NCBI RefSeq assembly: GCF_001880325.1
Contig: NZ_CP016312.1
Span: forward strand, 992,001 to 1,056,000
Direction of reading: 5' to 3'
Source of the DNA: Thermus brockianus
GTDB lineage: Bacteria; Deinococcota; Deinococci; Deinococcales; Thermaceae
DNA length: 64,000 nt
The notes under the pieces were generated by a model. That model made no database searches. It worked only from the letters and a program-made list of their open reading frames with translations, and had not been told where the DNA came from. Numbering within the stretch: position 1 is the first letter of the stretch; each line of letters starts with the position of its first letter. This document shows, piece after piece, positions 1 to 64,000 of this stretch. The position numbers and the translations under genes were made by a program.

Positions 1-1126
1 CCACCAGGAGCTGCCAGGGGTCGGGCTGGGTCTGCTTGAGGCCCAAGGACAGCCGGCGCTCCTCAGGATCCAGGCGGAGGACCACCGCCTCCACCTCCTC
101 GCCCTCCTTCACCACCTCGGAAGGGTGCTTGGGACGCTTGGTCCAGGAGAGCTCGGAGATGTGGATCAGGCCCTCGAGGCCCGGCTCCACCTCCACGAAA
201 GCACCAAAGGGGGTAAGCCCCACCACCTTGCCCCGCACCCGGCTCCCCACGGGGTACTTCTCCGCCACCGTGGTCCAGGGATCGGGGATGAGGGCCTTGA
301 TGGAGAGGTTAACCCGCTCCTTGGCCGGGTCCACGGACACCACCTGGGCCCGCACCTTCTGCCCCTTATGCAGGACCTCCCGGGGATGGCCGAAGCGGCC
401 CCAGGTGATCTCCGAACGGTGGACCAGCCCGTCCACCGGCCCCAGGTTGACGAAGGCCCCAAAGTCGGTGACCTCCACCACGGTGCCCTCTACCACCTGG
501 CCCGGCTGCAGGCTCTGGAAGAAGGCCTCCTTGGCCCTCTTCTGCTCCTCCTCCAAAACCGCCCTGCGGGAGAGGAGAACCCTTCCCTTCTTGCGGTTCA
601 GCTCAATGATCTTGGCCAGGATCTGCTGGCCCACGTAGGCGTCCAGGTTGGGGATGCGCCTGAGGTCCAGCTGCGAGGCGGGAATGAAGGCCTGGACGCC
701 GTCTAGCTCGGCAACCACGCCCCCCTTGACCTTCTCCTTGACCGTGACGGTCACCGGCTCGCCCTTCTCGTAAAGCTCCTGGATGCGGTCCCAGTGCTCC
801 TGGGCCTCAACCTTCTTGCGGGAAAGGAGGATCTGGCCCGTTTCCGGGTCCACCTTGAGCACCTGTACCCGCACCAGGTCCCCCGGCTTGAGGAGGTTCT
901 TAAGCTCCTCTTCCGAGAGGGGCTTTTCCGTGAGCTGGTTGAAGGGGATGATGCCTTCCGTCTTAGCGCCGATATCTACCGCCACGCCTTCGGAACCCAC
1001 CAAGACCACTTTGCCCGTCAGGACCTGGCCGGGGCGCACGCGCTTTTCCAAGCGGGCCTCGGTTTCCTGTAGGGCCTCTTCCATGCTGAAGGTCTTTTCT
1101 GGGGTCTGGGTCGCCTTTTCTTCCAT
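1..1126 (-). CDS. rpsA: 30S ribosomal protein S1 (3' part beyond window)
   Basis: S1 is the mRNA-binding protein of the small ribosomal subunit. The visible N-terminal 375 residues begin MEEKATQTPEKTFSMEEAL and contain successive S1/OB repeats (about residues 35-105, 120-185, 205-275 and 290-360), with the family pattern G-x-V-x3-F-A-F/V-V and the IPASQLD, LVHRSEI and LIHISEL strands. The frame is open to base 1, so the C-terminus lies outside the window. The start ATG at 1126 follows a GGAGG purine stretch. Upstream lie a sigma-A-type promoter and a leader of about 125 nt with three hairpins. The identity is certain; only the 3' end is missing. Confidence 0.97.
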   Translation of the reverse strand, partial: MEEKATQTPEKTFSMEEALQETEARLEKRVRPGQVLTGKVVLVGSEGVAVDIGAKTEGIIPFNQLTEKPLSEEELKNLLKPGDLVRVQVLKVDPETGQILLSRKKVEAQEHWDRIQELYEKGEPVTVTVKEKVKGGVVAELDGVQAFIPASQLDLRRIPNLDAYVGQQILAKIIELNRKKGRVLLSRRAVLEEEQKRAKEAFFQSLQPGQVVEGTVVEVTDFGAFVNLGPVDGLVHRSEITWGRFGHPREVLHKGQKVRAQVVSVDPAKERVNLSIKALIPDPWTTVAEKYPVGSRVRGKVVGLTPFGAFVEVEPGLEGLIHISELSWTKRPKHPSEVVKEGEEVEAVVLRLDPEERRLSLGLKQTQPDPWQLLV

Positions 1127-1251
1127 GCCGCCTCTATCCTCCTTACGCGCCTTCCTGAGGAAGGCGGGCGCCTTTGGCGCTCGCCCACACGAAAAGAGGG
1201 GGGAGAACGCTCACTCCCCGCTTCCGTGTGAACCGGCCCCGAAGGGCATAC
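1127..1251 (-). promoter_or_regulatory. structured 5' leader of rpsA
   Basis: The untranslated leader holds three stacked inverted repeats. The first, at 1186-1230, has outer arms CACACG/CGTGTG with an inner GGGGAG/CTCCCC stem. The second, at 1163-1185, has 10-nt arms around a 3-nt loop with one mismatch. The third, at 1150-1164, is CCTTCC/GGAAGG around TGA. The last lies just before the ribosome-binding site. S1 is autoregulated through its leader in E. coli; a similar role here is inference. Confidence 0.5.
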
Positions 1252-1257
1252 CCCTCC

Positions 1258-1286
1258 TTTATACCACGCCCCCACCCCCTTGCCAA
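1258..1286 (-). promoter_or_regulatory. rpsA promoter
   Basis: On the minus strand, TTGGCA (1286-1281) and TATAAA (1263-1258) are separated by exactly 17 nt, a good sigma-A-type promoter. It places the transcript start near 1251. Confidence 0.75.
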
Positions 1287-1295
1287 GGGGCCTGG

Positions 1296-1301
1296 TAGGC
1301 T
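1296..1301 (+). promoter_or_regulatory. -10 box, probable leaderless start
   Basis: TAGGCT ends 6 nt before the ATG at 1308, with AAGGGC between. The same 15-nt TAGGCT-AAGGGC-ATG arrangement recurs before the gene at 40874. No clear -35 element is seen. Confidence 0.5.
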
Positions 1302-1307
1302 AAGGGC

Positions 1308-1655
1308 ATGCGCGGGCTTTTGGCAAGGCTTCTCCTGAACACCTTGGCCCTTTGGTTCGTAACCCTCGCCTACCCAGGGGTCCGGTTTGACCCTGGGGCG
1401 GGGCTTTTGGACTACCTGGTGGCGGGGGCCATCTGGGGGCTCGCCAACGCCCTCCTAAGGCCCGTCCTCCTCTTCCTCACCCTGCCCCTCAACCTCCTCA
1501 CCCTGGGGCTTTTCACCTTGGTGGTGAACGGGGTCGTGCTCTACCTGGTGGCGGAGGCCACGGCGCTTTCCGTGAGGGGCTTCGGCGAGGCGGTGGTGGG
1601 GGCCTTGCTCCTCTCCCTGGTCAGCCTTTTCCTCAACTGGCTCTTTCGGGACTAG
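1308..1655 (+). CDS. YvlD/phage-holin-like family small membrane protein
   Basis: A 115-residue protein with about four hydrophobic helices (residues 5-22, 32-52, 55-80 and 92-112). The conserved core reads LANALLRPVLLFLTLPLNLL followed by TLGLFTLVVNG, which is typical of the PF04020 family (YvlD; often labelled Mycobacterial 4 TMS phage holin). Those labels do not imply phage origin, and no phage genes are nearby. Function is unknown; members are small inner-membrane proteins. It converges on the CBS gene with a 4-bp overlap. The ATG is supported by the -10 box six bases upstream. Confidence 0.8.
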   Translation: MRGLLARLLLNTLALWFVTLAYPGVRFDPGAGLLDYLVAGAIWGLANALLRPVLLFLTLPLNLLTLGLFTLVVNGVVLYLVAEATALSVRGFGEAVVGALLLSLVSLFLNWLFRD

Positions 1656-2083
1656 CGGTTTTCCATCACGTAGCGGGAGAGCTCCCCAATGAGCACCTCC
1701 TGCTCGCTGATGATGGCCTTGACCACGTCCCCGATGGAAACCACCCCCACCACCTTGCCCCCCTCCACCACGGGCAAGTGGCGCACCCGGTGCTCGGTCA
1801 TGAGGCGCATGGCCTGGGGCAGGTCCGCCTCGGGGGGGATGGTGATGGGGTCCTGGGTCATCACCTCCCCCACCCGGGTATCCCGGGAAAACCGGCCCAG
1901 GAGGACCAGCTTGCGGGCGTAGTCCCGCTCGGAGAAGATGCCCAGAAGCCGCTCGCCCTCCATGACCAGAAGGGCACCGATATCGTGCTCAGCAAGTTTC
2001 CTTAGGGCCTCCAGCACCGTGGCCTCGGGGTGGATGGCGTAAACCTCGCTCCCCTTACGGAGCAACACCTGGCGTACCGTCAT
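1652..2083 (-). CDS. CBS-domain pair protein
   Basis: A 143-residue stand-alone Bateman module. CBS1 is at about residues 10-65 (VLEALRKLAEHDIGALLVME, GIFSERDYARKLVL) and CBS2 at about 75-132 (VGEVMTQDPITI, MRLMTEHRVRHLPVVEGGKV, GVVSIGDVVKAII). Such proteins bind adenine nucleotides and usually act as energy-sensing modules. No catalytic domain is attached. It lies downstream of a UspA gene in the same orientation, and both are nucleotide-sensing stress-type proteins. A TATAAT box lies upstream (2115-2110). The partner protein is unknown. Confidence 0.88.
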   Translation of the reverse strand: MTVRQVLLRKGSEVYAIHPEATVLEALRKLAEHDIGALLVMEGERLLGIFSERDYARKLVLLGRFSRDTRVGEVMTQDPITIPPEADLPQAMRLMTEHRVRHLPVVEGGKVVGVVSIGDVVKAIISEQEVLIGELSRYVMENR

Positions 2084-2084
2084 G

Positions 2085-2115
2085 GGACCCCCTTTCCCTT
2101 TAGGGGTCCATTATA
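2085..2115 (-). promoter_or_regulatory. -10 box and inverted repeat before the CBS gene
   Basis: TATAAT on the minus strand (2115-2110) is followed without a gap by the inverted repeat GGACCCC-N11-GGGGTCC (2109-2085), which ends next to the ATG. The repeat spans the expected transcript start and the Shine-Dalgarno sequence, so it could be an operator or a translation-controlling hairpin. Confidence 0.45.
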
Positions 2116-2132
2116 GCAGACACCCTTGGGGC

Positions 2133-2939
2133 TTATCGCACGGTGAGGACCGGCCCCACGGCGTGGCGCACCACGTACTCCGCCGTGCTCCCCAGCACGA
2201 GCCGCCGCACCGGGGCCCCCAAGGCCAGAAGGTCCTCCGGGCCTTGGAGGGAAAGGAGGTGCTCCGCTGGGTCGCCGGAAAAGGCCAAGGCCTCGGCGGG
2301 AATGCCCTGGTCCTTGAGGTAGGTTTCCGCCTCGAGGGCCCACGCCGAGGCCTGCACCGGGTCGTCGTGCACGCTCACCACCCGCACGGCAAGCCCTAGG
2401 GGCTTGGCCAAGTGGGCCAGGGTGTGCAGGGCGCGCACGGCGCTTTCCGAGGCGTTGTAGCCCAAAAGGGCCCCCGTGAGCTCCACGTAGTCCACGGGGG
2501 CCACCAGCACCGGGGTGGGGGAAACCCGCAGCACCCGGTCCACGGTGCTCCCCAGGCCAGCGAAGCTTCCCCCATGGGCCTCCCCGCTCCGTCCGAGAAC
2601 GAGGAGGTCGGCGGTGCGGGCATGGCGGAGGATGGCTTCGTGGGGAAGCCCGGTTTCCATCAGGGTTTCCACGGGAATGCCCGCCTCCTGGGCGCTTTGG
2701 GCCAGGCGGGCGAGAAGGGCTTCCCCTTTGGCGGTGAGGGCCTTTTCCAACTCCTCCCGGTAAGCGGGCACGGGGATGGTGAGGGCGCCGAAGTCCAAAA
2801 GCTCCGGCACCCGCACGAGCCGCACATCCCGCACGAAGAGGATCACCAGCTTGGCGCCGAGCTTGTAGCCAAGCCACTCCGCCAGCACCTCCGCCCCCCG
2901 GGCCTGGGGGGAGCCATCCGTGGCCAAGAGGATTCTCAT
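2133..2939 (-). CDS. Universal stress protein, tandem UspA domains
   Basis: 268 residues with two Usp folds. Domain 1 (about residues 1-150) starts MRILLATDGSPQARGAEVLA. It carries the ATP-binding motif G-x2-G-x9-G-S as GRSGEAHGGSFAGLGSTVDR, followed by PVLVAP. Domain 2 (about 155-268) ends GSTAEYVVRHAVGPVLTV and has a weaker nucleotide motif. Tandem Usp proteins are cytoplasmic stress or energy sensors. The ATG at 2939 is preceded by TAAGAT and six bases, suggesting a leaderless mRNA. This -10 box overlaps the stop codon of the upstream MFS gene. Confidence 0.9.
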   Translation of the reverse strand: MRILLATDGSPQARGAEVLAEWLGYKLGAKLVILFVRDVRLVRVPELLDFGALTIPVPAYREELEKALTAKGEALLARLAQSAQEAGIPVETLMETGLPHEAILRHARTADLLVLGRSGEAHGGSFAGLGSTVDRVLRVSPTPVLVAPVDYVELTGALLGYNASESAVRALHTLAHLAKPLGLAVRVVSVHDDPVQASAWALEAETYLKDQGIPAEALAFSGDPAEHLLSLQGPEDLLALGAPVRRLVLGSTAEYVVRHAVGPVLTVR

Positions 2940-2945
2940 AAAACC

Positions 2946-2951
2946 ATCTTA
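2946..2951 (-). promoter_or_regulatory. -10 box of uspA-like gene (leaderless)
   Basis: TAAGAT on the minus strand, then GGTTTT, then the ATG at 2939. It overlaps the end of the MFS gene, so uspA can be transcribed separately from its upstream neighbour. Confidence 0.5.
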
Positions 2952-4082
2952 CGCTTCCTGGGCCCTCCCTCCCCGCACCCTCTGGGCAAGCCCCCAGGCG
3001 GGCACGAGGAGGACCCCCAAGGCCAAAAGGACGGGCATCACCCCAAAGCGCTCAATCAGGTGGCCGATGGGGGCGTAGAAAAGCCCGGCGAAGCCCCAGG
3101 TAAAGCCCATGAGGAGGCCGGAAACCGTGGCGGTCTGGGTGGGCTCCAGCTCCTGGGCCAAGGCCACGGCCACGGGGATGCCGGCGTTCATCAGGGCCCC
3201 CGTGAGGGCGAGAAGCACCAGGTAGATGGGGTTTTCCGGGGGCAAGACGAGAAGGGCTAGGTAAAGGGGGAGGCCAAAGCTCAGGGTGCCGGTGAGTACC
3301 GCCTTGCGCCCAAAGCGGTCGGAAAGGGTGCCGCCCAAAAAGGCCCCCAAGGTGGCGGAGAAGCTGTAGACGGAAAGGCTGAAGGCGGTGTAGGCATCGG
3401 ACAGGCCCCTTTGGGCGTACCAGTAAGGCAAGGTGGTGGAAAAGCTCATGAAAACAAGGCTCCGCAAGGTGGCCATGCCCCAAAGCCGCGCCACATCCCC
3501 CCGGAAGACCCGGAGGAAGTCCTTTAGCCCTGCGGGCTTTCCCCTCCGCCGCACCGGGGGGAGGCGGAGGAGAAAGAGGGCAGGGAGGAGGGCCAAGGGG
3601 GTGAGGAGGATGAGCCCTTTTAGCCCCCAGGCCCCCACGGCGAAAAGAGCCACGAGGGGCCCTAAGGAAAGCCCCAGGTAGCCAGCGGAGCCGAAGAAGG
3701 AAAGCCAAAAGCCCCGCCTTTGGGCTGGGGCGAACTCCCCTACCAGGCTCGCCCCCGAGGCGTGGAAGAGGGCCGAACCCAGCCCTGCAAGGCCCAAGAC
3801 GAGGAGGAGGGCCTCAAACCTGGGCCAAAGCCCCAAGGAACCCATCCCCAAGGCCACCAGCACCGGGCCCAAGGCGGCGAGGAACCTTCGGTCCATCCGG
3901 TCGGCCACCAGGCCGGCGAAGGGTTGCAGGAGGCTTCCCGTGAGGGAGTAGATGGAAACGAGAAGCCCCGCCGTGCCCAGGCCCACCCCGAAATGGGCCA
4001 TGAGCTTGGGCAAAAGGGGGCTGAGGAAGTTGGAGAAGAGGTCGTTTACCGTGTGAAGCCAGGCGAGGAGGAGGGGCAACAC
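2949..4082 (-). CDS. MFS transporter (fosmidomycin-resistance-like)
   Basis: A 377-residue inner-membrane protein with about twelve transmembrane helices. Family signatures are the N-terminal HTVNDLFSNFLSPLLPKLM segment, the loop 2-3 motif GLVADRMDRRFLAALGP, and its C-half copy GGTLSDRFGRKAVLTGTLSF. The H-x3-D start and SPLLP stretch resemble the Fsr (fosmidomycin resistance) group of drug:H+ antiporters; the actual substrate is not predictable. The GTG start at 4082 is preceded by TAGGAT and six bases. It is transcribed toward uspA and the CBS gene. Confidence 0.85.
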   Translation of the reverse strand: MLPLLLAWLHTVNDLFSNFLSPLLPKLMAHFGVGLGTAGLLVSIYSLTGSLLQPFAGLVADRMDRRFLAALGPVLVALGMGSLGLWPRFEALLLVLGLAGLGSALFHASGASLVGEFAPAQRRGFWLSFFGSAGYLGLSLGPLVALFAVGAWGLKGLILLTPLALLPALFLLRLPPVRRRGKPAGLKDFLRVFRGDVARLWGMATLRSLVFMSFSTTLPYWYAQRGLSDAYTAFSLSVYSFSATLGAFLGGTLSDRFGRKAVLTGTLSFGLPLYLALLVLPPENPIYLVLLALTGALMNAGIPVAVALAQELEPTQTATVSGLLMGFTWGFAGLFYAPIGHLIERFGVMPVLLALGVLLVPAWGLAQRVRGGRAQEA

Positions 4083-4165
4083 CCCTCCATCCTAAACCCG
4101 TTTCTCACGGGGAGTGTGCTAAAATCCCTTTGTGCTACGGGCTTTCCGGGATGGAAAAAGAAAAA

Positions 4166-4242
<77 letters not shown>

Positions 4243-4256
4243 ACTCAGCGGGAGCT

Positions 4257-4286
4257 ATCCTAGCACGCACAGGAGGAGGCGGTCAA
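4257..4286 (-). promoter_or_regulatory. tRNA-Arg(CCG) promoter, overlapping divergent SurA-like promoter
   Basis: On the minus strand, TTGACC (4286-4281), an 18-nt spacer and TAGGAT (4262-4257). The opposite strand of the same -10 region reads TATCCT, a plausible -10 for the rightward SurA-like gene. The two divergent genes would therefore share this region. Confidence 0.6.
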
Positions 4287-6092
4287 GTGTTTGGCATCAA
4301 CAAACGGGTCATCACCATCCTCTTCGGTCTTCTGGCCTTGGCCTTCGCCGTGGGGGCCATCCTCCTCTTCACCCCTCAGGCGGGGCAGCAGGCGCGGGGC
4401 AAGCCCGTGCTTTGGGTGAACGGGAAGGCGGTCTACGAGCTGGACCTCCTGAGGCTCCAGGGGAACGACCCCCTCTACGCCGCCAACCCAGAGGGGCTTT
4501 TGAAGGCCCTGGTGGACACCCACTTCCTGGAGCAGGTGATCCTCACCGAGGCCCTGAAGCAGGACGCCGCCCGCATCCGGGTAGGGAGCGCCGAGGTGCG
4601 CAAGGAGGTGGACCGCATCCGGGAGCAGTACGGCCTAAAGGAGAAGAAGGCCTACGAGCAGTTCCTGAACCAGATCGGTTTCACCGATGCGCAACTCAGG
4701 GGAGAGATCAAGACGCAACTCCAGGTCCAAAAGCGCCTGGAGCAGATCCGGTCCAGCGCCAAGCCCACCCCGGAGGAGGTGCGCTTCTACTTTGAGGTCC
4801 ACCAGGAAAACTACAAGGGCGAGCCCCGGGTAAAGGCGCGGCAGATCGTGGTGGACGAGAAGAAGCTGGCGGAAGAGATCGCCGCCAAGGCCAAGGCCGG
4901 GGAGGACTTCGCCGCCTTGGCCAAGCAGTACTCCAAGGTGGGGGCGGAGCAAGGGGGTGCCCTGGGGGCAGGCCCCGGGGAAGCGGAGCCCAAGCCCGTG
5001 GCCAAGGTGGTCTTCCCCGAGAAGGTGGCCGAGGCGGTCTTCGCCCTGAAGGGCCCGGGCCTGGTGGGGCCCATAGAGGCCGGGGGGCGCTACTACCTGG
5101 TCAAGGTAGAAGCGTACCTCCCCGCCAAGGTCCCGAGCTTTGAGGAGGTTAAGGACCAGGTGGAGAAGGATGCGGCCCAGGCCAAGGGGAACGGGGCCCT
5201 CGAGGCCTACCTGGAAGAGCTCCGCAAGAAAGCCCAGGTACGCTTCGCCGAGGACAGCCCCTACACCTACCAAAACCCCGTGGTGGCCACGGTGAACGGG
5301 AAGGAGATCCTCCTTTCCCAGGTGCTCCAGCCCGTCTTTTCCAACCAGCAGACGGCGGCGCTCATTCAGCAGGGCCTGGGGGAGCTGGCGGTGCAGTTCT
5401 TCCTGCCCCAGACCCTGGAGAGCCTCATTGACCGGGAACTCCTGGTGGAAGAGGCCAAGAAAAGCGGCCAGCCCTTCATCGGCAGCAAGGACGAGATCGC
5501 CCAGGCCTACGTCCTTTACGCCACCCGGGACGTGACCGCCACGGAGGAGGAGGCCAGGCGCTACTATGCGGAAAACCCCGCCCTCTTCACCGTGCCCGCC
5601 AGCGCCGAGGTGGTGGGGGTGGTCTTCCAGAACGAGGCCAAGGCCAAGGCCTTCCGCGAGGCCGCCCTGAGGGGCGGGGACCTCCAGGCCCTGGCCAAAG
5701 CCCAGGAGGGAACGGTGACGGAGTACGGCACCGTAAACCCCAACCAGCTTCCCGCCGTCCTGGACCGCCTGGTCTTCAAGGTGAAGGAAACCTTCCCCAA
5801 GGGGCCTTTGGGCGAGGTGAGCGAGGTGGTGAAGCTGGAGGACGGCACCTTCGCCGTGCTCCTCGTTAAGAACCGCCAGGCGGAGGTCCTAAAGCCCTAC
5901 CCCCAGGTGGCGGAGGAGGCCCGGGAAGGGATCATCGCCCGGAAGCGGCAGGCCAAGGCCCAGGCCCTCATCCAGGACCTGAGGAAGGGGGCTAAGGTGG
6001 AAAACCGCCTGAGCCAGGTCCTGGCGGAACTCACCCCCAAAATGGAGGAAAAGCCCAAGGAGGCTCCCCAGGAAACCCCCGCCAAGCCCTAG
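4287..6092 (+). CDS. Membrane-anchored SurA/PpiC-type peptidylprolyl isomerase
   Basis: 601 residues. An N-terminal transmembrane anchor (residues 7-30, RVITILFGLLALAFAVGAIL) precedes a SurA_N-like helical domain (WVNGKAVYELDLLRLQG). A parvulin domain follows (about 165-260: ARQIVVDEKKLAEEIAAKA, EDFAALAKQYSKVGAEQGG, FALKGPGLVGPIEAGGRYYL). A second SurA_N-like copy begins VVATVNGKEILLSQVLQPVF, and a second, degenerate parvulin-like segment precedes a Pro/Lys/Glu-rich tail. The role is folding of exported or outer-membrane proteins. The GTG at 4287 was chosen because AGGAGGAGG lies 7-16 bases upstream and upstream codons read through the tRNA. A terminator follows. Confidence 0.88.
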   Translation: MFGINKRVITILFGLLALAFAVGAILLFTPQAGQQARGKPVLWVNGKAVYELDLLRLQGNDPLYAANPEGLLKALVDTHFLEQVILTEALKQDAARIRVGSAEVRKEVDRIREQYGLKEKKAYEQFLNQIGFTDAQLRGEIKTQLQVQKRLEQIRSSAKPTPEEVRFYFEVHQENYKGEPRVKARQIVVDEKKLAEEIAAKAKAGEDFAALAKQYSKVGAEQGGALGAGPGEAEPKPVAKVVFPEKVAEAVFALKGPGLVGPIEAGGRYYLVKVEAYLPAKVPSFEEVKDQVEKDAAQAKGNGALEAYLEELRKKAQVRFAEDSPYTYQNPVVATVNGKEILLSQVLQPVFSNQQTAALIQQGLGELAVQFFLPQTLESLIDRELLVEEAKKSGQPFIGSKDEIAQAYVLYATRDVTATEEEARRYYAENPALFTVPASAEVVGVVFQNEAKAKAFREAALRGGDLQALAKAQEGTVTEYGTVNPNQLPAVLDRLVFKVKETFPKGPLGEVSEVVKLEDGTFAVLLVKNRQAEVLKPYPQVAEEAREGIIARKRQAKAQALIQDLRKGAKVENRLSQVLAELTPKMEEKPKEAPQETPAKP

Positions 6093-6110
6093 GCCCTTGG
6101 GCACGGCATG

Positions 6111-6136
6111 GGGGGAGGCCTTTGGCCTCCCCCTTT
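6111..6136 (+). terminator. Intrinsic terminator after SurA-like gene
   Basis: Perfect 10-bp stem GGGGGAGGCC/GGCCTCCCCC around a TTT loop, followed by TTT. It lies between the PPIase stop and the pgm -10 box. Confidence 0.75.
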
Positions 6137-6141
6137 AAGAT
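6136..6141 (+). promoter_or_regulatory. -10 box of pgm (leaderless)
   Basis: TAAGAT, then GGGGCC, then the ATG at 6148. The short spacing predicts a leaderless transcript. Confidence 0.5.
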
Positions 6142-6147
6142 GGGGCC

Positions 6148-7721
6148 ATGGACCTTGTGCAACTCCTCACCCTGTATTATGAGGAAATCCCCGACCCGCA
6201 AGACCCCCTAAAGCGGGTGGCCTTCGGCACCAGCGGCCACCGGGGAAGCAGCCTCAAGGGCACCTTCACCGAGGCCCATGTCCTCGCCATCGCCCAGGCC
6301 ATCGCCGACCTCAGGGCCTCCTTTGGGGCCACGGGGCCCCTCTTCCTGGCCAAGGACACCCACGCCCTCTCCACCCCCGCCTGGGCCACGGCCCTGGAGG
6401 TCTTCGCCGCCAACGGGGTGGAGGTGTTCGTGGAGGTGGGGGAGGGCTACACCCCCACGCCCTTGGTTTCCTTGGCCATCCTGGAGCACAACGCCCGCCA
6501 CACGGCCAAGGCCGACGGGGTCCTCCTCACCCCAAGCCACAACCCCCCGAGGACGGGGGCTTCAAGTACAACCCCCCCACGGGCGGCCCCGCCGACACCC
6601 GCCTCACCAAGGCCATTGAGGCCCGGGCCAACGCCCTTTTGGCGGAGGGGCTTAAAGGGGTGAAGCGGATCCCCCTCAAAGCGGCCAAGGAACGGGCCAA
6701 GCCCTTTGACTTCGCCGGCCTTTACGTGGAGAAGGTGAAGGAGGCGGTGGACCTCGAGGCCATCCGGGCAAGCGGCCTCAGGATCGGGGTGGACCCCCTG
6801 GGAGGGGCAAGCCTCCAGGTGTGGGAACGCCTGGCGGAGGCCTACCGCCTGAACCTGGAGGTGGTGAACCCCACCCTGGACCCCACGTTCCGCTTCATGC
6901 CGCCCGACCACGACGGCAAAATCCGCATGGACTGCTCCAGCCCCTACGCCATGGCGGGGCTTTTGGCGCTGAAGGAGCGGTTTGACCTGGCCATCGGCAA
7001 CGACCCCGACGCCGACCGCCACGGCATCGTCACGCCCCGGGGCCTCATGAACCCCAACCACTACCTGGCGGCCGCCGTCCACCACCTCTACACCACCCGC
7101 ACCTGGCCGGGGGCCAAGGTGGGCAAGACCGCCGTGACCAGCGCCCTTCTGGACCGGGTGGCCCAAGCCTTGGGCCGCGAGGTCTACGAGACGCCCGTGG
7201 GCTTTAAGTACTTCGTGGAAGGGCTCCTTGCGGGATGGCTCGGCTTTGGCGGGGAGGAAAGCGCCGGGGCGAGCTTCCTGCGCTTTGACGGGAGGCCCTT
7301 CTCCACGGACAAGGACGGGATCCTCTTGGGGCTTCTCGCCGCCGAGCTCCAGGCCAAGCGGGGCGAGGCCCCAGACCTCCTCTATGAGGCCCTCGCCGAG
7401 GCCTTGGGCCGCCCCTTCTACGCCCGCAAAGACCTCCCCATCGCCCCCGCGGCCAAGGCCCGGCTGGCCCAGCTTTCCCCGGAGGAAATCCAGGAAAAGG
7501 AGCTTGCCGGGGAGCCCATCCTCCAGGTGCTCACCCGCGCCCCCGGCAACGGGGAGCCCCTGGGGGGCCTAAAGGTGGTCACCCAAAACGCCTGGTTCGC
7601 CGTGAGGCCCAGCGGCACCGAGGACGTGGCCAAGGTCTACGCCGAAAGCTTCAAGGGCGAGGAACACTTGGAAGAGGTGCTTCGGTCCGCACTCCGCCTC
7701 ATGGAGCGCGCCCTCTCCTAG
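6148..7721 (+). CDS. pgm: Phosphoglucomutase, interrupted by a 1-base deletion
   Basis: Interconverts glucose-1-phosphate and glucose-6-phosphate. The catalytic-serine motif TPSHNPP is at about residues 130-136. The metal-binding loop [11 protein letters not shown], the sugar-binding region GFGGEESAG and the phosphate-binding RPSGTEDV all follow, in the right order and spacing. The frame breaks at 6543-6548, a run of six C right after TPSHN. Adding one C gives the continuous [18 protein letters not shown] and a protein of about 524 residues, the normal length. Downstream coding is fully intact, so this is more likely an assembly error than decay. It converges on the GH31 gene with a 4-bp overlap. 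Confidence 0.93.
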
Positions 7722-9985
7722 GCCCACTCGGCGAAAGCTTCCCCCGGGCCCAGGTCCAAAAGGAGCCGGCCTTCCCGGTAAAGAACCCCCTGGCCCTTCA
7801 CGGGCGGGGCCACCCCTAGCACCTCGGCCCAGACGCCCTCCCGGGGATGGCCCGAGCGGTCCTCAAAGGCCAAGACCAGCCGCTTCCCGTCAAACGCCCC
7901 CTTCAGCTCGCTCCAGGCCCCGGGGGCGAAACCCTCGCCCTCGTCCTCGTAAACCCGCCCCCGGATCGCCGGCCCCAAGGCCACCCGGAAGCCGAGGCGG
8001 GGCCAGCGGGCGGTGCGGGTGGGGTAGGTGGGCTCGGTGAGGGGGATGGCCGCCCCCTCCTTCAGGTAAAGGGGTAAGGGACCCAAAGCCTGTTCCAGGG
8101 CAGGCCCCGCCACCCGGCACCCTGCCCAAAAGTCCCACCAGGTGCCCGGGGGCAGGTACACCTCCCGCACCCCCTCCCCCTGGTGCAGGAGGGGAGCGGC
8201 GAGGAGGCCTTCGCCCAAAAGGAACTCGTCCTCGCGGAAGGCGGCCATCTCCCCCGGCCAGTAGGCGAAAAGGGGGCGCCAAAGCGGCAGGCCCTCCTCG
8301 TGGGCCTCCCGGGCCAGGGAGTAAAGGTAAGGGAGGAGCCGGTAGCGGAAGCGCAGGGCCTCCCGCATCCGGGAGGTCCAGGGCTCGCCGAAGGCGTAGG
8401 GCTCCTGGCGGCGGGTGCCCAGGGCGCTGTGGTTGCGAAAAAAGGGGTAAAGCGCCCCGAGCCAGGTCCAGCGCAGGAGGAGTTCGGGCGTAGCGTCCTG
8501 GCCAAAGCCGCCCACGTCCGCCCCGGCAAAGGGTACCCCGGAAAGCCCCAGGGAGAGGAGCATGGGGACCGAGAGGGCCATATCCTCGTGGCGGCTTTCG
8601 TTATCCCCCGTCCAGACGAAGGCGTAGCGCTGGATGCCGGGGAAGCCGCTTCGGGTGAGGATAAAGGGCCGGCGCCCCAAGGCGGCAAGCCCTTGGTAGG
8701 TGGCCTCGGCCATGCCCAGGGCGTAGAGGTTGCGGGCCTCGAGGTGGCTCTTCTCCCCTTGCCGGGCGGTGAGGGGGAGGGCCTTGTCGGGGGACTCGGC
8801 GCCCCCAAGCTCCAGCACCGCCGGCTCGTTCATGTCGTTCCAGATGCCGGCGAAGCCGTTCTCTTCGGCAAAGCGGCGCACCTCCTCGGCCCAGAAGGCC
8901 CGGGGGCCTTCCCGGCTAAAATCGGGCCAGACCGCCCGCCTCGGCCATACCCCGCCCACCAGAAGCTCGTCCCGGTCGTCCAGGAGGAAAACCCCCCGCC
9001 GCTTCCCCTCCTCAAAGACCCGGTAGCCCTCCTCCACCTTCACCCCCGGGTCCACGATGGGCACCAGGCGCACACCCTCCCCCGCCAGCTCCTCCGAGAG
9101 GGCCCGGAAATCGGGGAAGCGGTGGGGGCTTAGGGTGAAGACCTTGTAGCCCTCCATGTGGTGGATATCCAGCCAGACCGCTTCCAGGGGCAGGTCGTGG
9201 GCCTTGAACGCCTCCACCACCTCCCGCACCGCCTGGCTGTCGGCGTAGCTATAGCGGCACTGGTGGTAGCCCAAGGCCCACAAGGGGGGCATGGCGGGCC
9301 GGCCGGTGAGGAGGGTCAGGCCCCGCACCACCTCCAAGAGGCTTCCCGCAAGCACATAGAAATCCAGATGGGGCGAAGCCACCGCCACCCGCCCCTCGGC
9401 GGGGTGGGCGTGGCCCAGGTCAAAAAGGCTCGGGTGGCTCTCGTCCAGCAAAAGGCCTAGGGCCTCGTCCCCTTCCAGCCGCACCAAGAGGGGGCTCGCC
9501 AGGTAGAGGGGGTCACGGCCGGGGCGGGGCGGCTGGTCCATGGTGAAGTTCCAAAACCGCCCCCCACGCCGCGCAAGCCCCCCGGTCCGTTCGCCCAAGC
9601 CGTAGTAATGGGCGGCCCCTAGGGGAAAACGGAGGGCCAAAAGCGGGTACGGCACCCCATCGGAGAGGAGCCGCAAGAGGGGGAGGGCCTCGAGGTGGGG
9701 AAGGCCCCAGAGGGAAAGCGTTAGGCCCCCGAAGCGCACCCTCCCCTCACCCAGCGCCAAGGGCGGAAGCCCCTCGGCCCGGTAGAGCCCCTCGGTGGCC
9801 TCCATGGGCAACGGCCTTGCCCCCTGGACCGCCGGCCCCGCCTTGGCCCGGTCGCGCGGGCGCTGGGTGAAAAGGAGCCGCCAGGCCCGCACCCCTTCCT
9901 TCTCCACCGCCTGGACCTCCATGCCCGAAAGGTCCAGGCGCTCCATCCGGTCAAAGGGGATGTCCCAATTCAAAAGCGCGTTCAA
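7718..9985 (-). CDS. GH31-family alpha-glucosidase
   Basis: 755 residues, glycoside hydrolase family 31. The order is an N-terminal beta domain (residues 1-220), then a catalytic (beta/alpha)8 barrel with [32 protein letters not shown], the nucleophile motif [31 protein letters not shown] and the acid/base region [12 protein letters not shown], then C-terminal beta domains. It likely releases glucose from alpha-glucosides imported by the adjacent ABC transporter. No signal peptide is seen, so it is cytoplasmic. The TTG start at 9985 follows GGAGGTGGGG. It is the last gene of the leftward sugar operon, 38 bp after the permease. Confidence 0.92.
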
Positions 9986-10023
9986 GCCCCACCTCCACCC
10001 GGCGGGCCCCTAAGCGCGCGGCC

Positions 10024-10865
10024 CTAGCCCTTCACCGCCCCCGCCGTTAACCCGGCCACGATGCGCCCTTGGAAGATGAGGACCAGGACCACCAGGGGCA
10101 CCGTGACCACCACGCTGGCCGCCATGATGGAGCCCCAGGGGATCTCAAAGGGGGTGGCCCCGCCGAAGCTGGCGATGGCGGGGGGCACGGTCTTCACCGC
10201 ATCCCCCACGGTGAAGGTGAGGGCGAAGAGGTACTCGTTCCAGGCGGCGATGAAGGCCAACAACCCCGTGGTCACCAGCCCGGGCCCGGTGAGGGGGAGC
10301 ATCACCCGCAGGAGGGTCTGCAAGGGAGTGGCCCCGTCCACATACGCCGCCTCCTCCAGCTCCCTGGGAAGCCCCCGGAAGTAGCCCACCAGCACCCACA
10401 CCGTGAAGGGCAAGGTGAAGAGGAGGTAGGTGAGGATGAGGCCAAGGTGGGTGTTGAAAAGCCCGGTTTGCCTTAGCAGCATGAAAAGGCCTCCCAAGAC
10501 CGAGATCTGGGGAAACATGGTCATGGCGAGGACGATGTACAAGACGGCGTTTTTGGGAGGAAAGGGGAGCCGGCCCAGGGCGTAGGCGGCCAGCACCCCA
10601 AGGGCCAAGGAGAGCAGGGTGGCCCCCCGGCCACGATGAGGGAATTCAACAGGTTGCGGCCAAAGTTGGCCTGGAGGAAGACGTTTTTGTAGTGGTCCAG
10701 GGTGAAGGGAAGGGGCAGGAAGCTGGGATCGGGGGAAAAGAGGGCATCCGAGGGCTTGAAGCTGGAAATCACCGCCCAGTAGAAGGGAAAGACGCTGTAG
10801 ACCACAATGAAGACCACCAAGAGGTAAAAAAGCCCCCGGTTGAGGGCACGCCAAAGGGCCTTCAT
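10024..10865 (-). CDS. Sugar ABC permease (MalG type), interrupted by a 1-base deletion
   Basis: Inner-membrane subunit of a carbohydrate importer. The N-terminal part ([28 protein letters not shown]) lies in one frame. The remainder ([20 protein letters not shown], then the EAA cytoplasmic loop [22 protein letters not shown]) lies in another. The break is at 10623-10628, where the minus strand has six G after GTGGCC. One more G gives [14 protein letters not shown] and about 280 residues, the usual size. Its start overlaps the malF-like stop (ATGA). An assembly undercall is the simplest explanation. Confidence 0.88.
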
Positions 10866-11737
10866 CTGAGGGCCTCCCTTCCTATGGTGCGCATGTACAG
10901 GAGGACGAAGACGAAGATCAGGGCCAAAATGGCCACGCTGATGGCCGAGCCGTAGCCTAGGTCCTGGAAGTCAATGAGGGTCTGGCGGTTGTAGATGGCC
11001 AAAGAGCGGGTGGCGGGGTTCGCCCCGCTCATGACGAAGATCACGTCAAAGACCCGAAGGGCGTCCAGGGTGCGGAAGATGAGGGCCACCACCAGGGCGG
11101 GGGTGAGGAGGGGCAGGGTGATGGTCCAGAACTGTTGCCAACGGGTAGCCCCGTCAATGCTGGCTGCCTCGTAGAGCTCCTCGGGGATAAGCTGGAGCCC
11201 AGCCAAGAGGAGGAGGGCCATGAAGGGCGTGGTCTTCCACACGTCCACGGCGATGATGGAGGGGAGGATGAGCTCAGGACGAGCCAAGAAGGCCACCTTC
11301 TGCGAGAGGAGGCCGAGCTTGACACCCAGGACGTTGACGACCCCGTAGACGTCGTGGAGCATCCACTGCCACATCTTGGCGGAAACCACCGTGGGGATGG
11401 CCCAGGGGATGAGGATGGCGGCGCGCACCAGGCCCCGGCCCCTGAAGTTGGAGTGGATGACCAAGGCGATGGCCAAGCCCAGGATGGTTTCCAGGCTCAC
11501 GGAGATCACGGTGAACTTTAACGTGTTCCAAAGGGCCTGGCGGAAATCCGGGTCCTGGAGCAGGAAAACGTAGTTTTCCAAGCCCACGAACTCCGGGGGC
11601 TCCACGAAGGCGATATCGGCTTTGAAGAGAGACCAGTAGAAGACCTGGGCCAGGGGGTAGCCCGCCACCAGGACCACCACCAAAAGGGTGGGGAGGACGA
11701 GGAGCCAGGCCAGGCGGACCTGCCTTTGGGTAAGCAT
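10862..11737 (-). CDS. Sugar ABC permease (MalF type)
   Basis: 291 residues with six transmembrane segments. It starts [20 protein letters not shown]. The EAA loop that docks on the ATPase reads [20 protein letters not shown] followed by [10 protein letters not shown]. It belongs to the carbohydrate-uptake-1 binding-protein-dependent permeases and pairs with the MalG-type subunit that overlaps its stop. No ATPase is encoded in this operon, so a shared MsiK/UgpC-type ATPase elsewhere probably powers it (inference). Maltose, trehalose or a related alpha-glucoside fits the adjacent alpha-glucosidase. Confidence 0.92.
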
Positions 11738-11787
11738 GGCTTTAGGGTAAACCCGGGGGGCTCACCGCCCCCCGGGAAGAGGGCTTT

Positions 11788-13077
11788 TTACCGCAGGATG
11801 CGGCGCAGGCGGGCCTCGAGGTCCCGCACCGCCGCCTCGCCCGTCTTACGGCCGGTGAGGGCGCTATGGACCTCGGTCCAGATGGCTTCGGAAACCTGGT
11901 TGTACCGGGCCCCGGCCACGTCGGAGGGACGGGAGACGGCGTTTTGGAAGACGGGCAAGAGGCTCCGGAACCAAGGGTTTTTGGCCAAGACGTCCCTATC
12001 GGTGTAGAGGGCGGGCCGGGTGGGCAGGCGGGAAAGGCGCACGGCGTTGTCCTTCTGCACCTCGTAGGAGGCCAGGTACTTGACCAGGTCGGCGGCCTCC
12101 TTGGGGTAGCGGCTGTAGGCGGAAACCATGAGCTGCCACCCGCCCAGGGTGGCGGCGTTGGAGGCGTCGGCGGCGCCCTTGGGAAGCACGGTCACGGCAA
12201 ACTTGCCCCGGATGGGGCTCCCCTCCGCCTGGCCCAGGGCGTAGGCGTAGGGCCAGTTGCGCATGAAGAGGGCGTTGCCCTGCTGCCAGACGTTCCTGGC
12301 CTCCTCCTCGGCGTAGGAGGTGACGCCTTGGGGGGCGATGGTGCCCACGTAGCGGCGGACCGTGTTCAAGGCCAAAGCGGCCCGGCCGTTATTCACGCTT
12401 ATGGTGCCATCCGGTTCCACGATGCGCCCGCCCTTATGGGAGTAGATCCATTCAAGGGCGTCGCAGGTGAGGCCCTCGTAGGGCTTGCCCTGGAAGACAA
12501 AGCCCCAGAAGTCCCGGTTGCCCGCCCTGCGCTCGCCCTCCATGACCCTCTGGGCCATCTGCTCCAGCTCGGCCCAGGTGCGGGGCGGGTTCTGGAAGCC
12601 GTACTTCTGGAGGAGGTCGGTGCGGTAGTAAAGGATGCCGGCATCGGTGAAGAAGGGGATAGAGGTGAGCTTGCCCCGGATGGTGTTGTTCTGAACGATA
12701 CGGGGGAAGAACTCCCGAAGCTCCGCTTCGCTAAAGTGCTGCTTTAGGTCCAGGGCGTGGGGGGCCACGATGCCCGGCCAGATGACGTCAATCATGTAGA
12801 CGTCCACATCGGGGCTTTTGGCCGCCCAGTACTGCTGGTAGAGGGCCAGGCGGTCGTTGGTGTCCGCAGGCGAGTCAATGTACTCCACCCGGGTGCCCGT
12901 CTTCTTCCCCCAGGCCTCCACCATCTCCTTCATCCAGCGGCCGCCCTCCCCCACGGCGGTGGAGTCGCCCGCCACCCGGATGATGGGCCCCGCCTGGGCC
13001 CGCACCACGGACGGGCCCAGCACCAGGCTAGCCGCCAAACCCACGCCGGCCTTCTTAAGAAATTCCCTACGCCTCAT
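11788..13077 (-). CDS. Extracellular sugar-binding protein of ABC importer
   Basis: 429 residues. The N-terminus [20 protein letters not shown] is a Tat-like signal (RRREFLKK) followed by a hydrophobic core and a likely cleavage site after VVRAQA. The mature protein fits solute-binding family 1: [40 protein letters not shown], and [20 protein letters not shown] near the C-terminus. It captures sugar outside the inner membrane for the MalF/MalG-type permeases downstream. It is the first gene of the operon and has a strong promoter and a palindromic site upstream. The related T. thermophilus proteins bind trehalose, maltose or sucrose; specificity here is inferred. Confidence 0.92.
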
Positions 13078-13091
13078 ATGAACCCTCCCTA

Positions 13092-13105
13092 TGGAAGCTT
13101 TTCCA
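13092..13105 (-). promoter_or_regulatory. Candidate operator of the sugar operon
   Basis: A 14-bp inverted repeat, TGGAA-GCTT-TTCCA arms, just downstream of the -10 box and within the predicted 5' UTR. It resembles LacI-family palindromes in outline, but the central CG is missing. No regulator gene is adjacent. Confidence 0.4.
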
Positions 13106-13110
13106 GGACG

Positions 13111-13139
13111 ATTTTACCCCTCCGCCCCCTCCCCGTCAA
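13111..13139 (-). promoter_or_regulatory. Promoter of the sugar uptake operon
   Basis: On the minus strand, TTGACG (13139-13134), a 17-nt spacer and TAAAAT (13116-13111), upstream of the binding-protein gene. This is one of the best sigma-A matches in the window. Confidence 0.75.
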
Positions 13140-13142
13140 GCG

Positions 13143-14123
13143 CTAAAGCCACACGAGCTGCAACTGGGCCTCGAGGCGGCCCACCACCAGGCCCCGGTGG
13201 TTTGTGATCTCGGGCCGGTCCCAGGGGGTAGGGCCAGGGTCTAAGCCCAAGCGGCGAAGGAGGGCTACCACCAGCACCTCCCGGGCCTGGCCCGAGCCGT
13301 CCTCCACTTTGAGGGCGATGCCCAAAGGCCCCTTGGGGCTTTCCAAGAGGGCCAGGCCATAGTAGCCATCCGCCCCCCGCTTGGCCACCACGGGAAGCCT
13401 CTCCATGAGCAAGGTGTCTATGCTCCCAGGCCCCGCCACCAGCATGGGGTGGCGGCGCATGGCCTCCCGCACCCTTCGGAGGGGCTCCTGGTAGGGGGCC
13501 GGGGCCTCCTCGGGGGCCGCCAAGAGATAAAAAGCCCGCGCCGCCCGGGAAAGGGGGAGGGCGAAGGTGGGAACGCTGCAGCCGTCCGTGGCCCAAAGGG
13601 GCTCAACCCCCGCAAGCTCCCTAAGCGTCTTCCGGTTCAGCCCCTGCACCGGGTGGTCGGGCAGGTGGTAGCCCTCCGTGGGCGCCCCCAGGGCCAAGGA
13701 AGCCGCCAGCATGCCGGCGTGCTTGCCCGAGCAGTTGTGGTGGAGGGGGGTTGGGGAAAGCCCCCGCGCCTCCAGGGCCTTCCGGGCCTCCTTGGAAAAG
13801 GGGGGGTGGACCCCGCAGACCAGGTGCTCAGGGCCCAGGCCGAGCCTAGCGAGAAAGCGGGTGGCCACCGCCACGTGGGCCTCGGTGCCGTCGTGGCTAG
13901 CGGTGGCCAAGGCCACCTCCTCTTCCCCTAGGCCGAAGCGCTCCACGGCCCCCGTGAGGTAAAGGGCCAAGGCCTGGAAGGGCTTGGCGGAGGAGCGCAG
14001 GTAGGCCCAAAGGTCCGGCTCCCCGGCGTAGGCCAAAACCCCTTCCCGGCCAAAGACCACCAGGGAAGCCCGGTGCCGGTTTTCCACGAGCTCGCCGCGG
14101 TAGGCGTAAACCCAAGCGTTCAC
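13143..14123 (-). CDS. L-asparaginase II family protein
   Basis: 326 residues of the PF06089 asparaginase family (bacterial type II-like, distinct from AnsA/AnsB). Seen motifs are RSSAKPFQALALYLTG, ATASHDGTEAHV, VCGVHPPFSKEARKALEARG, HHNCSGKHAGMLAASL, TDGCSVPTFALPLSRAARAF and HPMLVAGPGSIDTLLM. It is predicted to hydrolyse asparagine to aspartate and ammonia in the cytoplasm. The GTG start overlaps the stop of the DUF309 gene by 4 nt, so the two are co-transcribed. A few family members act on other amides, so the substrate is likely but not proven. Confidence 0.88.
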   Translation of the reverse strand: MNAWVYAYRGELVENRHRASLVVFGREGVLAYAGEPDLWAYLRSSAKPFQALALYLTGAVERFGLGEEEVALATASHDGTEAHVAVATRFLARLGLGPEHLVCGVHPPFSKEARKALEARGLSPTPLHHNCSGKHAGMLAASLALGAPTEGYHLPDHPVQGLNRKTLRELAGVEPLWATDGCSVPTFALPLSRAARAFYLLAAPEEAPAPYQEPLRRVREAMRRHPMLVAGPGSIDTLLMERLPVVAKRGADGYYGLALLESPKGPLGIALKVEDGSGQAREVLVVALLRRLGLDPGPTPWDRPEITNHRGLVVGRLEAQLQLVWL

Positions 14124-14395
14124 GCCCCAAGTCTACGCCGGGCCTCGGCCAAAAGCGCCGCCCAGTCCACGCCCCTATAGGGGTTTGGCAGGCCCTTTAG
14201 CCGGGCTTCTGCCTTCTTGAGGTTTCTTTGGCCGCTTTTGCCCAAGGCCCTTTGGTGCAGGGCGGCGGCGAGGAGGATAAGCCCCTGGAGAAAGCGTTTT
14301 TCTTCCCCTTCTGCCCGAAGCCAGGCCGCTTCCAAAACCTCGTGTACCTCAAAGTAGCGCCCCTCCCGCCAGAGGGCCAAGGCCTTCTCCAACAC
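14120..14395 (-). CDS. DUF309 domain protein
   Basis: 91 residues, all-helical. The family core is WREGRYFEVHEVLEAAWLR, then EEKRFLQGLILLAAALHQRA and KKAEARLKGLPNPYRGVD. The HEVLE/W motif and second helix with Gln define DUF309. Biochemical function is unknown. The GTG start at 14395 follows GAAGGGAAT. It is co-transcribed with the asparaginase (4-nt overlap) and divergent from the tungstate-type importer, sharing a 23-bp A/T-rich gap that contains the palindrome AGCTTAAGCT. Confidence 0.85.
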   Translation of the reverse strand: MLEKALALWREGRYFEVHEVLEAAWLRAEGEEKRFLQGLILLAAALHQRALGKSGQRNLKKAEARLKGLPNPYRGVDWAALLAEARRRLGA

Positions 14396-14418
14396 ATTCC
14401 CTTCTTAAAGCTTAAGCT

Positions 14419-15227
14419 ATGTTTAGGTCTATGCGACTTGGAGCCTTTCTCCTCCCCTTTTTTGTCCTGGCGGTGGCCCTGCGCCTGGCCACCACCACCA
14501 GCGTCTACGATTCCGGGCTTTTGGACCAGCTTCTTCCCCCCTTCCAGAAGGCCACGGGGATCCAGGTGGAGGTCTTGGCGGTGGGCACGGGCCAAGCCCT
14601 GACCTTAGCGGCCCGCGGGGACGTGGATGCCGTCTTGGTCCACGCCCCGGACCTCGAGGCGGAGGCGGTGCGGCAAGGCCACCTGGCCGAAGGGTTCTGC
14701 CTAGCGCAAAACCGTTTCCTCCTGGTGGGGCCACCGGAAGACCCCGCCCGGGTGCGGGAAGCCCCCACCGTCCTGGAGGCCCTGCGGCAGATCGCCAAGA
14801 CCCAAGCCCCCTTCGTCTCCCGGGGGGACCGCTCGGGCACCCACGTCAAGGAACTCGCCCTCTGGAAGGAGGCAGGCGTCACCCCGACCCCCCCTGGTAC
14901 CTGGAGTCGGGGGCGGGCATGGGCCAGACCTTGGTCCTGGCGGCGGAAAAAGGAGCCTACACCCTCTCCGATTTGGCCACCTACCTCACCGTGGGGAAAA
15001 AGAGGGGCCTGGTTGCCCTTTACGAACGGGGCGACCCTCTACTTATCAACCAGTACAGCTATTATGTGGCCCTCAAGGGGAAAAACCCTGAGGAGGCCAG
15101 GCGGCTTCGGGCCTTCTTGGCCTCCGAGGAGGCGGCCCGGCTCACCGCAGGCCTAAAGGTGGAGGGGCAAAGCCTTTTCCAGCCCCTCCGGGGGCGGTGT
15201 ATCCTTCCTCCAGGTGGAAGCCGCTGA
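14419..15227 (+). CDS. Tungstate/molybdate-type ABC binding protein (TupA-like), interrupted by a 1-base deletion
   Basis: Periplasmic oxyanion-binding protein with a signal peptide (MRLGAFLLPFFVLAVALRLA). Typical TupA stretches are TTSVYDSGLLDQLLPPFQKA, VDAVLVHAPDLEAEAV, VSRGDRSGTHVKELALWKEA, and in the second frame YLTVGKKRGLVALYERGDPL and NQYSYYVALKGKNPEEARRL. The frame breaks within two C runs at 14882-14894. One extra C gives DPPWYLESGAGMGQTL and about 269 residues. The start could be the ATG at 14419 or at 14431. The permease gene begins inside its 3' end. Confidence 0.86.
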
Positions 15228-15849
15228 GCTTTGGGAGATCGCCTGGCGGAGCCTCTGGGTGGCGGGGGTGGCCACGCTCCTTGCGGCGCTCCCCGCCGTC
15301 CCCCTGGGGCTTTGGCTGGCCCTCCGGGGCGGGGGCGGGGCCTGGGGACGGATGCTCCTCTATGCGGGCATGGCCCTGCCCCCTGTGGTGGTGGGGCTTT
15401 TCCTCTACCTCCTCCTATCCCGCTCCGGGCCCTTGGGCTTCCTCGGCCTCCTCTACACCCCCTACGCCATGGTCCTGGCGGAGGCCATCCTGGCCTTCCC
15501 CCTCATCGCCGCCTTTGTCCTTTCCGGGGCCCGGGCCCGGGTGGAGGAGGTGCGCCTTTTGGTGCGGAGCCTGGGCGGCACGGAGGCCCAGGTCTTCCCC
15601 ACCCTCTTTTGGGAAAGCCGCCGCACCCTGGCCGCTGCCCTGGCCGCGGGCTTTGGCGGAGCCATCAGCGAGGTGGGGGCGGCCACCCTGGTGGGTGGGG
15701 ACATCCGCCACCACACCCGGGTTCTCACCACCGCCATTGTGGTGGAAACCCGCAAAGGGGAGTTGGAGGCGGCGTTGGCCTTGGGGATGGTCCTTATGGG
15801 CATTGCCCTCTTGGTCACCGGGCTTCTCGTTATCCTGGAGCGGGAATGA
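15214..15849 (+). CDS. Tungstate-type ABC permease (TupB-like)
   Basis: 211 residues with five or six hydrophobic helices. It starts with a GTG inside the 3' end of the binding-protein gene. Motifs include WEIAWRSLWVAGVATLLAAL and the EAA-type loop LVRSLGGTEAQVFPTLFWES followed by GFGGAISEVGAATLVGGDIR, characteristic of TupB/ModB permeases. A single permease type probably forms a homodimer. It overlaps the ATPase gene by ATGA at 15846. It imports tungstate or molybdate; the MoaD-MoaE fusion encoded 5.5 kb away is a consumer of such metals in molybdopterin cofactor synthesis. Confidence 0.88.
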   Translation: MEAAELWEIAWRSLWVAGVATLLAALPAVPLGLWLALRGGGGAWGRMLLYAGMALPPVVVGLFLYLLLSRSGPLGFLGLLYTPYAMVLAEAILAFPLIAAFVLSGARARVEEVRLLVRSLGGTEAQVFPTLFWESRRTLAAALAAGFGGAISEVGAATLVGGDIRHHTRVLTTAIVVETRKGELEAALALGMVLMGIALLVTGLLVILERE

Positions 15850-16526
15850 GGCCAGTGCTTTGGGCCAAGGGGCTTTTCCACCGCCACGGGACGTTTTGCC
15901 TGGAGGTGGAAGACCTTAAGGTCTACCCCGGGGAGATCCTGGCGGTCCTAGGCCCGTCGGGTAGCGGCAAGACCACCCTGCTCCGCCTTCTTGCGGGCCT
16001 CTTCCAACCCGAGCGAGGCCGGGTGGAGGGGGGGCGTGCCGCCTACCTGCCCCAGGCCCCGCCCCTCTTGCGGCGGAGCGTTTTGGAAAACGCCGCCTTT
16101 GGCCTCCGCCTCCAGGGCGTGGCCAAGCGGGAGGCCTGGGAGCGGGCGCGAAGGTTGTTAGCGCGGGTGGGCTTGGCGGAAAAGGCGCGCCAGCCCGCCC
16201 ACCTCCTCTCGGGCGGGGAAGCGGTGCGCTTAGCCCTGGCCCGCACCCTTTTGGTGGAGCCCGAGATCCTCCTTCTGGACGAACCCACCGCCAGCCTGGA
16301 CCCGGCCAACGTCGCCCAGGTGGAAGCCCTCCTCGCCGAGGCGGCGCTGGAGGGGCGGGCGGTGATCCTCGCCACCCACGACCTCTTCCAGGCTAAACGG
16401 CTGGCAAAGCGGGTGGTCTTCCTCTACCTGGGCCAGGTGGTGGAGGAAGGGGAGGCCAAGGCCTTCTTCCAAAACCCCAAGGACCCTAGGACCCAAGCCT
16501 TTTTGCAAGGCCGCCTCCTCCCCTAA
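15846..16526 (+). CDS. Tungstate-type ABC ATP-binding protein (TupC-like)
   Basis: 226 residues. Walker A is GPSGSGKTTLL, the Q-loop YLPQAPP, the signature LLSGGEAVRLALARTL, Walker B ILLLDEPTASLD and the switch histidine in ATHDLFQAKRLA. The signature is LSGGE rather than LSGGQ, as in the TupC/WtpC group. The ATG at 15846 is fixed by the 4-nt overlap with the permease stop. It drives import through the TupB-like permease. Its stop overlaps that of the convergent trmL gene by 4 bp. Confidence 0.92.
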   Translation: MRPVLWAKGLFHRHGTFCLEVEDLKVYPGEILAVLGPSGSGKTTLLRLLAGLFQPERGRVEGGRAAYLPQAPPLLRRSVLENAAFGLRLQGVAKREAWERARRLLARVGLAEKARQPAHLLSGGEAVRLALARTLLVEPEILLLDEPTASLDPANVAQVEALLAEAALEGRAVILATHDLFQAKRLAKRVVFLYLGQVVEEGEAKAFFQNPKDPRTQAFLQGRLLP

Positions 16527-16972
16527 GGGCTCTGGAGCTGGCGGTAGGCCTCGGAGGCCGCCACCCCCACGGCCACCGCCAGGTTCAGGGAGCGCACCGG
16601 CCCCGGCATGGGGATTTGGAGGGAGGGAAACTGGGCCAGGACCGCCTCCGGAAGTCCCCGGGTCTCGGGCCCGAAGAGGAGGTAGTCCCCCTCTTGGAAA
16701 CGGGCTTGGTATAGGCTCGTCTCGGCACGGGCGCTAAAGGCCCACACCCGGGCGGAAGGGGGGAGGGAGGCGAGGAAGGCTGCCCAGTCTTCGTGGACCC
16801 TCAGGTCCACGTAGGGCCAGTAGTCCAGCCCCGCCCGCCTGAGCTTGGAACTGGAAAGGAGAAAGCCCAAGGGGCGGATGAGGTGCAAGGGCCACCCCAA
16901 GGCAGCGGCGGTGCGGGCGATGTTCCCCACGTTCTGGGGGATTTCCGGCTGGTAAAGGACCAGGTGGATCAT
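16523..16972 (-). CDS. trmL: tRNA (cytidine/uridine-34-2'-O)-methyltransferase
   Basis: 149 residues, the small stand-alone SPOUT enzyme (YibK/TrmL) that methylates the ribose at the wobble position of tRNA-Leu species. Motif 1 is NVGNIARTAAALG, motif 2 LLFGPETRGLP, and motif 3 RSLNLAVAVGVAASEAYRQL, which together form the trefoil-knot SAM site. Length matches the family. The ATG at 16972 sits in a TGATG overlap with the upstream gene's stop, implying translational coupling; a GTG one codon earlier is also possible. Confidence 0.94.
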   Translation of the reverse strand: MIHLVLYQPEIPQNVGNIARTAAALGWPLHLIRPLGFLLSSSKLRRAGLDYWPYVDLRVHEDWAAFLASLPPSARVWAFSARAETSLYQARFQEGDYLLFGPETRGLPEAVLAQFPSLQIPMPGPVRSLNLAVAVGVAASEAYRQLQSP

Positions 16973-18558
16973 CACCGCCTCCGGTACCGGGTGGCCGCTC
17001 CCCGGCCCACCCGCTCCGCCCGCCCCTCGCGAAGGAGCCGGTTCAATAGGGCCAAGGCGGCCCTGGGGCGCAGGCCCAAAAGGGCCTCCACCTCCCGTCT
17101 GGACCGAGGGGTTTCCAAGAAAGCCAGGACCCGCTCGGCTAAGGAATCCCGCTGGGCTAGCCGGTACCTGCCCCCTTCTCTCCGCACCAGACCCATGCGC
17201 TCCATCCGGGAAAGGACCTTCCTGCTCGCCTCCTCGGGAAGCTGCAAGGCCCGGGAAAGCTCCGCCAGGGTAGCCTCTTCCACCCTCCGCAGGTAGCCCA
17301 CGGCGATGAGGTGGTCCAGGCTAAAGGCCCCAAAACGCTCCTGGACCTCGGCCAATTCCCGCACGAAGCCCTCGTCCAGCTCGGGGTTGTAGAGGACCAG
17401 GGTCAGGGCCTCGGGGTAAAGCCGGTACTCCGGGGGCTCTTTGCCGTACTTGAGGAGGAGGCGGTACATCTTGTCCACCCCGCTTCCCGCCCGCTCCACG
17501 TAACCCAGGCGGTACAGGGCCTCGGCCAGGCGGGGGTTGCGCCGCTTGGGCGGGTGGCGGAGGACGTTCTCCGGGGTGATGCCCGGGGGAAAGCCCCCAG
17601 GGTTGGAAATCTCCAACCGGTCCCGATGGTGGTGGACCTGGATGGCGTCCCTGCTCTGCCAGTCCCGGTGGACCAGGGCGTTTAGGAGGGCTTCCCGGTA
17701 GACCTCCTGGTCAAAGTCCCAGACCTCGAGGCGGAACAGCCCCACCGTGAGGTAGCGCACCCGGTTCCGGGCCTGGATGAGGTCCCGAAGCCGCTCCAAA
17801 AGGGCGGGAATGGACCTTAGAAGGTCCTCCCGGAAGGTGTACCCCTCCTCGTCCTCGTGGAAGTAGTAGCTCACCTCCGCCTGGGGCAGAAGCCGCCTTA
17901 AGGCCAAGGGGGTACCCGCCAGGAGAAGCCCCGCCACCGTGGGCCGCGCCTCCCCCTCCACCCGCTCCAAAAGCCCCAGGGCGAAAAGGAGCTCCAAATC
18001 GGGAAGGGCAGCCAAGGCGCTCCCCCGTTCCTCCAGGATGCGCCTTAGGCGCAAGACCTCCACCGGGTCCAGGTCGGAAAGGCTCGCCGCCGGCAGGACC
18101 TGGGCGGTGAAGTCGGGTTCGGGCAACGCCTGGCCCATGCGGAGCTCGGTAAGGCGCCTCCCGTCCCAAAAGGGCACCCGCCCCGCCCCCACGGCGATGG
18201 CCGCCGGGCTTTGCGGCACGTGGAGGGCCAACACCCTTCCCCCAGGCCCCTCCAGCGCCTCCACGTAGGGCAAAAGCAGGCCTTGGGTGAGCTCAAAAAG
18301 GGCGTGGGTGACCTGGAGGGGATGGATGTCCGAGGCCCCGAGCACCTTCCCGTCCGGGCCCACCCCCAGGAAGAGGGTTCCGCCCTTGTGGTTGGCGAGG
18401 CCGGCGGCGTAGCGGGCCAGCTCTTCCGGCGAAAGGTCGGGGGGCAGGAAAAGGGTGCGCTCGTCCTGCCCCTGGGCCAGGCGCTCCAATAGCTCCTCCC
18501 ACGTCACGGGGCCCAGTTTAGCGGGATAGAAACCGGGGCGTGGGGTCCTAAGGTGCAA
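16972..18558 (-). CDS. AlbA_2 / HATPase_c_4 domain regulator-like protein
   Basis: 528 residues. The N-terminal AlbA_2 (Schlafen-like, PF04326) domain is at about 20-150 (SPEELARYAAGLANHKGGTL, FLGVGPDGKVLGASD). The middle holds an ATP-lid-like HATPase_c_4 region (REALLNALVHRDWQSRDAIQ, LEISNPGGFPPGITPENVL, NPRLAEALYRLGYVERAGSG). C-terminal winged helices follow (LAELSRALQLPEEASRKVLS; SRREVEALLGLRPRAALALL). Such proteins are annotated as ATP-dependent regulators or RecG-like, and their function is unsettled. The start is uncertain: TTG at 18558 or GTG at about 18507. It is coupled to trmL and divergent from amt. Confidence 0.75.
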   Translation of the reverse strand: MHLRTPRPGFYPAKLGPVTWEELLERLAQGQDERTLFLPPDLSPEELARYAAGLANHKGGTLFLGVGPDGKVLGASDIHPLQVTHALFELTQGLLLPYVEALEGPGGRVLALHVPQSPAAIAVGAGRVPFWDGRRLTELRMGQALPEPDFTAQVLPAASLSDLDPVEVLRLRRILEERGSALAALPDLELLFALGLLERVEGEARPTVAGLLLAGTPLALRRLLPQAEVSYYFHEDEEGYTFREDLLRSIPALLERLRDLIQARNRVRYLTVGLFRLEVWDFDQEVYREALLNALVHRDWQSRDAIQVHHHRDRLEISNPGGFPPGITPENVLRHPPKRRNPRLAEALYRLGYVERAGSGVDKMYRLLLKYGKEPPEYRLYPEALTLVLYNPELDEGFVRELAEVQERFGAFSLDHLIAVGYLRRVEEATLAELSRALQLPEEASRKVLSRMERMGLVRREGGRYRLAQRDSLAERVLAFLETPRSRREVEALLGLRPRAALALLNRLLREGRAERVGRGAATRYRRR

Positions 18559-18670
18559 GCTGTTAGGTTTACACTTGACACTTGCTTATGCTTTGTTTGA
18601 CGATGAGCACGCTTTAGGCATAAATAGCACCCCTTGTTTCTATAGCATTGGATAGATGTACACTTCTTCC
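18559..18670. other. A/T-rich divergent intergenic region upstream of amt
   Basis: This stretch is visibly lower in G+C than anything nearby. It contains one extra TTGACA at 18575-18580 without a good -10 at 17 nt, and a TAAACC near the leftward start. It plausibly holds regulatory sites for amt-glnK, but no defined motif was recognised. Confidence 0.4.
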
Positions 18671-18699
18671 TTGACAATGTGCATCAAAGGTGCTAGGCT
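18671..18699 (+). promoter_or_regulatory. amt-glnK promoter
   Basis: TTGACA (18671-18676), a 17-nt spacer and TAGGCT (18694-18699). The Shine-Dalgarno GAGGGGGTGG precedes the ATG at 18719. Confidence 0.7.
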
Positions 18700-18718
18700 C
18701 GCCCTCGAGGGGGTGGCC

Positions 18719-20056
18719 ATGCAGCGGCAGAAAACCCTTTGGGGACTAACGGCGGTAGGGCTTTCGGGCTTGGCCTTGGCGGAAGGAGTAGACGGGGCGG
18801 CCACGGCGTGGATGCTGGTGTCCACGGCCCTGGTGCTCCTCATGACCCCAGCCTTGGCCTTTTTCTACGGGGGGCTCGTGCGCTCCAAGAACGCCTTGAA
18901 CACCATGATGATGAGCTTCACCGCCTTGGGCTTCGTGGGGGTGGGCTGGGCCCTTTTGGGGTACAGCCTGGCCTTCGCCGAGGGAAGTCCTTGGCTTGGG
19001 GGCCTGGGCCACGCCCTTTTGCAGGGGGTGGGCTTGGAGGCCAAAGGCGACATCCCCCACCTCCTCTTCATGGCCTTTCAGGGCACCTTCGCCATCATCA
19101 CCGCCGCCCTCCTCACCGGAGGCCTGGTGGAGCGGATGCGCTTTCCCGCCCTCCTCCTCTTCCTCACCTTGTGGGGGCTCCTGGTCTATGCGCCCCTGGC
19201 CCACTGGGTCTGGGGCGGGGGGTTTTTGGGGGCTTTAGGGGCCTTGGACTTCGCCGGCGGCACCGTGGTCCACATCAATGCCGGCGTGGCGGCCCTGGTG
19301 GGCGCCCTGGTCCTCGGCGCACGCAAGGACTACGGCCGCCAGGCCATCCTGCCCCACAACGTGCCCTTCGTCCTCCTGGGGGCGGCCCTTCTCTGGTTCG
19401 GGTGGTTCGGCTTCAACGGGGGTAGCGCCCTGGCCTCCGGGGAGGTGGCGGCCTTGGCCTTCGTGAACACCCTCCTGGCCCCTGCGGCCACCCTGGCGGT
19501 CTGGGTCCTCCTGGACCTCCTCCGCACCGGCAAGGCCACGGCGGTGGGCCTGGCCACGGCCATCGTGGTGGGCCTGGTGGCCATCACCCCGGCGGCGGGC
19601 TTCGTCTCGCCCCTTTCCGCCCTGGTCCTGGGGGCGGTCTCCGCCCTCCCCAGCTACTTCTTCCTCCTCTACCGGCCAAGGACGCGCCTGGACGATTCCC
19701 TGGACGTCTTCGGGGCCCACGGCCTCGCCGGGATCACCGGGGCACTTCTCACCGGGGTCCTGGCGGAAAAGGCGTGGAACGGCGTGGCGGATGGGCTCCT
19801 TTTCGGCAACCCCGCCCAGCTTGGGGTCCAGGCCCTGGCGGTCCTGGCAGCGGTGGTCTACTCGGCCCTGGGCACCTTCGTCCTCCTAAAGCTCGTCTCC
19901 CTCCTCACCCCCTTGCGGGCAAGCCCCAAAGAGGAGGGCCTGGGCCTGGACGTGACCCAGCACGGGGAAGAGGCCTACGCCAGCGGCGAAGGGGCCATCT
20001 TGGTGCTTTCCGAGGCTTCCCCGCCCGCCCTCAAGCCCCTGGGAGGTAAGGCATGA
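18719..20056 (+). CDS. amtB: Ammonium transporter
   Basis: 445 residues, Amt/Rh family, an inner-membrane trimer conducting ammonium. Transmembrane motifs are ALAFFYGGLVRSKNALNTMM, the DFAGGTVVHINAGVAALVGA signature with the pore His, GWFGFNGGSALASGEVAALA, and DVFGAHGLAGITGALLTGV with the second pore His. The N-terminus GLSGLALAEGVDGAATAWML includes a likely signal-type helix. The ATG at 18719 is chosen because it follows GGGGGTGG; upstream in-frame codons overlap the promoter. It overlaps glnK by 4 nt, the standard amt-glnK pair. Confidence 0.97.
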   Translation: MQRQKTLWGLTAVGLSGLALAEGVDGAATAWMLVSTALVLLMTPALAFFYGGLVRSKNALNTMMMSFTALGFVGVGWALLGYSLAFAEGSPWLGGLGHALLQGVGLEAKGDIPHLLFMAFQGTFAIITAALLTGGLVERMRFPALLLFLTLWGLLVYAPLAHWVWGGGFLGALGALDFAGGTVVHINAGVAALVGALVLGARKDYGRQAILPHNVPFVLLGAALLWFGWFGFNGGSALASGEVAALAFVNTLLAPAATLAVWVLLDLLRTGKATAVGLATAIVVGLVAITPAAGFVSPLSALVLGAVSALPSYFFLLYRPRTRLDDSLDVFGAHGLAGITGALLTGVLAEKAWNGVADGLLFGNPAQLGVQALAVLAAVVYSALGTFVLLKLVSLLTPLRASPKEEGLGLDVTQHGEEAYASGEGAILVLSEASPPALKPLGGKA

Positions 20057-20403
20057 AGCTCATCGTGGCCATTATCCGCCCGGAGAAGCTCAGCGAGGTT
20101 TTGGAAGCCCTCTTCCGGGCCGAGGTGCGGGGGCTTACCCTAAGCCGGGTCCAGGGCCACGGCGGGGAAACGGAAAAGGTGGAAACCTACCGGGGCACCA
20201 CGGTGAAGATGGAGCTCCACGAGAAGGTGCGCCTGGAGATCGGGGTTTCCGAGCCCTTCGTCAAACCCACGGTGGAGGCCATCCTGAAGGCTGCCCGCAC
20301 CGGGGAGGTGGGGGACGGCAAGGTGTTCGTAATTCCCGTGGAGAAGGTCTACCGCATCCGCACGGGCGAGGAGGACGAGGCCGCCGTCACCCCGGTACAA
20401 TAG
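20053..20403 (+). CDS. glnK: P-II nitrogen regulatory protein
   Basis: 116 residues. It begins MKLIVAIIRPEKLSEVLEAL and carries the P-II C-terminal signature TGEVGDGKVFVIPVEKVYRI. P-II senses 2-oxoglutarate and ATP/ADP and blocks AmtB when nitrogen is plentiful. The T-loop reads ETYRGTTVKMELHEKV: Tyr46 is kept, but the uridylylated Tyr51 of enterobacterial P-II is replaced by Val. Control must therefore rest on effector binding, as known for Thermus P-II. It is translationally coupled to amtB (ATGA-type overlap). Its 3' end contains the hrcA -10 box. Confidence 0.96.
   Translation: MKLIVAIIRPEKLSEVLEALFRAEVRGLTLSRVQGHGGETEKVETYRGTTVKMELHEKVRLEIGVSEPFVKPTVEAILKAARTGEVGDGKVFVIPVEKVYRIRTGEEDEAAVTPVQ
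20396..20401 (+). promoter_or_regulatory. -10 box of hrcA (leaderless)
   Basis: TACAAT spans the glnK stop region, then AGGGGT, then the GTG at 20408. A leaderless hrcA transcript independent of amt-glnK is predicted. Confidence 0.5.
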
Positions 20404-20407
20404 GGGT

Positions 20408-21310
20408 GTGACGGCACGGCAGCGGGCCATCCTCCACCTCCTGGTGGAGGAGTACATCAAGACCAAAGCCCCGGTACCCTCGGCCAGGCTGGCCGAGGGA
20501 CTTGGGCTTTCCCCCGCCCTGGCCCGCTACGAGCTCATCGCCCTCGAGGAGATGGGCTACCTCACCAAGCCCCACGCCTCCGCCGGCCGCGTGCCCACCC
20601 GGCAGGGCTTCCGCCAGTACTCCCTTTCCCTCCTCCCCCCCAAGCCCCTGCCCGAAAGCGTCCAGGCGCGCCTGGAACGGGCCCTTTCCGGGGCCAAGGA
20701 ACCCGAGGCCTTCCTGGTGAAGGTGGCGGTGGGGCTTTCCGGCTACCCCGCCCTCCTCCGCCTCCGGCCCCGCAAAACCCCCAAGGTGCTCCAGGTCCAC
20801 CTCTCTCCCCTCGCCGAGAACACCTTGGCCGTCTTCGTCCTGGAAGGGGGGCGGGTGAAGGAGGCAAGGCTTCCCTTAGCCCTTTCCCCGGAGCGGCTTA
20901 GGGAGGCGGAGGCGGTCTTGGCGGGACCTTTTTCCGAGCTTCCCCCGCCACCCCGGGGCCTGGAAGACCTCTTCGCCCACCTCGCCCGGGCCCTGAACGC
21001 AGGGCTTTCCCTCTCCTACCGGGAAGGGCTGGCCGAGGCCCTAAAGGAGCCCGAGGCCCAAAACCCGGGCTTCTTGGAGCGCCTGGTGCAGCTCTACGAG
21101 GCCGGGGGGGAGGAGGTCCTCACCCCCCCGGGCCGGGTGGACGTGCGGGTGGGGGAGGTGGAGGGGCTTGCCCAGGTGCAGGCGGGCTTCGCCAAGGGGG
21201 AGTGGCTTGGGGAGCTCACCCTCATCGGCCCCATGCGCATGCGCTATCCCGAGGCCCTCTCCGTGGCCCTAGGCCTTACCCAGGTCTATACTGGGGTCCA
21301 TGCGGGTTGA
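20408..21310 (+). CDS. hrcA: Heat-inducible transcription repressor HrcA
   Basis: 300 residues. An N-terminal winged helix (TARQRAILHLLVEEYIKTK, PVPSARLAEGLGLSPALARY) is followed by the diagnostic HrcA strand GYLTKPHASAGRVPTRQGFR. The C-terminal half is a GAF-like dimerisation domain ending PMRMRYPEALSVALGLTQVY. HrcA represses groESL and dnaK operons through CIRCE operators and is activated by GroEL. It is shorter than the usual 340 or so residues, mainly in the central inserted domain. A matching operator-like repeat lies before groES at 44088-44116. It overlaps moaDE by 11 nt. Confidence 0.9.
   Translation: MTARQRAILHLLVEEYIKTKAPVPSARLAEGLGLSPALARYELIALEEMGYLTKPHASAGRVPTRQGFRQYSLSLLPPKPLPESVQARLERALSGAKEPEAFLVKVAVGLSGYPALLRLRPRKTPKVLQVHLSPLAENTLAVFVLEGGRVKEARLPLALSPERLREAEAVLAGPFSELPPPPRGLEDLFAHLARALNAGLSLSYREGLAEALKEPEAQNPGFLERLVQLYEAGGEEVLTPPGRVDVRVGEVEGLAQVQAGFAKGEWLGELTLIGPMRMRYPEALSVALGLTQVYTGVHAG
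21287..21292 (+). promoter_or_regulatory. -10 box of moaDE (leaderless)
   Basis: TATACT, then GGGGTCC, then the ATG at 21300. It lies inside the hrcA 3' end. Confidence 0.45.
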
Positions 21311-21971
21311 GGTAAGGCTTTTCGCCCTTTACCGGGAGCAGGCGGGGCAAGACCGCTTTCCCTTGGACCTCCCGGAAGGAGCCCGGGTGAAGGAGGCCAA
21401 GGAGGCCGTGGAGCGGCTCTTCCCCGGCCTTTCCCTCTCCGGGGGCATGGCAGCGGTGAACCAGGAGCTGGCCGGGGCGGAAACCCCCTTGAAGGAGGGG
21501 GACGAGGTGGCCTTCTTGCCCCCGGTGTCTGGGGGGCAGGACTCGTTTGGCCTCACGGAAGGCCCCTTGGACCTAAAGGCCCTGGTGGACTGGGCCACAG
21601 CCCCCGAGTACGGGGCGGTGGTGAGCTTCCTCGGCACCACCCGGAGCCCCAACCGGGGGGAGGCGGTGGCCTATTTGGAGTACGAGGCCTACCCCGAAAT
21701 GGCGGAAAAGGCCATGGCCCAGGTCATCGCCGAGATGCGGGCCCGCTGGCCCCTAGGCCGGGTAGCCCTCTGGCACCGCCTGGGCCGGGTGGACCCGGGG
21801 GAGGCCTCCATCGCCATCGTGGTCTCGGCCCGGCACCGCAAGGAGGCCTTCGCCGCCTGCGCCTACGCCATAGATCGGGTGAAGCAGATCCTCCCCGTTT
21901 GGAAAAAGGAGTACCGCCCGGACGGGAGCTTCTGGGTGGAGGGCTTCGCCCCAGAGGAACACCGGCTTTGA
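21300..21971 (+). CDS. MoaD-MoaE fusion, molybdopterin synthase
   Basis: 223 residues. The MoaD part is residues 1-79: MRVEVRLFALYREQAGQDRF, ending VAFLPPVSGG with the ubiquitin-like Gly-Gly. The MoaE part follows (about 85-223): GAVVSFLGTTRSPNRGEAV, LEYEAYPEMAEKAMAQV, VALWHRLGRVDPGEASIAIV, ILPVWKKEYRPDGSFWVEG. Together they convert cyclic pyranopterin monophosphate to molybdopterin. Thiocarboxylation needs a free MoaD C-terminal glycine, so the fusion presumably has to be cut after SGG, as reported for MoaX fusions. Next gene overlaps by 4 nt. Confidence 0.93.
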   Translation: MRVEVRLFALYREQAGQDRFPLDLPEGARVKEAKEAVERLFPGLSLSGGMAAVNQELAGAETPLKEGDEVAFLPPVSGGQDSFGLTEGPLDLKALVDWATAPEYGAVVSFLGTTRSPNRGEAVAYLEYEAYPEMAEKAMAQVIAEMRARWPLGRVALWHRLGRVDPGEASIAIVVSARHRKEAFAACAYAIDRVKQILPVWKKEYRPDGSFWVEGFAPEEHRL

Positions 21972-22192
21972 CCTCCTTCACCTTCCTGGCTGGCCTCCTC
22001 CTCCTCGTCCTCTTCGCCCTGCCCCTCCTCCTGGGCTTCCTGGCAGGGAGGGCTTTCCGGGAAGGAAGGGGCCGGGTGGGGCTTGGGCTTCTCCTCTTTG
22101 GCGGCTTCCTGGGCCTTCTGGCGCGGCCCAGGCCCTTGGGGTTCCTCCTCCTTCTCCTAGGGGTCCTCCTGGGCTATGGCCGGCTTCGCTGA
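21968..22192 (+). CDS. Small hydrophobic membrane protein
   Basis: 74 residues starting at TTG 21968, overlapping the moaDE stop (TTGA). Two strongly hydrophobic helices (SFTFLAGLLLLVLFALPLLL and GLGLLLFGGFLGLLA) are split by a short basic loop REGRGR, with a third hydrophobic stretch near the end. No family was recognised. Translational coupling to moaDE is likely. High Leu/Gly content makes the coding call moderately secure; third-position G/C is kept throughout. Confidence 0.6.
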   Translation: MTSFTFLAGLLLLVLFALPLLLGFLAGRAFREGRGRVGLGLLLFGGFLGLLARPRPLGFLLLLLGVLLGYGRLR

Positions 22193-22207
22193 AGCCTCGG
22201 GGCGAGG

Positions 22208-22213
22208 TATAAT
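22208..22213 (+). promoter_or_regulatory. -10 box of rlmN (leaderless)
   Basis: Perfect TATAAT, then GCGGGG, then the ATG at 22220. It is the cleanest leaderless-type promoter in the window. Confidence 0.65.
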
Positions 22214-22219
22214 GCGGGG

Positions 22220-23284
22220 ATGACCGAAGGGGTCCTCCGCCCCATCCTGGATTTGCCCCCAGAAGAGCTTCCGGGCGAGGGGTTTCGCAAGGCGCAGATC
22301 GCCCACTGGCTCTACGCCCGGGGGGTGCGGGACTTCGCCGAGATGACCGACCTGCCCAAAGCCCTGCGGGAAGCCTTGGCCCAGGCGTGGCGCATCTCGG
22401 AGTTCTCCCTGGTGGAGGCCTACCCGAGCAAGGACGGGAGCGTCAAGTATCTCTTCACCCTCCTGGACGGCAAGAAGACCGAGGCGGTCTACATGCCCTA
22501 CCCCAACCGCAAGACCGTCTGCCTTTCCAGCATGGTGGGCTGCCCCGCCGGGTGCACCTTCTGCGCCACCGGGGCCTTGGGCTTTGGCCGCAACCTCACC
22601 GCGGCGGAAATTCTGGACCAACTCCTCGCCATCGCCCACCACCAGGGCATCTCCCCCCGGGAGATCCGCAACGTGGTCCTCATGGGTATGGGGGAACCCC
22701 TCTTAAACCTCGCCCAGGTCCTGAAGGCGGTGCGGGTCATGCTCCACCCCAAAGGCCTCGCCATGAGCCCGAGGCGCATCACCCTCTCCACCGTGGGCAT
22801 CCCCCGGGGGATTTACCGCCTGGCGGAGGAGGACCTGGGAATACGGCTCGCCCTCTCCCTCCACGCCCCCGACGACGAGACGCGGCGGAAGATCATCCCC
22901 ACGGCCCACCGCTACCCCATAGCCGAGATCATGGAGGCGGTGCGCCACTACTACGCCAAGACCAAGCGGCGGGTGACCTTTGAATACACCCTTCTTAAGG
23001 GCATCAACGACCACCCCTGGCAGGCGCGGCTTCTGGCCAGGCTCCTCAAGGGAATCAGCGCCCACGTGAACCTCATCCCCTTTAACCCCTGGGAAGGGGC
23101 CCCGGTGGGGGGAACGCCCAAGCCCGGGATTTTGGCCTTCGCCGAGGAACTCCGGCGCCTAGGGGTGCCCACCTCCATCCGCTTCAGCCGGGGGCAGGAC
23201 GTGGGGGCGGCCTGCGGGCAGCTCGCCCTCAAAGCCCCCAAGCCCCTTACCTTTAAACTCCTTCCAGAAGGCGCCGGGCAATGA
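22220..23284 (+). CDS. rlmN: 23S rRNA (adenine-2503-C2)-methyltransferase
   Basis: 354-residue radical-SAM enzyme that methylates C2 of A2503 in 23S rRNA and A37 in some tRNAs. The iron-sulfur motif C-x3-C-x2-C is seen as [87 protein letters not shown] and the substrate Cys region [12 protein letters not shown] are all present. Length matches the family. It converges with the acyl-CoA dehydrogenase gene, overlapping by 32 bp. Confidence 0.96.
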
Positions 23285-24416
23285 CCAGCTTGAGAATCTC
23301 GCTCGTCCCCTCCCCGATGCGGGTCAGGCGGGCGTCCCGCCAGTAGCGTTCCACGGGGTAGTCCTTGATGTAGCCGTAGCCCCCAAGAACCTGGATGGCC
23401 TCGTCGCAGGCCCGCACCGCCACCTCGCTGGCGAAGAGCTTGGCCTGGGCGGCCTCGAGGGCAAAGGGCCGCCCGGCATCCTTGAGGGCCGCCGCCTTGA
23501 GGTAAAGAAGCCGCGCCGCCTCCAGCTCCGTGGCCGCCTCCGCCAGCTTGAAGGACACCCCCTCGTACTCGGCAATGGGCCGGCCGAAGGCCTCCCGCTC
23601 CTTGGCGTACCTCAGGGCGTAGTCCAGGGCGGCCCGCCCCAAACCCACGGCCATGGCGGCGATGCCGATCCGCCCCCCGTCCAGGACCCGGAGGACATCG
23701 TAAAAGCCCTTCCCCCTTTCCCCTAAAAGCCCCTCCCCGGGCACAAACAGGTCTTCCAGAAGGAGTTGGGCCGTGTCCGAGGCGTTTAGGCCGAGCTTCT
23801 CCTCCTTGCGGCCCACCCTTAGGCCCTTCTCGGGGCGGAAGAAGGCGAAGGCGGAGATGCCCAGATGCTTCCTCTCCGGGCTTGGAGCGGGGTCGGTGCG
23901 GGCCATGACCACGTAGACCCCGGCCACGCTCCCCTGGGTGATGAACTGCTTGGTGCCGTTTAGGACAAAGCCCCCTGCCACCTCCTCCGCCCGGGTCTTC
24001 AGGGCCGCGGCATCCGAACCCGAGCCGGGCTCGGTAAGCCCCCAGGCCCCCAAGGCTTCCCCCGAGGCCAGCTTGGGGAGGAAGGTTTCCTTTTGCCGCT
24101 CGTTCCCCGCCAGGAGGATGTGCCCCGTGGCCAAGGAGTTGTGGCTCGCCACGGTGAGGGCCAGGGAGCCATCGTGGTAGGCGATCTCCTCCACCATGCG
24201 GGCGAAAAGGCGGGTGGAAAGCCCCGCCCCCCCATAGGCCTCGGGCACCACCGCCCCGAAGACGCCAAAGGCCGCCATCTTCTGCACCAGGTCCCAGGGG
24301 AAAGCCCCCGTGCGGTCCCTTTCCGCCGCCCCCGGGGCCACCTCCGCCTTCAAGAACTCCCGGAAAGGCCCCAGGACCTGCCGCTCCTCCCGCGTCTCCT
24401 CAAACCAGAGCTCCAT
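23253..24416 (-). CDS. Acyl-CoA dehydrogenase
   Basis: 387 residues, FAD-dependent. The N-terminal helical domain has [20 protein letters not shown]. The middle beta domain has [20 protein letters not shown] and [20 protein letters not shown]. The C-terminal domain has [40 protein letters not shown] and [20 protein letters not shown]. The catalytic base Glu lies in the GEGTSEI region, as in short/medium-chain enzymes. It catalyses the first step of beta-oxidation or branched-chain amino-acid breakdown. The ATG at 24416 follows a TATACT box by 9 nt. Confidence 0.94.
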
Positions 24417-24425
24417 GGTGGGCCA

Positions 24426-24453
24426 AGTATATCACTTTCTTGCGAGGTAGCAA
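24426..24453 (-). promoter_or_regulatory. Promoter of acyl-CoA dehydrogenase gene
   Basis: On the minus strand, TTGCTA (24453-24448), a 16-nt spacer and TATACT (24431-24426), with the ATG 9 nt further on. Between the boxes lies the inverted repeat TTGC-N6-GCAA, a possible operator. Confidence 0.5.
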
Positions 24454-24492
24454 AAAGGCGTCAGGACACAGGGGCGTGCTAGAGTTTTCCTC

Positions 24493-25194
24493 GTGCTCCT
24501 CCTCCTGGGCCCCACGGACGTGGGCAAGACCACCTTGGCCCACAGGCTTTTGGAGAAGCTTGGGGAAGCCTACCTCCTGGACCTGGACCCGGGGCAAGGG
24601 GCCTTGCCCGGCACCTTCACCCTCTTCCGCTACCGGGAAGGCACCCTCACCCCGGTGCGCCGCTACCTCCTGGGGGCCACCTCCCCCGCTGGCCTCACGG
24701 CCCGGGCGGTGGTGGGGGCCTTGCGCTTAGCCCGCCTCATCCCCCGGGGAAGCCCTGCGGTGGCGGACACGGACGGCCTTTTGGACCCGGAGTTCCGCCT
24801 CCTCCAGGCGGAGGCCTTGCGCCCGGCGGAGATCCTCATCCTGGGCTCAGAGGCCCTCCACCAGGCCTTTGCCTGGCGCCGGGACCTCAAGGTGCGCCCA
24901 GTACCCCCCTTGCCCGAGGCGAGACGGAAAAGCCCAAGGGCGCGCCGGCAAAACCGCCTGGAGCGCCTCCTCGCCCACTTCCGGGAGGCGAGGCCCAGGG
25001 TCCTGCCCCTTTCCTTTCCCCCTGAGCCGGAAAGGCTTTACGGCCTCCTGGACCCCGAGGGGTTTTTCCTAGCCTACGGGCGGCTTTTGGCCCACACCCC
25101 GGGGGAGGGCCTCTTCCTCACCCCCACCCAGGGCGAGGTGGCCCAGGTGGTGCCCACCCGGCTAAGCCTTGCCCTTAGCGCACTACCAGGTTGA
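24493..25194 (+). CDS. Clp1/Grc3-like P-loop polynucleotide kinase
   Basis: 233 residues. Walker [20 protein letters not shown], then [20 protein letters not shown], which matches the G-x2-D-x-GK-[ST]-T and D-x-D-x-GQ-x5-G motifs of the Clp1 P-loop family. [17 protein letters not shown] and [20 protein letters not shown] follow. Family members phosphorylate 5'-hydroxyl ends of RNA or DNA. Bacterial forms are short and lack the eukaryotic N- and C-terminal domains, as here. The GTG start at 24493 is the first good one. It converges with leuS, overlapping by 20 bp. Cellular role unknown. Confidence 0.82.
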
Positions 25195-27808
25195 GGATCT
25201 TCCCCGGCACGTAGATCTCCTTCATCACCTCCTTGCCCTTCAGGTGCGCCTGGACGTTGGGCACCTTCTTGGCCTCCGCCAGGGCCACCTCCAAGGGGGC
25301 ATCCTTGGAAATCCTGATGGTGCCCCGCACCCTTCCGTTCACCTGTACCGCCACCTCCACCACGTCCCGCTCCAGGGCGCTTTCGTCCAGCTCGGGCCAG
25401 CCCGCCTCAAAGAGGCTATCGGGCCAGAAGCGGTGCCAAAGCTCCTCGGCGATGTGGGGGGCGAAGGGAAAGAGCATCTGCAGGTAGTAGCGGATGGCGG
25501 TGCGGTAGACGGGGGTCACGGGGCGCTTGCGGCGGTACTCGTAGAGGGCGTTCAAGAGCTCCATGAGGGCGGCGATGGCGGTGTTGAAGCGGAGGGCCTC
25601 GAGGTCCTGCGTCACCTTCTTAAGGGTTTCGTGGAGCTTCCCGTAAAGCGCCTTGTCCTCCCCCTCCAAAGCCTCCGCCTGGAACTGGCCCGAGATGGCC
25701 AAAAGGGCCTCCTGGTCCTCCACCACCCGCCGCCACACCCGGTTCAGGAAGCGCCAGGCCCCCTGCACCCCCTCCTCGGTCCAGACCATCTCGTTCTCGG
25801 GGGGGGCGGCGAAGAGGATGGTGATGCGGGCGATGTCCGCCCCCTCCTCCTTGACAAAGGGCCCCACCATGACCCCGTTGCCCTTGGACTTGCTCATTAC
25901 CGCCGGCTTCCAGAGGTGGAGGGTGCCGTCCTCGTGGGGCCTGAGCTCAGCCCCCATCTTCCTCACGTCCTCCAGGGAAAGCTCGTTTTCCCCAATCTCC
26001 AGCTGGATGCGGGTGGGCTCGGGGAGGCGCACCCGGTCCCCTTCCACCTCCACGGGCCCGAAGTCCGTCCAGGCCATGACCATGCCCTGGGTGAAGAGGC
26101 CCTGGAAAGGCTCCTCCACCCCCACCATGCCCAGGTCGTGGAGGAACTTGGTGAAGAAGCGGCTATAGAGGAGGTGCAAGACGGCGTGCTCCACCCCGCC
26201 GATGTACTGGTCCACCGGCATCCAGAAGTCCGCCTTCTCCCGGGCGAAGGGGAGGCGTTCGTTCTTGGGATCCGCGTAGCGGAGGTAGTACCAGGAGCTG
26301 TCAAAGAAGGTGTCCATGGTGTCGGTGTCCCGCTTGGCGGGGCCGCCGCACTGGGGACAGGTGGTCTCGTAGAACTCGGGGTGGGCCTCCAGGGGGCTTT
26401 TCCCCTTGGGGCGGATGTCCTCCACGTCCTTGAGGTCGGGGAGGAGGACGGGAAGCTCCTCCTCGGGCACCGGCACCACGCCGCAGGTGGGGCAGTGGAC
26501 CATGGGGATGGGGGTGCCCCAGTAGCGCTGGCGGCTGATGAGCCAGTCCCGCAGGCGGTAGGTGATGCGGGCCTTACCCAAGCCCTTTTCCTCCAGCCAG
26601 GCAATGACCTTCCGCTTGCCCTCCTCGCTTTCCGTGCCGTCAAAGGGGCCGGAGTTCACCATGATGCCCGGCTCCTCGTAGGCCCCCTCCAGGGGCTCGG
26701 GAAGGGGCTCGCCGGGGCGTTCAATCACCTTCTTGATGGGGAGGCCGTACTTCTTGGCGAACTCGTAGTCCCGGCTGTCGTGGGCGGGCACGGCCATGAT
26801 GGCCCCGGTGCCGTAGCCATAGAGCACGTAGTCGGCGGTCCAGATGGGGATCCGCTCCCCGGTGGCGGGGTTAAGGGCGTAGGCCCCCAGGAAAACCCCC
26901 GTCTTCTCCCGCCCTTCCGCCTGGCGCTCAATCTCCGTCTTGCGCTTGGCCGCCTCCACGTAGGCCAAGACCTCCTCCCGGCGCTCGGGGGCGGCAAGCT
27001 CCAGGGTCAAGGGGTGCTCGGGGGCCAGGACCATGAAGGTGGCCCCGAAGAGGGTGTCGGGGCGGGTGGTGAAGACGGTGATCCTCTCCTCGCGCCCCTC
27101 CACGGGGAAGTGGATCTCCGCCCCTTCCGAGCGGCCGATCCAGGCCCGTTGCATGGCCTTCACCTTCTCGGGCCAGTCCAGGCCCTCGAGGTCCCGAAGG
27201 AGCCGGTCGGCGTAGGCGGTGATGCGCAGGTACCACTGCTCCAGCTCCCGCTTTTCCACCAAAGTGTCCTCGTGCCGCCAGCAACGCCCCTCCACCACCT
27301 GTTCGTTGGCGAGGACCGTCTGGCACTTGGGGCACCAGTTCACAAGGCCCTTGGCCCGGTAGGCCAGGCCCTTCTCCCACATCTTGAGGAAGATCCACTG
27401 GTTCCAGCGGTAGTAGTCGGGCTCACAGGTGGTCACCTCCCGGTCCCAGTCGTAAAGGATGCCCATGAGCTCCAGGCTCTCCTTGGCCTGGCGGATGTTC
27501 TGGTAGGTCCAGTCCCGGGGGTGGACGCCGAACTTCAAGGCGGCGTTCTCCGCCGGCAGGCCGAAGGCGTCCCAGCCCATGGGGTGGAGGACCTCGTAGC
27601 CCTGCACCCGGCGGAAGCGGGCGAGGACGTCCCCCATGGTGTAGTTCTTCAGGTGGCCCATGTGCAGGTCCCCGGAGGGGTAGGGGAACATGACGAGGAC
27701 GTACTGCTTGCCCCGCTTCCCCGGGACCTCCTTGGCCTTCATGAAGCCCTTCTGCTTCCAAAAGCGTTGCCACTTGGGCTCTATGGCGTGGGGGTTGTAC
27801 TTTTCCAT
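25175..27808 (-). CDS. leuS: Leucyl-tRNA synthetase
   Basis: 877 residues, class Ia. The HIGH motif is in [20 protein letters not shown]. The CP1 editing domain is at about 220-420 ([40 protein letters not shown], with the conserved Asp of AHDSRD). The zinc-like CP/ZN region has [13 protein letters not shown] and CPQCGG. The KMSKS motif appears as [13 protein letters not shown], followed by the anticodon-binding helices and a C-terminal RNA-binding domain. Size equals the T. thermophilus enzyme. The start is fixed by GAGGCGAAG-ATG. A leader peptide and terminator lie directly upstream. Confidence 0.98.
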
Positions 27809-27820
27809 CTTCGCCTCCTC

Positions 27821-27894
27821 AAAAAAACCCCTCCCCCGAAGGGAAGGGACGGCCAGGCCCCTTCCCTTTAGGGGGCTAGCCTGGCCGGACGCAT
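27821..27894 (-). promoter_or_regulatory. Probable transcription attenuator of leuS
   Basis: On the minus strand, in order: GGCCAGGC (27886-27879), GGGAAGGG (27866-27859), GCCTGGCC (27858-27851), CCCTTCCC (27848-27841), loop TTCGG, GGGAGGGG (27835-27828), and seven T (27827-27821). The first and third segments pair perfectly over 8 bp. The second and fourth pair perfectly over 8 bp. The fourth and fifth make the terminator stem with one G-T pair. The alternatives overlap as in classical amino-acid attenuators. The leuS Shine-Dalgarno follows immediately. Confidence 0.65.
27868..27894 (-). CDS. Putative leuS leader peptide (8 residues)
   Basis: ATG-CGT-CCG-GCC-AGG-CTA-GCC-CCC-TAA encodes MRPARLAP. 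It is preceded by GGGGTAGGA. Its single leucine codon, the less common CTA, directly follows the 5' arm of the first hairpin, so a ribosome waiting for charged tRNA-Leu would cover that arm. An overlapping alternative [11 protein letters not shown], starts 8 nt earlier and has no leucine. Confidence 0.4.
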
Positions 27895-27934
27895 GAGTCC
27901 ATCCTACCCCTTTTTGCGTCCTGGGAGAAAGGCG

Positions 27935-28702
27935 CTAGTCCTCGAGGACCCGGGCCACCAAGGCCCCGAGGAGGAGGGAGAGGAGGACCAGGTAAAGCCC
28001 CAAAAGGGCCAGGACAAACCCCGCCAGGGGCCCGTAGAGGAGCTCGTACTGGGAGCGGGGAAGGAGCTTCGGCAATCCGAGCCGCACCCCCTCAAAGAGG
28101 AGGGCCGCCATCCCCGCCCCCACGCTTAAGGGAAGGAGGTCCCGTAGGCCCCGCACCCCGCGGAAAAAGGCGTAGGTGACAAGGAAGAGGAAAAAGGCGG
28201 AAAAGAGGGGCAGAAGGACCTCCAAGGGGCCCAGAAGGTCCCGCCAGACCGGGGGTAGGTAGCGGAGGACAAAGCCCAGGCCCAACCCCAAAAGGGAGAG
28301 GAGGATGAGGGCGAGGCCGAGGAGAAAGGGCATGAAAAGGCCTAAAAGCCGGTGACGCACCCCCGGGGGCCGGCCGAAGAGGAGGCCCAAGGCGTAGCTC
28401 AGGGCGGCGAAGAAGTTGCTCCCGGACCAAAGGAAAAGGAGGCCGCTTCCCAGGGTGAGGGGAAAGGCGCTTTGCGAAAGGAAGCGGAGGAGGTCCTGGG
28501 CGAGCTCGGGCCGGGCGGGGAAAAGGGACAAGGTGAGCCCCTCCAGGGCTTCCTGGAGCTCCTTTTGCCAAAGGGGGTTCCCCGCCAATACCAGGCCAAA
28601 AACCCCCACCAGGAGGAAAAGAAGGGGCATGAGGGAGAGAAGGGCGTAGTAGGCGAGGGCGGCGGCGAAGAAAGGAACGTGGGCCTCGGTGTAGAGGGCC
28701 AA
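27935..28702 (-). CDS. YihY/virulence factor BrkB family membrane protein
   Basis: About 255 residues, six transmembrane helices. Family motifs are HVPFFAAALAYYALLSLMPL near the N-terminus, SGSNFFAALSYALGLLFGRP, and GPLAGFVLALLGLYLVLLSL near the C-terminus. Formerly misnamed RNase BN; the real function is unknown. The start is uncertain. TTG at 28702 fits the family N-terminus and lies just after the small upstream ORF; the frame is open to 28801. It lies between proA and leuS, all leftward, so leuS may be partly read through from proBA. Confidence 0.83.
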   Translation of the reverse strand: MALYTEAHVPFFAAALAYYALLSLMPLLFLLVGVFGLVLAGNPLWQKELQEALEGLTLSLFPARPELAQDLLRFLSQSAFPLTLGSGLLFLWSGSNFFAALSYALGLLFGRPPGVRHRLLGLFMPFLLGLALILLSLLGLGLGFVLRYLPPVWRDLLGPLEVLLPLFSAFFLFLVTYAFFRGVRGLRDLLPLSVGAGMAALLFEGVRLGLPKLLPRSQYELLYGPLAGFVLALLGLYLVLLSLLLGALVARVLED

Positions 28703-28709
28703 GAGCCGC

Positions 28710-28835
28710 CTAAACAGGGAACACCACCCCCTCCGGGTCCAGCGCCCCAAGGCCCCGGTAGACCGCAGCTTGGACCTCCCCGTAACGGCCCACCTCCCCA
28801 AGGGCCCGGACCGCCCACCCCCTTTCCCCGCCCAT
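28710..28835 (-). CDS. Hypothetical 41-residue ORF between proA and yihY
   Basis: ATG at 28835, nine bases after the proA stop, ending TAG at 28710. The product is Gly/Val-rich (starts MGGERGWAVRALGEVGRYGE, ends LDPEGVVFPV). High third-position G/C through the frame supports coding, but length is short and no family was recognised. It may also be part of a longer YihY reading frame region. Low certainty. Confidence 0.35.
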   Translation of the reverse strand: MGGERGWAVRALGEVGRYGEVQAAVYRGLGALDPEGVVFPV

Positions 28836-28843
28836 GGGAACGC

Positions 28844-30085
28844 CTAAGCCCTCTCCTGCCCCTCCCCCAGGGCCACCCACTTCAAGGTGGTGAGCTCTAG
28901 GGGGCCCATGGGGCCGTAGGCGTGGAGCTTGGAGGTGCTGATGCCGATCTCCGCCCCCAGGCCTAGCTCAAAGCCGTCGTTGAAGCGGGTGGAGGCGTTC
29001 CAAAGGACCAAGGAGGCGTCCACCTCCTCCAAAAAGCGCCAAGCCGCCTTGGGGTCCTCCGTGCAGATGGCCTCCGTGTGCCGGGAGCCGTAGCGGGCGA
29101 TGTGGGCCAAGGCCTCCTCCAGGCCCGAGACCACCTTGACCCGGAGGATGAGGTCCAGGTACTCCCGGTCCCACTCGTCCTCCCGGGCGGGCACCGCCTC
29201 CTTGAGGAGGGGAAGGGCCCGGGGGCAGGCCCGAAGCTCCACCCCCCTTTCCCGCATGGCCCCTTCCAGAAGGGGCAGGAAGGCCTCCGCCACCTTCTCG
29301 TGGACCAGGAGGGCCTCGAGGGCGTTGCAGACCGCTGGACGCTGGGTCTTCCCGTTTAGGGCCAGGCGGAGCGCCATGGAAAGCTCCGCCTTCTCGTCCA
29401 CGTAGAGGTGGTTCACCCCCTTGGCGTGGGCCAGGACCGGCACCCGGGCCTCCCTTTGCACCAGGCGGATGAGCTCCTCCCCTCCCCGGGGGATGAGGAG
29501 GTCTAAAAGCTCCAAACGGCACATCTCCAGGATGGCCTCCCGGTCCGTGGTGGGCACCAGGGAGACCGCCTCCTCCGGAAGCCCCGCTCCCCTTAGGGCC
29601 TCGTGCCAAAGGGCCACCAGGGCCTGGTTGGAGCGGAAGGCCTCCTTGCCGCCCCTAAGGAGCATGGCGTTCCCCGCTTTCAGGGCCACGGCCACCGCCT
29701 CCACCGTGGCCCCAGGGCGCGCCTCGTAGATGAAGCCGATGAGGCCCAGGGGCACCCGCATCCGGCCCACCCGGAGGCCATTGGGCCGCTTGCTCAAGCC
29801 CTCAATCCGCCCCAAGGGGTCGGGGAGGGCGGCGATCTGCCTTAGGCCCTCGGTGAGGGCCTTCAGGTCCTTTTCCCTAAGGGCGAGCCGGTCCAGCTTG
29901 GCCTTGGGAAGCCCCGCCCTTTCCGCCTCCTCCAGGTCCATCCGGTTGGCCGTGAGCACCTCCGGCCAGCGCTCGGATAGGAGGGCCGCCATGCGCAAAA
30001 GGGCCTCGTCCCGCTTCCCCTTGGCGAGGAGGGGTAGCTTGGCCCTTGCCCGCTCCGCCAGTTCCCGCAAGCCCAGCGCCGTCAT
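28844..30085 (-). CDS. proA: Gamma-glutamyl phosphate reductase
   Basis: 413 residues, NADPH-dependent second step of proline synthesis, giving glutamate-5-semialdehyde. Aldehyde-dehydrogenase-like fold: GFIYEARPGATVEAVAVALK, NAMLLRGGKEAFRSNQALV, LIPRGGEELIRLVQREARVP, the catalytic Cys in TQRPAVCNALEALLVHE, and ASTRFNDGFELGLGAEIGIS near the end. It overlaps the proB stop by 4 nt (ATGA), so the pair is translationally coupled. The stop is followed by a small ORF and yihY. Confidence 0.97.
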   Translation of the reverse strand: MTALGLRELAERARAKLPLLAKGKRDEALLRMAALLSERWPEVLTANRMDLEEAERAGLPKAKLDRLALREKDLKALTEGLRQIAALPDPLGRIEGLSKRPNGLRVGRMRVPLGLIGFIYEARPGATVEAVAVALKAGNAMLLRGGKEAFRSNQALVALWHEALRGAGLPEEAVSLVPTTDREAILEMCRLELLDLLIPRGGEELIRLVQREARVPVLAHAKGVNHLYVDEKAELSMALRLALNGKTQRPAVCNALEALLVHEKVAEAFLPLLEGAMRERGVELRACPRALPLLKEAVPAREDEWDREYLDLILRVKVVSGLEEALAHIARYGSRHTEAICTEDPKAAWRFLEEVDASLVLWNASTRFNDGFELGLGAEIGISTSKLHAYGPMGPLELTTLKWVALGEGQERA

Positions 30086-31185
30086 GCCTCCTCCTTCAAG
30101 GCCAGGTGGTCCCGGTGGACCACCTCCTCGGTGTAGCGGTAGCCCAAAATGGCCTCAATCTCCGCGCTCTTCCGCCCCTTGATGCGGGCGATCTCCTCGG
30201 CGGCGTAGTTGGCGAGGCCCACCCCCACCTCCTCCCCGGTTTCGGCGAGGAGGCGCACCGCCTCCCCCCGGCCAAACCGCCCCCGCACCTCCTTGACCCC
30301 GGCGGGGAGGAGGCTCGCCCCCCTCTTCCTTAAGGCCCACACCGCCCCCTGGTCCAAAACGAGCTCCCCTTTTGGGCGCAGAAGCCCATAAAGCCAAGCC
30401 CGCTCCCCCCGGTAGCGCCTTTGGGCGTGGAAGTAGGTGCCCATGGGCACCCCTTCCAGGGCCTCCAAGAGGACTGCGGGACGCCTCCCGGGCAGAAGCA
30501 GGGTGGGGATGCCCACCCGCCCCGCAAGCCGGGCGGCGAGGAGCTTGGAGCGCATGCCGCCACTGCCCAAGGGGTTCCCCTCCCCGGCGTGCCGCAGGGC
30601 GGAGGCGGGGTCTTCCACCTCGAGGATGGGCCTCGCCTCCGGGTTTCGCTTGGGGTCCTCCTCGTAAAGGGCGTCCACGTCGGAAAGGAGGAGGAGGAGC
30701 CCCGCCTCCACCAAGGCCGCCACCCGGGCGGAAAGCTGGTCGTTGTCCCCGAAGCGGATCTCCTGGAAGGCCACGGTGTCGTTCTCGTTGATGATGGGAA
30801 TGGCACCGAGCTCCAAAAGGGCCTTCAGGGTGGCCTTGGCGTTCAGGTAGCGCTCCCTCGAGGCCAAGTCCTCCGCCGTCAGGAGGACCTGGGCCACGGG
30901 AACCCCCCGAAAGGCCTCCCGCCAAGCGGCCATGAGGAGGGGCTGGCCGATGGCGGCCAGGGCCTGCTTCCGGGGCATGTCCTCGGGACGGGGAAGCCCC
31001 GTGGCCGCCATGCCCGCCGCCACCGCCCCGGAGGAAACCAAGACCACTTCCCGCCCCGCCGCCTTAAGGGCCAAAACCTGGCGGGCAATCTCGGCCATGA
31101 CGCCCAGGTCCAACCCCCTAGGCCCGGCCAGGACCGCACTGCCCACCTTGACCACCAACCTCCTTGCGGAAAGCCCAGGCCGCAT
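30082..31185 (-). CDS. proB: Glutamate 5-kinase
   Basis: 367 residues, first and feedback-regulated step of proline synthesis. The amino-acid kinase domain spans residues 1-260 (RLVVKVGSAVLAGPRGLDLG, VVLVSSGAVAAGM, PIINENDTVAFQEIRFGDND, LLLLSDVDALYEEDPKRNP, GSGGMRSKLLAARLAGRVGI). A C-terminal PUA domain follows (about 275-350). It phosphorylates glutamate for ProA. The ATG at 31185 lies 8 nt after a TATCCT box. No proline leader is visible. Confidence 0.97.
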   Translation of the reverse strand: MRPGLSARRLVVKVGSAVLAGPRGLDLGVMAEIARQVLALKAAGREVVLVSSGAVAAGMAATGLPRPEDMPRKQALAAIGQPLLMAAWREAFRGVPVAQVLLTAEDLASRERYLNAKATLKALLELGAIPIINENDTVAFQEIRFGDNDQLSARVAALVEAGLLLLLSDVDALYEEDPKRNPEARPILEVEDPASALRHAGEGNPLGSGGMRSKLLAARLAGRVGIPTLLLPGRRPAVLLEALEGVPMGTYFHAQRRYRGERAWLYGLLRPKGELVLDQGAVWALRKRGASLLPAGVKEVRGRFGRGEAVRLLAETGEEVGVGLANYAAEEIARIKGRKSAEIEAILGYRYTEEVVHRDHLALKEEA

Positions 31186-31312
31186 TAAGGTTCAGGATAG
31201 CACCCCCGCCTCGGGCGGAAGCCCAAGGCTACCTCTTGGGAAGAGGCTTCCAAGAGAAACCCTGGCCCCTGCTTCCCCAAGGAGCCGTTTTGAAGTCCAG
31301 CTCACGGATGGC
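31186..31312 (-). promoter_or_regulatory. Intergenic region upstream of proB with hairpins
   Basis: On the minus strand the region holds CTCTTGG/CCAAGAG and CCGCC-CGA-GGCGG inverted repeats, the latter possibly ending the upstream small gene. A TATCCT box then lies 8 nt before the proB ATG. Confidence 0.4.
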
Positions 31313-31522
31313 CTAGGAGTCCGGGTCTTGCTCCTTCCCCGCTAGGAAGCGCCCGTTCCCGTAGACCACCCGCCCCTCCCGCTTAAGCCGGACCAAGAGG
31401 CCAAAAAGTGTAGCCTTGCGCAGGCTGGGGTAAAGGGTTTTCAGAGTCGCATGGAGCTCATCCAAAGAGCGGGGCTCCCGGAGCAGGGCAAGAAGGTGAG
31501 CTTCCAGACGCTCTTCGCGCAC
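31313..31522 (-). CDS. Small winged-helix-like protein
   Basis: About 69 residues from the GTG at 31522 (or 75 from a TTG at 31540). Helices EERLEAHLLALLREP and LDELHATLKTLYPSLRKATL are followed by FGLLVRLKREGRVVYGNGRF, the look of a small winged helix with a beta wing. It resembles DNA-binding regulators in pattern only; no family was assigned. Divergent from tRNA-Arg(ACG), whose promoter overlaps its N-terminal region. Confidence 0.55.
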   Translation of the reverse strand: MREERLEAHLLALLREPRSLDELHATLKTLYPSLRKATLFGLLVRLKREGRVVYGNGRFLAGKEQDPDS

Positions 31523-31533
31523 CGGGATTATTA

Positions 31534-31563
31534 TTGACAAAGGAAGCTTCCCCGTGCTACCTT
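31534..31563 (+). promoter_or_regulatory. tRNA-Arg(ACG) promoter
   Basis: TTGACA (31534-31539), an 18-nt spacer and TACCTT (31558-31563), 12 nt before the mature tRNA 5' end. Confidence 0.7.
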
Positions 31564-31575
31564 AGAGGTCGGCTT

Positions 31576-31652
31576 GGGCCCGTAGCTCAGTTGGATAGAG
31601 CGGCTGACTACGGATCAGCAGGTCAGGGGTTCGAATCCTCTCGGGCCCGCCA
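31576..31652 (+). tRNA. tRNA-Arg (anticodon ACG)
   Basis: Acceptor GGGCCCG/CGGGCCC, D-arm GCTC-AGTTGGATA-GAGC, anticodon stem GCTGA/TCAGC with loop CTACGGA (ACG, read as ICG for CGN codons after deamination), T-arm with TTCGAAT loop, discriminator G and encoded CCA. A strong terminator follows 3 nt later. Confidence 0.96.
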
Positions 31653-31655
31653 AGA

Positions 31656-31687
31656 AACCCCCGGGTGCTCCCCGGGGGTTCTTTTTT
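31656..31687 (+). terminator. Intrinsic terminator after tRNA-Arg(ACG)
   Basis: 10-bp stem AACCCCCGGG/CCCGGGGGTT with a 5-nt loop, followed by C and six T. Confidence 0.88.
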
Positions 31688-31690
31688 GGC

Positions 31691-31766
31691 TGGTGGGCCG
31701 TGCAGGATTCGAACCTGCGACCTACCGATTAAAAGTCGGTTGCTCTGCCAGCTGAGCTAACGGCCC
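31691..31766 (-). tRNA. tRNA-Lys (anticodon TTT)
   Basis: Minus-strand cloverleaf with acceptor GGGCCGT/ACGGCCC, D-arm GCTC-AGCTGGCA-GAGC, anticodon stem ACCGA/TCGGT with loop CTTTTAA (TTT), T-arm GCAGG-TTCGAAT-CCTGC, discriminator A and encoded CCA. It converges with tRNA-Arg(ACG) with the terminator between. Confidence 0.96.
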
Positions 31767-31779
31767 CCAAGCCCTAGCG

Positions 31780-31808
31780 ATTATAGCCCGCTAGCGGGGC
31801 TTGCGCAA
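31780..31808 (-). promoter_or_regulatory. tRNA-Lys promoter
   Basis: On the minus strand, TTGCGC (31808-31803), a 17-nt spacer and a perfect TATAAT (31785-31780). It lies inside and just after the 3' end of the upstream hypothetical gene. Confidence 0.7.
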
Positions 31809-32498
31809 GGCGTCCATGATCCAAAGGCCAAGCTCCTCCTCCCGAACCCTATCCTTTAGGGCCTCCACCCTAGGTTCCCTGGGCCTCACGGGTTCTAGCG
31901 CCTCCTTGGGCAGGGGGGCCGCCTCTAGAAAGGCGAAAAAGGAGGGGTCCACCCACGAGGGCACCCAGGCCCCGCTGCGGCAGAGGAAGGCGCGGTGGAA
32001 GACCCCCTCCACCTTTCCCCCAGGGTCCAGAAGCCGCACCACGGGCACCTGCGGCTCGGGCTCCAAGGAGGGGTCCCGCCAGGGGGGGTAGTAAAGGGTA
32101 AGCCTCGCCCCCTGGCGGGCGTAGAAGACCATCCAGTCATCGCAGGCGGGCTCCTCCCCTAAGGAGCGGTAGCCGGCATCGTGGTGGGCGTCAAAGAGCA
32201 CCACCTCCTCCACCCCCGCCCGCACCCGCGGGTGGAAGGCCAGGGCGTTGGAGTCGGCGTAGAAAAGCTGGGCTTCCGGGGCAAAACGAAAGCGTTCCCA
32301 AAACCCCTCCCACCCCTGGGCCTGGGGCAAGGGTAAACCCCGGAGCAAAAAGGCCCAGGCCCTAGCCTCCCAGACATCCTGAAGGTAGTAGGGCGTTTCA
32401 AAGTGCCCCCAGGCGTACAGGTGGGCCTCAGGATGGCCCGGGTCTTGGGGGACGGGAAAAAAGTAGTCAAAGTCCACCACCAAAAGCCGCATCCTCAT
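31791..32498 (-). CDS. Hypothetical protein, UPF0489-like motifs
   Basis: 235 residues, no signal peptide or membrane helix. Notable are the N-terminal LLVVDFDYFFPVPQDP, a central FDAHHDAGYRS that recalls metal-binding D-x-H-x-D motifs of arginase-like and UPF0489 proteins, CDDWMVFYARQGARLTLYYP, and an aromatic-rich N-terminal third. The family assignment is tentative; a metal-dependent hydrolase-like fold is the best guess. It starts with ATG-AGG-ATG at 32498/32492. It lies after the caa3 operon terminator in the same direction and contains the tRNA-Lys promoter at its 3' end. Confidence 0.7.
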   Translation of the reverse strand: MRMRLLVVDFDYFFPVPQDPGHPEAHLYAWGHFETPYYLQDVWEARAWAFLLRGLPLPQAQGWEGFWERFRFAPEAQLFYADSNALAFHPRVRAGVEEVVLFDAHHDAGYRSLGEEPACDDWMVFYARQGARLTLYYPPWRDPSLEPEPQVPVVRLLDPGGKVEGVFHRAFLCRSGAWVPSWVDPSFFAFLEAAPLPKEALEPVRPREPRVEALKDRVREEELGLWIMDALRKPR

Positions 32499-32510
32499 CT
32501 CTTAAATAGC

Positions 32511-32534
32511 AAAATCCCCCGCCAAAGGCGGGGG
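32511..32534 (-). terminator. Terminator of the caa3 oxidase operon
   Basis: On the minus strand, the perfect 8-bp stem CCCCCGCC/GGCGGGGG around TTT is followed by ATTTTGCTATTT. The T tract is imperfect. Confidence 0.65.
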
Positions 32535-32551
32535 AAAGGGTACGGCGAGCC

Positions 32552-34939
<2,388 letters not shown>

Positions 34940-35953
34940 CTAGAACTTGGGCAGGGCCTTGAAGTCCAAGCCCTCCACCTTAAGCCCTTCCAGGTAGCGC
35001 ACCAAGGCGTCCAGGTCCTCCTCGGAAAGCTGGGGGAAGCCGGGCATCTTCGTCCCAGGCTTCATGGCCGCCGGGTCCTTGATCCAAGCCTTGAGGTTCT
35101 CCGGCGTGTGGTCCACAATCCCCGCAGCCAGGCTCACCCGGTTGCCCAGGAAGGCCAGCTCGGGACCGATGACCGCCGGGGGCATCTTCCCCTGCACCCC
35201 GTGGCAGGCCATACAGTTTTGCTGGAACACCTCCTGCCCCCGGGCGTCCGCCACGGGAGGCGTGTAGCCCTTGGCCGCCTCCACAAAGCGGTCAAACGCC
35301 TCCTTGGGCACCACCAAGACCCGGAAGAGCATCCGGGCGTGGCTCGGCCCGCACAGCTCGGCGCAGAAGCCGTAGTAGTTGCCCGGATTTTCCGCTACAA
35401 AACGTATCCGAGTCTTTTGTCCCGGAATGGCATCCTGCTTGCCCACCAGGCCCGGCACCCAGAAGGAGTGGATCACGTCCTTGGAGGTCACCTCCAGCTC
35501 CACCGGCACCCCCACGGGCAGGATGAGCTCGTTGGAGTTGCGGAAGCCCAGCTCGGGGTAGTTAAAGTCCCACCAGAACTGGTACCCGGTGACCTCCACC
35601 TTCATGGCCCCCGGGATGGGTTGGTTGACCTGGATGAGGGCCCGGGCCGTGAGGCCAAAGAGAACGAGGATGATGGCCACGGGGATCAGGGTCCAGATGA
35701 CCTCGAGGCGGTCGTTCCCGTGGATCTGGGGCGGCTCGCCCTGCTGGCCCGGGTGGGCGCGGAACTTCCAGGTGATGTAGGCCAGGGCGCCCGCCACCAC
35801 GCCGAAGATGAGTACGGAGAAGACCAAGACCCAGACCAGGAGGAAGTTGGTCTCCCGGTTAACCGGGGAGAAGGGGTGGGTGATGGCCACCCGGTGGGCC
35901 TCCTGGGCCAGGACTAGACCAAAAAGACTTAGGGCCGCAAACGCTCGCTTCAT
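34940..35953 (-). CDS. caaB: caa3-type cytochrome c oxidase subunit II with fused cytochrome c
   Basis: 337 residues. A signal peptide (MKRAFAALSLFGLVLAQEA) precedes two transmembrane helices (TNFLLVWVLVFSVLIFGVVA and VIWTLIPVAIILVLFGLTAR). The CuA domain has DVIHSFWVPGLVGKQDAIPG and the copper-binding GFCAELCGPSHARMLF. The C-terminal cytochrome c domain (about 240-337) has heme motif CMACHG and axial Met in KPGTKMPGFPQLSEEDL. It accepts electrons from cytochrome c552 and passes them via CuA to subunit I. Subunit IV is not encoded nearby. Confidence 0.97.
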   Translation of the reverse strand: MKRAFAALSLFGLVLAQEAHRVAITHPFSPVNRETNFLLVWVLVFSVLIFGVVAGALAYITWKFRAHPGQQGEPPQIHGNDRLEVIWTLIPVAIILVLFGLTARALIQVNQPIPGAMKVEVTGYQFWWDFNYPELGFRNSNELILPVGVPVELEVTSKDVIHSFWVPGLVGKQDAIPGQKTRIRFVAENPGNYYGFCAELCGPSHARMLFRVLVVPKEAFDRFVEAAKGYTPPVADARGQEVFQQNCMACHGVQGKMPPAVIGPELAFLGNRVSLAAGIVDHTPENLKAWIKDPAAMKPGTKMPGFPQLSEEDLDALVRYLEGLKVEGLDFKALPKF

Positions 35954-35964
35954 CCACTCCCTCC

Positions 35965-37785
35965 CTATAGCACCCGGTCCACCGCCATGGCCACGAACAA
36001 GAGGGCCAGGTAGAGCATGGAGTATTTATACAGCGAAACCGCCGTCCTCCGCTCGGGCTGGCGGTAGAGGGCAAGCGCCTTGAGCAACAAGAGGGCGTTC
36101 AGGGCCAGGCTAAAGAGGAGGTAGACCAGGCCCAGCTCGCCCAAAAGAAGGGGCATGAGGGAGATCAGGGCGGTGAGAAGGGCGTAGAGGGCGATCTGCA
36201 TCACCGTAACCCGCTCCCCTAAGACCACCGGGAGCATGGGCACCCCCACCGCCCGGTAGTCGTCCTGGATCATGAGGGCCAAGGCCCAGAAGTGCACGGG
36301 GGTCCAGAAGAAGATGAGGGCGAAGAGGTACCAGGCGAAGAGGTTGAGCTCCCCGGTCACCGCCGCCCAGCCCACCAAGGGCGGGAAGGCCCCCGCCGCC
36401 CCACCGATGACGATGTTCTGCCAGGTGCGCCGCTTGAGGTAAAGGGTGTAGACCAGGACGTACCAGATGAGGCCCATGAGGGCCAAGGTGGCGGCCAGGA
36501 GGTTGGCGGCCCCCCAGAGGAGGCCGAAGCCCAAAAGGGCGAGGGCGAAGGCGAAAAGGAGGGCATCCCGGCTGGAGATTCTCTGCGTCACCGTGGGCCT
36601 TTTGGCGGTGCGCTTCATGCGGGCATCTATGTCCCGGTCCACCACCATGTTGATGGCGTTGGCCGCCCCCGCCATCATGTACCCTCCCAAGGCCACCGCC
36701 AGGAAAAGCCCGGTCCCCGGCCACCCCTTGGCGGCGATGAGCATGGCGAGAAGGGTGGTGAGGAGGAGGAGGCTGATGACCCTGGGCTTGGTGAGGGCCA
36801 AATAGTCCTTCCAGGTGGCCCCGCCCGTGCCCCGGTGGACCTGGGCCAACCCCCCTTCCCCCAGCTCCACCCGCCTCGTCCCTTGGGCCAGGCTCGAGGC
36901 CATGAGGAGGACGAAAAGGAGCCAGACGGCGTAGGCCAGGAAGAGGTGGAGGAGCTGCATCCACACGGGGGCCTTGAGCCAGACGTTCACCAGGCCCGCC
37001 AGGAGCTGTACCCCGTAAAGGTAGGCCAGCCCCTGGGCCAGGCGCCTCGAGGCCTCCGAGGGGCGGAGGTGGGCCACCAGGAAGCCGGCGAAGACCACGT
37101 AAAGCCCCACGCTCACGGCGATGAGGGGGTGGAGCACCCTAAGGCGCACCAGGAAGTGCTCCCCCGGGGTTAAGGAACGCTCCAGGGCCTCCAAGGTGTT
37201 CCGCACGGGGAAGAGGAGGTCCCCAAGGGCGGTCACCGCCCCGCTCATGCCCAAGAAAAGGAGGGCGAGGAGCCCAAGAAGGAGGGCCCACCCCACCGCC
37301 CCCTGCCCCCGAAGGCGCAACGGGGCCCCCCCAGAAGCCCACCAGGCGGTGAGGGCCAGGGCGGCCAGGAGGAAGTAGGTGTTGGCCAAGTGGACCATCT
37401 GCACCACGGCCCGCTCGGCGCTCACGTTGTCCGCCACCCAACCAAAGAGGACCAGGGAGGCCCCCACGAGGCTCTCCGTGACCATGAAGAAGAAGGAAAG
37501 CCCGGCGCCCAACCGAACGGGATGCCCCTTCGGGAAAAGGCGCAGGGCGAGGAAGAGAAGCAAGAGCACGGATAGGAAGGCCAAGCCCGAGGTGGCCCGG
37601 TGGGTGAACTCAATGAGGGTTTCCACCTGGGGGCTTCGGGGGATGATCTCCCCGTTGCAGGTGGGCCAGTGGGACCCGCACCCCGCCCCCGAGCCTGTGG
37701 CCCGCACGTAAGCCCCCCATAGGGCCACCAAGACGTTCCAGAGGAGGACACCCCAGGCGTAGCGGCTAAACCAGGTCTGGCTCAT
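35965..37785 (-). CDS. Fused heme A synthase / protoheme IX farnesyltransferase
   Basis: 606 residues. The N-half (about 1-310) is CtaA/Cox15: [20 protein letters not shown] with the conserved cysteine pair, then [20 protein letters not shown], and a second four-helix half with [18 protein letters not shown]. The C-half (about 325-606) is CtaB/Cox10: [20 protein letters not shown], the prenyl-diphosphate site [19 protein letters not shown], and the second Asp-rich loop [17 protein letters not shown]. It makes heme O then heme A for the caa3 oxidase encoded 12 bp downstream. This fusion is known in Thermus. Confidence 0.95.
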
Positions 37786-37812
37786 AGGAAACCCGTCCCC
37801 CAGACGGTAACG

Positions 37813-37869
37813 CCTACCATTCTGCCAAAAGGTTTCCGCCGGGGGTGAAGTACATTTGTCCCTACCATT
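37813..37869. repeat. Direct repeats CCTACCATT upstream of the oxidase operon
   Basis: CCTACCATT occurs at 37813-37821 and again at 37861-37869, 48 bp apart, each followed by a pyrimidine-rich C/G stretch. They lie in the otherwise gene-free region upstream of the ctaA-ctaB fusion and may be a repeated operator. Confidence 0.45.
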
Positions 37870-37891
37870 TCCGCCACCTAGGAGCCTAATA

Positions 37892-37923
37892 CCCCCAGGC
37901 CCTATTTGGCAAGGGCCTGGGGG
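37892..37923 (-). terminator. Hairpin downstream of pckA
   Basis: Perfect 11-bp stem CCCCCAGGCCC/GGGCCTGGGGG with a 10-nt loop, 14 nt past the pckA stop. No T tract follows in the pckA direction (TATTAGG), so it is either a weak terminator or an mRNA 3' stabiliser. Confidence 0.5.
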
Positions 37924-37936
37924 CCAGGCTTCCTCC

Positions 37937-39525
37937 TCAACCTATCCGCGGACCTGCCCGGCGTACCCTTTCGTCCACCCCATCCGCATACTTCTGGAAG
38001 TTCTCCTGGAAGAGGGCGGCGAGCTTATGGGCCTGCCGGTCGTAGGCCTCCTTGTCCTCCCAGGTCCCCCGGGGGTCCAGAAGCTCCTGGGGCACCCCGG
38101 GCACCTCCAGGGGCACCTCAAAGCCAAAGATGAGGTCCTGGCGGTAGGGGACGCCCTCGAGGACCCCGCTAAGCGCCGCCCGCAAGAGGGCCCGGGTCAC
38201 GGGCAAGGGGAAGCGCCGCCCCACCCCATAGGGCCCCCCGGTCCAGCCCGTGTTCACCAGGTAGACCCGAGGCCCATGGCGGGCGATCTTCTCCCCCAGC
38301 ATGCGGGCGTAGACCCCGGGGTGCAGGGGAAGGAAAGGCGCCCCGAAGCAGGCGGAGAACGTGGCCTTGGGCTCGGTGATGCCCCGCTCCGTGCCCGCCA
38401 CCCGGGCGGTGTAGCCGGAAAGGAAGTAGTACATGGCCTGCTCGGGGGTAAGGCGGGCGATGGGGGGAAGGACGCCGTAGGCGTCGGCGGAGAGGAAGAA
38501 GATGGCCCGGGGGTGGCCCGCCACCCCGGATTCCACCACGTTCTCCAGGTGGGCGATGGGGTAGGAGGAGCGGGTGTTCTCCGTCTTGGAGTCGTCGTCC
38601 CACTCCACCCGGCGGGTTTCCGGGTTCACCACCACGTTTTCCAGGATGGCCTCAAACTGGTTGGAGGCCTTATAGATAAGGGGCTCGTGCTCGGGGGAGA
38701 GGCGGATGACCTTGGCGTAACACCCCCCTCAAAGTTGAAAACCCCCTCCTCGCTCCAGCCGTGCTCGTCGTCCCCGATGAGGGGCCTCTCGGGGTCGGTG
38801 GAAAGGGTGGTCTTGCCCGTGCCGGAAAGCCCGAAGAAGACCGCCACATCCCCCTCCCGCCCCACGTTGGCCGAGGCGTGCATGGGGAAAACCCCCTGCT
38901 TGGGCATCAGGTAGTTCATCACCGTGAAGATGCTCTTCTTGATCTCCCCGGCGTACTTGGTGCCCACGATGAGGACGAGGCGCCGCCCAAAACTAATGCC
39001 CACGAAAACCTCGCTCCGGGTACCGTCCCGCTCGGGGTCCGCCAGGAAGTGGGGGGCATGCACCACGGTGAAGCCGGGCTGGAAGCGCTCCGCCTCGTCG
39101 TCCTCGGAAAAGTGGCGGGGGGAGAGGAACATGTTGCGGGCAAAGAGGGCGTGCCAGGGGCTTTCCGTTACCACCCGGACCCCCAGGCGGTAGCGCTTGT
39201 CCGCCCCGGCATAGAGGTCCTGGACATAGAGGTCCCTTTCGGAAAGGTACTGGGCTACCCGCTCCAAAAGGGCCTGGAAGGCCTCCGGGGAAAAGGGCTG
39301 GTTCACCTCCCCCCACCAGATCTCCCCCTCCACCTCCGGCTCCCGCACCACGAACTTGTCCCTGGGGCTTCTCCCCGTGTAGGGGGTGGTGTCCACCACC
39401 AGGGGGCCCTTATGGGCCAAAAACCCCTCGCCCCGGCGCAGGGTGTGCTCCACCAGCACCGGGGAAACGGTGTTCCAAAAGACCTGTTTTTTGGGTTGAA
39501 TACCGATATAGCTCAGGCGGTCCAT
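37937..39525 (-). CDS. pckA: Phosphoenolpyruvate carboxykinase (ATP), interrupted by a 1-base deletion
   Basis: Gluconeogenic enzyme converting oxaloacetate and ATP to PEP. The N-part has [32 protein letters not shown]-type region ([20 protein letters not shown]), and the P-loop [20 protein letters not shown] with [18 protein letters not shown]. The C-part in the second frame has [40 protein letters not shown] and [17 protein letters not shown]. The break at 38723-38728 is a run of six C (six G on the coding strand). One more restores [13 protein letters not shown] and 529 residues, the Thermus length. Catalytic residues on both sides are intact. Confidence 0.93.
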
Positions 39526-39577
39526 ACGGGCCTCCTCCAGGCCAGGGTATCACAAGGCACATTTCCACGCTTCCACC

Positions 39578-40831
39578 TTAGCCCTCCCCCTCCAGAAAGG
39601 CGCGGGTAAGGCGCTTACCCAGCTCCACCCCGGGCTGGTCAAAGGCGTTCACCCCCCAAAGCTCCCCCAGGAAGGCGGTCTGCCACATGAGGTGCTGCAG
39701 GAGCCAGCCTATGGTGTAGGGAGAGACCTCCGAAAGGTATAGGGCATAGACCCGTTGCCCCGCCTCCGCCAGGGCCTGGTAGGTGGCCTCCGCCTCGGCC
39801 TTGAGGAGGCGGAAAAGGGTCTTGCCGAAGAGGTACCCCGCCTCCGGAAGCTCCCCCACGGGGGGCAAGGGAAGGTCTTCCACGGGGCTTTCCGGGATGA
39901 CCAGGGTGAGGAGCTTGTCCAAGGGACCTTCCCGGAAAAGCTGCACCTGGGCGTGCTGGTCCTGGGGGCCGAGGGCGGGGAGGGCGGTGGTGCCCACGCG
40001 CCTTCCCTCCTGGTCCCGCTTGCCCAAGGACTCGTCGTGGAGTTGGACAAACCAGGCGGGAAGGTACCGGAGGCGCTCGGAGTACACCATGAAGACGGCG
40101 ATGGGGAGGTGGCGGTGCAGGTGGTGGAGGAGGGCCGTCTTTAGGGGGAGGCTTTCCTCTAAGGGAGCCAGGGCCTGCTCATTGGCCTTGCGGGCCCCCA
40201 TGAGGAGGGCGTCCAGATCGGCCCCAGCAAAGGCCAGGGGGAGAAGGCCCACGGGGGAAAGCACGGAAAACCGGCCCCCCACCTCCTCGGGGATGGCGAA
40301 GGCCCTTAAGCCCTCCCGTCCCGCCAGGGCCCTCAAGGCGCCCCCCTTGGGGTCCGTGGTCAACACCAGGTGCCGCCGCCACGCCTCCCCCAGATGGGCC
40401 TTAAGCCAGTCCAAAAAGAGTAAGAGCCCCGCCAGGGTTTCCGCCGTGGCCCCGGACTTGGAAACGGCGTTGACCAGGGTTTTATGGGGGTTAAGGCTTT
40501 GGAGGAGCTTGCGGATGGGCTCGGGCTCCACGTGGTCCACGTAGTGGAAGCGGACGCCGCTATCGGCGAAGGCAGCCTCCAGGGCCTTGGGCCCCAAGGC
40601 GCTTCCCCCAATCCCCAAGAGGACGAAGTCCTCCACCCAGGGGTTCTGCTCGCGGAAGCGGCGGATCTCCCTCAGGGTTTCCGTGTCCTCGGGAAGATCC
40701 ATCCAGCCCAGCATGGCCCCCTTCTGGCCCCGCTTGGCCAAGAGGGCCTCCCGCGCCTCTAGGAGAAGGGGGGCATGGGCCTTCAGCTCCTCGGAAAACC
40801 CCGGGAGGAAGCGGGTGTCCAGGCGCAGCAT
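39578..40831 (-). CDS. pgi: Glucose-6-phosphate isomerase
   Basis: 417 residues, interconverts glucose-6-phosphate and fructose-6-phosphate in glycolysis and gluconeogenesis. Motifs are DFVLLGIGGSALGPKALEAA, NAVSKSGATAETLAGLLLFL (phosphate-binding SGAT), EEVGGRFSVLSPVGLLPLAF (PGI signature 1 region), and the C-terminal QTAFLGELWGVNAFDQPGVE (signature 2). The short Thermus/Gram-positive-like form. The ATG at 40831 is preceded by TAGCAT and six bases on the minus strand. Divergent from the GNAT/acyl-CoA synthetase gene with a 42-bp gap. Confidence 0.96.
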   Translation of the reverse strand: MLRLDTRFLPGFSEELKAHAPLLLEAREALLAKRGQKGAMLGWMDLPEDTETLREIRRFREQNPWVEDFVLLGIGGSALGPKALEAAFADSGVRFHYVDHVEPEPIRKLLQSLNPHKTLVNAVSKSGATAETLAGLLLFLDWLKAHLGEAWRRHLVLTTDPKGGALRALAGREGLRAFAIPEEVGGRFSVLSPVGLLPLAFAGADLDALLMGARKANEQALAPLEESLPLKTALLHHLHRHLPIAVFMVYSERLRYLPAWFVQLHDESLGKRDQEGRRVGTTALPALGPQDQHAQVQLFREGPLDKLLTLVIPESPVEDLPLPPVGELPEAGYLFGKTLFRLLKAEAEATYQALAEAGQRVYALYLSEVSPYTIGWLLQHLMWQTAFLGELWGVNAFDQPGVELGKRLTRAFLEGEG

Positions 40832-40837
40832 GGCCCT

Positions 40838-40867
40838 ATGCTACCCCCAGTCCGGCTAGGGTAGGCT
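40838..40867. promoter_or_regulatory. Divergent leaderless-type -10 boxes of pgi and the GNAT fusion
   Basis: Minus strand: TAGCAT (40843-40838), AGGGCC, then the pgi ATG at 40831. Plus strand: TAGGCT (40862-40867), AAGGGC, then the ATG at 40874. With only 42 bp between the start codons, neither gene has room for a normal 5' UTR. Confidence 0.55.
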
Positions 40868-40873
40868 AAGGGC

Positions 40874-43116
40874 ATGGGGTACGTGCCCCCACCCACGCCC
40901 CAGTACGGCCTCGAGGAGGGCCCCATCCTCCTCAAGGACGGGCGCACCGCCCTCCTGCGCCGGGCCACCCCCAGGGACCTTCCCCTTTTTGTGGAGTTCC
41001 TCAAGCGGCTTTCCCCGGAATCCCTGCGCATGCGTTTCTTCTCCCCCATCTCCCCGGAGAAGGCGGCGGAACTCCTCCTTTCCGCCAAGCCCGAGGAGGA
41101 AAAGGTGACCCTCATCGTCCTGGCCGGGGAGCCCCCGAGGATCGTGGCCACCGGGGAGTACGTGCGGGCCAAAGGGGAGGAGACCGCCGAGGTGGCCTTC
41201 CTGGTGGACGATGCCTACCAGGGTAAGGGCCTGGGCACCCTCCTTCTGGAGCGCCTCGCCCTCCTCGCCGCCAAACGGGGGGTGCGGCGCTTCCAGGCCT
41301 TCACCCTGGCGGAAAACCGGCAGATGCTAAACGTCTTCATGGAAAGCGGTTTCCAGGTGCGGGCCCACCGGGAGGGAGGGGAGGTGGAGGTGGAGTTTGA
41401 AATCCTCTTGGAGGAGAAGGCGGCGGAGCGGTTTGAGTGGCGGGAAAAGGTCTCCACCATCGCCAGCCTCCACCCCTTCTTCTTCCCCCGGGGGGTGGCG
41501 GTGGTGGGGGCGAGCCGCGACCCGGAGAGCATCGGCTACCGGGTCTTGGAAAACCTCATCTTTGGCCGCTTTCAGGGGCCTGTCTACCCCGTGAACGAGG
41601 CCATCGGCAGGGAGGGGGGCACCGTGGGCCCCCTCCTCGCCTACCCCAGCGTGGAGAGCATCCCCGGCCCCGTGGACCTGGCGGTGATCGCCGTACCCAA
41701 GGAGCGCGTCCCGGGTGCCCTGGAGGCCTGCGGCCGCCGGGGGGTTAGGGGCGCCATCGTCCTCACCACGGGCTTCACCCCCGAAGAGGCGAAGGCCCTG
41801 GCGGACAAGGCCCGCCGCTATGGTATGCGCCTTTTGGGGCCAGGGTCCTTGGGCCTCGTGCACACCCACCCCGAGGTGCGCCTGGCCGCAGGCCTAGCCC
41901 CTTTGCCCAAGGCCGGGCCCTTGGCCCTCTCCAGCCAGTCGGGCACCCTGGGGCGGGCGGTGATGGCCTACGCCGAGGGGATGGGCCTCGGCATCGCCTC
42001 CTTTGCTTCCTTGGGGGCCAAGGCGGATATCTCCTCCAACGACCTCCTGCAGTTTTGGGAGGAGGACGAGCGCACCCGGGTCATCCTCCTCTACCTGGAA
42101 AGCTTCGGCAACCCCCGGCGCTTCTCCCGCCTGGCCCGCCGGATTGGCAAGAAAAAGCCCATCCTCGCCGTCCACCCCTCCCGCGACCCCCTGGTGCGGG
42201 CCCTTTTCTCCCAGGCGGGGGTGGTGCGGGCCAACGACCTGGAGGAGGCCTTTGACGTGGCCGCCCTCCTCTCCTTGGGCCGCCTGCCGGAAAACGGCCG
42301 GGTGCGCCTCGTCTCCAACGCCTCCGGCCCCTCCAACCTGGCCCTGGAGGCCTTGAAGGAGGGGGGCCTCGAGGTGGAGCACGTGGACCTGGGCTCCACC
42401 GCCCGGGGGGAGGACTTCGCCCGGGCGCTCAAGGAGGCGATGGAAAGCGATGCGGGAAGCGTCTTCCTCCTCTTCGTGCCCATGGGGTACGCCTCCGAAG
42501 AGGAGTTCCTAAGGCTCCTAGGGGAGGCGGAAGGGGAAAAGCTCCTCCTCGCCTGCGCCATGGGCTCCGCGGGGGTAAGGGCCCGGGTGTTGGGGCGGGT
42601 AGCCCTCTACCGCTTCCCCGAGTCGGCGGCCATCGCCTTGGCCCGGGCCTGGGCCTACCGGCGCTTTCGGGAAGAACCCCTCCTCTTCCCCGACTTTCCG
42701 GACCTGCGCCTGGAGGAGGCGAGGCGGCTTCTGGAGGGGAAAAAGCGCCTAAGCCGGGAGGAGGCGGAGGCGCTTCTCTTGGCCTTCGGCCTCCCCTTGG
42801 GCAAGGAAAATGGGCTTACCCTCCGCCTCAGGGCCGAGCCCCACCCCCTCTTCGGCCCCGTGCTCACCCTCCTCCTCCCCACCCCCTTAGGGGAACAAGC
42901 CTTGGGCCAGCGCCTTTCCCCCCTCACCGCCAAGGACGCCCAGGAGCTCCTAAAGCCCCTCGAGGGCCGGGAAGACCCTAGGCCTACCAGGAAATCCTCC
43001 TCCGCCTCTCCCGGCTTCTGGAGGAGTTCCCGGAGGTGGAGGAGGTGGTCCTGGAACTCCAAGGGCCCAAGGTGGCCCGCTTTGAGGTGCGCCTTGCGGA
43101 TCCAAAGCCCCGCTAA
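40874..43116 (+). CDS. GNAT acetyltransferase fused to NDP-forming acyl-CoA synthetase-like domains, 1-base deletion near 3' end
   Basis: About 747 residues after correction. The N-terminal GNAT domain (about 20-190) has the acetyl-CoA loop FLVDDAYQGKGLGTLLLERL. A CoA-binding Rossmann domain follows (about 205-330: FFFPRGVAVVGASRDPESIG, GRFQGPVYPVNEA). The succinyl-CoA-ligase-like domain has LSSQSGTLGRAVMAYAEGMG and SLGAKADISSNDLLQFWEED. The final ATP-grasp part is very short. A Pat-like protein lysine acetyltransferase is a plausible role. At 42981-42984 one missing base shifts the frame into the next gene; restoring it gives DPRAYQEILLRLSRLLEEF and a stop at 43116. Confidence 0.82.
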
Positions 43117-43867
43117 CCCCAAGGTCAAGGCCCTAGCCGCCCTCAAAGAGCGCAAGGAGCGGGAAAGGACGGGGCTTTTTCTGGTGGAGGGAAGGCGGGA
43201 GGTGGAAAGGGCCCTGAGGGCGGGCCTCGCGCTGGAAACCCTCGTCCTCGGGCCTAAGGCCCTGGCCGAAGACCGCCTCCTGGCCCGAAACGCACCCGTT
43301 TGGGAGCTTTCCCAAGAGGCCTTGGAACGGGTCTCCACCCGGGAAAACCCCGCCCAGGTCCTGGGGGTCTTCCGCATCCCCCAAAGGCGCCTGGAGGCGG
43401 TGCGCCTTCCCCCAGACCCCCTGGTCTTGGCGGTGGTGGGCCTGGAGAAGCCGGGCAACCTGGGGGCCATCCTGCGGGCGGCGGACGGGGCCGGGGCGGA
43501 CCTGGTCCTGGTGGCGGAGGGGGTGGACCTTTATAGCCCCCAGGTGATCCGAAACTCCACGGGAACGGTCTTCGCCCTGCCCGTCTTCCCGGTGAAGGAG
43601 GAAGAGGCCCTTCGCTACCTGAAGGCCCTGGGCCTCCGCCTGGTGGCCGCCACCCCGGAAGGGGAGAGGCTTTACTGGGAGGGGGACTACCGCCCGGGGG
43701 TGGCCTTCCTCCTGGGGGCGGAGGATACAGGCCTGCCCGAGGCCTGGAAGGAGGCGGCCCACGCCCGGGTGCGCATCCCCATGCGGGGGGTGGCGGATAG
43801 CCTCAACGTTTCGGTGAGCGCCGCCCTGCTCCTCTATGAGGCCCTGCGGCAGAGGCGTTCTTTTTGA
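43094..43867 (+). CDS. TrmH/SpoU-family RNA 2'-O-methyltransferase
   Basis: 257 residues. An N-terminal substrate-binding domain (MRIQSPANPKVKALAALKER, ERTGLFLVEGRREVERALRA) is followed by the SPOUT domain. Its motif 1 is VVGLEKPGNLGAILRAADGA, motif 2 VAFLLGAEDTGLPEAWKE, and motif 3 MRGVADSLNVSVSAALLLYE. It probably methylates a 23S rRNA or tRNA ribose. The TTG at 43094 is chosen because homology begins there and GAGGTG precedes it; it overlaps the corrected upstream stop by 23 nt. Without correcting the upstream frameshift the two genes falsely read as one protein of 997 residues. Confidence 0.88.
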   Translation: MRIQSPANPKVKALAALKERKERERTGLFLVEGRREVERALRAGLALETLVLGPKALAEDRLLARNAPVWELSQEALERVSTRENPAQVLGVFRIPQRRLEAVRLPPDPLVLAVVGLEKPGNLGAILRAADGAGADLVLVAEGVDLYSPQVIRNSTGTVFALPVFPVKEEEALRYLKALGLRLVAATPEGERLYWEGDYRPGVAFLLGAEDTGLPEAWKEAAHARVRIPMRGVADSLNVSVSAALLLYEALRQRRSF

Positions 43868-43869
43868 GC

Positions 43870-44021
43870 GCTAAGGCCTGGCCACACTAGAGGTGGCGAG
43901 GCAACGGCAGCCTTCTGTTTTGGGCCTTTCCGCCGGGGAGGTCCTCCCCACAGGGGAAGAGGCCTTCCAGGGGTCCCAAAGGGGGGCTCGCCACCCACGG
44001 CCCGGAAGGGGGAACGAACCC
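43870..44021 (-). ncRNA. Candidate structured non-coding RNA (6S-like fold)
   Basis: A good leftward promoter (44028-44056) feeds a region with no credible ORF but extensive self-complementarity. The main stem pairs 43995-43987 with 43900-43892 (GGTGGCGAG/CTCGCCACC, 9 bp). Inside are UUUGGG/CCCAAA (43980-43975 with 43924-43919), a CCUCUUCC/GGAAAGG helix and a terminal GGGGA/UCCCC hairpin. The internal bubble has a small hairpin on its 3' side. A long rod with a central bubble recalls 6S RNA, but identity is not established. Its ends are approximate. Confidence 0.45.
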
Positions 44022-44027
44022 CTGCGT

Positions 44028-44056
44028 TTATAAGCCCCCCTCAACCCCCTTGACAA
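44028..44056 (-). promoter_or_regulatory. Leftward promoter of candidate ncRNA
   Basis: On the minus strand, TTGTCA (44056-44051), exactly 17 nt, then TTATAA (44033-44028). Its -35 box is the complement of the groESL -35 region, so the two promoters diverge from a shared site. Confidence 0.6.
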
Positions 44057-44078
44057 AAGGGACTGGGGGCAGAATAAT
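44050..44078 (+). promoter_or_regulatory. groES-groEL promoter
   Basis: Consensus TTGACA (44050-44055), a 17-nt spacer and AATAAT (44073-44078, 5 of 6 to consensus). The transcript start is expected near 44085. Confidence 0.8.
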
Positions 44079-44087
44079 GACCCTTGG

Positions 44088-44116
44088 TTTGACACTCTCG
44101 GCCTTTGAGCGTCAAA
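44088..44116 (+). promoter_or_regulatory. CIRCE-like operator of groESL
   Basis: Inverted repeat TTTGACACTC-N9-GAGCGTCAAA (9 of 10 arm bases pair). The 9-bp spacer and the inner CACTC/GAG.G core match the CIRCE layout (TTAGCACTC-N9-GAGTGCTAA), but the outer arms differ. It sits just downstream of the expected transcript start, ideal for repression by the HrcA encoded at 20408-21310. Confidence 0.7.
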
Positions 44117-44129
44117 GGGGGGAGTGAAG

Positions 44130-44435
44130 ATGGCTGCGGAGGTGAAGACCGTGATCAAACCCCTAGGCGACCGGGTTGTGGTAAAGCGGATTGAGGAGGA
44201 GCCCAAGACCAAGGGCGGCATCGTGCTCCCCGACACCGCCAAGGAGAAGCCCCAAAAGGGCAAGGTGATCGCCGTGGGCTCGGGCCGCATCTTGGATAAC
44301 GGCCAGAAGGTGCCCCTCGAGGTCAAGGAGGGGGACATCGTGGTCTTCGCCAAGTACGGCGGCACCGAGATTGAGATCGACGGCGAGGAGTACGTGATCC
44401 TTTCCGAGCGCGACCTGTTGGCGGTTCTGCAGTAA
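44130..44435 (+). CDS. groS: Co-chaperonin GroES
   Basis: 101 residues, caps the GroEL ring. It starts [20 protein letters not shown]. The mobile loop [20 protein letters not shown] and the roof/body strands [20 protein letters not shown] and [20 protein letters not shown] are seen. Length equals T. thermophilus GroES. ATG 44130 is preferred over the in-frame GTG two codons earlier because GGGGGGAGTGA is correctly spaced. First gene of the HrcA-type heat-shock operon. Confidence 0.98.
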
Positions 44436-44443
44436 GGAGGTGA

Positions 44444-46078
<1,635 letters not shown>

Positions 46079-46094
46079 CGCCTTCTAAAGCGAA

Positions 46095-46121
46095 GGGCCG
46101 GGGTTTTCCCCGGCCCTTTTT
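46095..46121 (+). terminator. groESL intrinsic terminator
   Basis: Perfect 9-bp stem GGGCCGGGG/CCCCGGCCC around TTTT, followed by five T. It also separates groEL from the convergent dnaE gene. Confidence 0.92.
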
Positions 46122-46130
46122 CTTCGCCCG

Positions 46131-49100
46131 TTAGAAGGGCACCACCTCCTCCTTGGCCCCGTTCCCCCCGTTCCCCTGGAGGAAGGCCTCCCGGTCGGGC
46201 ACCAGGTAGGCGCGGAAGCCCTCGGCCTCGAGGGCTCCCAGGGCCTCCTCCGCCACCCGGGCCTCCCTAAGGGCGAAAAGGGCCTCGCCGAAGGGGCCCT
46301 GGACCTTCACGTAGAGGGGAAGGGTCCCCGGGTGCTCGTCCAAAAGGCTCTTGAGGAGGGCGATTCCCTTCTCGTCCAGAAGGGCGTGGTCCACCTCCAC
46401 CTCCAGGGCTTTCGCCGCCTCCGCCACCTCCTCGTGGGTCCAGACCGCTTGGGCGATGACCCTAAGCCCTCCCTCCTCCCGTTCCACCTCCGCCAGGACC
46501 AGGAGGGGAACATCCTCCTTGAGCTTGGGGGAAACCCCCTCGTAGGCCCGGCCAAAGGCCACCACCTCCAAGGCCCCCGTCTCGTCGGAGAGGGTGAAAC
46601 GGGCCATCATGCCCCCGCTCTTGGTGGGCTTGCGCACCACCTCCTCCACCATGCCGGCCAGGAGAACCCGGGCGCGGGGGGGAAGCCCCTGGATGAAGGC
46701 CTCCAGCTCCTCCAGGGCGCAGCTTGCCGCCTCCCTCAGGCCCGGGTAGCGGAGCACGGGGTGGCCGGAAACGTAGATGCCCAAGGCCTCCTTCTCGTAG
46801 CGGAGGCGGGTGATCTCGTCCAAGGGCTCGGCCTCCACCAAGGGAGGCTCCTCCACCTCGGCGAAGAGGCCCAGCATCCCCGAACGGGCCCGCTCCCGGC
46901 TTTCCGCCGCCCAACGGAGGAGGGGCTCTAGGGAAACGAGGAGGCGCGCCCGGTCCCCAAAGGCGTCAAAGGCCCCCGCCTTGACGAGGGACTCGAGGGT
47001 GCGCTTGTTCACCACCTTTTCGTCCAGGCGCTTCAGGAAGTCCCCCAGGCTCTTGAAGGGCCCTCCCCGCTCCCTCTCCTTCAGGATGGCCTCCGCCGCC
47101 CCCTCCCCCACGTTCTTCACCGCCGAGAGGCCGAAGAGGATCTCCTCCCCCACCACCTTGAAGTCAAAGCCCGAGCGGTTGATGTCCGGGGGCAGGACGG
47201 GGATGCCCATGGCCCGGGCGTCGCGGATGTACTCCGCCACCTTGTCCGAGTCGTGGCGTTCCACGCTGAGGAGGGCGGCCATGAACTCCACGGGGTAGTG
47301 GGCCTTCACGTAGGCGGTCTGGTAGGAGAGGAGGCTATAGGCGGCGGCGTGGCTCTTGTTAAAGCCGTAGTTGGCGAAGGCCTCCAGCATGTCAAAAAGC
47401 CGGTTGGCCTCCTCCTCCGGCACCCCCCGCTCCTTGGCCCCCCGCACGAAGCGCTCCCGATGTTTTTGCATCTCCTCCACTTTCTTCTTGCCCATGGCCC
47501 TCCGCAGAAGGTCCGCCTCCCCCAAGGAGTACCCGGCCACCGCGGAGGCGATCTGCATGATCTGCTCCTGGTAGACGGGAATGCCGTACGTCTCGTCCAG
47601 GATGGGCTTTAGGTACTTCTCCGCATGGGGGAACTCGGTGTAGGTCACGGGTTCTTGGCCGTGGTGGCGGCGGATGTAGGTGGGGATGTGCTCCATGGGG
47701 CCAGGGCGGTAGAGGGAGACCAGGGCGATGATGTCCTCAATCCGCCTGGGCTTAAGCCCCCGCACCGTGGCGGTCATGCCCCCGGATTCCAACTGGAACA
47801 CCCCCTTGGTCTCCCCCCGGGCGAGGAGGGCAAAGGTCTTGGGGTCGTCCAGGGGAAGGGCATCGTAGTCCAGCTCTACCCCCTTGGACTCCTGGACGAT
47901 CCGCTTGGCCTCCTCCAGGAAGGTGAGGGTGCGGAGGCCCAGGAAGTCCATCTTCAAAAGGCCCAAGGCCTCCACCGCCCCCATGTCGTACTGGGTCACG
48001 GGGCGGCCTTCCTGGTCCCGCATGAGGGGAACCAGGTCCGTGAGGGGCTCGGCGGCGATGACCACCCCGGCGGCGTGCACGGAGGCGTGGCGGTTGAGGC
48101 CCTCAAGCCGCATGGCCACCTCGAGGACCTCCCGGATCTTGGGGTCCTTTTCCATCTCCGCCCTGAGCTCGGGCACCACCTGGATGGCCTCGGCCAAGGG
48201 CTTGGGCTTACCGAACTGCACGGGGATGAGCTTGGCCAGCTCCTCCGCCTTCTTGTGGGGGATGCCGTAGACCCGGGCCACGTCCTTCAGGGCCGCCTTG
48301 GAGGCCAGGCTCCCGAAGGTGCCGATCTGGGCCACCCTTTCCTTCCCGTACCGCTCCCGCACGTACTGGATCACCAGGTCCCGCTTGCGGTCGGAAAAGT
48401 CCGTGTCTATGTCCGGCATGGACACCCGCTCGGGGTTCAAGAAGCGCTCAAAGAGGAGGCCAAAGCGCAAGGGGTCAATGTTGGTGATGCCCACGGCGTA
48501 GGCCACCAGGCTCCCCGCCGCCGAACCCCGTCCGGGCCCCACGGAAACCCCGTTCTTCCTAGCCCAGTTGATGTAGTCCTGGACGATGAGGAAGTACCCG
48601 GGGAAGCCCATGCGCTCAATGACGCCAAGCTCGTAAAGGGCCCGGTGGAGGATGGCCTCCGCCGTCCACTCCCGCACCCCCTCCAAGGGGGGAAGCCCGG
48701 CCAGAAGCTTTTCCCAAGCCCCCTTCTCCACCTGGGCCAGGGCCTCGGCCAGGGCCTGCCCGTCCCCGTGGGGCGGGAGCTTCCCCAGGCGGCGGAAGAC
48801 CTCCCGGTAAAACTCTGGGGTGATGCGGTCGGGGTAGCGGCCCAGAAGGCCCTTTAGGGTGAGCTCCATGAGGTACTGGGCCTCCGTGCGCCCTTCGGGG
48901 AGGGGGAAGCGGGGGATGCGGTAGACCATCTTGTCCCCGATGGGGAGGTCCACGTTGCACATGCGGGCGATCTCCGCCGTATTGTCAAAGGGCTCATCCC
49001 CCCACTCCGCCTCGGGGAGCATGGCCCGCATCTCCTCGGGGGTCTTCACGTAGAACTCGTCGCAGGGAAAGCGCCAACGCTCGGGGTCGTCCAGGGTGCT

Positions 49101-49799
49101 TTTGGACTGGATGGCGAGGAGCACCTCGTGGGCCCGGGCATCCTCCCTGCGCACGTAGTGGCCGTCGTTGGTGGCCACCATGCCCAGGCCGTACCTGCGG
49201 GCGAACTCCTTGAGGACCTCGTTGACCTTCTTCTGCTCGGGAAGGCCGTGGTTTTGGATCTCAATGAAGAAGCGGTCGCCGAAGATGGAAAGGTACTCCT
49301 TGAGCCGGGCCTCCGCCAGGTCCAGGCGGTCTTGCAGGATGAACTGGGGAATCTCCGCCCCCAGGCACCCGGAAAGGGCGATGAGGCCTTCGGCGTGCTC
49401 CCTTAGGATCTCCCGGTCAATGCGGGGTTTCTCGTAAAAACCCTCCAGATAGGCCCGGCTCGCCAGGCGCACCAGGTTCTGGTAGCCCCGGAAGTCCTTG
49501 GCGAGGAGGGTGAGGTGGAAGTACCCCCCGTCCAGGCCCTTGCCCCGCTTGCGGTCGTGGCGGCTTTCCGCCGCCACGTAGGCCTCGTACCCGAGGATGG
49601 GCTTCACCCCCAGCTCCGTGGCCTTCCTGTAAAACTCCACGGCGCCGAAGAGGTTCCCGTGGTCGGTGATGGCCAGGGCGGGGTCCTCGGGGGAGACCTC
49701 CTTGACCCACTTGAGGAGGTCCTCAAGCTTGGCCGCCCCGTCCAGGAGGGAAAACTGGGTGTGCTGGTGCAGGTGGGCGAACCGGAGTTTGTGGCCCAT
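46131..49799 (-). CDS. dnaE: DNA polymerase III subunit alpha
   Basis: 1222 residues, the replicative polymerase. An N-terminal PHP domain (FAHLHQHTQFSLLDGAAKL, AITDHGNLFGAVEFYRKATE; in Thermus it has metal-dependent proofreading activity) leads to the palm (VGPGRGSAAGSLVAYAVGIT and the catalytic PDIDTDFSD). Thumb/fingers (YNMGAVEALGLLKMDFLG-type QYDMGAVEALGLLKMDFLGL) and an OB domain (RVLLAGMVEEVVRKPTKSGG) follow, with a tail ending EEVVPF. No intein is present. The ATG at 49799 follows GGGAGGGT and matches the conserved N-terminus; longer in-frame starts run into the divergent gene. Confidence 0.98.
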   Translation of the reverse strand: MGHKLRFAHLHQHTQFSLLDGAAKLEDLLKWVKEVSPEDPALAITDHGNLFGAVEFYRKATELGVKPILGYEAYVAAESRHDRKRGKGLDGGYFHLTLLAKDFRGYQNLVRLASRAYLEGFYEKPRIDREILREHAEGLIALSGCLGAEIPQFILQDRLDLAEARLKEYLSIFGDRFFIEIQNHGLPEQKKVNEVLKEFARRYGLGMVATNDGHYVRREDARAHEVLLAIQSKSTLDDPERWRFPCDEFYVKTPEEMRAMLPEAEWGDEPFDNTAEIARMCNVDLPIGDKMVYRIPRFPLPEGRTEAQYLMELTLKGLLGRYPDRITPEFYREVFRRLGKLPPHGDGQALAEALAQVEKGAWEKLLAGLPPLEGVREWTAEAILHRALYELGVIERMGFPGYFLIVQDYINWARKNGVSVGPGRGSAAGSLVAYAVGITNIDPLRFGLLFERFLNPERVSMPDIDTDFSDRKRDLVIQYVRERYGKERVAQIGTFGSLASKAALKDVARVYGIPHKKAEELAKLIPVQFGKPKPLAEAIQVVPELRAEMEKDPKIREVLEVAMRLEGLNRHASVHAAGVVIAAEPLTDLVPLMRDQEGRPVTQYDMGAVEALGLLKMDFLGLRTLTFLEEAKRIVQESKGVELDYDALPLDDPKTFALLARGETKGVFQLESGGMTATVRGLKPRRIEDIIALVSLYRPGPMEHIPTYIRRHHGQEPVTYTEFPHAEKYLKPILDETYGIPVYQEQIMQIASAVAGYSLGEADLLRRAMGKKKVEEMQKHRERFVRGAKERGVPEEEANRLFDMLEAFANYGFNKSHAAAYSLLSYQTAYVKAHYPVEFMAALLSVERHDSDKVAEYIRDARAMGIPVLPPDINRSGFDFKVVGEEILFGLSAVKNVGEGAAEAILKERERGGPFKSLGDFLKRLDEKVVNKRTLESLVKAGAFDAFGDRARLLVSLEPLLRWAAESRERARSGMLGLFAEVEEPPLVEAEPLDEITRLRYEKEALGIYVSGHPVLRYPGLREAASCALEELEAFIQGLPPRARVLLAGMVEEVVRKPTKSGGMMARFTLSDETGALEVVAFGRAYEGVSPKLKEDVPLLVLAEVEREEGGLRVIAQAVWTHEEVAEAAKALEVEVDHALLDEKGIALLKSLLDEHPGTLPLYVKVQGPFGEALFALREARVAEEALGALEAEGFRAYLVPDREAFLQGNGGNGAKEEVVPF

Positions 49800-49851
49800 A
49801 CCCTCCCATGCTAGCTTGACGCCCCCCGGCCCGGGGGGCAAAGTGAGGAAG

Positions 49852-50412
49852 ATGACCTTGGGGGAGCTTCGGGAAGAAGTCTGGAACGCCCTGGCCCGCC
49901 ATGGGCTCGCCCTCCACCCCACCCCGCCCCACGGCCACCACCCCAACTTCCTGGGGGCCAGAAAGGCGGCGGAGCGCCTTCTCAAAACCCCGGAGTTCCT
50001 GGGCGCAAGGCGGATCCTTGCGGGTATGGACGCCGTGCTCAAGCCCTTAAGGGAAGAGGCCCTGCGCCAGGGGAAAGAACTCCTCCTCCCCCACCCGGAC
50101 CGGCCGGGGGAGTTCTTGCTCCTGAAGGACCTGGACCCGAGGCGGCTTAAGCGGGTGCGGGAGGCTTACCGCTACGGGGTACCCGTGGCCCTCGAGGCCC
50201 AACCGGTGGACCTGGTCCTTGTGGGAGCGGTGGCGGTGGACGAGGAGGGGGGCTGGGTGGGGAAGGGCTACGGCTTTCCCCAGGCCTGGCTCAAGGTGGA
50301 AGCCCCCTTCGCCACCCTGGCCCACCCGCTGATGGTCTACCCCGAGCTCCCGGTGGAACCCGAACGCCGGGTGGACCTCATCGCCACGCCGCAACGGCTC
50401 ATCCGGCCCTGA
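49852..50412 (+). CDS. 5-formyltetrahydrofolate cyclo-ligase family protein
   Basis: 186 residues. LREEVWNALARHGLALHPTP, FLGARKAAERLLKTPEFLGA, VDLVLVGAVAVDEEGGWVGK and GYGFPQAWLKVEAPFATLAH follow the MTHFS-like fold, with GKGYGF replacing the canonical glycine-rich GKGGGYYD phosphate loop. It may return 5-formyl-THF to the folate pool or bind another substrate, as the less typical MTHFS-domain proteins might. The ATG at 49852 follows GTGAGGAAG. Divergent from dnaE, with the inverted repeat GCCCCCC-N5-GGGGGGC between them; it converges with the FUN14 gene. Confidence 0.75.
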   Translation: MTLGELREEVWNALARHGLALHPTPPHGHHPNFLGARKAAERLLKTPEFLGARRILAGMDAVLKPLREEALRQGKELLLPHPDRPGEFLLLKDLDPRRLKRVREAYRYGVPVALEAQPVDLVLVGAVAVDEEGGWVGKGYGFPQAWLKVEAPFATLAHPLMVYPELPVEPERRVDLIATPQRLIRP

Positions 50413-50719
50413 GGCCCAAAACCAGCCCGCCCACGAAGCTCGCCCCGAAGGGCAGGTTATAGGTGAGGGTGGAAACGAGCCGCTCCCAAAGGCCCTTTAA
50501 GCCGGGCTGCTGGAGCAAGGGCTCCACGTCCCGCTGGATGCGGGTCCAGTCCACCTCCACATACCCCGCTTGGGCGAGGAGCTGGAGGGCCACGAAGAGA
50601 AGCCCCAGGGCTATCGCGAGAAGGCGGCCCACCTTCTTCAAGGCGTAGCCCACGGCGTAGCCGGCCAGACCGCCAAAGGTCATCTGCCCGAGGTAAGGGG
50701 TGAGGTCGGGAAGCTCCAC
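50399..50719 (-). CDS. FUN14-family membrane protein
   Basis: About 106 residues. TPYLGQMTFGGLAGYAVGYA, LKKVGRLLAIALGLLFVALQ and LLAQAGYVEVDWTRIQRDVE match the FUN14 domain, and a C-terminal helix ends FGASFVGGLVLGLRAG. Three transmembrane segments in the inner membrane; bacterial function unknown. The start is uncertain: GTG at 50719 fits family length, while TTG at 50755 directly after the HD gene's stop would also be open. It follows the HD-domain gene. Confidence 0.78.
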   Translation of the reverse strand: MELPDLTPYLGQMTFGGLAGYAVGYALKKVGRLLAIALGLLFVALQLLAQAGYVEVDWTRIQRDVEPLLQQPGLKGLWERLVSTLTYNLPFGASFVGGLVLGLRAG

Positions 50720-50755
50720 GCCTCCCACCCTAGCGGGAAAGGCCCGGTGGGGCAA

Positions 50756-51307
50756 CTAGGCAAGGCCCAGGAGGTGGGCTTCCCGCCTCATGGCCTCCAG
50801 CACGAAGGCCAGGTGCTCGTCCAAGGGCACCCCCAGCTCCTCCGCCCCCATGCGGATCTCCTCCCGGTTCACCCCTTTGGCGAAGGCCTTGTCCTTGAAC
50901 TTCTTTTTCAGGCTAGGGAGCTCCAAGCCCAGAATGGAGCGGTCCGGGCGCACGTAGACCGCGGCGGCGATGAGGCCCGTGAGCTCATCCACGGCGAAGA
51001 GGGCCTTGGCCATAAGGCTTTCCCGGGGCACGCCGGTGTAGCTGGCGTGGGCCAGGATGGCCCTTAGAACCTCCTCGGGGTAGCCGAGGCGCCCGAGCTC
51101 CTCCACCCCCCGGTAGGGGTGTTCCTCCGGGTACTTCTCGTAGTCCATATCGTGGAGCACCCCGGCCATGGCCCAAAGCTCCTCGTCCTCCCCAAAGCGA
51201 CGGGCGTAGGCCCGCATGGCCACCTCCACCGCCCGCATGTGCCGGCGCAAGGAGGGGCTTTCCGTCCACGCCTCCATGAGGGCCAGGGCTTCCTCAAAGT
51301 TCGGCAT
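50756..51307 (-). CDS. HD-domain phosphohydrolase-like protein
   Basis: 183 residues. The HD motif is in WAMAGVLHDMDYEKYPEEHP with upstream His in SLRRHMRAVEVAMRAYARRF, followed by AILAHASYTGVPRESLMAKA and ALFAVDELTGLIAAAVYV. These supply the His/Asp metal ligands of HDIG-type phosphohydrolases acting on nucleotides. The substrate is unknown. The ATG at 51307 is only 16 bp from the divergent ispF start; TATACT lies 7 nt upstream, so its mRNA is almost certainly leaderless. Confidence 0.83.
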   Translation of the reverse strand: MPNFEEALALMEAWTESPSLRRHMRAVEVAMRAYARRFGEDEELWAMAGVLHDMDYEKYPEEHPYRGVEELGRLGYPEEVLRAILAHASYTGVPRESLMAKALFAVDELTGLIAAAVYVRPDRSILGLELPSLKKKFKDKAFAKGVNREEIRMGAEELGVPLDEHLAFVLEAMRREAHLLGLA

Positions 51308-51311
51308 GCCC

Positions 51312-51320
51312 TAAAGTATA
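51312..51320. promoter_or_regulatory. Overlapping divergent -10 boxes (HD gene and ispF)
   Basis: Plus strand TAAAGT (51312-51317) lies 6 nt before the ispF ATG at 51324. Minus strand TATACT (51320-51315) lies 7 nt before the HD-gene ATG at 51307. The two boxes overlap by three bases, and only 16 bp separate the start codons. Confidence 0.6.
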
Positions 51321-51323
51321 GCC

Positions 51324-51782
51324 ATGCGCATCGGCTACGGGGAGGATAGCCACCTTCTCGCCGAGGGAAGGCCCCTTTACCTTTGCGGCCTGGAGATCCC
51401 AAGCCCTGTAGGGGCCCTAGCCCACTCCGACGGGGACGCCGCCCTTCACGCCCTCACGGACGCCCTCCTCGCCGCCTACGGCCTCGGGGACATCGGCCTC
51501 CTCTTCCCGGACACCGACCCCCGTTGGCAAGGGGTGCGGAGCGAGGTGTTCCTGGGAGAGGCCCTTATCCGGGTGGCGGGCCTGGGGGGGAAGCTCCTCC
51601 AGGTGAGCCTGGTCCTCACCCTGGACCGGCCCAAACTCAACCCCCACCGGGAAGCCCTGGTGGCAAACCTCTCCCGCCTCTTAGGGCTTCCCAAAGACCG
51701 CATCGGTCTCGCCTTCAAGACCTCGGAGGGCCTATCCCCTTCCCACGTCCAGGCCCGGGCGGTGGTGCTTTTGGATGGTTGA
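51324..51782 (+). CDS. ispF: 2-C-methyl-D-erythritol 2,4-cyclodiphosphate synthase
   Basis: 152 residues, fifth step of the MEP isoprenoid pathway, a homotrimer. GYGEDSHLLAEGRPLYLCGL provides the Asp/His zinc ligands (DSH), AHSDGDAALHALTDALLAAY the next ligand and the IspF signature, LGDIGLLFPDTDPRWQGVRS the flexible loop, and KTSEGLSPSHVQARAVVLL the C-terminus. Length is typical. It overlaps the next gene by 8 nt. Confidence 0.96.
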   Translation: MRIGYGEDSHLLAEGRPLYLCGLEIPSPVGALAHSDGDAALHALTDALLAAYGLGDIGLLFPDTDPRWQGVRSEVFLGEALIRVAGLGGKLLQVSLVLTLDRPKLNPHREALVANLSRLLGLPKDRIGLAFKTSEGLSPSHVQARAVVLLDG

Positions 51783-52371
51783 GGTCCTGGTCTGGCTCGG
51801 CACCCTGGTCTTCGCCGCCACGGGGGCCCTAAAGGGGGTGGAGAAGGGGTTTGACCTCCTTGGGGTCTTGGTTCTGGCCACGGTGACGGCGGTGGGGGGC
51901 GGCTCCATCCGGGACGTCCTGGTGGGCACCCTCCCCCCCACGGCCCTCACCCACGAGCCCCTCCTTTGGAGCGTGGTCCTGGTGGGGCTTTTGGTCTTCC
52001 GCTTCCACCCAAGGGTGCAGGCCCTGGAGAGGCCCATCTACTACCTGGACACCCTAGGCCTGGGCCTCTTCGCCGCCTTGGGGGCGGAAAGGGGCTTGGC
52101 GGCGGGCCTAGGGCCCTTCGGCGTGGCCTTGGCGGGGACCCTTTCCGGGGTGGGGGGTGGGGTCCTGCGGGACGTGCTCTCCGGCGAGGTGCCGGGCATC
52201 CTCTACCGGGCAGGGGACCTCTACGCCTCCGCTGCCCTTCTGGGCGCTCTGGTGGTCTATGCCCTCCACGATACCCATCCCCAAGCCTCCCTTTTCGCCG
52301 GAGCCCTGATCACCATCCTGCTCCGGGTTTTCGGGAGGCGGCTTGGCCTCAGGCTCCCCACCCCCCGCTAA
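51775..52371 (+). CDS. TRIC/UPF0126-family cation channel protein
   Basis: 198 residues with seven hydrophobic helices arranged as two 3-helix repeats. Each repeat carries the family glycine motif: TVTAVGGGSIRDVLVGTLPP and GTLSGVGGGVLRDVLSGEVP. Prokaryotic TRIC channels conduct K+ or Na+ across the inner membrane as trimers. The ATG lies inside the ispF 3' end. It converges with the TPR-protein gene (8-bp gap). Confidence 0.92.
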   Translation: MVEVLVWLGTLVFAATGALKGVEKGFDLLGVLVLATVTAVGGGSIRDVLVGTLPPTALTHEPLLWSVVLVGLLVFRFHPRVQALERPIYYLDTLGLGLFAALGAERGLAAGLGPFGVALAGTLSGVGGGVLRDVLSGEVPGILYRAGDLYASAALLGALVVYALHDTHPQASLFAGALITILLRVFGRRLGLRLPTPR

Positions 52372-52379
52372 GCCCAGGG

Positions 52380-53081
52380 CTACTTAAGTTTGGCCAGGTC
52401 CTGGCGGGCCCTTTCCTGGTCGTAGCGGTCGGCGGCGGTCCTGGCGGGGAGGGAAAGGGCGATTTCCAGCTGTTTCCTCGCCTCCTCCTTCTTGCCCCAG
52501 GCGGCGAGCACCTTGGCGTACTCCACCCGGTGGATGATCCCATCGGGTTCCAGCTCTATGGCCTTTTTCATCAAGGGCTCCACCTTGCCCCCATCCGCCC
52601 CCTGGGTGGCGGCCACCAGCCAGCCCTTCTGCACCAGCTCAAAGTGCCAAAGGGCCAGGGCCACCATGGCCCCGGCGTGGTCGGGTTTGAGCTTCAGGGT
52701 CCGTTCCAGGTCGTTGCGGATGCGGGGGGCAAGCCCCTCGGAGAGGGCCTCGAGGATCCCCTTGTACTGGGATAGGCGGCCCAAGGCCCTGGCCCGCTCA
52801 AAGTAGCCCTCCGGGTAGCCCGGGTCCTTGGCGATGGCTTGGGAGGCGGCCTTCTCCGCCTTCTCAAACCAAGCCCGCTTCTCCTCGGGCTTGGCCTCGT
52901 AAAGGGCGTAGAAGCTCGCCCCCTTGGCCGCCAGGGCCAAGGCCTCGGGGGTACCGAGCCTTAGGCCCATCTCGTAGGCCTCCTGGAAGTGCCCGGCGTC
53001 CACCAAAGCCGCCACCTGGGAAGCCTGGGCCAGGGCCAGGGTCAAAAGCGCTGATGCCAGGATTGGGGTCCATCGCTTCAT
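52380..53081 (-). CDS. Exported TPR-repeat protein
   Basis: 233 residues. A signal peptide MKRWTPILASALLTLALAQA precedes tetratricopeptide-like helices: HFQEAYEMGLRLGTPEALAL, KAASQAIAKDPGYPEGYFER, DLERTLKLKPDHAGAMVALA, LMKKAIELEPDGIIHRVEYA and GKKEEARKQLEIALSLPART. A periplasmic scaffold or binding protein; partners unknown. ATG 53081 with GGGTGA just upstream is preferred over the GTG at 53090. It is divergent from the IS and, before the insertion, from the other TPR gene now starting at 54190. Confidence 0.82.
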   Translation of the reverse strand: MKRWTPILASALLTLALAQASQVAALVDAGHFQEAYEMGLRLGTPEALALAAKGASFYALYEAKPEEKRAWFEKAEKAASQAIAKDPGYPEGYFERARALGRLSQYKGILEALSEGLAPRIRNDLERTLKLKPDHAGAMVALALWHFELVQKGWLVAATQGADGGKVEPLMKKAIELEPDGIIHRVEYAKVLAAWGKKEEARKQLEIALSLPARTAADRYDQERARQDLAKLK

Positions 53082-53129
53082 GGGTTTCACCCGGGGCGAT
53101 TATACCGGGTATAAGACGAAAGGCGTAAA

Positions 53130-53143
53130 CTGGAAGCCATGAA
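53130..53143 (+). repeat. Left target-site duplication of the IS
   Basis: CTGGAAGCCATGAA, identical to 54181-54194. It is a copy of the ribosome-binding site and start codon of the downstream gene. Confidence 0.85.
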
Positions 53144-54180
53144 CCCCCCTTTCGGATATTCAATGCATACCCCCTTGACAAGCCAAAGGAAAAGGGGGCG
53201 CTTGGTGAGCTGTGGAAGAACACCAGACGCCCCCTTCCATCCTACCCCTGCCCCTGGAGGAACTGGTCCCCCTGCTCCAGGCATGGCTCCAAGCCCGCTT
53301 GCCAGAAGGGGAGAGAAAACCCGGCAGGCCCAGGACCTTCTCCGACCTCAGCCTCTTTCTCTTCCACCTGGTCCGCGCCCTCCTGGGCTTCTCCAGCGAA
53401 CGCATGCGCCGGGAACTGGCCCGCAACCCTAGGCTCCGCAAGCGCCTCGGTCTAGAGCGCGTTCCCTCCTCTGCCACCCTCAGCGAGCGGAGCCGGAAGC
53501 TACCCTGGCCCCTCCTGCGGGGAGGGAAGCGGGTGGGCCGGGGGAGGCGGGTGCTGGCCATGGACGCCACCCTTCTCCCCGCCCAGAGGTCGGATGGGGA
53601 GGCGGCTTGGGGCGTGGGCTCGGATGGGGGCTGGGTTTATGGGTACAAGCTCCACCTCCTCGTGGACCTGGACACGGGGGAGGTGCTGGCCCTACGGGTG
53701 ACCCCGGCCTCATGGCACGACTCCCCGGTGGGGCGGGGGATGCTCTGGGGGGTGGAGAGGTTTCCTGGGGAGAAGCCCCCCGTGGTGGTGGCGGACGCGG
53801 CCTACGAGGGGGAAGCCAACTTTCGGTTGACGAGGAGGCGAGGGATGCTTCTGGTGACGGGGCATAACCGGAGACGGGGAAGGCCAAAGGGGAGGGGGCG
53901 GCTTTTGAACCTGCGGCGGCGGGGGAGAGGTGCGTACCGGAGGCTTTTGGGGCGGCGGTGGGAGCTGGAGACGGTCTTTGGTCTGCTGAAGGGGCCGATG
54001 GGGCTGGTGGGGGCGGTGGGGAGGGTACGGGGGCTGAAGGCGGTGGCCCTGCAAGTGGAAGCTTGGGTGATGGCCTGGAGCGTGGTGGCCCAGCTTCTTG
54101 GGCAGGCGGGTCTGCCCATCACCCGGGTGTTGCGGGCGGTGGCGTGAGGTGAGTACGCAGGTGAATATCCGAAAAGGGGG
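53144..54180 (+). mobile_element. Insertion sequence, IS4-like, 1037 bp
   Basis: Bounded by 19-bp terminal inverted repeats: left 53144-53162 (six C, TTTCGGATATTCA) and right 54162-54180 (complement reads five C, TTTTCGGATATTCA), 18 of 19 matching. It is flanked by perfect 14-bp direct repeats. One transposase gene fills it. An internal TTGACA lies at 53174-53179. Long target duplications of 10-14 bp fit the IS4 group. Identical flanks and an intact gene suggest recent insertion. Confidence 0.93.
53212..54147 (+). CDS. IS4-like DDE transposase
   Basis: 311 residues, GTG start. The catalytic triad is visible as D in RRVLAMDATLLP, D in PPVVVADAAYEGE, and E in RRWELETVFGLLK, where R-x3-E-x6-K matches the IS4 YREK signature; the Tyr position is Leu. 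An N-terminal helical domain (LEELVPLLQAWLQARLPEGE, RPRTFSDLSLFLFHLVRALL) is followed by a basic DNA-binding loop rich in Arg. Reading frame intact with no premature stop, so it may be active. It lies wholly within the inverted repeats. Confidence 0.92.
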   Translation: MEEHQTPPSILPLPLEELVPLLQAWLQARLPEGERKPGRPRTFSDLSLFLFHLVRALLGFSSERMRRELARNPRLRKRLGLERVPSSATLSERSRKLPWPLLRGGKRVGRGRRVLAMDATLLPAQRSDGEAAWGVGSDGGWVYGYKLHLLVDLDTGEVLALRVTPASWHDSPVGRGMLWGVERFPGEKPPVVVADAAYEGEANFRLTRRRGMLLVTGHNRRRGRPKGRGRLLNLRRRGRGAYRRLLGRRWELETVFGLLKGPMGLVGAVGRVRGLKAVALQVEAWVMAWSVVAQLLGQAGLPITRVLRAVA

Positions 54181-54194
54181 CTGGAAGCCATGAA
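54181..54194 (+). repeat. Right target-site duplication of the IS
   Basis: CTGGAAGCCATGAA, identical to 53130-53143. The ATG within it is the start of the gene at 54190. Confidence 0.85.
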
Positions 54195-55650
54195 GCTTAC
54201 TCGGGGGCTTTGGGTCTTTATAGGCCTGGTTATCCCTTCCCTGGCCTGGGGCCAAGGGGCCGAGGAGTATTTCGCCCGCTGCCAAAGGCTATACAACCAA
54301 GGAGCCTTGGAAAGCGCCCAGATGACCTGCGAGCTTGCCCTGGTGAGCGACCCCAACCACGCCCCAAGCCTTCGGCTCCTCGCCCGCATCGCCTTGGAAA
54401 GGGGCGAGCTGGCCCAAGCGGGCACCTACCTGGAGCGCCTGGGGGACGACCCCGAGGGCCTGGTCCTGAAGGCGAGGCTCCTTTTGGCCCAGGGGAGGCC
54501 GGGGGAGGTCCTGCGCCTCCCCTTGGGGCAGGACCCGGAGGCCCGGCTTGCGAGGGCTTTGGCCCTCGAGGCCCTAAAGCGGCCGGAAGCGGCCCTGGCC
54601 GAGGCCCAGGCCCTCCCCCCTACCCCAGAAGTGCGCCTCCTCCTGGCCCGGCTCCACCTGGAGCTCGGCAACCCGGAAGCGGGCCTTCTGGCCTTGGGCT
54701 CCACCCAGGAGGAAAGGCTAGCGCGGGGGCGCCTCCTTTTCCTCGTGGGGCGGCCCACGGAGGCCATCCCCCTTCTGGAAGCCCTCCTCCCGGAGCTTGG
54801 GGAAAAGCCCGAGCTGAAGGCCCAGGCCCTCGCCACCTTGACCCTGGCCTACCTGGGCCAAGGGGACGTTGGGCGGGGCCTGGCGGCCCTTGGGCAACTT
54901 TCCCAGGTGGAAAACCTCCCCGGGCGCTTCCTCGCCACGGCCTGGCCTTGGCTTTCCGCCCTCCTCGCCTTCTTGGTCCTCATCCTCCTGGGGGAAAGCC
55001 GCATAGAGCCCCTGCGCACCGTGGAGGTGGTGGAAAACCCCTTACCGGGCCCGGGAAGCCTCTACCTCTTGGCCCTCCTGGCCCTCCTTCTGGCCCTGGG
55101 CTTCGCCGCCCTAATGGGCAAGCTCCTTTTCGCCAACCTCCTCGCCTTCCTTACCCCCTACCAAGGGGAAAAGGTGCTCCCAAGCCTCTACCTGGCCTAC
55201 GGGGCCTTCCTCCTCCTGGGCCTCCTCCTCTGGCAACGGAAGCGGCTACCCGCCCTTTTGGGCCCCTGGGGCAGCTGGGTGGAAGGGTTTTGGGTGGGGC
55301 CCGCCTTGGTCCTCCTCCTCTTGGCCTACGGCCTCCTGCGCCCCTTCCTCGGCCTGTCCACCCTTCCCCTAAACCTCCTCACCTTCCTGGGCCTGGCCCT
55401 TATGGAGCCCTTCTTCCGCGGCCTGGTCCCTTGGGTCTTCAAGGAGCGCTACAAGGACCTGGCCCCCGCCCTATCCGCCCTCTTCTTCGCCCTGGCGGTG
55501 CCGGGGCCCACCCTTCTCCTCCTCCTCGTGGGGGCTGGGCTTTTGTGGGCCAAGGAGCGGGCGGGGAGCGTCCTGGGCCTAAGCCTAGGCTGGGTGGTGG
55601 CGGGGGTGGTCCTCTCGCTCTTTCCCCCCGCATGGTTAAGGCGCTTCTAG
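54190..55650 (+). CDS. TPR protein with C-terminal multi-pass membrane domain
   Basis: 486 residues. A signal peptide (LTRGLWVFIGLVIPSLAWGQ) leads to TPR-like repeats at about 25-260 (YFARCQRLYNQGALESAQMT, LLARIALERGELAQAGTYLE, LLLARLHLELGNPEAGLLAL), then about eight transmembrane helices. One bears LMEPFFRGLVPWVF, a degenerate version of the CPBP/Abi protease motif EE-x3-RG with the first Glu lost. Catalysis is therefore doubtful. The IS has inserted at its start codon: the ATG survives through the target duplication, but the original promoter is now 1.05 kb away. One base separates it from the next gene. Confidence 0.75.
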   Translation: MKLTRGLWVFIGLVIPSLAWGQGAEEYFARCQRLYNQGALESAQMTCELALVSDPNHAPSLRLLARIALERGELAQAGTYLERLGDDPEGLVLKARLLLAQGRPGEVLRLPLGQDPEARLARALALEALKRPEAALAEAQALPPTPEVRLLLARLHLELGNPEAGLLALGSTQEERLARGRLLFLVGRPTEAIPLLEALLPELGEKPELKAQALATLTLAYLGQGDVGRGLAALGQLSQVENLPGRFLATAWPWLSALLAFLVLILLGESRIEPLRTVEVVENPLPGPGSLYLLALLALLLALGFAALMGKLLFANLLAFLTPYQGEKVLPSLYLAYGAFLLLGLLLWQRKRLPALLGPWGSWVEGFWVGPALVLLLLAYGLLRPFLGLSTLPLNLLTFLGLALMEPFFRGLVPWVFKERYKDLAPALSALFFALAVPGPTLLLLLVGAGLLWAKERAGSVLGLSLGWVVAGVVLSLFPPAWLRRF

Positions 55651-55651
55651 G

Positions 55652-56434
55652 ATGCGCCCCGTTTTCTTCCTCTCCGACTTCGGCCTCCAAGACCCCTATG
55701 TGGGGGTGGTGAAGGCGGTTTTAGCCCAGAAGGCTCCCGGCATAGGGGTGGTGGACCTGGCCCACGACCTCCCCCCCCAGGACCTGCGCCGGGCGGCCTA
55801 CGCCCTCTTTGAGGCGGTGCCCTACCTGCCCGAAGGGAGCGTCATTCTGGCGGTGGTGGACCCCGGGGTGGGGACGGCACGGCGGGCCGTGGCCGCCTTG
55901 GGCCGGCGGGCCTACGTGGGCCCGGATAACGGCCTCTTCACCCTGGCCTGGCTCCTGGACCCGCCCAGGCGGGCCTATGCCCTGGACAGGGTTAAGCCCC
56001 CCAGGCCCCAAAGCCTGGACCCCTTACCCGGATGGCGCCCGGGGGCGTTCACCTTTCACGGCCGCGACCGCTTCGCCCCCGCCGCCGCCCACCTGGCCCT
56101 GGGGCTTCCCCCGGAAGCCCTGGGGGAGGAGGTTCCGGTGGAAAGCCTCCTAAGGCTTCCCCTCGCCCTGACCCCGGGGCCGGAAGGGGAGATCCTCACC
56201 TTTGACCGCTTCGGCAACGCCATCACCACCCTCCTCCAGGCCCCCCTAGGGGGATGGGTGGAGGTGGCGGGGCGGAGGGTGCCCATCCGCCGCACCTTCG
56301 GCGAGGTGGAGGTGGGGGAAGGGGTGGCCTATCTGGGAAGCGCAGGGCTTTTGGAGATCGCCCTCAACCGGGGAAGCGCCCGGGAGGCCTGGGGCCTCGA
56401 GGAGGGTATGCCCGTGCGCCTCACCGGTCCTTGA
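55652..56434 (+). CDS. SAM hydroxide adenosyltransferase (DUF62)
   Basis: 260 residues. RPVFFLSDFGLQDPYVGVVK, VVDLAHDLPPQDLRRAAYAL, SVILAVVDPGVGTARRAVAA, YVGPDNGLFTLAWLL and FHGRDRFAPAAAHLALG match the family that hydrolyses S-adenosylmethionine with water to adenosine and methionine (SAM hydrolase, fluorinase relatives). The Asp-x2-Gly and the Asp/Arg/His triad region are intact. It is translationally close to the TPR membrane gene (1-bp gap), so its expression is probably affected by the IS. It converges with surE (14-bp overlap). Confidence 0.92.
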   Translation: MRPVFFLSDFGLQDPYVGVVKAVLAQKAPGIGVVDLAHDLPPQDLRRAAYALFEAVPYLPEGSVILAVVDPGVGTARRAVAALGRRAYVGPDNGLFTLAWLLDPPRRAYALDRVKPPRPQSLDPLPGWRPGAFTFHGRDRFAPAAAHLALGLPPEALGEEVPVESLLRLPLALTPGPEGEILTFDRFGNAITTLLQAPLGGWVEVAGRRVPIRRTFGEVEVGEGVAYLGSAGLLEIALNRGSAREAWGLEEGMPVRLTGP

Positions 56435-57170
56435 ACCAGGCCTCCACCTCGGCCAGGTATTCCCGGGCGGTGAAGTCCAGGCTCACGGGGGTGACCGAGA
56501 TGTACCCCTGGCGCACCGCCCAAAGGTCCGTCCCCTCCTCCTCCTCCCCCACGGGGGTGCCGGCGATCCAGTAGTAGGGCCTCCCCTCGGGGTCCAGCCG
56601 CTCCACCACGGTGTCCTCAAAGTGATGGGTGGAAAGCCGGGTGACCTTGACCCCCTTGGGCGGGCGGGCGGGAAAGTTCACGTTGAGGAGAACCCCTTTG
56701 GGCAGGCCCTTCTCCATCACCCAGCGGGCGATCCTCACCGCATGGCGGGCGGCCTCGGCGAAGTCCAACTCCTCCCCGGAGGTGTCCAGGCTGAAGGCGA
56801 TGGCCGGGATGCCCAAGGAGGTGGCCTCGAGGGCCGCCGCCACCGTGCCCGAGTGGGTGAGGTCTAACCCCAGGTTCACCCCGATGTTGATGCCGGAAAC
56901 CACCAGGTCCGGCCGGCCTAGAAGGTGCACCCCCAGGACCACGCAGTCCGCCGGGGTGCCGTCCACCCGGTAGGCGGGGATCTCCCCAAAGCCGGCGCTT
57001 TGCGTGTGCTTGAAGCGCAAGGGGCGGCGCACGGTGATGCCGTGGCCCACCGCCGACTGCTCCACGTCGGGGGCCACCACGTACACCTCGCCCAGGGCCC
57101 GCATGGCTAGGCCCAAGGCCTTGATGCCCGGGGAGAAGATGCCGTCGTCGTTGGAAACGAGGATGCGCAT
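56421..57170 (-). CDS. surE: 5'/3'-nucleotidase SurE
   Basis: 249 residues. Metal-binding MRILVSNDDGIFSPGIKALG (Asp8-Asp9), VYVVAPDVEQSAVGHGITV with Ser for phosphate, GGTPADCV-like VDGTPADCVVLGVHLL, VVSGINIGVNLGLDLTHSGT with the Asn ligand, AAALEATSLGIPAIAFSLD. It dephosphorylates nucleoside monophosphates in stationary-phase survival. The ATG at 57170 is preceded by TAGGCT and six bases (TAGGGC), another leaderless-type start. Confidence 0.96.
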   Translation of the reverse strand: MRILVSNDDGIFSPGIKALGLAMRALGEVYVVAPDVEQSAVGHGITVRRPLRFKHTQSAGFGEIPAYRVDGTPADCVVLGVHLLGRPDLVVSGINIGVNLGLDLTHSGTVAAALEATSLGIPAIAFSLDTSGEELDFAEAARHAVRIARWVMEKGLPKGVLLNVNFPARPPKGVKVTRLSTHHFEDTVVERLDPEGRPYYWIAGTPVGEEEEGTDLWAVRQGYISVTPVSLDFTAREYLAEVEAWFKDR

Positions 57171-57176
57171 GCCCTA

Positions 57177-57182
57177 AGCCTA
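57177..57182 (-). promoter_or_regulatory. -10 box of surE (leaderless)
   Basis: TAGGCT on the minus strand, TAGGGC, then ATG. Nearly the same 15-nt block as before the genes at 1308 and 40874. Confidence 0.55.
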
Positions 57183-57186
57183 AAGC

Positions 57187-57214
57187 AAAGGAAGCCCCCA
57201 AGGGGGCTTCCTTT
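57187..57214 (-). terminator. Terminator after csp
   Basis: Perfect 13-bp stem AAAGGAAGCCCCC/GGGGGCTTCCTTT with a 2-nt nominal loop, 12 nt past the csp stop. The stem itself supplies A and T tracts on both sides, so it can act in either direction. Confidence 0.88.
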
Positions 57215-57226
57215 GGCCATCCTCCT

Positions 57227-57433
57227 TTAGATGCGGCGGACCTTCTTGGCCTGGGGGCCCTTGCCGCCCCGGCCCGGCTCCACCTCAAACTCCACCCGCT
57301 CCCCCTCGTTCAGGGTGCGAAACCCTTCGGCCTCGATGGCCGAGAAGTGCACGAACACGTCCGGACCCTCTTCCTGCTGGATGAACCCGTAGCCTTTTTC
57401 CGCGTTGAACCACTTAACGGTACCCTTCTTCAT
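57227..57433 (-). CDS. Cold-shock protein (CspA family)
   Basis: 68 residues. RNP1 GYGFIQ within [17 protein letters not shown] and RNP2 DVFVHFS define the nucleic-acid-binding cold-shock domain; the tail is basic ([15 protein letters not shown]). An RNA chaperone that destabilises mRNA structure. The start [10 protein letters not shown] is canonical. It has its own promoter, a 5' UTR of about 40 nt, and its own terminator. Confidence 0.96.
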
Positions 57434-57480
57434 GCTTCTCCTTCATCCCGAAAACCCACTTGGCTTTCCAGGGACTCCCC

Positions 57481-57509
57481 ACTATCCCACGGGGGGAGGA
57501 AAAAGTCAA
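57481..57509 (-). promoter_or_regulatory. csp promoter
   Basis: On the minus strand, TTGACT (57509-57504), a 17-nt spacer and GATAGT (57486-57481). The transcript start is expected near 57474. Confidence 0.65.
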
Positions 57510-57513
57510 GCCC

Positions 57514-57532
57514 CCCCAGGGAACCCCTGGGG
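57514..57532 (-). terminator. Terminator after slyD
   Basis: 8-bp stem CCCCAGGG/CCCTGGGG with a 3-nt loop, 16 nt past the slyD stop, followed in the minus direction by GGGCTTGACTTTTTCC. The T tract is offset by 8 nt and shares DNA with the csp -35 box. Confidence 0.6.
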
Positions 57533-57547
57533 AGGCCTGGCCCACGC

Positions 57548-58015
57548 CTAGTGGGAATGCCCGCCCTCGTGCACGTGGCCGTGCAGGAGCTCCTCGGGGG
57601 TAGCCTCCCGCACCTTCACCACCTCCACCTGGAAGTCCAGGTCCTTGCCCGCCAGGGGATGGTTGAAGTCAATGGTGACCTCCTCCCCCTGGACCTCCAC
57701 CACGGTGAGGGGCATGGGGTTCCCCTCCATGTCTTGGGCGTAAAACTGGGCCCCCGGGGCCACCTCAGCGTCCTCGGGGAAGGCGGAGAGGGGCACCACC
57801 TGCACCCCTTCCGGATCGTGGGGGCCGTAGGCCTTCTCCGCCGGCACGTGGGCCTGGAAGGCTTCGCCCTCCTCGCGGCCCTCCAGGGCCTCCTCGAGGC
57901 CCCGGATGAGGTTGCCGTGCCCGTGCAGGTAGGAAAGCTCCCCCTGGTCCAAAACCTCCCCCTCCACCTGGAGGGTGTAGCGAATGGTGACCACCTTGTC
58001 CTGTCCTACTTTCAT
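57548..58015 (-). CDS. slyD: FKBP-type peptidylprolyl isomerase SlyD
   Basis: 155 residues. FKBP core: MKVGQDKVVTIRYTLQVEGE, LSYLHGHGNLIRGLEEALEG, then the inserted-in-flap chaperone domain (AEKAYGPHDPEGVQVVPLSA to FYAQDMEGNPMPLTVVEV) and the return strand VTIDFNHPLAGKDLDFQVEV. The His-rich tail HGHVHEGGHSH binds nickel in this family. It combines prolyl isomerase and holdase activity. ATG 58015 is preferred over the GTG two codons earlier because GGAAGGGTG precedes it. Confidence 0.96.
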   Translation of the reverse strand: MKVGQDKVVTIRYTLQVEGEVLDQGELSYLHGHGNLIRGLEEALEGREEGEAFQAHVPAEKAYGPHDPEGVQVVPLSAFPEDAEVAPGAQFYAQDMEGNPMPLTVVEVQGEEVTIDFNHPLAGKDLDFQVEVVKVREATPEELLHGHVHEGGHSH

Positions 58016-58084
58016 GTTCACCCTTCCGCAAGCTTGGGGCTTGCTCCTTTCAGGTTAGCAGATGCCCCCCGCCAAGGAAACCCC

Positions 58085-58090
58085 TATAGT
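58085..58090 (+). promoter_or_regulatory. -10 box of the cysteine synthase gene (leaderless)
   Basis: TATAGT, GAGGGT, then the ATG at 58097. Confidence 0.55.
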
Positions 58091-58096
58091 GAGGGT

Positions 58097-59011
58097 ATGC
58101 GGGTGGAAGGGGTCATCGGCAAAACCCCCGTGGTGCGCCTCGCCAAGGTGGTGGAGCCGGGCATGGCCGAGGTCTGGGTGAAGCTGGAGGGGCTAAACCC
58201 AGGGGGCTCCATCAAGGACCGCCCCGCCTGGTACATGATCAAGGACGCCGAGGAAAGGGGGATCCTAAAGCCGGGCTCGGGCCAGGTAATCGTGGAGCCC
58301 ACGAGCGGCAACACGGGCATCGGCCTCGCCATGATCGCCGCAAGCCGGGGCTACCGCCTCATCCTCACCATGCCCGCCCAGATGTCCGAGGAGAGGAAGC
58401 GGGTCCTAAGGGCCTTGGGGGCGGAGCTCGTCCTCACGGACCCGGAAAGGCGGATGCTGGCGGCCAGGGAGGAAGCTCTCCGGCTTAAGGAGGAGCTGGG
58501 GGCCTTCATGCCCGACCAGTTCAAAAACCCCGCCAACGTGCGGGCCCACTACGAGACCACGGGGCCCGAGCTCTACGAGGCCTTGGAGGGGCGCATAGAC
58601 GCCTTCGTCTACGGCTCGGGCACGGGGGGGACCATCACCGGGGTGGGGCGCTACCTGAAGGAGAGAATCCCCCACGTAAAGGTCTTCGCCGTGGAACCCG
58701 CCCGCTCCAACGTCCTCTCCGGGGGGAAGATGGGGCAACACCAGTTCCAGGGCATGGGCCCGGGCTTCATCCCCGAGAACCTGGACCTAAGCCTCCTGGA
58801 CGGGGTCATCCAGGTGTGGGAGGAGGACGCCTTCCCCCTGGCCCGGAGGCTTGCCCGGGAAGAGGGGCTTTTCCTGGGGATGAGCTCCGGGGGCATCGTC
58901 CTTGCCGCCCTCCAGGTGGCGAGGGAACTGGGCCCGGGCAAGCGGGTGGCCTGCATCAGCCCCGATGGGGGGTGGAAGTACCTCTCCACCCCCCTCTACG
59001 CCGAAACCTAG
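58097..59011 (+). CDS. Cysteine synthase (PLP-dependent)
   Basis: 304 residues. The PLP lysine is in NPGGSIKDRPAWYMIKDAEE, the substrate loop in VEPTSGNTGIGLAMIAASRG, the phosphate-binding glycine loop in YGSGTGGTITGVGRYLKE, and the PLP ring-contact Ser in LGMSSGGIVLAALQVA. It makes cysteine from O-acetylserine and sulfide, CysK/CysM type; the SIKDR and RMLAAREEA stretches resemble CysM-like forms, so the subtype is left open. The start is fixed by homology to VIGKTPVVRL. It converges with the LolA-like gene, overlapping by 4 bp. Confidence 0.93.
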   Translation: MRVEGVIGKTPVVRLAKVVEPGMAEVWVKLEGLNPGGSIKDRPAWYMIKDAEERGILKPGSGQVIVEPTSGNTGIGLAMIAASRGYRLILTMPAQMSEERKRVLRALGAELVLTDPERRMLAAREEALRLKEELGAFMPDQFKNPANVRAHYETTGPELYEALEGRIDAFVYGSGTGGTITGVGRYLKERIPHVKVFAVEPARSNVLSGGKMGQHQFQGMGPGFIPENLDLSLLDGVIQVWEEDAFPLARRLAREEGLFLGMSSGGIVLAALQVARELGPGKRVACISPDGGWKYLSTPLYAET

Positions 59012-59658
59012 CGGCGCACCACCTGGGCGTCCTTGGGGTAGCGCTTGAGCTGGCTAGGGGTGAGGCTTGCCCGCTTGAACTCCACCACCTTCAGGTCCGC
59101 CAAAACCTTCCCCGCCTCGTCCAGGAAGAGGAAGCGCAAGGGCCTCGGGTCCGCCTTCAAGATGTAAAGCTCTAGCCGGGCAAAGCCCTGGCCCTCCTTG
59201 GCCTGGCCCACGAGCCTCCAGGCCGGCCCCTCGGGCAGGCGCTCCTCGCCGGCTAGGCGCAGGCTTACCCGCTCGCTTAGGGCCTTCAGGTCGCCCAAGC
59301 CCTGAGGGCTAAAGCCCAGGCCCTGCACCTGGGCCTTCTCCTTGGGGCTGATGATGAGCTGGTTGGTGAGGTAGAGGTAGTTCCAGACCTCCTTCTCGGT
59401 GACCACGGTAAAGTTGCCCTCCAAGGAACCCGGCTTGAGGAACTCTATGCGGTAAAGGTTTTCCTTGGGCAAGGCGTAGACCCGGGCCTGGAGGTTCTCG
59501 GTGCCGGAAGGGCCTTGAACCTGGCCCTGCACCACGGCCTGCCAGGGGCTGGCCAGGTTTTTCTCCACCAGTTCCAAGATCTCCGCCACGGACTGGGCCA
59601 GGGTCAAACCCATAAGCCCAAGGGCCAAGATCCAAAAGGGGCTTCGCCGCACGCTCAT
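59008..59658 (-). CDS. LolA/RseB-like periplasmic carrier protein
   Basis: 216 residues. A signal peptide MSVRRSPFWILALGLMGLTL leads to LAQSVAEILELVEKNLASPW, VYALPKENLYRIEFLKPGSL, TVVTEKEVWNYLYLTNQLII and ADPRPLRFLFLDEAGKVLAD. This is the pattern of the LolA-like half-barrel fold that carries lipids or lipoproteins or senses them. The ATG at 59658 overlaps the preceding stop (ATGA). It is the last gene of a five-gene leftward operon with TetR, an ABC exporter and a beta-barrel. A role in moving a hydrophobic cargo across the periplasm is inference. Confidence 0.75.
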   Translation of the reverse strand: MSVRRSPFWILALGLMGLTLAQSVAEILELVEKNLASPWQAVVQGQVQGPSGTENLQARVYALPKENLYRIEFLKPGSLEGNFTVVTEKEVWNYLYLTNQLIISPKEKAQVQGLGFSPQGLGDLKALSERVSLRLAGEERLPEGPAWRLVGQAKEGQGFARLELYILKADPRPLRFLFLDEAGKVLADLKVVEFKRASLTPSQLKRYPKDAQVVRR

Positions 59659-60446
59659 GGCCACCTCCAGGTGTACCGAACCCAGGCGTAGGGGGACCCT
59701 TGGTGGCCCGCCTCGAGGCCCAGGTCCCCCAACCACACCCCGAGGCTACCCGCCCAAGGGTAGGAAAGGGTGAGATGGAGGCTAGCCTCCCCTAAGTAAA
59801 GCCCCGCCTCCAGCCGGTTCACCCCACCCAGGCGGAGGAGGAGGTCCAACACCTCCCCTTCCTCCCCCACCTCCCCCTTGAAGCCCAAAAGGGCGTAGGG
59901 CCCGGAGGAAACCCCTAGCCCCAGGGTGTAGGTGGCCTCCTGGCGGAAGGCGTAGCTCCCCTCCAAGCGCCAAACCCCGTAAAGCCCCGGTTGCAGGCCG
60001 AAGGTGGCGGGCCGGGAAGGGGTGTTCCCTGCCGCCTCCACACCCCAAACCTCCCTAGGGGTGGCCCGGTAGCGCAGGGCTAGCCGCCCGAAAAACCCCG
60101 CCTCGGGGAAAAGGGGGAAAGCCCCTTGGGGCCGGTACCCAAGCCGCCCCTCCGCCGCCAGGGGCCCCGCGCCGCCCTCCAGGAAAAGGGCACCCCCTAG
60201 GCCCCCTTCCCCCACCTCCCCTTGGGCCCCATAGGCCAAATAGCCCAAAGGCCCCAGGGATAGGCTTCCCAGGTAGCCCAAGGCCCCCCGCCCCACCTGC
60301 CCCTTCAGGTAAACCTCCCCTTCCCCCAGGGCGAAAGCGGCTTCCAGGGCCGGGGTCACCCCGCCCGGGGCCCCGTAAAGCCCCGCCTCCAGCCGCCCCT
60401 GGGCCAGGGCCAGGCCCAAAAGGAAAAGAAGCGCCACTTTCCTCAT
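59655..60446 (-). CDS. Predicted outer-membrane beta-barrel protein
   Basis: 263 residues. A signal peptide MRKVALLFLLGLALAQG is followed by a Gly/Leu/Tyr-rich sequence of alternating hydrophobic strands with no long helix: LGYLGSLSLGPLGYLAYGAQ, LEGSYAFRQEATYTLGLGVS, LGGVNRLEAGLYLGEASLHL. It ends with aromatic VRYTWRWP. This fits a small transmembrane beta-barrel with about 12-14 strands. No named family was recognised. It overlaps both neighbours by 4 nt, so it is tightly coupled to the ABC exporter and the LolA-like protein. Confidence 0.7.
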   Translation of the reverse strand: MRKVALLFLLGLALAQGRLEAGLYGAPGGVTPALEAAFALGEGEVYLKGQVGRGALGYLGSLSLGPLGYLAYGAQGEVGEGGLGGALFLEGGAGPLAAEGRLGYRPQGAFPLFPEAGFFGRLALRYRATPREVWGVEAAGNTPSRPATFGLQPGLYGVWRLEGSYAFRQEATYTLGLGVSSGPYALLGFKGEVGEEGEVLDLLLRLGGVNRLEAGLYLGEASLHLTLSYPWAGSLGVWLGDLGLEAGHQGSPYAWVRYTWRWP

Positions 60447-61564
60447 ACCGCCACCTGCCTTTGGAAGCGGGCCGAGGCCAGGAAGAGGACCAAGAGGGAG
60501 AAGAGGGCCAAGGCCAGGAGATGGGGCCAGAGCACCCCAAAGCCCACCCCTTTGAGCATCACCCCCCGCAGGACCTCAATGAGGTAGCGGGCGGGCACCA
60601 AGTAGGAAAGTATCTGGAAAAAGCGGGGCATGCCGTCTATGGGAAAGACGAAGCCCGAAAGGAAGATGGTGGGAAAGGCATAGGCGTAGGTGCCGAAGAC
60701 CGCCTGCACCTGGGTACGGGCCAGGGTGGAGATCAAAACCCCCGCCGCCAAGGAGCCCAAGACGAAGAGGAACATGGCGAGCAAGAGGAGGAGGAGGCTC
60801 CCCCGCACCGGTACCCCAAAAACCCAGTGCCCCAAGGCCAAGACCAAGAGCGCCACGGCGAAGGCGATGACCAGATAGGGCAGGACCTTGCCCAAGACCA
60901 CCTCGTGGGGGCGCAAGGGGGAGGCCAAGAGGCTTTCCATCATGCGGCTTTCCGCCTCCCGGACGATGGACAGGGCGGTGAGGAGCACGGTGAACATGGT
61001 GAGGACCAGGCCGATGATGCCGGGGATCATGAACCAGGCGGTCTTGTTGTCCGGGTTGTAGAGGGTGTGGAGGGTGGGGCTCAAGGGGGGCAGGACCGCT
61101 TCCCCGGAAAGGGCCCGGCCCACCAGGATGCGGGCGTTCACCTCCTGGATGGCCTTGCGCAAGGTGGCCTGGGCCTGGAAGGCGAAGTTGGGGTCGGTGC
61201 CGTCCACGTAGACCTCCAGGTTCACGCTCTCCCCTCGGCGCACCCTTTCCAAGGCCCCTTTGGGCACCACCAAGCCCACCCGGGCCTGGCCCCGGTCCAC
61301 CGCCGCCACCACCCCCTCGGGGCTTTCCGCCCTCACCGCCAAGCGGAAGCGGTTGTCCCGGGTAAGCTCCGCCAAAAGGGTTTGGCTGATGCGGTCCTGG
61401 GAGGCATCGTAAACCGCCAGGGGGATGTTTTCCAGGGTGAAGTTGATGGCGTAGCCGAAGAGGAGGAGCATCAGGGTGGGCAGAAGGACGATGAGCCGGG
61501 GGAGGACGTGGTCCCGCCGAATTTGCAAAAACTCCTTTTCCGCTAGGGCGAGGATGCGGCTCAT
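60443..61564 (-). CDS. ABC-2 type export permease
   Basis: 373 residues of the YhiH/YbhR-like group. A first helix (HVLPRLIVLLPTLMLLLFGY) is followed by a large extracytoplasmic domain (residues 45-190) and five C-terminal helices. The ABC-2 signature region IVREAESRMMESLLASPLRP leads to HEVVLGKVLPYLVIAFAVAL and FLSGFVFPIDGMPRFFQILS, then YLVPARYLIEVLRGVMLKG. It exports a substrate, often drugs or lipids, with the ATPase encoded just upstream. The start is set at the ATG overlapping the ATPase stop; upstream codons lie inside the ATPase gene. Confidence 0.9.
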   Translation of the reverse strand: MSRILALAEKEFLQIRRDHVLPRLIVLLPTLMLLLFGYAINFTLENIPLAVYDASQDRISQTLLAELTRDNRFRLAVRAESPEGVVAAVDRGQARVGLVVPKGALERVRRGESVNLEVYVDGTDPNFAFQAQATLRKAIQEVNARILVGRALSGEAVLPPLSPTLHTLYNPDNKTAWFMIPGIIGLVLTMFTVLLTALSIVREAESRMMESLLASPLRPHEVVLGKVLPYLVIAFAVALLVLALGHWVFGVPVRGSLLLLLLAMFLFVLGSLAAGVLISTLARTQVQAVFGTYAYAFPTIFLSGFVFPIDGMPRFFQILSYLVPARYLIEVLRGVMLKGVGFGVLWPHLLALALFSLLVLFLASARFQRQVAV

Positions 61565-62418
61565 GCTTCCCCCTTGGTGTAGACCAGGAAGACGTCCTCG
61601 AGGGTGGGCTCGGTGGGCGTGGCGGGGAAGGGTGGGACCGCACCCTTCCGCAGGATGAGGCGCACCCCGTGGCCGCTCGGCCAGGCGTCCCAAACCCCTT
61701 CCACCCGCCGGGCCTCGGCTAAGGTCACGGGGGCGAAGTAGAAGTCCGCCCGCCCCTGGGCCTCGGCCTTGAGCTCCTGCGGGGTGCCCAGGGCCAGGAC
61801 CCGCCCGGCGAAGAGGAGGGCCAGGCGGTGGCAGCGCTCCGCCTCGTCCATGTAATGGGTGGTGACCAGGACCGCCGCCCCCCTTTCCGCCTCCTGGTGG
61901 ATGAGGTCCCAGATGGCCCGGCGGGAAAGGGGATCAAGCCCCGTGGTGGGCTCGTCCAAGAAGAGGACCTCCGGGCGGTGGACCACCGCCTGGGCCAGGG
62001 CCAGGCGTTGCCGCCAGCCCCCGGAGAGGTGGCCCGCCAGGGCCTTGGCGTAGGGGAGAAGGCCAAAGCGCAAAAGGGCCTCCTCCGCCAGCGCCTTCGC
62101 CTCCTTGGGCCGGTAAAGGCGGGCGCGGAAGCGGAGGTTTTCCTCCACGGTGAGGTCGCGGTAGACGCTCTGCTCCTGGGTAGCGTAGCCGATCCTGGCC
62201 TTAACCGCCCAAGGCTCCCGCAGCACATCTAGCCCCGCCACCACCGCCCGCCCCCCATCGGGACGCAACACCCCGGTGAGAACCCGCACCAAGGTGGTCT
62301 TCCCCGCCCCGTTGGGGCCCAAGAGGCCGAAGACCTCCCCGGGGCGCACGGAAAGGCTCACCCGGTCCAGGGCCTTGAGGCTGCCGAAATGCCTCGTCAC
62401 CTCCTCAGCGTGCACCAT
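61561..62418 (-). CDS. ABC exporter ATP-binding protein
   Basis: 285 residues. Walker A GPNGAGKTTLVRVLTG, Q-loop ATQEQSVYRDLTVEENL, signature HLSGGWRQRLALAQAV, Walker B EVLFLDEPTTGLDPLSRRAI, and switch His in VTTHYMDEAERC. The signature is LSGGW rather than LSGGQ, seen in some DrrA/YhiH-type ATPases. A C-terminal extension (about 225-285) follows. It powers the ABC-2 permease (4-nt overlap). It begins inside the tetR-like gene (14-nt overlap). Confidence 0.94.
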   Translation of the reverse strand: MVHAEEVTRHFGSLKALDRVSLSVRPGEVFGLLGPNGAGKTTLVRVLTGVLRPDGGRAVVAGLDVLREPWAVKARIGYATQEQSVYRDLTVEENLRFRARLYRPKEAKALAEEALLRFGLLPYAKALAGHLSGGWRQRLALAQAVVHRPEVLFLDEPTTGLDPLSRRAIWDLIHQEAERGAAVLVTTHYMDEAERCHRLALLFAGRVLALGTPQELKAEAQGRADFYFAPVTLAEARRVEGVWDAWPSGHGVRLILRKGAVPPFPATPTEPTLEDVFLVYTKGEA

Positions 62419-62989
62419 AACGTCCCTCCAGATACCCCCGCACGTAGGCCTCCCGGTCTAAGGGCAGGCGCACCCCCAAAGCCTCCCCCAGGAGGAAGCG
62501 GGCGAAAAGGGGGCCCACGAAGGCCAAGGCCAGCTCCTCTGGGGGCTCGTCTGGCCGCAAAAGGCCCTCCACCTGCTTGGCCCGGAAAAAGCCCAAAATC
62601 CTTCCCAAGGCCATCCCAAGCCCCCTCGGGGGGCCTTCCGCCAGGAGCTCGGGGTGGCGCAAAAACTCGGTGAGGAGCTTGGGGAGGAGGGTCCGGTGAG
62701 CCTGCAAAAACTCCTGGTAGACCTCGGCAAGGACCAAAAGCCCCTCCTCCAAGGGCATACCTTCCCCGGGAAACCGCTCCACAAAGCCTTGGGGAAAGAA
62801 AGCGGCCACGGCCTTCTGGAAAAGGGCCTTCTTACTCCCAAAACGGCGAAAGAGGGTTACCTCGCTCACCCCTGCCCGCCGGGCCACCTCCTTGGTGGTG
62901 GCCCCCCGGTAGCCCCGCTCCGCCAAAAGCTCCAAAGCGGCCTGGAGAAGGCGGGCCTCGAGGGGGTCGGCTTCCGCAAGTAAGCGCAT
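62405..62989 (-). CDS. TetR-family transcriptional regulator
   Basis: 194 residues. The N-terminal helix-turn-helix is LELLAERGYRGATTKEVARR then AGVSEVTLFRRFGSKKALFQ, the standard TetR DNA-binding segment. The C-terminal helical ligand domain starts at about residue 55. As first gene of the exporter operon it probably represses its own promoter; an inverted repeat covers the predicted transcript start and its start codon. Its ligand is likely the exported compound or a membrane signal (inference). Divergent from pspA. Confidence 0.92.
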   Translation of the reverse strand: MRLLAEADPLEARLLQAALELLAERGYRGATTKEVARRAGVSEVTLFRRFGSKKALFQKAVAAFFPQGFVERFPGEGMPLEEGLLVLAEVYQEFLQAHRTLLPKLLTEFLRHPELLAEGPPRGLGMALGRILGFFRAKQVEGLLRPDEPPEELALAFVGPLFARFLLGEALGVRLPLDREAYVRGYLEGRYGAR

Positions 62990-62995
62990 ACTTAC
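62980..62995 (-). promoter_or_regulatory. Candidate TetR operator
   Basis: Inverted repeat GTAAG-N6-CTTAC spans the tetR start codon and the predicted +1. An overlapping 10-bp palindrome, ACTTACAAGT, lies at 62990-62999. Confidence 0.5.
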
Positions 62996-63001
62996 AAGTC
63001 C

Positions 63002-63030
63002 ACCCTACCCCCGTTCCCCCGCCCCGTCAA
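63002..63030 (-). promoter_or_regulatory. Promoter of the tetR-exporter operon
   Basis: On the minus strand, TTGACG (63030-63025), a 17-nt spacer and TAGGGT (63007-63002), placing +1 near 62995. Confidence 0.65.
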
Positions 63031-63059
63031 GGGTGTGGCATACTGGACCTGGAGGCAGC

Positions 63060-63722
63060 ATGAACCTACTAGACCGCCTTGGGCGTCTCATCCGCGCCAA
63101 CCTAAACGAGCTTTTGCGCCGGGCCGAGGACCCGGAGAAGATCCTGGAACAGGCCCTCTTGGACATGAAAGAAGCCCTCAAGGAGGCCCGGGAACAGGTG
63201 GCGGCGGCCATGGCCGAGGCCAAGCGCCTGGAGCGGGAGGTGGAAAGCCACGAGAAGGAGGCCGCCCTCTGGGAGGAAAAGGCCAAGGAAGCCCTAAAGG
63301 CCTCCCGGGAGGACCTGGCCAAAGAGGCCCTAAGGCGCAGGAAGCGGGCTTTGGACCTGGCGGAGGGCTTCAAGGCACAACTGGCGGAGCACCGGGCCCT
63401 CACCGAGCGGCTCATGACCCAGCTCAAGGCCCTGGAGGCCAAGATTGACGAGGCCGAGGCCAGGAAGAAGCTCCTCTTGGCCCGGAAGAAGGGGGTGGAG
63501 GCGGCGGAGGCGGTGCGCCGGATGGAGTCCCGCTGGGAAGGGCACCCCGCCCTCGAGGCCTTTGAGGAAATGGAGGCCCGCATCCTGGCCCTGGAGGACC
63601 GGCACGAGGCCCTAAAGGCCCTGGACGGCCTGGACCTGGAAAAGGCGCTCGCCGCCCTGTCCGGGGAGAAGGAACTGGAGGAAGAGCTCCTTCGGCTCAA
63701 GCGGGAGCTAGGCCAAGCCTAG
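63060..63722 (+). CDS. pspA: PspA/IM30 family protein
   Basis: 220 residues, almost wholly coiled coil. The N-terminal amphipathic helix MNLLDRLGRLIRANLNELLR leads to RAEDPEKILEQALLDMKEAL and EAREQVAAAMAEAKRLEREV, the typical PspA start, and a long central hairpin (AKEALKASREDLAKEALRRR, LDLAEGFKAQLAEHRALTER). It ends with a short C-terminal helix. PspA/IM30 proteins polymerise on the inner membrane and protect it under stress. ATG 63060 follows CTGGAGG; the in-frame ATG at 63033 lacks a site. Divergent from the exporter operon. Confidence 0.92.
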   Translation: MNLLDRLGRLIRANLNELLRRAEDPEKILEQALLDMKEALKEAREQVAAAMAEAKRLEREVESHEKEAALWEEKAKEALKASREDLAKEALRRRKRALDLAEGFKAQLAEHRALTERLMTQLKALEAKIDEAEARKKLLLARKKGVEAAEAVRRMESRWEGHPALEAFEEMEARILALEDRHEALKALDGLDLEKALAALSGEKELEEELLRLKRELGQA

Positions 63723-63770
63723 CCTCGGCCCGGAACCTGAGTGTTGGCCAGCCTACGGCGGGAATCAGGG

Positions 63771-63776
63771 TAAACT
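63771..63776 (+). promoter_or_regulatory. -10 box of the lipoprotein gene (leaderless)
   Basis: TAAACT, CCCTACC, then the ATG at 63784. Confidence 0.45.
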
Positions 63777-63783
63777 CCCTACC

Positions 63784-64000
63784 ATGAGGCGGTCCCTTAT
63801 GGCCCTCTCCCTTCTCCTCGCCGCCTGCGCCCCCCAGGTAACCCATGCCCCCGAGGCCCGGCCCTTCCTAAAAAGCGAGGCCTTCTACCCCATGGCCACG
63901 GGGCTGGAGTGGGTCTATGTGCCCGAGGGGGAACCCCTCTCCTCCCCGCCCTACCGGGTGCGGGTGGAAGGCCCCGCCCTCTACGAGGGCCAGGAAGCCC
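63784..64000 (+). CDS. Lipoprotein (N-terminal part, runs off the window)
   Basis: 72 residues visible. MRRSLMALSLLLAACAPQVT carries a signal peptide with lipobox LAAC, so Cys15 is the lipidated residue. The mature part (EARPFLKSEAFYPMATGLEW, VYVPEGEPLSSPPYRVRVEG) starts like a secreted beta-rich protein; no family can be named from this fragment. It follows pspA by 61 bp and has its own -10 box. Confidence 0.75.
   Translation, partial: MRRSLMALSLLLAACAPQVTHAPEARPFLKSEAFYPMATGLEWVYVPEGEPLSSPPYRVRVEGPALYEGQEA

Follow-up and report, generated by a model that had tools for sequence, protein, structure and literature searches.

The enterobacterial leu leader controls biosynthesis genes and carries several Leu codons in a longer, Shine-Dalgarno-led leader, while the leader of E. 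coli pheST, also Shine-Dalgarno-led, contains Phe codons. In Thermus, attenuation is said to have been suggested long ago for the leuB region of T. thermophilus. Classical attenuators in front of leuS have been predicted in Streptomyces avermitilis and S. coelicolor (PMC1262725), and E. coli pheST, as cited in that paper (PMC1262725), is a synthetase attenuated through a leader peptide by its own amino acid. The Salmonella leu leader uses CUA for control; theory identifies this codon as the best choice in E. coli, and replacement of CUA by CUG reduced the sensitivity (PMC1183508). The attenuator RNA of Sinorhizobium meliloti trpL begins at the leader ATG (PMC7298713). A 2010 survey regarded leader-peptide systems as demonstrated in Proteobacteria and Actinobacteria only, until it added a case of its own from Firmicutes (PMC2965389).

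The leader of leuS, the leucyl-tRNA synthetase gene, in Thermus brockianus is very probably a ribosome-mediated transcription attenuator answering leucine-tRNA scarcity, a mechanism inferred from comparative anatomy and folding. It shares with the Streptomyces attenuators the gene, a leader peptide with Leu codons, an antiterminator and a terminator, but those belong to another phylum and were reported for two genomes, whereas the Thermus-type design spans an order. Ribosome-mediated attenuation with rare CUA codons would link it to the enterobacterial leu leader (leuL; Rfam Leu_leader), from which it differs in having one CUA and fewer Leu codons, only 8 codons in a 74-nt attenuator, and a position before a synthetase gene. 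E. coli pheST is a further case of leader-peptide attenuation of a synthetase by its amino acid, but with Phe codons, a Shine-Dalgarno-led leader and a proteobacterial host. A leaderless leader ORF, as is probable for leuS, is found in S. meliloti trpL, although there it comprises 14 codons and serves trp biosynthesis in an alphaproteobacterium. T-box riboswitches (RF00230) also sense tRNA charging for synthetase genes, but by direct tRNA binding and without translation.

A literature search retrieved no report of a leader-peptide attenuator for Thermus or its relatives, with limited coverage of subscription papers and a possible earlier mention in the Deinococcus deserti transcriptome paper. 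The leuS attenuator of this order is apparently undescribed, while the kind of mechanism is known in other bacteria; its compact, probably leaderless form and the parallel leaders at metG and thrS go beyond a routine addition to classical attenuation. If the reading is true, it would mean that classical attenuation reaches deep into a further phylum of bacteria, show attenuation running from leaderless mini-ORFs, provide independent backing for CUA as the best leucine-sensing codon, and offer a 74-nt system that works with the polymerase and ribosomes of Thermus, which rank among those with the best-known structures.

Anatomy of the leuS upstream region

The window, i.e., the whole 64,000-nt stretch of T. 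brockianus DNA analysed here, carries leuS on its minus strand, and the match of its product to the Thermus leucyl-tRNA synthetase 1h3n spans all 877 residues. The upstream gene has its stop near 27935, and the attenuator occupies the gap between there and the leuS ATG at 27808. The complementary segments, the mini-ORF and the terminator listed in an earlier note on this DNA were all located on the minus strand, together with further elements:

27901..27906, minus strand: promoter -10 element TAGGAT, 6 nt ahead of the leader start codon; transcription predicted to begin at 27894, the first base of that codon
27868..27894, minus strand: leader ORF MRPARLAP, 8 codons plus TAA, probably leaderless; position and length class alike in 27/27 genus genomes
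27877..27879, minus strand: CTA, sole leucine (regulatory) codon of the leader, with two more codons before the stop; 78/78 leaders have it in frame, a count that is not fully blind
27851..27886, minus strand: anti-antiterminator (first) hairpin GGCCAGGC:GCCTGGCC; pairing kept in 98.9% of cells (22 genus sequences)
27841..27866, minus strand: antiterminator hairpin GGGAAGGG:CCCTTCCC; 97.7% of cells paired
27829..27848, minus strand: intrinsic terminator hairpin CCCUUCCC-uucg-GGGGAGGG (DNA CCCTTCCC-ttcg-GGGGAGGG); -13.5 kcal/mol in a windowed scan
27821..27827, minus strand: U7 tract (T7) of the terminator, read in the sequence
27814..27820, minus strand: leuS Shine-Dalgarno GAGGAGG, abutting the U tract
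25175..27808, minus strand: leuS, leucyl-tRNA synthetase, the regulated gene; ATG at 27808, 877 codons

The leader ORF reads ATG CGT CCG GCC AGG CTA GCC CCC TAA (27894-27868). The arms of the first hairpin lie at 27886-27879 (GGCCAGGC) and 27858-27851 (GCCTGGCC), and those of the antiterminator, which pair in 8 perfect bp, at 27866-27859 (GGGAAGGG) and 27848-27841 (CCCTTCCC).

The leader ORF is most likely leaderless, with its start site predicted at the leader ATG, because a -10 box (TATCAT, TATGAT, TAGGAT or TAAGAT) stands exactly 6 nt before the start codon in all 27 genus leaders, a Shine-Dalgarno-like 4-mer occurs in just six of them, and there is a precedent in Deinococcus. In that genus, TANNNT located 6-7 bp before ORFs acts experimentally as a -10 box for leaderless mRNAs, and the arrangement is common across Deinococcus-Thermus (PMC12340547). 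The leuS leader shows the same spacing that marks leaderless units in Deinococcota (TANNNT about 6-7 bp before the start codon), and in other families TANNNT precedes the leader start by 5-9 nt, mostly by 6 nt. The Shine-Dalgarno sequence previously assigned to the leader ORF did not hold, as this AGGA falls within the -10 box TAGGAT (27906-27901).

Conservation of the leader and its CTA codon

The upstream region was read in each of the 27 genus genomes in which leuS had been located. The layout of -10 box, 7-8-codon ORF, antiterminator arm and T-run terminator is present in 27/27, and the leader ORFs end in CTA-X-Pro-stop with a variable X. According to the earlier note, a conserved mini-ORF with a Leu codon and compensatory changes in all three helices, in an alignment across Thermus, would support the attenuator. 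Such a mini-ORF is indeed kept in 27/27 Thermus genomes and the helices are kept as well, but in the 22 distinct aligned genus sequences that underlie the pairing figures given above, changes are one-sided only, e.g., from G-C to G-U, and no double compensatory changes were found in the first hairpin and the antiterminator. Helices are rebuilt only between genera, as in the sister genus represented by L032, where GCCCGGC:GCCGGGC stands in place of GGCCAGGC:GCCTGGCC, and other families have different helix sequences.

The most telling case is the diverged leader of L025/L030, GTG CGC GCG TCC CTA CGT CCC TAG (VRASLRP and stop), in which the GGCCAGG arm is lost and the CTA codon and the antiterminator/terminator are retained. 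It can be read as a natural experiment in which the codon was kept and the first hairpin was dispensable. The hairpin GGCCAGGC:GCCTGGCC, absent in L025/L030, is also not general outside the genus. Judged from this comparison, the conserved core is formed by the CTA codon, the antiterminator and the terminator, while the first hairpin, listed in the earlier note and present in T. brockianus, is an elaboration of most Thermus species and does not belong to the core.

With a covariance model of the genus leader, 25 genomes had a single strong match each (82-104 bits), located upstream of leuS; L025/L030-type leaders scored 36-37 bits, again at leuS. Among the secondary matches inspected (L325-L331) there was no second copy of the attenuator; they were judged by their appearance to be ordinary terminators or chance matches.

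Of 111 genomes searched in the order, 99 yielded leuS, and most of these share the leader design. The genus and 74 upstream stretches from outside it make up 101 regions, which provided 78 leaders after the near-duplicates L040, L042 and L105 had been left out; 20 regions are without a leader, one of them ending at a contig end. The attenuator layout, rebuilt with different sequences, is present in five families. Leader peptides are unrelated between families (MQWFIHLELP, MIWAGLART, MTRTGLPPA, MIHSGLDNSGSRQA, MPVATNLLQLGGPRR, MKRNAYSQRLPGRAGH), with CTA in all of them, and the codon is kept where the surrounding sequence differs, among others in VRASLRP, MQWFIHLELP and MIHSGLDNSGSRQA, each followed directly by the stop. 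From this comparison, the leuS attenuator is very probably real and old.

An in-frame CTA is present in 78/78 leaders from the 101 leuS upstream regions, a figure that is not fully blind, as three non-genus leaders (L087, L090, L103) were picked by eye with CTA in mind. CTA accounts for 106 of the 143 Leu codons of the leaders, compared with 28 of 1,650 (1.7%) in the leuS genes of the genus and 4.1% in the genes of the window, and the CTA triplets in the leaders are distributed over the three frames as 106:4:4. A mini-ORF of 6-12 codons located 5-7 nt behind TANNNT occurs a single time on the two strands of the 64-kb window taken together, namely as the leuS leader. An ORF of this kind that also holds an in-frame CTA is present at 27/27 genus loci versus 0.2% of dinucleotide shuffles; outside the genus, where leaders were identified partly by their CTA, the values are 47 of 51 leader-holding loci versus 1.8%, and the genus figure is unaffected by this guidance. 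The frame-specific conservation of CTA points to translation.

This frame specificity also argues against direct binding of the leader by LeuRS, by another protein or, as in T-boxes, by uncharged tRNA. T-box-type leaders do occur in the order, e.g., before ileS (RF00230, 83.3 bits), but a scan of the leuS locus against Rfam matched no family, including T-box RF00230 and Leu_leader, and the transcript ahead of the terminator is only about 50 nt long, which is too short for a T-box. Direct binding is hence extremely unlikely.

Many of the leader-lacking regions have a -10 box near the leuS start codon, which suggests that they reflect loss of control, not an overlooked leader; leuS would apparently often be transcribed there from a promoter adjoining its own start. 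The lineages without a leuS leader are L034, L035, L036, L038, L052, L059, L075-L079, L081, L083, L084, L086, L088, L091, L093 and L096. Some members of one sister genus (L045, L050, L059) carry a tRNA-Leu gene immediately ahead of the leuS leader region; its anticodon, judged by eye, is apparently UAA. An extra -10-like box (around CAATACAAT) is found between the terminator and leuS in L048, L049, L051, L054, L060 and L063 of one sister genus, and its position suggests a second promoter that bypasses the attenuator.

Ribosome position and the choice between two folds

The leuS upstream region combines a leader ORF between promoter and gene, in-frame enriched regulatory codons, a terminator and a position-dependent antiterminator. 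For folding, the leading edge of the ribosome was assumed to lie 13 nt beyond the first base of the A-site codon. With a ribosome at CTA, GGGAAGGG is accessible and the antiterminator forms with -18.3 kcal/mol (37 °C), while a ribosome at the stop codon masks GGGAAGGG, so that the antiterminator is impossible and the terminator forms (37 °C). In the state with no ribosome, the first hairpin and the terminator fold. At 70 °C each of the three states has the same outcome as at 37 °C. The two mutually exclusive folds postulated in the earlier note were thereby recovered, the antiterminator with its 8 perfect bp and the outcome set by ribosome position.

The genus mean for the antiterminator is -17.3 kcal/mol in the stalled state versus -1.9 kcal/mol in the stop state; the corresponding values in other groups are -15.9 versus -3.5, -13.8 versus -1.9 and -19.5 versus -2.2 kcal/mol. 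Relative to shuffled upstream segments, the group means of the antiterminator z-score are -1.75 (genus), -1.02, -1.40 and -2.22; the T. brockianus locus reaches about -2.9 (p 0.01), and most genus members are better than their shuffles. The folding sets comprised 68 leaders (first scan) and 71 (looser scan), those without a detectable U-run terminator being excluded. In leaders with two CTA codons the best-fitting CTA served as the stall site, because use of the last CTA under-estimated the antiterminators. An intrinsic terminator precedes leuS in 27/27 genus leaders and in 68/78 leaders overall (first scan); a clear U-run terminator was not detected in ten leaders of other families in the first scan and in seven under the looser scan.

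The strong terminator by itself could also be a constitutive element between the upstream gene and leuS, with the mini-ORF and the alternative pairings being incidental, and it would indeed block read-through from upstream. The evidence for a leuS promoter upstream of the terminator, however, implies that leuS would then be silenced in Thermus, and the mini-ORF, the CTA and the antiterminator are conserved well above chance, which makes a purely constitutive terminator very unlikely.

In the attenuation mechanism, RNA polymerase would start at the A of the leader ATG, and a 70S ribosome would load at once on the leaderless transcript. By the position of the rare CUA, a ribosome that waits on it shields the RNA to just short of GGGAAGGG, and a ribosome at the stop shields GGGAAGGG itself. 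When the CUA-reading Leu-tRNA is scarce, the ribosome would wait, GGGAAGGG would take CCCUUCCC, no terminator would form and leuS would be transcribed. When Leu-tRNA is ample, the ribosome would proceed to the stop, CCCUUCCC and GGGGAGGG would pair and transcription would terminate at the U7 tract. On a leader without a ribosome, the first hairpin would form, followed by the CCCUUCCC:GGGGAGGG terminator and, again, a stop at U7. The enzyme that charges tRNA-Leu would in this way be produced on demand. The original proposal that leucine starvation favours leuS expression gains support from the CTA kept in all leaders, the stall-dependent antiterminator and the conserved architecture.

Leaders at other synthetase genes

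Leaders with cognate codons also precede metG, at 14 of the 20 loci for which the start was located (MKGMPRR, MTLGARMMEFPRGG, MIWRMMQVGPVPG, MTMRMSRCPSSP), and the metG leader is a probable methionine-tRNA-sensing attenuator, as judged from its sequence. In T. brockianus (L128/L276), metG is preceded by a leaderless mini-ORF, MKGMPRR and stop, with an internal Met codon, and then by an intrinsic terminator. Elsewhere, leaderless metG mini-ORFs with MM or spaced Met, again with an intrinsic terminator, were seen in L127, L129, L130, L265, L267, L268, L269, L270, L274, L278, L280, L282, L283, L284, L285 and L294. Several genera have thrS leaders (MRRPASTTTTWGRGGS, MFRLATTTRRREDF, MRSRPTTRPGENF); a leader of this type was not found before thrS in the T. 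brockianus genome. Short ORFs with two to four adjacent Thr codons, together with a terminator, were observed before thrS in L295, L296, L305, L306, L308, L309, L310 and L311, all from other genera. The encoded amino acid thus switches with the gene, which is hard to explain except by sensing of the tRNA for that amino acid.

These Met and Thr codons also bear on the idea that the mini-ORF stalls ribosomes via its nascent peptide, or passes them to leuS by reinitiation, without sensing Leu-tRNA. Arg-Leu and a near-terminal Pro recur in Thermus leaders, and leader genes located 10-11 bp before start codons have been reported as an aid to reinitiation, Deinococcus-Thermus showing such a peak as well (PMC4833913). 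The stop of the leuS leader, in contrast, is about 60 nt away from the leuS start, and the leader peptides are wholly different between families while CTA is constant. Together with the replacement of Leu by Met and Thr codons at metG and thrS, this leaves either variant with a very low probability.

On balance, though with considerable reserve, the order containing Thermus would possess a general class of compact leaderless leader-peptide attenuators for synthetases (CUA for leuS, AUG for metG, Thr pairs for thrS) beside the T-boxes of ileS, in which the outcome, antiterminator or terminator, would depend on ribosome occlusion alone, and the leuS version would derive from an ancestor of at least five families. 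Occlusion alone would be sufficient because the mini-ORF directly adjoins its promoter and the leader can do without the first hairpin. In the few genomes inspected, no convincing leuS-type leader was found before valS, ileS, serS, hisS, proS, tyrS, trpS, pheS or HMGL-family genes.

The ileS leader of the T. brockianus genome (L111, 1187-1420) is T-box-like, matching RF00230 with 83.3 bits (E 1e-18), which is below the gathering score of 93. The order seems to have both T-boxes and leader peptides. Further T-box-like leaders with GGTGGTACCGCGG-type motifs were recognised by eye before ileS (L112-L115), valS (L108) and glyS (L147).
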